Below, one piece after another: positions 1 through 33,968 of a stretch of 33,968 bases of DNA. The position numbers and the translations under genes were made by a program. The notes under the pieces were generated by a model. The model worked only from the letters and a program-made list of their open reading frames with translations. It ran no database searches and was not told the origin of the DNA. The stretch spans positions 1 through 33,968 of the forward strand of contig JAFGPN010000014.1 of assembly GCA_016936175.1 (NCBI GenBank), given 5' to 3'. Every line of letters starts with the position of its first letter. Within the stretch, counting starts at the first letter, position 1. This DNA comes from Patescibacteria group bacterium (GTDB lineage: Bacteria; Patescibacteriota; Kazan-3B-28; UBA10110).

Positions 1-46
1 CTACGATATCCTCAACCAGTGTTTCGGATATCTTGCCAGTCCTCAT
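1..46 (-). CDS. 5' end of a divergent CDS leaving the window (MRTGKISETLVEDIV...)
   Basis: Reverse complement of 1-46 opens with ATG and reads MRTGKISETLVEDIV without a stop to the window edge; only 15 codons visible. Confidence 0.35.
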   Translation of the reverse strand, partial: MRTGKISETLVEDIV

Positions 47-68
47 TGCGCAAAAGAAGCTTGTCCTG

Positions 69-100
69 CGTAGCTCGGAGAGCGAAGCACGGACTACAAA
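69..100. repeat. Imperfect palindromic intergenic element (gtcctgcgtagctcggagagcgaagcacggac)
   Basis: gtcc-tgc ... gca-cggac arms around tagctcggagagcgaa; lies between the putative divergent CDS and the MazG-like CDS. Confidence 0.45.
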
Positions 101-114
101 ATCCAAGGGTTAAA

Positions 115-453
115 ATGAATAATATGATAGCCAGTAAATTAGTTCTCAAAGAAAATCCAACGCTAAAAGACTTCCAGGCTTATGCGATTGAGTTAATAAA
201 AGAACGAGGCTTTGAAGAAGAGACGATAGCAGAGCTGTTTACACTATTTTTAGAAGAATGCGGTGAGTTGGCTAAGGCAGCTCGTAAATCTCAGAATATT
301 AAATCGGATGCCAATTCAAAAGTTTTTCAGGTATCAGAAGAGGCGGCCGATGTCTTTATCTATCTTTTACATCTTTGCAACAAACTGGGTGTTGACTTAG
401 AACAAGCCTTTCGTGACAAGGAAGAGATTAACAAACAACGTACATGGCAATAA
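115..453 (+). CDS. MazG-like NTP pyrophosphatase
   Basis: All-alpha NTP-PPase pattern EECGELAKA ... EEAADVFIYLLHLCNKLGVDLEQAF. Internal ATG at 115 preferred over the GTG at 19 because codons 1-32 cover the palindromic spacer. Confidence 0.75.
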   Translation: MNNMIASKLVLKENPTLKDFQAYAIELIKERGFEEETIAELFTLFLEECGELAKAARKSQNIKSDANSKVFQVSEEAADVFIYLLHLCNKLGVDLEQAFRDKEEINKQRTWQ

Positions 454-486
454 CCATTCCTTATTCACTAACCGCCAAACTTTAAG

Positions 487-924
487 ATGAATATCAAGCG
501 AAACAGTCAGCGGTACGCGTATCAGATGAAGCGGAAATATCGGGAAGACCCGTTCGCTTTTATTGTGTTGTGGGCGCTGTTTTTTAGCGCCGTATTTTTA
601 GTGTTTGCTTTTCGTGGGCTGATTGCTGTTCAATTTATGCGAAAAATAAATGTTGATCCCAACGCCCATCTGCAGGCAGAGGAGACCTTAACGGATGCCG
701 TTACCGAATCCGGTAGCTCTGCAGAGAATCAATCAGCTACTTCTGTGCCGGTCTCATCAACATCCGCTTCATCAGGTAGCGGCGAAACCTATGCAGTCCA
801 AGATGGCGATACGTTATATGTTATTGGCCAGCAGTTGAATAAGGATTGGAAAAAGATCGCCGAACTCAATGATTTAGAGCCGCCCTATAGTTTGAATATT
901 GGTCAGACTCTAAAACTACCATAG
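487..924 (+). CDS. Membrane-anchored LysM-domain protein
   Basis: N-terminal hydrophobic helix, Ser-rich linker, C-terminal LysM (YAVQDGDTLYVIGQQLNKDWKKIAELNDL...LNIGQTLKLP). Confidence 0.8.
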   Translation: MNIKRNSQRYAYQMKRKYREDPFAFIVLWALFFSAVFLVFAFRGLIAVQFMRKINVDPNAHLQAEETLTDAVTESGSSAENQSATSVPVSSTSASSGSGETYAVQDGDTLYVIGQQLNKDWKKIAELNDLEPPYSLNIGQTLKLP

Positions 925-1515
925 GTGTTTCGTAAGCTAAGTTTATTTTTGAGCGTTGTCATTGTGGTGGCTGTGGCTACTATAGTAGGCGCAGGTTTTT
1001 ACTTGTCCCCGCAAAATGAATTAGATAGTAGTGATGCAATCGTGGTGGTAAGTGGGGGAGAGACCAGCCAACGGGTAGCCGAAGGAGTCAAACTATATAA
1101 AGAAGATTGGGCGGGGGTGTTAATTATGTCGGGTGCTGCCCGAGATGCCAAAGACTCCAACGCCGCGGCAATGAAACGCATGGCAATTAACTCTGGTGTG
1201 CCGGCTGATAAAATTATTACCGAAGAAAAATCGATGAATACGGTTGAAAATGCCGCTTACGTTAGAGATATTATCGAACAAAATAAATTTAATCGATTGA
1301 TATTGGTAACCTCGCCATATCATCAAAGACGAGCCGCTTTAGTTTTTGGTAAGGCGTTGGAGGGATTGCCGGTTAAAATAATTAACCACTCATCCTTAGA
1401 TTCGGCCTGGCGCAAAAACGGTTGGTGGTTAGATGCCTGGGCCAGGGCACTGACCTGGAGCGAGATAAAAAAGGTGGTATACACTTTAGTAGTGCCTTTT
1501 CCTTATCAGACATAA
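925..1515 (+). CDS. YdcF/SanA-like DUF218 family protein
   Basis: N-terminal TM, DAIVVVSGG, RVAEGVKLY, SMNTVENAAYVRDII, LILVTSPYHQRRA motifs; GTG start directly after the previous stop. Confidence 0.75.
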   Translation: MFRKLSLFLSVVIVVAVATIVGAGFYLSPQNELDSSDAIVVVSGGETSQRVAEGVKLYKEDWAGVLIMSGAARDAKDSNAAAMKRMAINSGVPADKIITEEKSMNTVENAAYVRDIIEQNKFNRLILVTSPYHQRRAALVFGKALEGLPVKIINHSSLDSAWRKNGWWLDAWARALTWSEIKKVVYTLVVPFPYQT

Positions 1516-1520
1516 CGGGG

Positions 1521-1526
1521 TATAAT
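1521..1526 (+). promoter_or_regulatory. Candidate -10 box (TATAAT) upstream of lemA
   Basis: Perfect TATAAT 36 nt before lemA ATG; no convincing -35. Confidence 0.4.
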
Positions 1527-1561
1527 AGGTGGCGTATCAGTAATCTAAGAAAGGAAGTAAC

Positions 1562-2134
1562 ATGGGTTTCACTTGGTTTCTAATTATTGTAATCTTTCTT
1601 TTGGCTATTTGGGTCATTAGTATATTCAACGGCCTGGTAGTCTTGAAGAATCGAGTAGCTGAGGCAGATAGCGATATCGATGTTCAACTTAAGCGTCGGC
1701 ATGACCTGATTCCTAATCTGATTCAAACGGTTCAGGGGTATGCTACACATGAACGGGAGCTGTTTGAAAAGGTAACTCAAGCCCGGACCGCGGCGATGGG
1801 AGCGGCCGCTCAGCCTAAAGCTACTCGAGCGGCGGCTGAAAATCAGCTGACATCAACTCTTAAATCGTTGTTTGCAGTAGCCGAAAACTATCCCGAGCTT
1901 AAGGCTAATACTAACTTTTTGGCGCTCCAAGAGGAGTTGTCTGATACCGAGAACAAGATTATGTCTTCTCGTCGGTTCTATAACGCCAATGTTAAGGACT
2001 TCAATACTCGGCAAGAGACTTTTCCTTCCAGTCTAATCGCCAAAACCTTTGGATTTAAAAAATCCGAGCTGTTTGAGTTAACCGATATCGTTGAGCGGGA
2101 AGTGCCCAAAGTAGACTTTAGCCCGCAAGCCTAA
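1562..2134 (+). CDS. lemA: LemA family protein
   Basis: N-terminal TM, VAEADSDIDVQLKRRHDLIPNLIQTVQGYATHE and NxLxALQEELSDTENKI signature; preceded by aaggaag SD-like sequence and followed by an M48 protease. Confidence 0.92.
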   Translation: MGFTWFLIIVIFLLAIWVISIFNGLVVLKNRVAEADSDIDVQLKRRHDLIPNLIQTVQGYATHERELFEKVTQARTAAMGAAAQPKATRAAAENQLTSTLKSLFAVAENYPELKANTNFLALQEELSDTENKIMSSRRFYNANVKDFNTRQETFPSSLIAKTFGFKKSELFELTDIVEREVPKVDFSPQA

Positions 2135-2137
2135 CTC

Positions 2138-3031
2138 ATGTATCAACAGATTGCCAACAACAAACGCAAGACAGTTTTGCTGATGGTGCTATTTTTTGTG
2201 TTAATTGTTGCCATCGGGTACGCTCTAGCGATTTACTATAACGACCAGGGGATTTTGGTAATCGCCTTAATCGTTAGCCTGGCAAGCAATGGGGTAAGTT
2301 ATTGGTGGGGGGATAAGGCTATTCTGGGACTTTCGGGGGCAAGACCACTTGATCATAATCGAGACCTGAGAGAGCGTCAGGTCTACCATCTAGTAGAGAA
2401 TCTATGCATTACTGCGGGTACACCAATGCCGAAGGTGTTTATTATTAATGACCCGGCTCCGAACGCTTTTGCTACCGGCCGTGACCCCAAACATGCTAGC
2501 ATTGCTCTGACCACCGGTTTGATTGAGAAGTTAAATAAAGCCGAATTGGAGGGTGTGATTGCCCACGAATTATCGCATGTGCGTAACTACGACATTCTGT
2601 TAGCCACGGTGGTTATTACACTGCTGGGCTTAGTAGTAATGGTATCGGATTGGACACTGCGGTCGCGCTGGTATGGCAGGGGACACAGTAATCAAAACAG
2701 CCGAGGTGGCAACGGATTAGCAATTGTCAGATTAGTTTTGATTATCTTGTCACCAATCTTGGCTCGATTAATTTATTTTGCAATATCACGCAAACGAGAA
2801 TATCTGGCTGATGCCTCGGGCGCCTTAATCACGCGCTATCCAGAGGGGTTGGCTAGTGCTTTGCAGAAAATCAGCTCTGACAATAACAAATTAAGGGTAG
2901 CCAGTAGCGCTACTGCCGGTTTGTATATCGTTAATCCATTTAAAAAAACCAACGAGGTAATCTCCGAATTATTTTCTACTCATCCGCCGATTGCCAAAAG
3001 AGTCGCGGCGCTTAATAATATGAATATATGA
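2138..3031 (+). CDS. htpX: HtpX-like M48 family zinc metalloprotease
   Basis: VIAHELSHVRNYD (HExxH), SRKREYLADASGA, four hydrophobic segments; stop TGA at 3029-3031. Confidence 0.9.
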   Translation: MYQQIANNKRKTVLLMVLFFVLIVAIGYALAIYYNDQGILVIALIVSLASNGVSYWWGDKAILGLSGARPLDHNRDLRERQVYHLVENLCITAGTPMPKVFIINDPAPNAFATGRDPKHASIALTTGLIEKLNKAELEGVIAHELSHVRNYDILLATVVITLLGLVVMVSDWTLRSRWYGRGHSNQNSRGGNGLAIVRLVLIILSPILARLIYFAISRKREYLADASGALITRYPEGLASALQKISSDNNKLRVASSATAGLYIVNPFKKTNEVISELFSTHPPIAKRVAALNNMNI

Positions 3032-3032
3032 G

Positions 3033-3167
3033 CCCCGTTAGAAACTCGCGGTAAAAAATAATTGATTTCACAATTATTTTTTACGACTCACTAACCAATC
3101 GATTATGTTATACGATAATTTTTTAGCGATTAGTCCGATGAATCATATTGATAAGCTTTTAATGGGG
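3033..3167. mobile_element. MITE-like element E1 (135 bp), TIR CCCCGTTAGAAACT / AGCTTTTAATGGGG, TSD TGAG
   Basis: Terminal inverted repeats match 11/14; flanked by TGAG at 3029-3032 and 3168-3171; contains 14-bp perfect hairpin 3051-3064/3071-3084; homologous in layout and length to E3 (reverse orientation). Confidence 0.8.
3051..3084. repeat. Perfect AT-rich hairpin inside E1
   Basis: gtaaaaaataattg-atttca-caattattttttac, 14-bp perfect stem. Confidence 0.9.
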
Positions 3168-4009
3168 TGAGAAAAACATTTTCTCATCTATCAAAAATAT
3201 TGCCCCTCGGACTGGGGGCTCTGTTGCTATCTGCAGCGGGTTGCGGAAGTCAGCCGGTTAGTATTAGTCAGGTGGCGATAGCCACTCAGATTAATACCGA
3301 TAACAGCCCGGTTTACGATTCGCAGATTAACGTTCTGTCCACTACCCCCACTATTTATCTCTGTGCAGAAGTGGTCGGTGCTCGTGAGGGGACGGCAGTT
3401 GATGTTGAGTGGCGATATCTAACCGGAGACCGCTTAATCAGTACCGAGGCCTTTCGGGGTAATCGGAGCGAAGATACCCCACGCGAGTTTATTACCGGGG
3501 TAGCCCCGGCTACTAGCTGGATCTCGTCCCACATTACCCTAAGCAGTCTAAGCTGGTCGATGGGGTCATATGAGGCGATTGTTAGACTAAACGGCCAGGA
3601 GGTGAAACGAGCCAGCTTCAATATTGTCGGTAGCCAAGAGTTTGACGAGCTTTCCAAAAAAGCCTTAGTGGAGACGGTTTATTTGGGTAGTAAGATTAAT
3701 GACCAGAGCCAGATAACTATCCCAGGGACCAGATTCGGTCGCTCTCAGGAGAAGATATATGCCGTAGTTCTCCTAAAAGATGCCCCGGCAGGGACAGGGG
3801 TAAGGGCGGTTTGGGAGCAGCTTGAGACTCGCAAGCAGATAAGCGCTTTTAACACCACTTTCTCTGGAAGCGGCTATCTGCCGTTTGACATCTCCTTAAG
3901 CCTCCTGGGCAAGAGCTGGCCCGATAGGTTATGGCCGGCCGGAAACTACAGTGTTTCTATCTATGTGGATAAGGTCTTGGTTACCACCAAAAACTTCTCG
4001 ATTAGTTAG
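3167..4009 (+). CDS. Exported (possibly lipo-) protein with two tandem beta-rich domains
   Basis: Signal sequence KILPLGLGALLLSAAGCGS; the two halves share pattern IY....A..GT.V...W......IS...F ... SL..W....Y...I...G..V....F.I; GTG start overlaps the E1 right terminus. Confidence 0.7.
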   Translation: MRKTFSHLSKILPLGLGALLLSAAGCGSQPVSISQVAIATQINTDNSPVYDSQINVLSTTPTIYLCAEVVGAREGTAVDVEWRYLTGDRLISTEAFRGNRSEDTPREFITGVAPATSWISSHITLSSLSWSMGSYEAIVRLNGQEVKRASFNIVGSQEFDELSKKALVETVYLGSKINDQSQITIPGTRFGRSQEKIYAVVLLKDAPAGTGVRAVWEQLETRKQISAFNTTFSGSGYLPFDISLSLLGKSWPDRLWPAGNYSVSIYVDKVLVTTKNFSIS

Positions 4010-4070
4010 GCGACAGAGATCTTACCTTATCCCCATTTTAATCAGTGGGGACACCGTTAAGCCCTAGGTA

Positions 4071-4100
4071 TTGACACCCAAACGGTAAGCCTGTTATCGT
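4071..4100 (+). promoter_or_regulatory. Candidate sigma70-type promoter for rpoBC
   Basis: TTGACA (4071-4076) and extended -10 TGtTATCGT (4092-4100), 18-nt spacer. Confidence 0.6.
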
Positions 4101-4179
4101 TTAGTCATGACCCAAAGATAGGGAATAAAAGTCCCATCGAGACTTTTTGGTCGTAGTTCATCAAAAGGTTCATTTTTGT

Positions 4180-7100
4180 ATGCACTCAAAGAGGCCCCAT
4201 ATTACTGATAACTCTCATTTTTCTGAGACTAAGTGGTATGCTTCCGAAAAGGATGTGGCCGAGCTCCCGAATTTAAGTTCGCTCCAAATCGATTCTTACA
4301 ATTGGTTTCTCCGCGAAGGACTAAAAGATCTGTTCGACGAGATCTCACCTGTCGAGGACCTTACGGGAAAGAATCTGGAGCTCCACTTCGTCGACTACTA
4401 CCTCGAAGAGCCCAAGGTAGATGAAGTGACCGCCCGGGAGACGGACGCCACCTACGAAGCAGCCCTGAGAGTCAAACTGCGTCTGATCAACAAAGAGACA
4501 GGCGAGATTAAAGAACAAGAAGTTTTCTTGGGCGATATGCCGTTGATGACCGTCTCCGGTACGTTTATTATTAACGGCGTTGAGCGAGTGGTCGTTTCGC
4601 AGTTGATTCGGTCGGCCGGAGTTTTGTTTACCCGCGCAGAAGGATTAGAACACGGCCAGTACGGCGCCAAGATTATTCCCGAAAGAGGGGCGTGGCTAGA
4701 GATTGAGACCAACAGCAAGGGAGTTATCTCGGTTAAGATTGATCGAAAGCGTAAAACTTACCTCACCACCTTGTTGAGGGCTTTCGGCCTCAATTCTGAC
4801 AGAGAGATCTTAGATACGTTTAAGGACATCAATACCAATCCCAAGTGTGATTACTTAACCGCTACCATCGATAAAGATCCGTCCAAATCCAGTGATCAGG
4901 CTATTTTAGAGGTATATAAAAAAGTTCGGCCGGGGGATTTGGCTACCGTGGATAATGCGCGGAACCTGTTCCACAATATGTTCCATACCTTCCGCCGGTA
5001 TGACTTATCTGGAGTTGGTCGATACAAGATTAACAAGCGTTTAGGCCTAGACATCCCCAACACCAAAGAATTTAGAGTGTTAACTAAAGAAGATCTCATA
5101 GCTATTGCGCGTGAGATTATTCGTTTAAATAACGAAGGTGGGCCAGAAGACGACGTCGATAATTTAAAAAATCGTCGTGTTCGCGCAGTGGGCGAATTAG
5201 TCCAGAGCAAATTTAGAACTGGTCTGGTTCGGGTTGAGCGCATTATTAAAGATCGGATGAGTGTATCGGATATTCAAACGGTTACTCCGGCACAGTTAAT
5301 CAATGCCCGACCGATTAGCGCAATTATGCAAGAATTCTTTGGTAGCTCGCAGTTGTCTCAATTTATGGATCAAACCAACCCGCTGGCCGAATTAGAGCAC
5401 AAAAGAAGGCTTAGCGCGATGGGGCCGGGTGGGTTATCCCGTGAGCGGGCCGGCTTTGATGTTCGAGATGTACACACCAGCCACTATGGTCGCATCTGTC
5501 CTATTCAAACCCCAGAAGGTCAAAACATTGGCTTAGTTGGTCAGCTGGCGTCGTTTGCTAAAGTAAATCATTACGGCTTTATCGAAACACCGTATCGTCG
5601 CATTATCCACGAGATAGTTAACGACGGAGTGGCGCCGGTTGGAATGATGGCTTATCACGATATTGCTTTGCCCAGCAGCGGCAAGGTAGTGGTACCCTCT
5701 GGTTCAACGATTACTGAGGAACAGGCCGCGACGTTGACAAAATATAAACAGGAGCTACCTTTAGTTCCAATTAAATCTAAGATTACCAACGAAGTAGAAT
5801 ATTTGGATGCTTTTGAAGAAGAGGGCTTGTCGATCGCCCAAGCCGACATCAAGCATGACGAAAAAGGTATTATCACCAAACCAAAGGTGGCCTCTCGTCA
5901 AAGCGGTGAGCCGATTACTGCTTCGGTTGGCCGAATCGATCATGCCGATGTTTCTCCGCGTCAAATCGTTAGCATCGCCACCTCGCTGATTACCTTTGTG
6001 GAACACGACGATGCTCGTCGCGCCTTGATGGGGTCAAACATGCAACGCCAGGCCGTACCTCTGGTTAAACCTAGTGTGCCGATAGTGGGGACAGGAATGG
6101 AAGGCCCGGCAGCGTTGGGGTCTGGCTGGGTGATTACCGCCCCGGTAGCAGGAGTAATCAAGTATGTTGATGCTAAACGAATCGAGCTTACGGGCGATAA
6201 AGATGAGAAGACCCATGTCTTTAAATTAGCTAACTTCCGTCGGTCTAACTATGAAACTAATCTTCATCAAAAACCAATTGTAGTTCAGGGTCAAAAAGTA
6301 AAACAAGGCGAACCTTTGTGTGACGGTCCGGCAATTGTTAATGGTAGGTTGGCTTTGGGTCAGAACTTGTTAGTAGCCTTTATGCCTTGGGGCGGATCAA
6401 ACTACGAAGATGCTATTATCATCTCCGATCGTTTGGTTAAAGAAGATATCTATAGCTCAATCCATATCAAGCGTGAAGAGGTAGATGTGAGGGAGACCAA
6501 ACTGGGTCCAGAGATTACTACTCGCGACATTCCCAACGTGGGCGAAGACGCCGTGGCGGACCTAGATGAGGATGGTGTGGTTAGAATCGGAGCACGGGTT
6601 AAAGCCAACGATATCTTAGTTGGCAAGATTACTCCAAAAGGGGAGACCGAACTAACTGCCGAAGAAAGATTACTTCGCGCCATCTTCGGCGAAAAAGTTA
6701 AAGACGTTAAAGACACTTCTCTAAGATTGCCTCACGGTGGTTACGGCAAGGTGGTGGATATTAGAATATTTGATCGGGACAAGGGCGATAAGCTAGAGGT
6801 CGGCGTAATTAAACGAATCTATGTCTACGTTGCTCAACTTAGAAAGATCTCGGTGGGTGACAAGTTAGCCGGTCGTCACGGCAATAAAGGGGTAATCTCG
6901 CGGGTCATGTCACAGGCTGATATGCCGTTTATGGCCGATGGCACTCCTGTCGATATCGTATTGAATCCTCTTGGCATCATCTCTCGCATGAACTTGGGTC
7001 AGGTGCTAGAAACTCATCTGGGATGGGCAGCTGCTAAGCAGGGCTTTAATGCGGTTAACCCAGTCTTCGAAGGAATCGACATGGAGGGCATCGTCGAGGA

Positions 7101-7584
7101 GATGCAACGGGCAGAGCTTCCGATTGACGGCAAGATTCAGCTGTTTGATGGTCGGAGTGGAAAGCCGTTTGATCAACGGACCACGGTGGGAGTGGTCTAT
7201 ATGTTGAAGTTAATCCACATGGTAGATGATAAGATCCATGCTCGTTCGATTGGCCCGTATGCCTTAGTTACCCAACAGCCATTAGGCGGTAAGGCACAGT
7301 TGGGCGGTCAGCGCTTGGGCGAGATGGAGGTCTGGGCTCTCGAAGGTTACGGCGCGGCCCATATTTTACAGGAGATGTTAACTATTAAATCCGACGATGT
7401 ATTGGGTCGTTCGCGTACCTACGAAGCAATTATCAAAGGCGAGGAGATCCAAAAACCGCAGACTCCCGAAGCATTTAATGTAATTGCAAAGGAGCTACAA
7501 GGATTAGGGTTGAACATCGAGCTATTAGACAAAACTGGTAAAGTAATAAACGAAATACTACCCAAAAAACTTAAGAAAAAGTAA
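4180..7584 (+). CDS. rpoB: DNA-directed RNA polymerase subunit beta
   Basis: GSSQLSQFMDQTNPLAELEHKRRLSAMGPGGLSRERAGFDVRDVHTSHYGRICPIQTPEGQNIGL; ORF opens with TTG at 4147 but ATG at 4180 (MHSKRPHITD) preferred. Confidence 0.98.
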   Translation: MHSKRPHITDNSHFSETKWYASEKDVAELPNLSSLQIDSYNWFLREGLKDLFDEISPVEDLTGKNLELHFVDYYLEEPKVDEVTARETDATYEAALRVKLRLINKETGEIKEQEVFLGDMPLMTVSGTFIINGVERVVVSQLIRSAGVLFTRAEGLEHGQYGAKIIPERGAWLEIETNSKGVISVKIDRKRKTYLTTLLRAFGLNSDREILDTFKDINTNPKCDYLTATIDKDPSKSSDQAILEVYKKVRPGDLATVDNARNLFHNMFHTFRRYDLSGVGRYKINKRLGLDIPNTKEFRVLTKEDLIAIAREIIRLNNEGGPEDDVDNLKNRRVRAVGELVQSKFRTGLVRVERIIKDRMSVSDIQTVTPAQLINARPISAIMQEFFGSSQLSQFMDQTNPLAELEHKRRLSAMGPGGLSRERAGFDVRDVHTSHYGRICPIQTPEGQNIGLVGQLASFAKVNHYGFIETPYRRIIHEIVNDGVAPVGMMAYHDIALPSSGKVVVPSGSTITEEQAATLTKYKQELPLVPIKSKITNEVEYLDAFEEEGLSIAQADIKHDEKGIITKPKVASRQSGEPITASVGRIDHADVSPRQIVSIATSLITFVEHDDARRALMGSNMQRQAVPLVKPSVPIVGTGMEGPAALGSGWVITAPVAGVIKYVDAKRIELTGDKDEKTHVFKLANFRRSNYETNLHQKPIVVQGQKVKQGEPLCDGPAIVNGRLALGQNLLVAFMPWGGSNYEDAIIISDRLVKEDIYSSIHIKREEVDVRETKLGPEITTRDIPNVGEDAVADLDEDGVVRIGARVKANDILVGKITPKGETELTAEERLLRAIFGEKVKDVKDTSLRLPHGGYGKVVDIRIFDRDKGDKLEVGVIKRIYVYVAQLRKISVGDKLAGRHGNKGVISRVMSQADMPFMADGTPVDIVLNPLGIISRMNLGQVLETHLGWAAAKQGFNAVNPVFEGIDMEGIVEEMQRAELPIDGKIQLFDGRSGKPFDQRTTVGVVYMLKLIHMVDDKIHARSIGPYALVTQQPLGGKAQLGGQRLGEMEVWALEGYGAAHILQEMLTIKSDDVLGRSRTYEAIIKGEEIQKPQTPEAFNVIAKELQGLGLNIELLDKTGKVINEILPKKLKKK

Positions 7585-10500
7585 ATGATGCGAGAAACTC
7601 TCCCCCAATCCGAGCGAAACGCTAAAAAACGGAACTTAAAAGAAGAGTTCACGGCTGTTCGTATTTCATTGGCTTCGCCCGAGCAGATCTTGGGATGGTC
7701 TCATGGTGAGATAACCAAACCAGAAACCATTAACTACCGAACTCTTAAACCAGAAAAGGACGGCTTGTTTGATGAGCGAATCTTTGGTCCGACCAAGGAT
7801 TGGGAATGCTACTGTGGCAAATACAAAAAGATTCGTTACAAAGGCGTGGTCTGTGATAAATGTGGCGTTGAGGTGACTCGAGCGGTAGTTCGCCGAGAGC
7901 GGATGGGCCACATCGCTTTAGCTGTGCCAGTCTCCCATATCTGGTATCTTCGCGGCGCTCCGTCTCGCTTAGGGTTAACCTTGGATGTTCAGGCAAAAAA
8001 ACTGGAGCAGGTAATTTATTTTGCCGCTTATATTATTACCTCGGTTGACGAAGCCGCTAAAGCCCAGGCTTTAGAACAGCTGAGTAGTGAGTATAGTCAA
8101 CACACCAAGGCGTTAAAGAATGATTATAAAAATAATTCGGCTAATGCTAGTGAGGGGGAACAATCTCGACTAACCAAAGAGTTGTCCGACAAATTAGATA
8201 AATTAAAGCAAGCTTATAACACAGCAGTGGCGGAGATTAATGATTTAATTCCCCGCCGAGTAATTTCGGAATTAGAGTATCGTGACCTCTCGCTAAAATA
8301 TGGTTCGGTTTTTAAAGCCGGCATCGGCGCTGAGGCGATTCATGAGCTGATTAGTGTAATCGACCTGGCGGCTGACATTAAGGAGATTAGAGAAGAGCTA
8401 ATTAACGCCGTTGGTCAAAAACGCAAGCGACTTCAAAAAAGATTACGTTTGTTAGAGGGCTTTAACCGGGCCAATATTCGACCGGAGTGGATGTTGATTC
8501 GCGCTCTTCCGGTTATCCCACCCGATCTTCGACCGATGGTGCAGTTAGATGGCGGGCGGTTTGCTACATCCGATCTTAACGATCTCTATCGTCGGGTAAT
8601 TAATCGCAACAATCGGTTACAAAAGTTAGTTGAGATCGGTGCCCCCGAAGTTATTACCAGAAACGAAAAGCGCATGCTTCAGGAAGCAGTTGACGCGTTG
8701 TTTGATCTGACTGCCAGGGAGGCCTCCACTGCCACCACTAGCAAACGCAAGCTTAAGTCGCTTGCCGATTTGTTGCGAGGCAAACAAGGTCGTTTCCGGC
8801 AGAATTTACTAGGCAAGCGGGTTGATTACTCTGCTCGAAGTGTAATCGTGGTCGGTCCAACCTTGAATTTAAACGAATGTGGCATCCCTAAAACGATTGC
8901 CTTAGAAATATTTAAACCGTTCGTTATTTCAGTTCTGCTCAGAAACGAGATTGTTCACAATGTTAAAACTGCTAGCAAGATGGTGGAACGCCAAGTGCCC
9001 GAAGTATGGGACGCATTGGATGAGGTTATTGGTAACTATCATGTATTACTGAACCGGGCACCAACATTACACCGATTAGGAATCCAGGCCTTTAAGCCAC
9101 GGTTGGTTGAAGGCAATGCTATTCAGCTACATCCACTAACCTGTAGTGCTTTTAACGCCGATTTTGACGGTGACCAGATGGCGGTTCATCTGCCGCTATC
9201 TCGTCCAGCTCAAGCCGAAGCGGAGCAGATTATGTTGTCTTCTCGCAACCTGCTTAAACCAGCCACGGGCGACCCGATTATTGTGCCAACTCAAGACGTG
9301 GTGTTGGGCTGTTACTACATGACATTAATGCGGCCTAAACAGGAAGGCAAACAGTTACAAGCTTTTAAGAATATCGATGATGCTTTAATCGCTCATAATA
9401 ATGATAAGCTTGGTTTCCACGACCCGATCATAACAAGGCGCGAGGATCAACTAATCGAAACCACCCTGGGTCGACTATTATTTAACCGAATCATCCCGGA
9501 AGAGATAGGTTTTGTTAATGAAGTAGTAACCAAAAAAACCTTAAAAAAGATTCTTAATCAGGTGCACACCAAATTAGGGGATGAGCACACAGCCAGATTT
9601 GCCGATGCGCTAAAAAACAACGGTTTTAACTTTGCTACCCTCTCGGGTGTGACCTTTAGTGTGTCCGATCTGCAGATTCCAGAGGCCAAAGCCGATCTGA
9701 TTAAAACCACCGAGGAAAAGGTTGAACAGATTAGAGACCAGTATAGGGATGGGTTAATCACAGTTGATGAGCGACGTCGATTGTCAATTCAATTGTGGGA
9801 GGCCGCTAAAGAGCAGATTGAAGGGTTTGTGGCCCACAAAGAGAAGGATATGTTTGGCTCTACTAATTTAATGATCGATTCTGGCGCCCGCGGGAGTATT
9901 GAGCAGCTTAACCAGCTAGTTGGAATGAAAGGCGTAGTGGTTAACCCATCGGGTAAATCCATTGAATTGCCGGTCAAATCCAACTATCGCGAGGGTCTAA
10001 CCTCGTTAGAGTACTTTATCTCTACCCACGGAGCTCGGAAGGGTGGCGCCGACACGGCTCTGAGAACCTCTGATGCCGGATATCTAACGCGGCGATTAGT
10101 AGATGTGTCGCAGGACGTGGTAATTGTTACCGAAGACTGTCACACCACTATCGGTCGTACGGTCCATCGATCTGATGCCGAAGAAATTGGCGAGACGCTG
10201 GCTTCGTCGGCTAACGGGCGGTTCTTACTCGAAGATATAAAAGACGCTAACGGCAAAGTAGTTTTGGCTGGTGGCACTTATGTTGATGATGCGGCCGCTA
10301 AGCTAATTGACACACTTTCACTCGAGACTCTAACTACTAGGTCGCCCTTGGGTTGCCAATTAGATTTTGGTATCTGCCAGAAATGCTACGGCAAGGATTT
10401 AGCTCGAGGTAAAGTGGTGGCCTTAGGCGAGGCGGTAGGAATTGTCGCCGCTCAAAGCATCGGCGAGCCGGGCACGCAGTTGACTATGCGCACCTTCCAC

Positions 10501-11445
10501 ACCGGTGGAGTAGCCAGCGCTTTAGATATCACCCAAGGTTTGCCCCGCGTTGAGGAGGTGTTCGAGGCCAGAATGCCTAAAACGGAAGCGTTGCTGGCCG
10601 AGAAGAGCGGCACCATCAAAATTACGGAGGTTGGCGACAAAAAATTCCTTCAATTAATCGCCAATGTTGATAAGACTGTGGATGTACCGCGAGGAAAGGG
10701 AGTAACCCTTAAGGTTAAAGATGGCGCTGAAGTTAAAAAAGGCGATGTGTTGGCTACCGATAAGGATGATAGCCCGATCGAAGCGCCCTATAGTGGAGTG
10801 GTTAGTGTTACCGGAAATCGTGCCCACTTGATCTATCAAAAGAAAGAGGCCATCGAATATCCCATTACTTCCAACATGTTCCTGCGGGTGGCTGACGGAG
10901 ACAATGTTGAACAGGGCGATGCGCTAACCGAGGGTCACTACAGTCTAAAAGACCTGATGCGTCTCAAGGATGAAGCCGCCACCAAGCGTTATATCATTCA
11001 CGAGATTCAAAAGATCTATGCTCTTCAGGGTCAGAGCATTAACGATAAACATTTAGAGGTAATTGTCAGCCGCATGTTCGGTCGGGTGCGAATCCAAGAT
11101 GAGGGTGACAGCGAATATATGGCTGGCGAGGTAATATCCAAATTAATTGCCGACCGCGCCACTGCCGAACTAGTAGCCGCGGGTAAACGACCACTAACTT
11201 ACGAAAGCTTATTGCTGGGAGTTTCGAAAGCGGCTTTGAGCACCGAAGGATTCCTTTCGGCCGCTTCGTTCCAAGAGACCACCAGGGTGTTAGTGGATGC
11301 AGCTACACGTGGCACGATTGATCACCTCCGTGGATTGAAAGAAAATGTAATTATTGGTCGTCTAATCCCGGCCGGCACTGGTTTTAGAAATACAGCTATG
11401 CCCGAGTCGGTTCCGGAACCCGTAGCAGATGATGAGGAAAAATAA
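7585..11445 (+). CDS. rpoC: DNA-directed RNA polymerase subunit beta'
   Basis: [16 protein letters not shown] catalytic motif, N-terminal Zn site [24 protein letters not shown]. Confidence 0.99.
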   Translation: [1286 protein letters not shown]

Positions 11446-11449
11446 TTTG

Positions 11450-11566
11450 ACCCCGTTAGAAGTCCAACAGAGTTACGCACTTCTCCTCGGGGTAGAGTTG
11501 AGCGAACAGCGCTCCGCTTAGTTTTTAGCCCATCGGTTACTTGTCCGGGTAAACTTCTAACGGGGT
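11450..11566. mobile_element. MITE-like element E2 (core 11451-11565), TIR ACCCCGTTAGAAGT / ACTTCTAACGGGGT, TSD TTGA
   Basis: 14-bp perfect terminal inverted repeat (11450-11463 / 11553-11566); TTGA at 11447-11450 and 11566-11569 flanks CCCC...GGGG. Confidence 0.8.
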
Positions 11567-11595
11567 TGACAGAGTCAGGTGATAAGAGCTTAAAT
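11566..11595 (+). promoter_or_regulatory. Candidate promoter for rpsL-rpsG-fusA abutting E2
   Basis: TTGACA 11566-11571, 18-nt spacer, TTAAAT 11590-11595. Confidence 0.5.
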
Positions 11596-11603
11596 AGTCA
11601 GGT

Positions 11604-12020
11604 ATGCCTACCATCAATCAACTAATTAGAAAAAAGAGAAAAACTGCAACGCATAAATCAAAATCCCCGGCGATGCAGACGACTTTTAATACCCTTAAGA
11701 CCAGAATCGTTAAGCTGGACAAGGGTGCCCCTCAAAAACGCGGTGTGTGTCTGAAAGTAACTACCAAGACTCCCAAGAAACCAAACTCTGCCTTGCGCAA
11801 AATAGCCCGGGTTCGTCTAACCAATCGGATGGAGGTAACCGCCTACATCCCTGGTATCGGACATAACCTGCAAGAGCACTCTATCGTCACCCTGCGAGGA
11901 GGACGAGTCAAGGATTTACCCGGCGTTCGTTACCATATTATTAGGGGGACCTTAGATACAGCCGGGGTTGCCAACCGCAAACAGGGCCGGAGCAAGTACG
12001 GCGCTAAGGCAGCCGCTTAA
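11604..12020 (+). CDS. rpsL: 30S ribosomal protein S12
   Basis: [62 protein letters not shown]. Confidence 0.98.
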
Positions 12021-12032
12021 ATTAAATTCTGT

Positions 12033-12506
12033 ATGTCAAGAAAAGGCCGCATTCCTAAGCGAGAGATACCCCCGGACAAAAAGTACGGGAGTGTCTTGGT
12101 TCAGCGGTTTATTAATAAGGTCATGTTAAACGGTAAAAAGAATGTGGCCGAAAGCTCCGTCTACGCAGGGCTTGAAACTGCCAGCAAAAAATTAGGAAAA
12201 ACTCCTATGGAAGTTTTTCAGACAGTCATAGATAACGTTTCTCCGATGGTGCAACTTAGGAGTCGGCGGGTTGGCGGTGCCAACTACCAGATTCCAATGG
12301 AGGTAAGCTCGGAACGCCGAATCATCTTGGCTATGCAATGGTTGGTTAGATCAGCTCGGAGCCGAAAAGGGATGCCAATCGCTGAGCGGTTAGCGGCAGA
12401 GTTTATGGATGCGTTTAATAATACCGGCGGGGCAGTCAAGAAAAAAGAAGAGGTTCATAAAATGGCGGAAGCCAACCGAGCCTTTGCCCATTTCGCCCGT
12501 TTCTAA
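12033..12506 (+). CDS. rpsG: 30S ribosomal protein S7
   Basis: MSRKGRIPKREIPPDKKYGS...VGGANYQIPMEVSSERR...AEANRAFAHFARF. Confidence 0.98.
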   Translation: MSRKGRIPKREIPPDKKYGSVLVQRFINKVMLNGKKNVAESSVYAGLETASKKLGKTPMEVFQTVIDNVSPMVQLRSRRVGGANYQIPMEVSSERRIILAMQWLVRSARSRKGMPIAERLAAEFMDAFNNTGGAVKKKEEVHKMAEANRAFAHFARF

Positions 12507-12512
12507 AAATCA

Positions 12513-12566
12513 AGCAGGGCATCTACCGATTAACCTGCTAATATACTAACTCGCTAAATTTCTAAG
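12513..12566. repeat. Octad-phased array in rpsG-fusA spacer
   Basis: AACCTGCT-AATATACT-AACTCGCT-AAATTTCT-AAG at 12532-12566 (AANNNNCT x4); AGCAGG at 12513-12518 is complementary to CCTGCT at 12534-12539. Confidence 0.65.
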
Positions 12567-12567
12567 A

Positions 12568-14646
12568 ATGGCAGAGCGTCAGTATTCATTAGAGGATACC
12601 CGCAATATTGGCATCATTGCCCATATTGATGCAGGAAAAACCACCGTCACCGAGCGAGTTCTTTTTTATACCGGAAAAACTTATAAGATTGGTGAGGTCC
12701 ACGAAGGGGAAGCGGTAATGGATTGGATGGAACAAGAGCGCGAACGTGGAATTACCATTACCTCTGCCGCCACCACTTGTTTTTGGAACGACAAGCGCAT
12801 CAACATCATCGACACCCCAGGCCATGTCGATTTTACCGTTGAGGTGGAGCGTTCCTTGCGGGTGCTTGATGGCGGGGTAGTAGTATTTGATGGTGTCGCA
12901 GGCGTGGAACCTCAATCAGAAACCGTTTGGCGGCAAGCCGACAAATATCACGTACCGCGTATCTGTTTTGTTAACAAAATGGATCGGATGGGCGCCGATT
13001 TCTATTTTTGCTACAAGACCATCCTCGAGCGACTTAACAACAGCGCTATCCCTATTCAACTGCCGATTGGTGCCGCCGAGAACTACAAAGGTTTAATCGA
13101 TCTTCTGACCGAACGAGCCTATTTGTATCAGGATGATTTGGGCAAGGATGTGCTAGAAACGGATGTCCCAGACGATATGAAAGAATTAGTCCGCGAGTAT
13201 CGGCACAAATTGCTAGAGAAGATTGTCGAAACCGAAGACGCTTTAATGGAACGGTTTTTGGCCGACCAAGCGATTACGGTGGACGAACTAAAACAAGCTC
13301 TTCGGACGGCTGTGATTGAAGGCAAGGTAGCTCCGGTAATGTGTGGTTCGGCGCTTAAGAACAAAGGTGTTCAGAAACTGCTCGATGCCGTGGTTGATTA
13401 TCTGCCATCTCCTTTGGATGTGCCGCCCGTCGAAGGCCATATTCCAGGAAGCGAAGAGCCTGTGTTGCGGAAAGCATCTGATAGCGAGCCCTTTACGGCG
13501 CTGGCATTTAAGGTTGCCACCGATCCCTTCGTTGGGAAATTAATCTATTTTAGGGTCTATGCCGGCAAACTAAAATCCGGATCTTATATTTATAATTCCA
13601 GCAAAGGCCAGAAAGAACGTGTTGGTCGGATTTTAAGAATGCACTCTAACCATCGCGAGGAAGTTGACGAGATATTTGCCGGAGAGATTGGCGCCCTGGT
13701 CGGCGCTAAAAGTGTTACAACTGGTAACACTTTGGTTAACGAAGGCGACAAAGTTGTTTTAGAGTCAATCGTATTTCCTGACCCGGTTATCTCGGTGGCG
13801 GTAGAACCCAAATCTAAGGCTGATCAGGAAAAGATGGGCATCGCTTTAGGCAAATTAGCCGAAGAGGACCCAACCTTTAGGGTGCATACCGACGAAGAAA
13901 GTGGCCAAACTATTATTGAAGGAATGGGCGAGCTACATTTAGATATTATCGTCGATCGGATGCGACGCGAATTTAAGGTAGAAGCTAACGTTGGTAAGCC
14001 GCAGGTGGCCTACCGCGAAACTATCACCAAAGAGATTGACGTTGAAACTAAATACATTCGTCAAACTGGTGGTCGGGGTCAATACGGTCACGTAGTAGTT
14101 TTATTCGAACCGTTGGAACGTGGCAAGGGATTCGAATTTGTTAATAAGATCTTTGGTGGGTCTATTCCCAAAGAGTACATCCCGGCCGTTGAAAAAGGCA
14201 TGGCTGGGGCCATGAATAAAGGTGCTATCGCCGGCTACCCGATTGTTGATGTCAGGGCCACTCTTCACGACGGCAGTTATCACGATGTTGACTCGTCTGA
14301 GATGGCCTTCAGCATCGCTGGCTCAATCTGTCTACAAGACGGTGTCAAAAAGGGCAATCCAGTTATTCTTGAGCCAATCATGAAGGTAGAGGCGGTTACC
14401 CCGGAGGAGTTCGCTGGTGATGTGATGGGCGACCTCTCTTCTAAGCGAGGCAGAATTGAGGGGATGGGCGAGCGGTCTGGCGCCAAGGTGATTCACGCCT
14501 TTATCCCTCTGGCAGAGATGTTTGGCTATGCTACTAATCTGAGGTCGCTGACCCAGGGTCGGGCCTCCTCTACCATGGAGTTCTACCAGTACGAGAAGGT
14601 TCCGACTAACGTCCAGGAGGAACTAATCACCAAACGCAAAGGTTAG
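12568..14646 (+). CDS. fusA: Elongation factor G
   Basis: [55 protein letters not shown]. Confidence 0.99.
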
Positions 14647-14647
14647 G

Positions 14648-14700
14648 CCCTCCCCTGGGGTAAAGGGGCGAGGCCGGGGTTGGGGGGATTTTTGACCCCC
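14648..14700. repeat. G/C-rich hairpin repeat in fusA-tuf spacer
   Basis: ctcccc tggggtaaa ggggcgag and ggggg-gatttttga-ccccc hairpins in a 53-nt spacer segment. Confidence 0.5.
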
Positions 14701-14715
14701 AGCTCTGAAAAACCC

Positions 14716-14744
14716 TTGCGCTATACCTTTTAACAGTGTATTTT
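14716..14744 (+). promoter_or_regulatory. Candidate tuf promoter
   Basis: TTGCGC (14716-14721), 17-nt spacer, TATTTT (14739-14744); tuf has an AAAGGAG Shine-Dalgarno sequence. Confidence 0.45.
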
Positions 14745-14781
14745 CTAAAAGTATCGAATATAAACGTTAAAGGAGAAAGTT

Positions 14782-15969
14782 ATGGCAGAAGCTTTTAAGA
14801 GGGATAAGGTTCACGTCAACGTTGGTACTATTGGTCACGTCGACCACGGTAAAACAACTTTGACAGCTGCGATTACTCAGGTTTTGGCTGCTAAAGGTTT
14901 GGCCGAGGCCCGTAAGTTTGAAGATATTGATAACGCCCCAGAAGAGCGGGAGCGGGGCATTACTATTGCCACCTCTCACCAGGAATACTCTACCGAGAAG
15001 CGTCACTATGCTCACGTCGACTGTCCTGGTCACGCTGACTACATCAAAAATATGATTACCGGTGCGGCTCAGATGGATGCGGCTATTTTAGTAGTTGCCG
15101 CTACTGATGGTCCGATGCCCCAGACTAGAGAGCACATTCTGTTGGCTCACCAGGTGGGCGTGCCTCGGATGATAGTCTTTATTAATAAAACAGACATGGT
15201 CGATGACCCAGAGCTAGTTGATCTGGTCGAGGAAGAGGTGCGGGATCTGTTAACTAAGTACGAGTTTCCCGGCAAAGAAATTCCGGTTATTAGGGGTTCA
15301 TCCCTAAAGGCCCTCGAAAACCCTACTGATCCAACAGCGATTCAGCCGATCTTGGATCTACTCAATGCGATGGATACCTATATTCCAGATCCGGTGCGGG
15401 CTCTCGATAAACCTTTCTTAATGCCTATCGAAGACGTCTTCTCGATCAAGGGTCGTGGTACAGTGGCTACTGGCCGGGTTGAGCAGGGCATCGTTAAGGT
15501 CAACGACGAAGTCGAAATCGTTGGAATTAAGCCCACCAGGAAAGTAGTGGTTACCGGTGTCGAGATGTTCAGAAAGCTTTTGGACCAGGGTCAGGCTGGT
15601 GACAATATCGGCGCCCTTCTCCGAGGCATCGAACGGGCTGAAATCGAGCGCGGCCAAGTTTTGGCCAAGACAGGCTCGATTACTCCTCATACCGATTTTG
15701 AGGCCGAGGTATATGTTCTAAGCAAAGAAGAAGGCGGTCGCCACACACCGTTTACTAAAGGTTATAAACCACAATTTTACATCCGGACTACCGATGTAAC
15801 TGGCGACGTAGAGTTGCCGGCTGACCGCGAAATGGTGATGCCTGGTGATACGGTAAAGTTGGTGGTTAAGCTAATCGTGCCGGTAGCTATGGATGAAGGC
15901 CTCCGTTTTGCTATTCGCGAAGGTGGTAAAACGGTCGGTGCTGGCGCGGTAACCAAGATTATGAAATAA
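14782..15969 (+). CDS. tuf: Elongation factor Tu
   Basis: [50 protein letters not shown]. Confidence 0.99.
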
Positions 15970-15984
15970 ATTCTAAACTAACAA

Positions 15985-16011
15985 TACCCCCAAGGCTCAC
16001 CCTTGGGGGTA
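15985..16011 (+). terminator. Terminator-like hairpin after tuf
   Basis: taccccc aagg / ccttgggggta, 11-bp perfect stem with 5-nt loop; no good U-tract follows. Confidence 0.6.
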
Positions 16012-16041
16012 GCTTGTACCTCTGGTTAAATTGAAATTTCG

Positions 16042-16395
16042 ATGCCCAAAATTGCTCCTAAAAAGACGGAAGACGGCAAAACTGCTACTGCTAAGCAGCG
16101 AATCCGGATTAAATTAAAAGCCTACGACCACCGAATAATCGACCAGTCAGCTAAGCTGATAGTCGAAACCGCTGAGCGTACTGGTGCTAATGTTGTTGGG
16201 CCGATTCCGTTGCCGACCGAAAAGAAGGTTTATACCGTACTCAGATCCACCTTTGTTCACAAGGATTCCAGAGAGCAGTTTGAGATGCGGGTACACAAAC
16301 GCCTAATCGAGATTACCGATCCACGTCCCAAGACGATTGATGCCCTGACCAATCTAAATCTACCAGCGGGTGTCAGCATCGAAGTTAAGATGTAA
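16042..16395 (+). CDS. rpsJ: 30S ribosomal protein S10
   Basis: [51 protein letters not shown]. Confidence 0.97.
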
Positions 16396-16434
16396 TTAGT
16401 TATTAATTGATTAGTTTAATTCTTTGGCAGGGCC

Positions 16435-16440
16435 TATAAT
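16435..16440 (+). promoter_or_regulatory. Candidate internal -10 (TATAAT) between rpsJ and rplC
   Basis: Perfect TATAAT in a 75-nt spacer; -35 weak. Confidence 0.4.
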
Positions 16441-16470
16441 CCCTCCGAAGAAACGTTATTGTTTAGCCAA

Positions 16471-17061
16471 ATGAAAGGTTTACTTGCCCAAAAATCAGAG
16501 ATGTCTCAGTTGGTCTTGCCCGGAGGCTCAGTTGCGCCGGTTACCTGGTTAAAAGTGCAACCCAATGTGGTTGTCCAAGTTAAAACCAAAGAAACGGACG
16601 GCTATTCTGCAGTTCAGATTGGGACCGGTCGAGCAAAAAAAATAAACCGGGCTGGCAAGGGCCATCTTAAAGAACTAAACGTTCGGGTGTTGCGCGAACT
16701 TAGAGGGGAGACCGATCTCAAACGGGGGGATAAGATCGATCTGTCGATCTTTGAGGTGGGCGACCTGGTTTCTATCACTGGCGTCTCCAAGGGTAAGGGC
16801 TTTTCTGGTACGGTTAAGCGACACGGTTTCAGTCGGGGTCCGATGAGCCACGGTCATGATCATCATCGAGCTCCAGGGTCGATCGGTCCTATGGGTATCG
16901 CGCGGGTACTTCCTGGCAAAAGAATGGCCGGACATCAGGGAGCTGAACAGGTTACCACTCGGGGGGTAAAAATTATAGCGATTGATCCAAAAGCCGGCAC
17001 AGTTGCCATTAAGGGTTCGGTTCCGGGCGCTTACAAAAGTTGGGTATTAATTCGCAAGTAA
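16471..17061 (+). CDS. rplC: 50S ribosomal protein L3
   Basis: GVSKGKGFSGTVKRHGFSRGPMSHGHDHHRAPGSIG...PGKRMAGHQGAEQVTTRG; ATG 16471 preferred over TTG 16459. Confidence 0.97.
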   Translation: MKGLLAQKSEMSQLVLPGGSVAPVTWLKVQPNVVVQVKTKETDGYSAVQIGTGRAKKINRAGKGHLKELNVRVLRELRGETDLKRGDKIDLSIFEVGDLVSITGVSKGKGFSGTVKRHGFSRGPMSHGHDHHRAPGSIGPMGIARVLPGKRMAGHQGAEQVTTRGVKIIAIDPKAGTVAIKGSVPGAYKSWVLIRK

Positions 17062-17065
17062 ATTT

Positions 17066-17713
17066 ATGGTTAAAACTACCGCCAAAGTCTCGGTTAAAAA
17101 AACTACTGCCCAGCCGGCAGAGAGTTTAATTAAACCGGTTTTAGAAGCCAGTTTTCCTGGTTCGGAGATGAGTCTTAGAACCTTATCTCAGGTATTAATT
17201 AGTCAACAAGGCAATCAACGTCGGTCCACTGCCCATATTAAACATCGAGGAGATGTGGCTGGCACCACTAAAAAACCTTGGCGGCAAAAAGGAACTGGTC
17301 GAGCTAGGGTTGGTACTCGCCGCAATCCGGTTTGGCGTGGCGGGGGAGTAGTTTTTGGGCCAACTAATCAGAGAAATTTTAGTAAAAAAATTAACCAACA
17401 GTTGATTTTGCCGGCGTTAGTGGCTGTGTTGGCCAGTAAGGCTAAACGGGGAGAATTATTCGAACTTAAAGAGCTACCCAAAGAGGGCGCCAACAAGACA
17501 AAAACTTGGCTAACTGTGCTGGGTGGCACATTAGATCCTCGTAGCAACTTGTTGGTGGTGCCCGATTATCAGCCAACCTTGCGGCTAGCGGTTCGAAATC
17601 TAAGTTATGTCCAAGTAGTGTCAGCCAAACAACTCAGCGCTTTATCGGCTGCAGCCACTCGTCGAATTATCTTTTTACCAGGGGCTTTAGCCGCCTTACA
17701 GGAAAGGGTTTAA
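17066..17713 (+). CDS. rplD: 50S ribosomal protein L4
   Basis: RRSTAHIKHRGDVAGTTKKPWRQKGTGRARVGTRRNPVWRGGGVVFGP. Confidence 0.97.
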   Translation: MVKTTAKVSVKKTTAQPAESLIKPVLEASFPGSEMSLRTLSQVLISQQGNQRRSTAHIKHRGDVAGTTKKPWRQKGTGRARVGTRRNPVWRGGGVVFGPTNQRNFSKKINQQLILPALVAVLASKAKRGELFELKELPKEGANKTKTWLTVLGGTLDPRSNLLVVPDYQPTLRLAVRNLSYVQVVSAKQLSALSAAATRRIIFLPGALAALQERV

Positions 17714-18016
17714 ATGACTTTAATTATTAAACATCCAGTTATCTCAGAAAAAAGCATCCAACAAGGAAGCGTAAGTAAGTATGCCTTTGTGGTAGACCAG
17801 CGCGCCAATGCCCATCAGGTTAAGTTGGCAGTTGAGCGTTTTTTCAAGGTTAAGGTAACCAAAGTTAACATGATGAATGTAGCTGGCAAGCCCAAGCGAG
17901 TGGGCAGACGACGAGTTTATCGCGCCAACTGGCGGAAGGCTATCGTTACGTTAGCGCCCGGACAGTCGATCAAACTATTTGAGGAGACAGCCAAAGATGA
18001 CAGTCAAAAAGCTTAA
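17714..18016 (+). CDS. rplW: 50S ribosomal protein L23
   Basis: IIKHPVISEKS...YAFVVDQRANAHQVKLAVERFFKVKVTKVN. Confidence 0.97.
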   Translation: MTLIIKHPVISEKSIQQGSVSKYAFVVDQRANAHQVKLAVERFFKVKVTKVNMMNVAGKPKRVGRRRVYRANWRKAIVTLAPGQSIKLFEETAKDDSQKA

Positions 18017-18839
18017 ACCCAATACTGCTGGTCGCAGAAACATGAGCCAGGTCGTTAGAACGGGCGTGTTAACGAAGGTTAAACCGTTGAAGGCCTTAAC
18101 TCGTGGGGTTAAGCGTCGGAGTGGTCGTAACTCCCGAGGTGTCATTACTATACAGCATCGAGGTGGTGGAGCTAAGCGTCGGATGCGCTACATCGATTTG
18201 AAACAGACCAAATTGGGCATTCCGGGATCAATTAAATCTATTGAATACGATCCTGGTCGTTCGGCCTACATCGCTTTAGTTAATTTTTTAGACGGTGAAA
18301 AGAACTACATTTTAGCGCCGGTGGATATAAAGGTAGGTGATAGGATAGTTTACAATAGTAATACTAAGATCAAAGTTGGTAATCGGTTGATGCTCAAGAA
18401 TATTCCGACCGGCACAATAATTCATAATATTGAGCTACAGCCAGGTCGGGGCGGCCAGTTGGTTCGTTCGGCTGGAGGAGGAGCTTCTGTGATTGGTTTC
18501 GATAAGGGGCGGGCTCAGGTTCGAATCTCTTCCGGAGAGGTTCGATTAATTCCCGAGACTTGCTTTGCCAGTATTGGCTCACTATCCAATCCGGATCACA
18601 GCAACATCAAGATCGGCAAGGCTGGTCGTAAGCGGTGGATGGGTCGTCGACCAATCGTGCGGGGCAAGGCCAAAAATCCGGTAGATCACCCCCATGGCGG
18701 CGGCGAGGGTGGTAGCCCGATTGGGCTAAAACATCCCAAAACCCCCACCGGTAAACCCACCAAGGGCTACAAGACCCGCAAGAAGAATAAACCTAATTGG
18801 TATATTATCAAGCCTCGGACTAAGAAGCGGAGAAAATAG
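17997..18839 (+). CDS. rplB: 50S ribosomal protein L2
   Basis: GRNSRGVITIQHRGGGAKRRMRYIDLK, VDHPHGGGEGGSPIG; ATG 17997 gives a 20-nt overlap with rplW. Confidence 0.97.
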   Translation: MTVKKLKPNTAGRRNMSQVVRTGVLTKVKPLKALTRGVKRRSGRNSRGVITIQHRGGGAKRRMRYIDLKQTKLGIPGSIKSIEYDPGRSAYIALVNFLDGEKNYILAPVDIKVGDRIVYNSNTKIKVGNRLMLKNIPTGTIIHNIELQPGRGGQLVRSAGGGASVIGFDKGRAQVRISSGEVRLIPETCFASIGSLSNPDHSNIKIGKAGRKRWMGRRPIVRGKAKNPVDHPHGGGEGGSPIGLKHPKTPTGKPTKGYKTRKKNKPNWYIIKPRTKKRRK

Positions 18840-19142
18840 ATGTCTAGATCACTAAAAAAAGGCTGGTACGTTGATGCCAAGCTCCAAAAGAAGGTGGACA
18901 AGATGTTAGCAGGAGGGGCTAAGCGTCCTATTAAGACGTGGGCGCGGGCTTCGACCATCACCCCGGAAATGGTGGGACTAACCTTCGAGGTCCATAATGG
19001 TCGAGTTCATTTACCGGTGTTAGCAACCGAGAATATGGTTGGTCATCGCTTAGGTGAATTCTCTTTTACTCGTAAGTTTAAAGGCCACGGTGGCAAGATG
19101 GCCAAAGATCAGGCCAAAGCAGCTTCTGGGTCAAATAAATAA
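18840..19142 (+). CDS. rpsS: 30S ribosomal protein S19
   Basis: [61 protein letters not shown]. Confidence 0.98.
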
Positions 19143-19144
19143 TT

Positions 19145-19660
19145 ATGCAAGTTACTGCTAGCGCAAAATTTGTTCGGATTAGTCCTAAGAAAGTTCGCCC
19201 TTTCCTAAAGGATTTGCGTGGCAAAAAGGTTATGCCGGTGTTAGCGGCGCTTAAATTTTCTACTACTAAATCTGGCCAACTGTTGTATAAACTAATCCAT
19301 TCGAGTGTTGCCAATGCCTCTAACAACTACAACCTTAAAGCTGATAATTTAAAAGTAAAAACCCTAACCGTTGATGATGGCCCGCGGTTTCGTCGATATT
19401 GGTACCGATCTCATGGTTCCGCTGATTTACAGCTCAAGCGAACTGCTCACATCAAGGTAGTATTGGAGGAGGTTGCCCCAACTACCAAGCCGGCAGTAGC
19501 TAAACCGAAAGCCAGTGCCGAAACCAAGTCGAAGGTAGCCGCTCCTTCAACCCCAGAAATCGAAAAATCAACCCCAATTCAATCGACCACCCCAGAGGCC
19601 AAAAAACCCCGTGGTCGGGGCAGAATTAAGCAGATATTTACTCGTACTACTCATAAGTAA
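19145..19660 (+). CDS. rplV: 50S ribosomal protein L22 with long C-terminal extension
   Basis: AKFVRISPKKVRPFLKDLRGK...VDDGPRFRRYWYRSHGSADLQLKRTAHIKVVL followed by about 60 residues rich in K/A/P/T. Confidence 0.95.
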   Translation: MQVTASAKFVRISPKKVRPFLKDLRGKKVMPVLAALKFSTTKSGQLLYKLIHSSVANASNNYNLKADNLKVKTLTVDDGPRFRRYWYRSHGSADLQLKRTAHIKVVLEEVAPTTKPAVAKPKASAETKSKVAAPSTPEIEKSTPIQSTTPEAKKPRGRGRIKQIFTRTTHK

Positions 19661-19665
19661 TCACC

Positions 19666-20322
19666 ATGGGACACAAAGTCAATCCAATTAGTGTTCGGCT
19701 CGGCTACACTGCTCAATGGAAGTCACGGTGGTTCGATGCCAAAAACTACGCTCCCAATTTACTGGAAGACTATCACATGAGAAAGTTAATCGACGGCGAA
19801 CTTAAAAAAGCTGCCGTTGAACGAATTGAAATCGAACGCCTAAGTCACAGTGTTGTAATAAAGATTCACACTGCTCGTCCCGGTATGATTATCGGTCGAG
19901 GAGGAGCTGGCGTAGAGGCTCTTAGACAGAAGATTAAAAAGCTGATTGGTCGAGACGTTAAACTCGATATTGTTGAAGTAAGAAACCCCGAAGCCAATGC
20001 AACGGTGTTGGCTCTCCAGATCGTTGAGCAGATCGAACGACGGATGCCATTTAGGCGAGCCATTAGAGGCGTAATGGAGTCGGCTAGTCGTTCTCGAGTA
20101 GACGGGATTAAGGTGGAGATTGCCGGGAGGCTTAACGGAGCCGAGATCGCCAGGCGAGAGATGTTTATTAAAGGCTCGGTGCCGCTTCACACCCTCCGTC
20201 ATTTTATTGATTTTTCTAAAAAGACCGCTTTTACTACTTACGGCACAATCGGGGTTAAGGTATGGGTGTTTAGATCGGGAGCCCAAGAAACCGGTGCCGA
20301 GGAGCAAGCTAATAAGCAATAA
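19666..20322 (+). CDS. rpsC: 30S ribosomal protein S3
   Basis: [43 protein letters not shown]. Confidence 0.98.
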
Positions 20323-20324
20323 TT

Positions 20325-20732
20325 ATGTTTATCCCCAAAAAAGTAAAATATAGAAAACAGCATCGTGGGAGCATGAAAGGCCATGCTACTCGCGGAGAGA
20401 CGATTGCCTTCGGAGACTACGGTCTTAAATCCTTGGATCTTTCTTGGATTACGTCTCGTCAGATAGAGGCCGCTAGGCGGGCGATGGTAAGATTCATTAA
20501 GCGTGAAGGCAAGGTCTGGATTCGCATATTTCCCCACCAGGCCGTAACAGCCACACCTAACGAGACCCGTATGGGTGGCGGTAAAGGAGCGGTTAGCCAC
20601 TATGTAGCCACGGTTAAGCCCGGCACGATTATGTTTGAGATGTCTGGGATTACCGAGACGGTTGCCCGAAAAGCGATGTCTCTAGCCTCACATAAACTGC
20701 CCGTCCATACCAAGTTTGTAGTAAAACAATAA
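20325..20732 (+). CDS. rplP: 50S ribosomal protein L16
   Basis: [53 protein letters not shown]. Confidence 0.98.
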
Positions 20733-20736
20733 ACCT

Positions 20737-20946
20737 ATGGAGTTGGATAAATTACGTAAACTATCCGAAAAAGATCTGGCAAAAGAAATTGCCAAGTTAC
20801 AGGATAAATTAATTCAACTTCAGGCTGAAGTAGCGATGCATAAGGCAAAGAATTTCCGGGCTCTTAGATCGGCTCGTCGCGATTTGGCTCGACTGCTAAC
20901 TATCAAAAATGAACAAAGCATTATCAAAGAAGTGAATCATGAATAA
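20737..20946 (+). CDS. rpmC: 50S ribosomal protein L29
   Basis: ELDKLRKLSEKDLAKEIAKLQDKLIQLQAEVAMHKAKNFRALRSARRDLARLLTI. Confidence 0.95.
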   Translation: MELDKLRKLSEKDLAKEIAKLQDKLIQLQAEVAMHKAKNFRALRSARRDLARLLTIKNEQSIIKEVNHE

Positions 20947-21226
20947 ACACAGGCAACGTAAAATTGGCCGAGTGGTAAGTACCCAAATGCAGTCAACTGT
21001 GGTTGTGTCGGTCGATACCCTAATGAGTCACCCGTTGTATCGCAAAAAGATTCGTAAGACCAAGCGGTTCTTAGCTCACGACCCCCAAAGCACAGCCAGC
21101 ATGGGTGACACTGTAACTATCGAAGAAACCCGTCCGATTAGCAAACTAAAGCGCTGGTTGGTGGTTAATGTTAAAAAAACCGAGAATTTAGTTGATGTCT
21201 CGACGGTTGAAGAGGCTTTAAGTTAA
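20939..21226 (+). CDS. rpsQ: 30S ribosomal protein S17
   Basis: [43 protein letters not shown]...[18 protein letters not shown]. Confidence 0.97.
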
Positions 21227-21231
21227 ATCTT

Positions 21232-21600
21232 ATGATTCAAGAAGGCACCAGATTAAAAGTTGCAGACAATTCAGGCGCCAAGATCGTCGGGTGTTTTAAG
21301 GTTTTGGGTGGCTCCCGCAGGCGCTACGCTGGCATCGGCGATGTTGTTGTTGCGTCTGTCAAAGAAGCGGCCCCCAACGGGTTAGTTAAGAAAAAAGAAA
21401 TAGTGAGAGCAGTGGTTGTCCGTCAACGGCACAACTTGCGTCGGAAAGATGGCTCCTATGTCCGCTTTGACGAAAATGCTGTAGTTATAGTTAACAAAGA
21501 CAATACTCCTCGTGGCACTCGCATCTTTGGGCCAGTCGCCCGCGAGCTACGTGATGCTGGATTTATGAAGATAATCTCTTTAGCCCCAGAAGTGCTATGA
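21232..21600 (+). CDS. rplN: 50S ribosomal protein L14
   Basis: [46 protein letters not shown]. Confidence 0.98.
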
Positions 21601-21905
21601 AGATAAAAAAAGGCGACAATGTGTTGGTAATCACAGGAAAGAATCGTGGCAAGACCGGTAAGGTTGTGACGGTGGACCCAGCTAAGAGTACGGTTAAAAT
21701 TGCTGGCGTAAATATTATGAAACGACACCTTAAAGCGCGCCGAAATCAGCCAGGTGGTATCACCGAGATTATTTCACCCCTGCCGGCCTCAAAAGTAATG
21801 TTTGTCTGTAGCCATTGCGGCAATAAGCCAGTCCGTCTGGGATACAAGCTAAGCGCCACTAATACCAAAGAGAGAATCTGCAAAGTATGTAAAAGTACGG
21901 TGTAA
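21597..21905 (+). CDS. rplX: 50S ribosomal protein L24 (Zn-ribbon C-terminus)
   Basis: [26 protein letters not shown]...CKVC at C-terminus. Confidence 0.97.
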
Positions 21906-21907
21906 TC

Positions 21908-22447
21908 ATGACTAAGTTTAAAGAACAATATCAAGCTAATCGGCGTGAACTACAACAGGAGTTCAAGTTAAAGTCGATCGAGGCGGCCCCTCGAATTGTT
22001 AAGGTTACTCTTAGTGTCGGGGCAGGCATTGCTCTTAACGACGGCAACTATATTGAAAAAGTTATTACCGACCTTCGGCAGATTGCTGGTCAACAGCCAA
22101 TTATTACCAAAGCCAAACAGTCAATCGCCGGGTTTAAGTTGCGAGAGGGTGCTCCAATCGGCGTAGCGGTAACCCTAAGGGGTCAGCGAATGTTTGATTT
22201 TCTAAGCAGGTTAGTTAATGTCGCTTTACCGCGGGTACGAGATTTTCAGGGCATTCCTGCCACCGGATTCGACGGCCACGGCAACTATACCCTCGGAATT
22301 AAAGAACACGTGGTATTTCCAGAGATTTCATTAGAGAATGTAGAAAAGACCTTTGGTCTATCAGTTACCATAGTAACTAACGCCGGTCAGGACGAACCGG
22401 CTCGAGCCTTGCTCACTAAACTTCATTTTCCGTTTAAACAACAATAA
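21908..22447 (+). CDS. rplE: 50S ribosomal protein L5
   Basis: [57 protein letters not shown]. Confidence 0.98.
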
Positions 22448-22449
22448 TC

Positions 22450-22635
22450 ATGGCACGCCAAGCATTAATTAGAAAAGCTAATAGCAAGCCGAAGTTTTCT
22501 ACCCGAAAAATTAATCGGTGCAAGATTTGCGGTCGAGGTCACGGTTATTCCCGCGCGTTTCAGATTTGCAGAATCTGTTTTAGAGAATTAGCCAGCCAGG
22601 GGATGCTCCCTGGTATTAAGAAGGCTTCTTGGTAG
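22450..22635 (+). CDS. rpsN: 30S ribosomal protein S14, zinc-binding type
   Basis: [38 protein letters not shown]. Confidence 0.97.
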
Positions 22636-22636
22636 G

Positions 22637-22771
22637 CCCCATTAGAAATCTGTCACTACCCACATCTAACCACTACCTAAAGATTCCAACCATGTTATGC
22701 CACAATATACTAATCAGAGCGCGCAAAAATAATTCATTTTAATTATTTTTCGCCGAGGATTTCTAACAGGG
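22637..22771. mobile_element. MITE-like element E3 (135 bp, inverted relative to E1), TIR CCCCATTAGAAATC / GATTTCTAACAGGG, TSD TAGG/TAAG
   Basis: TIR match 12/14; same length as E1; reverse complement carries the same aaaaataatt-N6-aattattttt hairpin at the same distance from the terminus; flanks TAGG (22633-22636) and TAAG (22772-22775). Confidence 0.75.
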
Positions 22772-22785
22772 TAAGACACCTAAGC

Positions 22786-23184
22786 ATGAACACTGATCCA
22801 ATTGCTGATATGTTAACCAGAATTCGTAACGCCATTCGTCGTCAGATGAAGACGATTAAGTTACCCCACTCTCGCCTGAAGGCTGAAATCGGTAAACTGC
22901 TGGTGGAGCGAGGTTACTTAGACGGTTGCGAGGTATCCACCGACGAGGACGGTCGCAAAATTATTATCTTATCCCTACGCTACCAAGGAATCGCCCCCGC
23001 CATCGAAGGAATTCGTCGCATCAGCAAGCCGGGTCAGCGAATCTACGAAGGTTCTAATAAACTGAACAAATTAATGATTATTCACACTGGCGATACGGTT
23101 GTATCAACCACTAAGGGTTTAATGACAGGTAGACAGGCAATCAAAGCCGGCCTTGGCGGGGAAGTATTGTTTAGAATTTGGTAA
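22786..23184 (+). CDS. rpsH: 30S ribosomal protein S8
   Basis: MNTDPIADMLTRIRNAIRRQ...STTKGLMTGRQAIKAGLGGEVLFRIW. Confidence 0.98.
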   Translation: MNTDPIADMLTRIRNAIRRQMKTIKLPHSRLKAEIGKLLVERGYLDGCEVSTDEDGRKIIILSLRYQGIAPAIEGIRRISKPGQRIYEGSNKLNKLMIIHTGDTVVSTTKGLMTGRQAIKAGLGGEVLFRIW

Positions 23185-23191
23185 ACCCATT

Positions 23192-23734
23192 ATGTCTAAG
23201 ATTGGAAAACTACCCATTATTGTTCCCTCAGGCACCACAGTAAAACTGGAGGAAGGTTTGGCTATCGTAACTGGCCCTAAGGGCGAGCTAAAATGGCAGA
23301 TCCCAAAGTTAATCAGTGTCGGATGGGTCGATAATCAGTTATCGGTAACCCGAGAGAACGACTCCAAAATGGCCAAGTCTCTCCACGGTTTGGTCAGAAG
23401 TAAATTAGCCAATATGGTTCAGGGGGTTAGCGTTGGTTACACTAAGGTGATGGAGATCTTTGGGGTTGGCTATCGGGTTGAAGCCAAAGGCGAAACGGTT
23501 GTATTAAATATTGGCTTTTCGCATCCAATCAATCTGCCACTTGTTCCCGGCACTGTTGTTACCGTGGCCAAAAACGAGATTACTGTATCGGGAATCGACA
23601 AAGAAGCGGTTGGAGAGATGGCCGCTCAAATCCGACGCTTAAGAAAGCCAGAGCCATATAAAGGTAAAGGAATTAAATATCAAGGCGAGATAGTTCGCCG
23701 AAAAGCCGGCAAAGCCGCTAAAACTGCTGCCTAA
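23192..23734 (+). CDS. rplF: 50S ribosomal protein L6
   Basis: [22 protein letters not shown]...[33 protein letters not shown] 23192 preferred over the upstream start at 23153. Confidence 0.97.
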
Positions 23735-23735
23735 A

Positions 23736-24083
23736 ATGAGTAGACTAACCAAACAACAATCCAGGGTAAAACGTCATCGGCATGTCCGAGTGAAGATTAA
23801 AGGCACGACCAAGAGGCCCAGATTAGCGGTCTATCGCAGCCTTAAACACATTCATGCGCAGATAATTGACGATACGGTTGGTCGCACTCTGATTAGCTCC
23901 TCGACAGCCAAACTAAAGCTGACCGGTACGGTAAGTGGAGCCGCTAAAGTAGGTGAGGCGATTGGAAAATTAGCTCAGGATTTGAAAATAACAGAAGTAG
24001 TATTTGACCGTGGTGGATATAAATATCATGGCCAGGTTAAGGCCGTGGCCGAAGGAGCCAGATCAGCCGGATTAAAGTTATAA
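23736..24083 (+). CDS. rplR: 50S ribosomal protein L18
   Basis: [37 protein letters not shown]...[26 protein letters not shown]. Confidence 0.97.
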
Positions 24084-24087
24084 CGAT

Positions 24088-24624
24088 ATGAGCAGAGAGC
24101 CCAGACATCAACGAGGGGAACGTGAAAAATCCGAATTTACGGAACGAGTTTTAGAGATCAACCGTGTTACCCGCGTAGTTAAGGGTGGTAAGCGGATGCG
24201 CTTCCGGGCGTTAGTAGTAATTGGTGACGAGAAGGGCCGGATTAGTTGTGGATTAGGTAAAGCTGGTGATGTTAGTACCGCCGTTGGTAAAGCAGTGGCC
24301 GGTGCTCGAAAGCAGATAATTACTATTCATCGGAAGGGTTCCAGTATCCCGTATCCTATCTCAAGTCACTATAAGAGTGCCAAAGTTCTGCTTAAACCAG
24401 CCCCAGCCGGTACCGGTATTATCGCTGGTGGGGCGATGCGAGTGGTTCTGCAGTTAGCCGGGGTTAAAGATGTGGTCGGTAAGGCCCTGGGTTCTCAAAA
24501 TAAAACCAGCAACGCCTTGGCTACTATCCGGGCTTTATCTCTGCTTCGCGATCGACGCCAGTTTTTACCTCCAGGTGAAAAGGAGATCGTTGCTACTCGT
24601 AAACCCAGTAAATCAGATAAATAA
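24088..24624 (+). CDS. rpsE: 30S ribosomal protein S5
   Basis: INRVTRVVKGGKRMRFRALVVIGDEKGRISCGLGKAGDV...GTGIIAGGAMRVVLQLAGVKDVVGKALGS. Confidence 0.98.
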   Translation: MSREPRHQRGEREKSEFTERVLEINRVTRVVKGGKRMRFRALVVIGDEKGRISCGLGKAGDVSTAVGKAVAGARKQIITIHRKGSSIPYPISSHYKSAKVLLKPAPAGTGIIAGGAMRVVLQLAGVKDVVGKALGSQNKTSNALATIRALSLLRDRRQFLPPGEKEIVATRKPSKSDK

Positions 24625-24634
24625 TTAAACTACT

Positions 24635-25072
24635 ATGCAGCTACACGAAATTACATCTGAAAAAACTAGCAAGGATCGTCGTCGAGTAGGGCGAGGGATT
24701 GGTTCGGGTATGGGCAAAACCTCCGGTCGTGGAACCAAGGGTCAAAAGTCTAGAACCGGTGGAGGCATCCCAGCTCGCTTCGAAGGGGGACAGACGCCAA
24801 TCATTCAAAGACTCCCTAAACACAAAGGTTTTCGTCGTCCTCATCGTCCCAAAACCTTTGTAATCAACCTAACCCATTTAGTTAAATTAAGTGACAACGG
24901 CAATCTAACTTTAGCCAACCTAAAGCAACGCGGTTATCTAAATCCTGGTGAACGGGTAAAGATATTGAGCGAAGGAGAGATTAGCGTCGCTGTTAATGTA
25001 GAAACTAATGCTATATCTAAAAACGCTCGAAGCAAGATAGAAGCGGCTGGCGGGAAGATAACCATAGTTTAG
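24635..25072 (+). CDS. rplO: 50S ribosomal protein L15
   Basis: RRVGRGIGSGMGKTSGRGTKGQKSRTGGGIPARFEGGQTPIIQRLPKHKGF. Confidence 0.97.
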   Translation: MQLHEITSEKTSKDRRRVGRGIGSGMGKTSGRGTKGQKSRTGGGIPARFEGGQTPIIQRLPKHKGFRRPHRPKTFVINLTHLVKLSDNGNLTLANLKQRGYLNPGERVKILSEGEISVAVNVETNAISKNARSKIEAAGGKITIV

Positions 25073-25074
25073 TT

Positions 25075-26349
25075 ATGTGGCAACAAGTTCTTCAGATCTG
25101 GAAACACAAAGATCTCAGGATGCGTATCCTGTGGACGTTGGGTCTGCTGGTTTTGTTTAGGGTTGTCTCTCTTATCCCAATACCGGGCGTAGACGCTGCG
25201 CAACTCGATCAGTTATTTAGTCAGAATCAATTTTTGGGACTAATCGATATTTTCTCCGGTGGCTCACTCAGCAATTTCTCGATTGCCCTAATGGGTGTGG
25301 CCCCATACATCAACGCCTCCATTATTATGCAGTTAATGACGATGGCGATTCCAGCGGTTGAGGCTCTTCAAAAAGAAGGAGACTATGGTCGTCGCAAAAT
25401 AAACCAATACACTCGTTACCTCACAGTGCCGTTATCGATTATGCAGGCCTATGGGATGATACTGCTGCTCCAAAGATCAGAATTTAAGATATTAGAGAAC
25501 ATGGGCCTTTATCGGTTGCTGGCCCTGCTCTTAATCGTAACCGCCGGGACCATTCTGGTGATGTGGATTGGAGAGCTAATTAGCGAATATGGGGTAGGCA
25601 ACGGTATCTCTTTGATTATCTTTTTAGGAATTGTTTCTCGCTTCCCTGGATTAGTAACCGAAACAATCGCTTCGTTTGATATGGGCAAACTAGCTCGCAT
25701 CATAGCTTTTATTGTTATCGCCGCCCTCACCATCTACTTTATTGTTTATGTAATGGAGGGCCAACGTAATATCCCTATCTCCTACGCTGGGAGGGGGCGA
25801 GCCAATCGATTATGGGGTAGCTCAACCAGCAACCTGCCGCTAAAGGTTAATCAAGCCGGAGTTATCCCGATTATCTTTGCGCTATCGCTGTTGGTTTTTC
25901 CCAGTATGATCGCGGCGCTGTTTGCTTCGGCTAGAAGCCCGTGGTTAGCGCAATCGGCAGTTTGGGTAAAAAATTTATTTGAGAACCAGGCCTTTTATGG
26001 CGTGCTGTATTTTTTGCTGGTGGTTTTCTTTACCTATTTCTACACCTGGGTTGTGTTCAAACCGACCAACGTGGCAGAAAATCTCCAGAAATCAGGCGCT
26101 TTTATCCCCGGTATTCGTCCCGGTAAACAGACGGTGGATTTTTTAACCTTTGTTAGCAACCGAATCACCTTGGCCGGCTCATTATTTTTGGCCTTAGTGG
26201 CGTTATTGCCCATTCTGATTCAGCTCTTTATCAAGATGCCCAATCTAACCTTGGGGGGAACCAGTGTTCTAATCGTAGTTAGCGTGGCACTGGAGACGAT
26301 GCGTCAGATTCGAGCACAGTTAGTAATGAAAAAGTATGAAAACCTTTGA
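25075..26349 (+). CDS. secY: Preprotein translocase subunit SecY
   Basis: RILWTLGLLVLFRVVSLIPIPGVD, GVAPYINASIIMQLMT, multi-TM, QKSGAFIPGIRPGKQT. Confidence 0.98.
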   Translation: MWQQVLQIWKHKDLRMRILWTLGLLVLFRVVSLIPIPGVDAAQLDQLFSQNQFLGLIDIFSGGSLSNFSIALMGVAPYINASIIMQLMTMAIPAVEALQKEGDYGRRKINQYTRYLTVPLSIMQAYGMILLLQRSEFKILENMGLYRLLALLLIVTAGTILVMWIGELISEYGVGNGISLIIFLGIVSRFPGLVTETIASFDMGKLARIIAFIVIAALTIYFIVYVMEGQRNIPISYAGRGRANRLWGSSTSNLPLKVNQAGVIPIIFALSLLVFPSMIAALFASARSPWLAQSAVWVKNLFENQAFYGVLYFLLVVFFTYFYTWVVFKPTNVAENLQKSGAFIPGIRPGKQTVDFLTFVSNRITLAGSLFLALVALLPILIQLFIKMPNLTLGGTSVLIVVSVALETMRQIRAQLVMKKYENL

Positions 26350-26920
26350 TCAACCACCTGACATTATTATCTTCGGAGGACCAGGGTCGGGCAAAAGCAC
26401 TCAGGCAGAATTTGTAACCGAGCGATTACGGGCCAGCCATCTTAATATGGGAAACATTATGCGCCAAGTGGTGGCCGAGCGACTGCCCGGTTTTGAAGAG
26501 ATTCGGACGCACCAGGCTCAGGGGACGTTAGTCCCCGATGAGGTCTCTGCCCAGTTAGCCCAAAACTTTTTGGAGGCCACTCCCAAAGACACCCGCGTGG
26601 TGTTTGATGGCTACCCTCGTACTATTGCTCAGGTGCGTGACGTTGAAAATATCGAAAAACGAGAGGGTCGAGAAGCCGCGGCGCTCTATCTTAGACTCCC
26701 TCCAACAGTTGCCGAGCAGAGGTTGCTCAAGCGAGCGAAAAAAGAGGGGCGTGCGGATGACACCCCTGAAGTAATCAAAGACCGCATCGCCTTATTTGAA
26801 AAAACTATTCAACCGATGTTGGAGTACTATAGTGCCGATGATCGCCTAATTACTATTAATAGCAATCAAAGCATCGAAGATGTCAGGTTAGAAGTAGAAC
26901 GGGCGTTTGATCAGTTATGA
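26336..26920 (+). CDS. adk: Adenylate kinase (short-LID form)
   Basis: IIIFGGPGSGKSTQA, FDGYPRTIAQ, DTPEVIKDRIALFEKTIQPMLEYY; 14-nt overlap with secY. Confidence 0.93.
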   Translation: MKTFDQPPDIIIFGGPGSGKSTQAEFVTERLRASHLNMGNIMRQVVAERLPGFEEIRTHQAQGTLVPDEVSAQLAQNFLEATPKDTRVVFDGYPRTIAQVRDVENIEKREGREAAALYLRLPPTVAEQRLLKRAKKEGRADDTPEVIKDRIALFEKTIQPMLEYYSADDRLITINSNQSIEDVRLEVERAFDQL

Positions 26921-27693
26921 CCAAGGTTCAAATTAAATCGGCCGAACAGATCGCGGCCATGCGCGCAGGAGGCGCGAAGTTGGTCGAGGTGCTTAAAGAA
27001 GTGGTTGGTGCGGTCCGGGTAGATGTATCCTTAACAGAATTAGACCAGATTGCTCTTCACAAAATTACGGCACTTGGGGCTAAACCCTCCTTCCTGGGTT
27101 ATCAGGATTATCCCGCCACTCTCTGTACCTCGGTTAATAACGGTATTGTCCACTGCATCCCGAACAACTATCAGTTGCAAGAAGGAGACTTATTAAGCAT
27201 CGATTGCGGCCTGATTTGGGAGGGGATGCACACAGATGCGGCTGTGAGTGTGGTTGTTGGGCAGGATATCCACGGTCATCTACCCCTGCTAACTTCGGTC
27301 TATCGCGCCTTGCTGGCTGGGACCAATGAGGTAAAGGCTGGGGCAAAGGTCGGGCAGATATCAAAAGCTATCCAAACCTCTCTCTCTCGAGATAAGCTTA
27401 CAATTATGAGACAGTTTGTTGGCCATGGGGTGGGGGCCAAGCTTCATGAGGCTCCGATAGTTCCCAACGCTGTCGGTCACGATAAGGACGTTGTGCTTCC
27501 CGAGGGCAGTGTTATTGCCATCGAACCCATAGCCGGTATTGGCGGGGAGGCCCACGGGACAGATCCTGATGGCTGGTGTGCCCGAACCCTGGATGGTGCC
27601 CCGGTTGCCCACTTTGAGCACACCGTATTAGTTACCGAGGGTGGCCCCGAGGTTCTGACCCCCCTCGATTCAATTATCCAGTTCAGGCCTTGA
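26917..27693 (+). CDS. map: Type I methionyl aminopeptidase
   Basis: IKSAEQIAAMRAGGAKLVEVL, IVHCIPNNYQLQEGDLLSIDCG, FVGHGVGAKLHEAPIVPN, AIEPI. Confidence 0.96.
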   Translation: MTKVQIKSAEQIAAMRAGGAKLVEVLKEVVGAVRVDVSLTELDQIALHKITALGAKPSFLGYQDYPATLCTSVNNGIVHCIPNNYQLQEGDLLSIDCGLIWEGMHTDAAVSVVVGQDIHGHLPLLTSVYRALLAGTNEVKAGAKVGQISKAIQTSLSRDKLTIMRQFVGHGVGAKLHEAPIVPNAVGHDKDVVLPEGSVIAIEPIAGIGGEAHGTDPDGWCARTLDGAPVAHFEHTVLVTEGGPEVLTPLDSIIQFRP

Positions 27694-27717
27694 TTAAATC
27701 TTTGGATTCATTATAAT
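27690..27717 (+). promoter_or_regulatory. Candidate promoter upstream of infA
   Basis: TTGATT (27690-27695), 16-nt spacer, TATAAT (27712-27717); overlaps the map stop codon. Confidence 0.55.
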
Positions 27718-27733
27718 AGTCAAGTAACAGATT

Positions 27734-27952
27734 ATGTCCGGTAAGCAAGTTATTGAGGTTAAGGGTCGGGTAATCGAAGCTCTCCCTAACGCCCACTTCC
27801 GGGTGGAGATTGAGGGCGGGCATGTTATCCTCTGTCATATCTCAGGCAAGATGAGGATGCACTATATCAAAATCCTGCCGGGCGATACCGTCACGGTCGA
27901 GATGAGCCCTTACGACATCGAAAAAGGCAGAATCGTTTATCGGCACAAATAA
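27734..27952 (+). CDS. infA: Translation initiation factor IF-1
   Basis: [66 protein letters not shown]. Confidence 0.98.
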
Positions 27953-27996
27953 GTGGCCGGTTGGTTAGGCGGTAAGCAAAAATCATTGTTAAAGGT

Positions 27997-28110
27997 ATGA
28001 AAGTTAGAGCCTCAGTCAAAAAGATGTGCAAGAACTGCCGGGTTATCCGACGCAAGCGTCGGGTGCGAATCATCTGTACCAATCCTAAACATAAGCAAGC
28101 ACAAGGTTAA
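27997..28110 (+). CDS. rpmJ: 50S ribosomal protein L36 (absent from ORF track because it is 37 aa)
   Basis: [37 protein letters not shown], CxxC...C....H Zn pattern; ends overlapping the rpsM ATG. Confidence 0.96.
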
Positions 28111-28496
28111 TGGTTAGAATCTTAGGTATTCAGTTGCCAGCTGGTAAGCGAATGGAGTTCGCTCTGACTTATATTTACGGCATCGGTCCAGCTCGTAGTC
28201 GAGAGATTCTGGCAGAAGCCAAGATTGATATCAATAAACGCAGTGACGTCTTAACCGAAGAGGAAGCCAGCCAGATTAAAGAGATTATCGAAAAGACATA
28301 TCGGGTAGAGGGGGATTTAAGGCGAGAGACTTCCACCAATATTAAACGGCTAAAAGACATCGGCACCTATCGCGGGGATCGTCATAAGAAGAATCTACCG
28401 GCCCGTGGCCAAACCACTAAGACTAACGCGCGTACCAAGCGAGGTAAGCGTGTTACGGTAGGTAGCGGCCGCAAGAAATCAGCCGAAAAGACTTAA
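28110..28496 (+). CDS. rpsM: 30S ribosomal protein S13
   Basis: [34 protein letters not shown]...LKDIGTYRGDRHKKNLPARGQTTKTNARTKRG. Confidence 0.98.
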   Translation: MVRILGIQLPAGKRMEFALTYIYGIGPARSREILAEAKIDINKRSDVLTEEEASQIKEIIEKTYRVEGDLRRETSTNIKRLKDIGTYRGDRHKKNLPARGQTTKTNARTKRGKRVTVGSGRKKSAEKT

Positions 28497-28497
28497 T

Positions 28498-28566
28498 AGC
28501 AAAACAGCAGGTTAGCAGGTTAGGTTACTGACCAGCTGGCCCGCTAAGTCCCTAACCAGCTAACAT
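28498..28566. repeat. Inverted pair of octad-phased arrays in rpsM-rpsK spacer
   Basis: AGCAAAAC-AGCAGGTT-AGCAGGTT-AGGTTACT then GACCAGCT-GGCCCGCT-AAGTCCCT-AACCAGCT-AAC; gttagcaggttag (28511-28523) pairs 12/13 with ctaaccagctaac (28552-28564). Confidence 0.7.
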
Positions 28567-29034
28567 ATGTCGAGGAAAAAGCGATTACAAAAAAAGGCAG
28601 AAAAAGGTCGCAAAGCCGAGGCCAAACGGCAGGCTTATCAGGCCAAGATTACGGCCAAAACGCGGACCAAGAAGAAAACTAAGCGAGTTGTCCCCGAGGG
28701 GAAGGTTTATATCCAATCATCCTTTAATAACACCTCTGTAACCATCACTGACCCGCAAGGTAGTGTGGTATCGTGGAGCAGCGCTGGCAGTGCTGGGTTT
28801 AGGGGGTCGCGTAAATCCACCCCGTACGCCTCTTCGATGGCGGCCAAATCCGCCGCCGCCAAGGCAGTAGAGCTGGGGATGATTAAGGTGGAGGTATTTG
28901 TTAAGGGTGTGGGAAGTGGGCGAGACGCCGCCATTAGATCGTTAGATGCCGCTGGATTAACGGTTGTGGGTATTAAAGATGTTACCCCATTGCCGCATAA
29001 CGGCCCGCGGCCACGTAAAGCACGGAGAGTCTAA
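28567..29034 (+). CDS. rpsK: 30S ribosomal protein S11 with Lys/Arg-rich N-terminal extension
   Basis: [53 protein letters not shown]...[18 protein letters not shown]. Confidence 0.98.
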
Positions 29035-29038
29035 TATT

Positions 29039-29665
29039 ATGGGCAGATATACAGGACCTAAGCTAAGAAAAATACGTAGATTTGGCGAGGACTTCGCTCT
29101 ATTTACCGATCGGAGCACTGCGGCCAAGTTTGTTAAATCGCAACGCAAACAGCCACCTGGTGTTCATGGTGGAGCTAGGTCTTTTCGCAAATACACTGGT
29201 TATGGTCTGCAACTAAGAGAGAAGCAGAAGGCTAAGATTTTCTACCATGTTAGCGAGAGCCAGATGAGGCGGTACTATCAGATGGCATCTAATCGGGCTG
29301 GTTCGGCCAGTGACAACTTTATGCAGATATTAGAATCTAGATTGGATAACGTAGTCTATCGATCGGGTTGGGCCAACTCTCATCCCCAGGCTCGCCAGTG
29401 GCTATCGCATGGCCAGTTTAGCATCAACGGTCGCAAAGTTACCGTTCCATCCATTTTAGTTAAGGCCGGGGATAAAATTGAACTAACCGCTAAAAGTAGC
29501 AAACTAAAAGAAACCATTGGCGCTTACGCCGCCGCCAACAAGCCAGTTGGTTGGCTAAAGGTCGATAGCGCTAAATTTACTATCGAGGTTAAGGATCTGC
29601 CGGCTCGGACCGAGATTGATCTGCCGGTCGATGAATCATTAATTATTGAGTTCTATTCAAGATAA
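29039..29665 (+). CDS. rpsD: 30S ribosomal protein S4
   Basis: MGRYTGPKLRKIRRFGEDF...KQPPGVHGGARSFRKYTGYGLQLREKQKAKIFYHVSE; ATG 29039 preferred over the upstream start in rpsK. Confidence 0.97.
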   Translation: MGRYTGPKLRKIRRFGEDFALFTDRSTAAKFVKSQRKQPPGVHGGARSFRKYTGYGLQLREKQKAKIFYHVSESQMRRYYQMASNRAGSASDNFMQILESRLDNVVYRSGWANSHPQARQWLSHGQFSINGRKVTVPSILVKAGDKIELTAKSSKLKETIGAYAAANKPVGWLKVDSAKFTIEVKDLPARTEIDLPVDESLIIEFYSR

Positions 29666-29688
29666 TTTAAAAGGATTGGAGGGCGAAA

Positions 29689-30648
29689 GTGGAAGCAATC
29701 AATATTCCAGCCATCAAGATAGTTAAAGACGAAGGTAGCTCCGCAGTGTTTGTAATCGAACCGTTCTATCCTGGTTACGGTACAACAGTAGGTAACGCAC
29801 TTCGTCGGGTGTTGTTAACCTCGTTGCCGGGCGCTGCTGCCACGGCTTTTCGGGTTACCGGTATCGATCACGAATTTACCACCTTGGATGGGGTAAAGGA
29901 AGATGCAGTGGAGATTATGCTTAATATTAAGAATCTCCGGTTTGCTATGCACGAGGAGGGGCCAGTTACCGCTAGTTTCAAGGTTAGTAAGGCCGGGGCG
30001 GTAACCGGGAAGGATCTTAAACTGCCCAGTTCGGTAGAGCTGGTTAATCCAGAGCAGCACATCGCTACCCTAACCACCAATCGTCCCTTCGAGGGCGAGG
30101 TTAGGATTGAACGTGGCCGCGGCTATCTTTTGAGCGGAGAGATCGATGACAGAGAGTTTGCTATCGGCACTATTGCTATCGATGCTGTCTTTTCGCCAGT
30201 TCGACGGTGTAGTATCCAAGTCGAAAGCACTCGTGTCGGAGAGCGGGTTGATTACGATAAATTAACCATCGAGGTCGAAACCGACGGCACCGTTACCCCC
30301 AGAGAAGCGATCAAGCAATCGGCTGATATTCTGTTAGCCCAATTCGGCACCTTAACCGAAACTCCCGTGCCCGTTAGTAAACCGGAAGAGGTTATCGAAA
30401 CTCCGTCCGAAGAGACAGCCGAAGCCGAGGCTCCGGATGCCAAAAACAACGACCCCAAAGGATTTTCGGTCGAAGAAATTAACTTATCGATTCGCACCAC
30501 TAACGCCTTAGTTCAAAACGGATTAAAGAAAGTAAAAGATATTCTCTCGGCAGGCCGTAAAGGTTTGTTGGAGATGAAGGGCGTGGGCGAGCGGGCGGTG
30601 ACCGAAATCGCCGACAAGATGGACGAATTAGGATTGGAGTTTAATTAA
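29689..30648 (+). CDS. rpoA: DNA-directed RNA polymerase subunit alpha
   Basis: FVIEPFYPGYGTTVGNALRRVLLTSLPGAAATAFRV; alpha-CTD INLSIRTTNALVQNGLKKVKDIL; GTG start with GGAGGG upstream. Confidence 0.98.
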   Translation: MEAINIPAIKIVKDEGSSAVFVIEPFYPGYGTTVGNALRRVLLTSLPGAAATAFRVTGIDHEFTTLDGVKEDAVEIMLNIKNLRFAMHEEGPVTASFKVSKAGAVTGKDLKLPSSVELVNPEQHIATLTTNRPFEGEVRIERGRGYLLSGEIDDREFAIGTIAIDAVFSPVRRCSIQVESTRVGERVDYDKLTIEVETDGTVTPREAIKQSADILLAQFGTLTETPVPVSKPEEVIETPSEETAEAEAPDAKNNDPKGFSVEEINLSIRTTNALVQNGLKKVKDILSAGRKGLLEMKGVGERAVTEIADKMDELGLEFN

Positions 30649-30652
30649 GTTT

Positions 30653-31003
30653 ATGCGCCAAGTTACCGGGGGAAAGATCGGTCGAGTAAAAAAGAAGCGG
30701 GAGAGCCTGCTAACCAATTTAGTATTGTCGCTAATCCTTTACGAAAAAGTTACCACTACGCTGGCCAAAGCCAAATTGGTTTTACCGCTCGTAGAGCGGT
30801 TAACCCATCGAGCCAAAACTGATAATCTGCAAACCAAGCAGTATTTGATGAAGCGATTGTTTAGTAACCAGTTATTAGTTAAAAAGATAACCAAAGAGAT
30901 TGCCCCTCGTTACATTAAGAAAACCGGCGGATATCTAAGGATTATTAAACTACAACCACGTCCTGGTGATGCCGCTCGGATGGCTCGCATTGAATTTGTT
31001 TAG
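30653..31003 (+). CDS. rplQ: 50S ribosomal protein L17
   Basis: RESLLTNLVLSLILYEKVTTTLAKAKLVLPLVERLTHRAK...GGYLRIIKLQPRPGDAARMARIEFV. Confidence 0.96.
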   Translation: MRQVTGGKIGRVKKKRESLLTNLVLSLILYEKVTTTLAKAKLVLPLVERLTHRAKTDNLQTKQYLMKRLFSNQLLVKKITKEIAPRYIKKTGGYLRIIKLQPRPGDAARMARIEFV

Positions 31004-31010
31004 TTAAAAA

Positions 31011-31445
31011 ATGAAGAAGACTACCCGAAGACCAAAACCAGCAGAGATTAAGGAGATTTGGCATCTTATCGATGCTAAGGGGTTAGTGTTGGGTAGGTTA
31101 TCTACCAAGATTGCCAACATATTGATGGGCAAAAACACACCGATGTTTGATCCAGCGATTACCCCTAAAACCAAGGTGGTGGTAATTAATGCTAACGATA
31201 TTAAACTCACCGGACGTAAGCTAGAGCAGAAAGAACATATTCGTTACAGCGGATATCCCGGGGGGCTCAGTCGAATCCCGATGGCTCGGATAATGGCAGA
31301 AAAATCACCCGAGGCGTTACGGCATGCAGTCTACGGGATGTTGCCCAAAAATCGCTTACGCAAAGGTCGGATGGATAATCTAAAAATTTATGCCACCGAG
31401 GCGCATCCTCATCAGGCCCAGAACCCAATTAAGTTAGAATTATAA
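31011..31445 (+). CDS. rplM: 50S ribosomal protein L13
   Basis: [34 protein letters not shown]...[27 protein letters not shown]. Confidence 0.97.
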
Positions 31446-31446
31446 T

Positions 31447-31860
31447 ATGACTCCAACAGCACCAAAATTTTCCGGCAAGTATCATTACGGCACCGGTCGG
31501 CGAAAGACCGCCACAGCTCGCGTTCGTTTATACGAGGGGAGTGGCCAGGTTGTAATTAATGGCAAACCATCCAAGATTTATCTTGCGCCGGCCAGTTTGT
31601 TAGATATTATCCTGCAACCTCTGATAGCCGTTGGGATGAAGGAGCGGTTTGATGTCTCTGTGGTCGTGGCCGGTGGTGGCCCTAAAAGCCAGACCGAAGC
31701 AATTCGTCACGGGATAGCCAGAGCTCTTTTGGATGTTGATGTTACTCTGCGCAAAACCCTCAAAAGCGCCGGGCTACTTACCCGCGACCCCAGGGCCAAG
31801 GAACGCAAAAAACCTGGGCTTAAGCGAGCTCGTCGGGCGCCGCAGTTTGCAAAACGTTAA
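31447..31860 (+). CDS. rpsI: 30S ribosomal protein S9
   Basis: [29 protein letters not shown]...[20 protein letters not shown]...[28 protein letters not shown]. Confidence 0.98.
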
Positions 31861-31884
31861 CCTCGTAGCATTTCCTCCCCGTTG

Positions 31885-31942
31885 TCATCCCGGAAACGCC
31901 TTACTGCCATAGGCCTTCATAAATAACTTATCCGGGATCTAA
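31885..31942. repeat. TGTCAT-headed palindromic repeat in rpsI-secE spacer
   Basis: tgtcATCCCGGAaacgcc ... cttaTCCGGGATcta; 8-bp perfect terminal inversion. Confidence 0.6.
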
Positions 31943-31948
31943 TCTCTA

Positions 31949-32236
31949 ATGTCAATGTTCAAAATCATCAAGCAATTTGTGTTGGAAGCCCTCCGCGAAC
32001 TAGGCCGGGTAACTTGGCCAAGCCGAATAACCGTTATCCGGATGACCATCAGTGTAGTTATTATCTCGGCTCTGTTCGGCTTATTCGCTGGCTTGGCCGA
32101 TCTTGGGATTACCAGCGCCTTACGAGAGATGCTGATACTGAAAGAATCACGTCAGATGTACAATCCGACGGACCAAAATAACCCGATTCAGGTTAATCCA
32201 GAAGATATTCAAGTAGATACTACTCCAGTTCAATAA
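31949..32236 (+). CDS. secE: Preprotein translocase subunit SecE
   Basis: FVLEALRELGRVTWPSRITVIRMTISVVIISALFGLFAGLADLGIT; directly upstream of nusG. Confidence 0.92.
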   Translation: MSMFKIIKQFVLEALRELGRVTWPSRITVIRMTISVVIISALFGLFAGLADLGITSALREMLILKESRQMYNPTDQNNPIQVNPEDIQVDTTPVQ

Positions 32237-32237
32237 A

Positions 32238-32855
32238 ATGGCAGAAGAAAACATCCCACAATCCGAAGAAGAGGTTATCGAAGAGACCCAAAACGGCGAT
32301 AAAGCCACTTTGGATGCTTTAAACGATGCCAGTCCCGGTCAATGGTATGTTTTGCACACCTATTCTGGCTACGAAGATGCAGTAGCAGATAGTTTGCGTC
32401 AGCGCATCGAATCGCTGGATATGGGTGACAAGATCTTTAAAGTGTTGGTGCCTAAAGAAAAGCAGATTGAGATTAAAAACGGCAAGCGTAAAACGGTTGA
32501 AAAAAAGATATTCCCCGGTTATGTTCTGGTTAAGATGACTGTAACGGAAGCCTCCTGGTACGTGGTTCGCAATACCCCCAACGTTACTGGCTTTATTGGC
32601 TCCGGTACCGTACCGGTACCAATCGATGATATCGAGATGGACACCATTAAAAAACGGATGCGGGTAGAAGAGCCTAAGCACAAGATTGATCTGCGAATGG
32701 GGGATTTGGTTCATATCAACGACGGCCCATTTAAGGATTACGACGGCACTGTCAGCGAAATTGATGAAGCCCGCGGCAAAATTAAAGTATTAGTTTCCAT
32801 CTTTGGCCGCGAAACCCCCGTCGAACTAGATTTCCTCCAAGTCAAAAAAGTCTAA
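32238..32855 (+). CDS. nusG: Transcription termination/antitermination protein NusG
   Basis: WYVLHTYSGYEDAVADSLRQRIESL...KIFPGYVLVKMT...VRNTPNVTGFIGSG; KOW DGPFKDYDGTVSEID. Confidence 0.97.
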   Translation: MAEENIPQSEEEVIEETQNGDKATLDALNDASPGQWYVLHTYSGYEDAVADSLRQRIESLDMGDKIFKVLVPKEKQIEIKNGKRKTVEKKIFPGYVLVKMTVTEASWYVVRNTPNVTGFIGSGTVPVPIDDIEMDTIKKRMRVEEPKHKIDLRMGDLVHINDGPFKDYDGTVSEIDEARGKIKVLVSIFGRETPVELDFLQVKKV

Positions 32856-32872
32856 ATGTAAACAGCGAATTA

Positions 32873-32976
32873 CTAATTCCTAATTGACCTAATGTCTAAT
32901 CAAATCCCAATAATCAATTCTTAGCAATTAGGCATTCGTCATTAATTAGAAATTAGATATTAGGCATTAGAAATTA
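32873..32976. repeat. Inverted pair of heptad-phased ATTAGNN arrays in nusG-rpmG spacer
   Basis: ATTAGAA-ATTAGAT-ATTAGGC-ATTAGAA-ATTA at 32945-32976; left arm ctaattcctaattgacctaatgtctaat 32873-32900 is its imperfect reverse complement. Confidence 0.7.
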
Positions 32977-32984
32977 TTTACTAC

Positions 32985-33007
32985 TATGGCTCAAAAAGGT
33001 AAGATTC
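32985..33007 (+). repeat. 23-bp direct repeat, copy 1 (duplicated rpmG start)
   Basis: tatggctcaaaaaggtaagattc, identical to 33085-33107. Confidence 0.97.
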
Positions 33008-33013
33008 TCCTCT

Positions 33014-33053
33014 TGTCATTCCCGATCGGAGCGAAGCATCCGGGTCGGGAATC
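33014..33053. repeat. TGTCATTCCCG palindromic repeat between the duplicated rpmG starts
   Basis: tgtcATTCCCGAtCGGAgcgaagcaTCCGggTCGGGAATcca hairpin. Confidence 0.75.
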
Positions 33054-33084
33054 CAGGCAATAACGTAAGTTTTTAATCAACATT

Positions 33085-33107
33085 TATGGCTCAAAAAGGT
33101 AAGATTC
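33085..33107 (+). repeat. 23-bp direct repeat, copy 2 (true rpmG start)
   Basis: tatggctcaaaaaggtaagattc. Confidence 0.97.
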
Positions 33108-33268
33108 AAAAAAAGATTAAACGTCCGCTGATCAAGCTGCTCTGCACGGAATGCAAACAGACGTATTATCATACTCGAAAAAATCCAACCAACACCCCGG
33201 ACCGGATTAATCGATTAAAGTTCTGCAAAATCTGCCGCAAACGCACTCCCCACAAAGAAACCAAATAA
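33086..33268 (+). CDS. rpmG: 50S ribosomal protein L33 (zinc-binding type)
   Basis: RPLIKLLCTECKQTYYHTRKNPTNTPDRINRLKFCKICRKRTPHKETK. Confidence 0.93.
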   Translation: MAQKGKIQKKIKRPLIKLLCTECKQTYYHTRKNPTNTPDRINRLKFCKICRKRTPHKETK

Positions 33269-33272
33269 GATT

Positions 33273-33312
33273 AGCGGGTCAGTGAATTAGCAGGTCAGCG
33301 GGTCAGTTCTGT
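33273..33312. repeat. Octad-phased array downstream of rpmG
   Basis: AGCGGGTC-AGTGAATT-AGCAGGTC-AGCGGGTC-AGTTCTGT. Confidence 0.7.
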
Positions 33313-33313
33313 A

Positions 33314-33422
33314 GCTGTCATCCTGAACCCTCTCTTGTGTCATTGCGAGTACGTTCGCTACGCTCAGTATAAACTCCGCGCGGCAATCTCCCCCTGCTGT
33401 CATCCTGAACTCGTTTCAGGAT
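33314..33422. repeat. Nested TGTCAT-headed palindromic repeats
   Basis: gctgtcatcctgaac at 33314-33328 and again 33396-33410 (second copy continues into perfect hairpin atcctgaa-ctcgt-ttcaggat); between them tgtcattgcgag...gcggcaatctc. Confidence 0.7.
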
Positions 33423-33436
33423 TTTAACCCATTATT

Positions 33437-33481
33437 CTTTTCGCTACCACTTTGCTCGTCCAAAGTGGTAGCACCGAAAGG
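33437..33481. repeat. Strong hairpin (cttttcg ctaccacttt gctcgtcc aaagtggtag cac cgaaagg)
   Basis: 10-bp perfect inner stem extended by a 7-bp outer stem with one wobble pair. Confidence 0.7.
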
Positions 33482-33530
33482 ACGGCCAGGGCCTAAGGCC
33501 CCCCTTCGGGGTCGTCGGGGCTATTCAATG

Positions 33531-33617
33531 GCTAAATCCGTGGGCGCTCTCGCTGAACTCGTCGTCCGTCAGCTGACGGACTCCTCAGACAACAGCTCCG
33601 CCCAACCCGGATTTAGC
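33531..33617. repeat. Long hairpin enclosing an 18-bp perfect palindrome
   Basis: gctaaatccg/cggatttagc (10 bp) plus tgggcg/cgccca (6 bp); inside it gtccgtcagctgacggac at 33564-33581. Confidence 0.7.
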
Positions 33618-33661
33618 TCATTTCAGTACGCTCCTCCTCCGATGGCGATAAAACCACGGTA

Positions 33662-33686
33662 AAACCCCGCTCCCGTAGCGGGGTTT
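33662..33686. terminator. Terminator-like hairpin
   Basis: aaaccccgct-cccgt-agcggggttt, 10-bp perfect stem; usable on either strand. Confidence 0.65.
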
Positions 33687-33687
33687 G

Positions 33688-33696
33688 TGGTAAAAT
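33688..33696 (+). promoter_or_regulatory. Candidate extended -10 (TGgTAAAAT) for tRNA-Trp
   Basis: TG-N-TAAAAT 20 nt before the tRNA 5' end; no clear -35. Confidence 0.35.
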
Positions 33697-33711
33697 ACAC
33701 CTGTACTTACC

Positions 33712-33968
33712 CTATAGGCCTGTGGTGAAGTGGTATCTCGTCGGTCTCCAAAACCGAAGTCGGGGGTTCGATTCCCTCCAGGCCTGCCAGTCAGAAATAA
33801 TACCGGCTAATGCTGGTGTTTTTTCTTTATCAGAGCCAACTTTATCGAGTTCTAACCGAAGATATTGTTTCTCAAGTTTTGGATAACCGTTTTTGATTGG
33901 TTTAAGCCAAGGATGAGCTTCCAGAGTGAGTATTCCGTCTTTAAGCTGAAAGTTCTGACCGATCGAAG
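33712..33968 (-). CDS. C-terminal part of a minus-strand protein, possibly a site-specific (serine) recombinase, running antisense through tRNA-Trp
   Basis: Open frame from window edge: SIGQNFQLKDGILTLEAHPWLKPIKNGYPKLEKQYLRLELDKVGSDKEKTPALAGIISDWQAWRESNPRLRFWRPTRYHFTTGL*. Family call is from remembered resemblance only. Confidence 0.5.
   Translation of the reverse strand, partial: SIGQNFQLKDGILTLEAHPWLKPIKNGYPKLEKQYLRLELDKVGSDKEKTPALAGIISDWQAWRESNPRLRFWRPTRYHFTTGL
33716..33789 (+). tRNA. tRNA-Trp (anticodon CCA), 3' CCA encoded
   Basis: Acceptor AGGCCTG/CAGGCCT, anticodon arm TCGGT-CTCCAAA-ACCGA, T arm GGGGG-TTCGATT-CCCTC, discriminator G then CCA. Confidence 0.95.
33803..33827 (+). terminator. 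Candidate intrinsic terminator after tRNA-Trp, inside the minus-strand ORF
   Basis: accggc-taat-gctggt stem followed by gttttttct. Confidence 0.55.

What the first reader, a model, noticed from the sequence alone, without database searches (positions are those of the whole stretch)
3022..3180. E1 insertion appears to have split an ATGA stop/start overlap and recoded the downstream start ATG to GTG
htpX ends ...AATATATGA|G and the exported-protein gene begins G|TGAGAAAAACATTT (GTG AGA AAA ACA). Removing E1 and one TGAG copy gives AATATATGAGAAAAACATTT, in which ATG AGA AAA ACA starts in the same frame and overlaps the htpX TGA as ATGA. The terminal G of the element supplies the new GTG start.
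Basis: partly seen in the sequence, partly recalled or inferred. Interest (0 to 1): 0.75.

Follow-up and report, generated by a model that had tools for sequence, protein, structure and literature searches.

The report
Mobile element rebuilding the start codon
A 135-base mobile DNA element has landed inside the overlapping stop/start codons of two bacterial genes and rebuilt the second gene's start codon with its own last base; dozens of related elements in this and other Patescibacteria do the same, and the longer relatives carry a small GIY-YIG nuclease gene.

Summary
htpX ends in TGA (3029-3031). A 135-bp element (3033-3167, ends CCCC...GGGG) lies between two TGAG copies, and the next gene starts at GTG 3167. 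Four of the relatives examined (G002, G003, G005, G006) still have the empty junction with the predicted ATGA overlap; G001, in the same genus, has neither element nor overlap. E1 is not a one-off. G000 and G001 (a Kazan bacterium) hold 94 copies of a family with CCCCRTTAGAA terminal inverted repeats. Half have perfect 4-bp target duplications (0.4 expected). About 40% end exactly on base 1 of a start codon (0.9% expected). Empty/filled ortholog pairs at gatC, rplM, rplR and rpmJ show the rule R|TGNN -> RTGNN[YCCC...GGGR]TGNN: the element's last base restores ATG or turns it into GTG. Longer copies (about 263-310 bp) carry one GIY-YIG nuclease ORF, found in about ten genera; some begin on the target's ATG and end on the TGA of the restored ATGA. 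E1's old ATG still opens MSPVR..., as those ORFs do. The insertion and start-codon rebuilding are well supported. GIY-YIG as the mobilising enzyme is inferred. I found no published description.

The parts
2138..3031 (+). htpX (M48 peptidase); its stop TGA 3029-3031 lies in the left target duplication
   Evidence: Pfam Peptidase_M48 E 2e-33; NCBIfam HtpX E 9e-101, just below that model's cut-off
3029..3032 (+). left 4-bp target duplication TGAG (with A 3028 = old ATGAG)
3033..3167 (+). E1: MITE-like element, 135 bp, terminal inverted repeats CCCCGTTAGAAAC / GCTTTTAATGGGG
   Evidence: same interior cluster as 25 other copies in G000 and G001
3033..3048 (+). left terminal inverted repeat
   Evidence: 11 of 16 complementary to 3152-3167
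3152..3167 (-). right terminal inverted repeat
3051..3084 (+). AT-rich internal hairpin shared with related copies
   Evidence: self-complementary match; fold z-score -4.5 for 3010-3190
3028..3054 (+). old start codon now opens an 8-residue ORF MSPVRNSR; GIY-YIG ORFs of full-length elements in G001 and G158 open with the same MSPVR in the same register
3168..3171 (+). right 4-bp target duplication TGAG
3167..4009 (+). exported-protein gene (signal peptide with lipobox-like LSAAGC; no Pfam or NCBIfam match); GTG start made of the element's last G plus TG of the duplication
11451..11565 (+). E3: sister copy after rpoC, duplication TTGA (11447-11450 / 11566-11569); a sub-family with TNNA targets, not at a start codon
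22637..22771 (-). E2: copy of E1's own sub-family in the opposite orientation, at the rpsN stop codon (TAGG/TAAG; the G001 ortholog has a perfect TAAG duplication)
23736..23739 (+). empty target: rplR start; G001 has a copy here (ATGGG[element]TGGG)
31011..31014 (+). empty target: rplM start; G001 has a copy here (ATGAA[element]TGAA)
27997..28000 (+). empty target: rpmJ start; G001 has a copy here (ATGAA[element]TGAA)

Best explanation
E1 is a non-autonomous copy of a mobile element with terminal inverted repeats. It inserted between base 1 and base 2 of the exported-protein gene's start codon (A|TGAG), inside an ATGA stop/start overlap with htpX, and duplicated TGAG. The left copy kept the htpX stop; the right copy plus the element's terminal G made a GTG start in the original frame (shown by comparison). 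The family repeatedly uses R|TGNN start codons, because its ends are YCCC/GGGR and either orientation gives back ATG or GTG (shown). Longer copies carry a single GIY-YIG nuclease ORF that can begin on the target's ATG and end on the TGA of the restored ATGA, so an operon stays readable (shown in sequence). That this nuclease cuts the RTGA target and moves the short copies in trans is inferred.
For: Empty ATGA junction in four relatives. 35 exact TIR ends in G000 against 1 control. 47 of 94 copies with perfect 4-bp duplications against 0.4 expected. 16/42 and 22/50 copies end on the start of an ORF >=60 aa against 0.9% and 0.8% expected (binomial 2e-22 and 5e-33). All 16 copies with an R|TGNN duplication are at start codons, none of the 30 with other duplications (with for the two short genes). 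Precise filled/empty pairs at gatC, rplM, rplR, rpmJ. E1's interior cluster includes both orientations, 22 of 26 at start codons. GIY-YIG ORF between the same TIRs in about ten genera, reversed-pattern control 0, 9 of 10 at a start codon. Outside the genus, 51 exact-core elements in 8 genomes, most with RTG at an end. No Y1_Tnp, DDE_Tnp_1 or rve in G000, G001, G004.
Against: Same-genus G001 lacks both the overlap and E1 at this junction. E1's repeats are only 11/16 complementary, so this copy is old and may be immobile. About 20 copies have a different left flank (R|CYNG...TG), which simple target duplication does not explain. One large sub-family (the 11-copy F4 cluster) has TNNA duplications and avoids starts. 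Most GIY-YIG ORFs in these genomes are not between these repeats. No movement, cutting or GTG initiation was measured. Other transposase families were not searched.
Confidence: 0.86

Rival explanations
1. The start-adjacent sequences are cis-regulatory RNA leaders kept for function (a hairpin holding the start codon), not transposon insertions.
For: The 79-nt F1 sub-family has a conserved interior and is at a start codon in all 11 clustered copies, often about 10 bp after a TATAAT box. E1 RNA folds well, z -4.5. CYNG left flanks could extend the stem over the start codon.
Against: Empty orthologous sites, 4-bp duplications, both orientations of one interior, copies in tRNA anticodon loops, different interiors at the same start codon in sister genomes. 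No Rfam match in the copies scanned.
Confidence: 0.1
2. Ordinary MITE with no real start-codon targeting; start codons are merely sites where insertion happens to be harmless.
For: The target consensus TNNA includes TGAA, and an end in G or A makes RTGAA insertions neutral. Many TNNA copies sit in intergenic DNA.
Against: Start codons are about 0.9% of non-coding positions but take about 40% of copies. Insertion into tRNA-Met(CAU) and tRNA-Val(CAC) anticodon loops, whose complement reads ATGA/GTGA, points to a DNA-level target.
Confidence: 0.3
3. The gene does not start at GTG 3167; E1 merely lies upstream and translation starts at an internal codon.
For: No Shine-Dalgarno-like motif before 3167; GTG is a weaker start than ATG.
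Against: GTG gives MRKTF..LLLSAAGC, a complete signal peptide of about the same length as the ATG-started homologues in G002 and G003. Only about 20% of genes in this genome have an SD-like motif. The register is identical in many copies.
Confidence: 0.04

Closest known systems
Bacterial MITEs (review PMC10969869; e.g. MITEAba12 PMC6382973; identified by title and abstract only)
   Same: Short, no ORF, terminal inverted repeats, short target duplications, many copies, both orientations.
   Different: Insert between base 1 and 2 of start codons and rebuild the codon; the ORF-bearing partner has a GIY-YIG ORF, no recognised transposase.
GIY-YIG-encoding and short ORF-less insertions in CPR rRNA genes (PMC11270868)
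   Same: Patescibacteria; the paper reports GIY-YIG insertions resembling neither group I nor II introns, plus uncharacterised ORF-less insertions mostly <200 bp.
   Different: Those lie in rRNA genes; whether they share these repeats and duplications was not tested here.
GIY-YIG homing endonucleases (I-TevI, I-BmoI type)
   Same: Same catalytic domain, a small mobile nuclease gene.
   Different: Homing genes sit in introns or stand alone at one allelic site without terminal inverted repeats or target duplications; here there are many sites with both.
REP/REPIN elements with RAYT transposases (PMC2817692, PMC3116915; identified by title and abstract only)
   Same: Small palindromic mobile repeats linked to a single-copy nuclease gene.
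   Different: RAYTs are Y1 transposases, absent from G000 and G001.
Rickettsia palindromic elements (from memory)
   Same: Small repeats that insert in genes and leave them readable.
   Different: They are translated within the ORF; here the start codon is rebuilt and the element stays outside the downstream protein.

Membership tests
MITE (non-autonomous DNA transposon) | terminal inverted repeats | tested here: met
   CCCCRTTAGAA ends, 35 sites against 1 control; E1 arms 11/16
MITE (non-autonomous DNA transposon) | target site duplication | tested here: met
   TGAG/TGAG for E1; 47 of 94 copies perfect
MITE (non-autonomous DNA transposon) | empty orthologous sites in relatives | tested here: met
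MITE (non-autonomous DNA transposon) | autonomous partner with same ends and a transposase | tested here: inconclusive
   partner with same ends found, but it encodes a GIY-YIG protein, not a known transposase
Classical IS element | DDE or Y1 transposase gene | tested here: not met
   no PF01609, PF00665 or PF01797 in G000, G001, G004; other transposase families not searched
GIY-YIG homing endonuclease gene | GIY-YIG catalytic domain | tested here: met
   Pfam PF01541 E 3e-16 and 1e-13 for two element-borne ORFs
GIY-YIG homing endonuclease gene | single allelic site, no terminal inverted repeats or target duplication | tested here: not met
   many sites, repeats and duplications present
Group I or II intron | intron RNA structure | tested here: not met
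   no Rfam match to any intron family in the window at gathering cut-off or in 8 element loci at E 0.5
REPIN/RAYT | Y1 transposase in the genome | tested here: not met

The most novel reading that the evidence does not exclude
A new class of minimal transposable element in Patescibacteria: one GIY-YIG nuclease of about 85-95 aa between terminal inverted repeats, which cuts the start-codon sequence R|TGA, makes a 4-bp duplication, takes its own start and stop from the two copies, and restores the host gene's start, with short copies such as E1 moved in trans.
Probability: 0.5. Interest if true: 0.88.

Novelty: new variant of a known kind. Interest (0 to 1): 0.77.

Why it matters
It shows how a mobile element can live in a gene-dense, reduced genome: by landing in start codons, including those of overlapping genes, and handing a start codon back. 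It explains GTG/ATG differences between orthologs and upstream insertions in ribosomal-protein and other operons of Patescibacteria, gives at least some of the many small GIY-YIG proteins of these bacteria a likely role, and yields a clear cutting assay. It may also explain uncharacterised insertions reported in CPR rRNA genes.

Tried and rejected
G014 C51 pair of ends 4 kb apart: pheS/pheT lie between, not an element. Rfam: no family for the elements scanned. CYNG flanks as decayed duplications: does not fit, because CYNG is extra relative to the tRNA and empty sites; left unexplained. Paper searches found no description of this element type; the library lacks most subscription journals and all preprints.

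Full report
The finding. At 3022-3180 htpX ends TGA (3029-3031) and the next gene starts GTG at 3167; between TGAG copies at 3029-3032 and 3168-3171 lies a 135-bp stretch beginning CCCC and ending GGGG. That gene encodes a 280-aa exported protein with a lipobox-like LSAAGC; it has no Pfam or NCBIfam match.

Test of the prediction. Homologues of the exported protein were found in all eight nearest genomes. The junction with htpX is an ATGA overlap in G003 (GTATGAAGTTGGG), G002 (GTATGAATAAG), G005 (CTATGAGCCACAAC) and G006 (CTATGAAATTC). G001, in the same genus, has no element, a longer htpX end and a separate start. G004 has an element of its own about 10 bp upstream of E1's site, with right end TTTCTAACGGGG|TAAATCTATGACC. 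So the overlap is most likely ancestral and E1 split it. G001 is the Kazan bacterium RIFCSPLOWO2_01_FULL_48_13, which places the window in that genus.

The family. The window has three copies: E1, E3 after rpoC (duplication TTGA) and E2 after rpsN. The own genome has 35 exact CCCYRTTAGAA ends against 1 control match. G000 (all contigs) and 760 kb of G001 were read through; 94 copies were catalogued. 47 have a perfect 4-bp duplication against 0.4 expected: mostly TTGA/TCAA, TGAA/TTCA, TAAA/TTTA, TATA, and TGAG, TGGG, TGGA at starts.

Start codons. 16 of 42 and 22 of 50 copies end exactly on base 1 of the start of an ORF of at least 60 aa. Start codons are 0.9% and 0.8% of non-coding positions, giving binomial 2e-22 and 5e-33. 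All 16 copies with R followed by a TGNN duplication are at start codons: 14 with called ORFs of at least 60 aa, plus rpmJ and one gene (G001 C4:34706) whose frame looks broken. None of the 30 copies with other duplications is. E1's interior groups with 25 others in G000 and G001, in both orientations, 22 of 26 at start codons by my count; the 79-nt sub-family is 11 of 11; the 11-member F4 sub-family (TNNA duplications) is 0 of 11.

Filled and empty pairs. gatC: empty G000 TATATATAATGAAACTT, filled G001 TATATATAATGAA[TCCC..GGGA]TGAAACTT. rplM, rplR and rpmJ are empty in this window and filled in G001. G000 C1:33357 reads GTG AGC where empty G001 reads ATG AGC, the same recoding as E1. At several start codons the two genomes carry different elements: nrdR, a 193-aa gene, a 475-aa gene, and a 398-aa gene where G000 has the nuclease-bearing form and G001 a short one.

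The ORF-bearing form. Copies of about 263-287 bp carry a GIY-YIG ORF (PF01541) between the same repeats. A pattern search found such spacing in 13 of 380 phylum genomes, reversed-pattern control 0, and reading them gave ten GIY-YIG elements in ten genera, nine of them at a start codon, several with perfect duplications ATGAA..TGAA or TATG..TATG. In G158 and G001 the ORF starts on the target's ATG (MSPVR...). In several it ends CTA ACG GGR TGA, so its stop TGA overlaps the restored start: the element rebuilds an ATGA or GTGA overlap. E1's old ATG opens MSPVRNSR*, the remains of that arrangement. Elsewhere in the phylum, 51 exact-core short elements were found in 8 genomes without requiring a start codon, and most have RTG at an end. 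A second repeat family in G001 (CCCCGTAGA...) behaves alike, GIY-YIG form included.

tRNA genes. Three copies sit in anticodon loops of tRNA-Met(CAU) or tRNA-Val(CAC), where the complementary strand reads A|TGA or G|TGA, and carry an intact copy of that tRNA. This supports a DNA-level target rather than selection for harmless sites alone.

What is shown and what is inferred. Shown by sequence comparison: insertion, duplication, start-codon rebuilding, recurrence. Inferred: that the GIY-YIG protein does the cutting and moves short copies in trans (no Y1_Tnp, DDE_Tnp_1 or rve family in G000, G001, G004; other transposases not searched), and that GTG 3167 is used. Only about 20% of genes here have SD-like motifs, so its absence before GTG is not telling. 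The R|CYNG class of left flanks is unexplained.

Known context. A survey of CPR rRNA insertions reports GIY-YIG insertions unlike introns and many short uncharacterised ones (PMC11270868); these may be related, untested here. No description of a start-codon-rebuilding element, or of a GIY-YIG-only element with repeats and duplications, was found.

Noticed in passing
G000 C18:50210-50323, C12:16654-16777; G001 C4:123980-124093; G127 C2:123993-124108: Elements with these ends enclose an intact tRNA-Met(CAU) or tRNA-Val(CAC) gene; the three in G000/G001 sit in the anticodon loop of a broken tRNA of the same kind.
   Followed up: partly
G000/G001, about 20 copies such as C15:21-99, C15:62249-62378, C3:1734-1860 (-): A class with left flank R|CYNG (CTTG, CCTG, CTCG) instead of the duplicated TGNN; four extra bases of unknown origin between the R and the element.
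   Followed up: partly
G000 C15:15047-15125 and G001 C9:31935-32066; nrdR; a 193-aa gene; a 398-aa gene: Different elements occupy the same start codon in two species of one genus, as if start codons were re-used or elements swapped.
   Followed up: partly
G001 C1:52228-52362, C1:108035-108178, C1:115763-115907, C6:879-1188: A second repeat family (CCCCGTAGARGAATTTAG), with a GIY-YIG form, also at start codons; its 60-70 bp copies have TCAA/TTGA duplications in intergenic DNA.
   Followed up: partly
G098 C24, C18; G030 C1: The same end motif occurs as a 29-bp palindrome (7-bp loop) in many places, perhaps a minimal form.
   Followed up: no
G000 C14, locus L035:1532-1700 (-): Cobalamin riboswitch-like match below the gathering score (25.2 bits).
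   Followed up: no
G000 C1:21440-21661, C2:10207-10428: GIY-YIG ORFs flanked by other inverted repeats (GTCATTCCCGCG..., TGTCATTCTGAG...), perhaps further element types.
   Followed up: no
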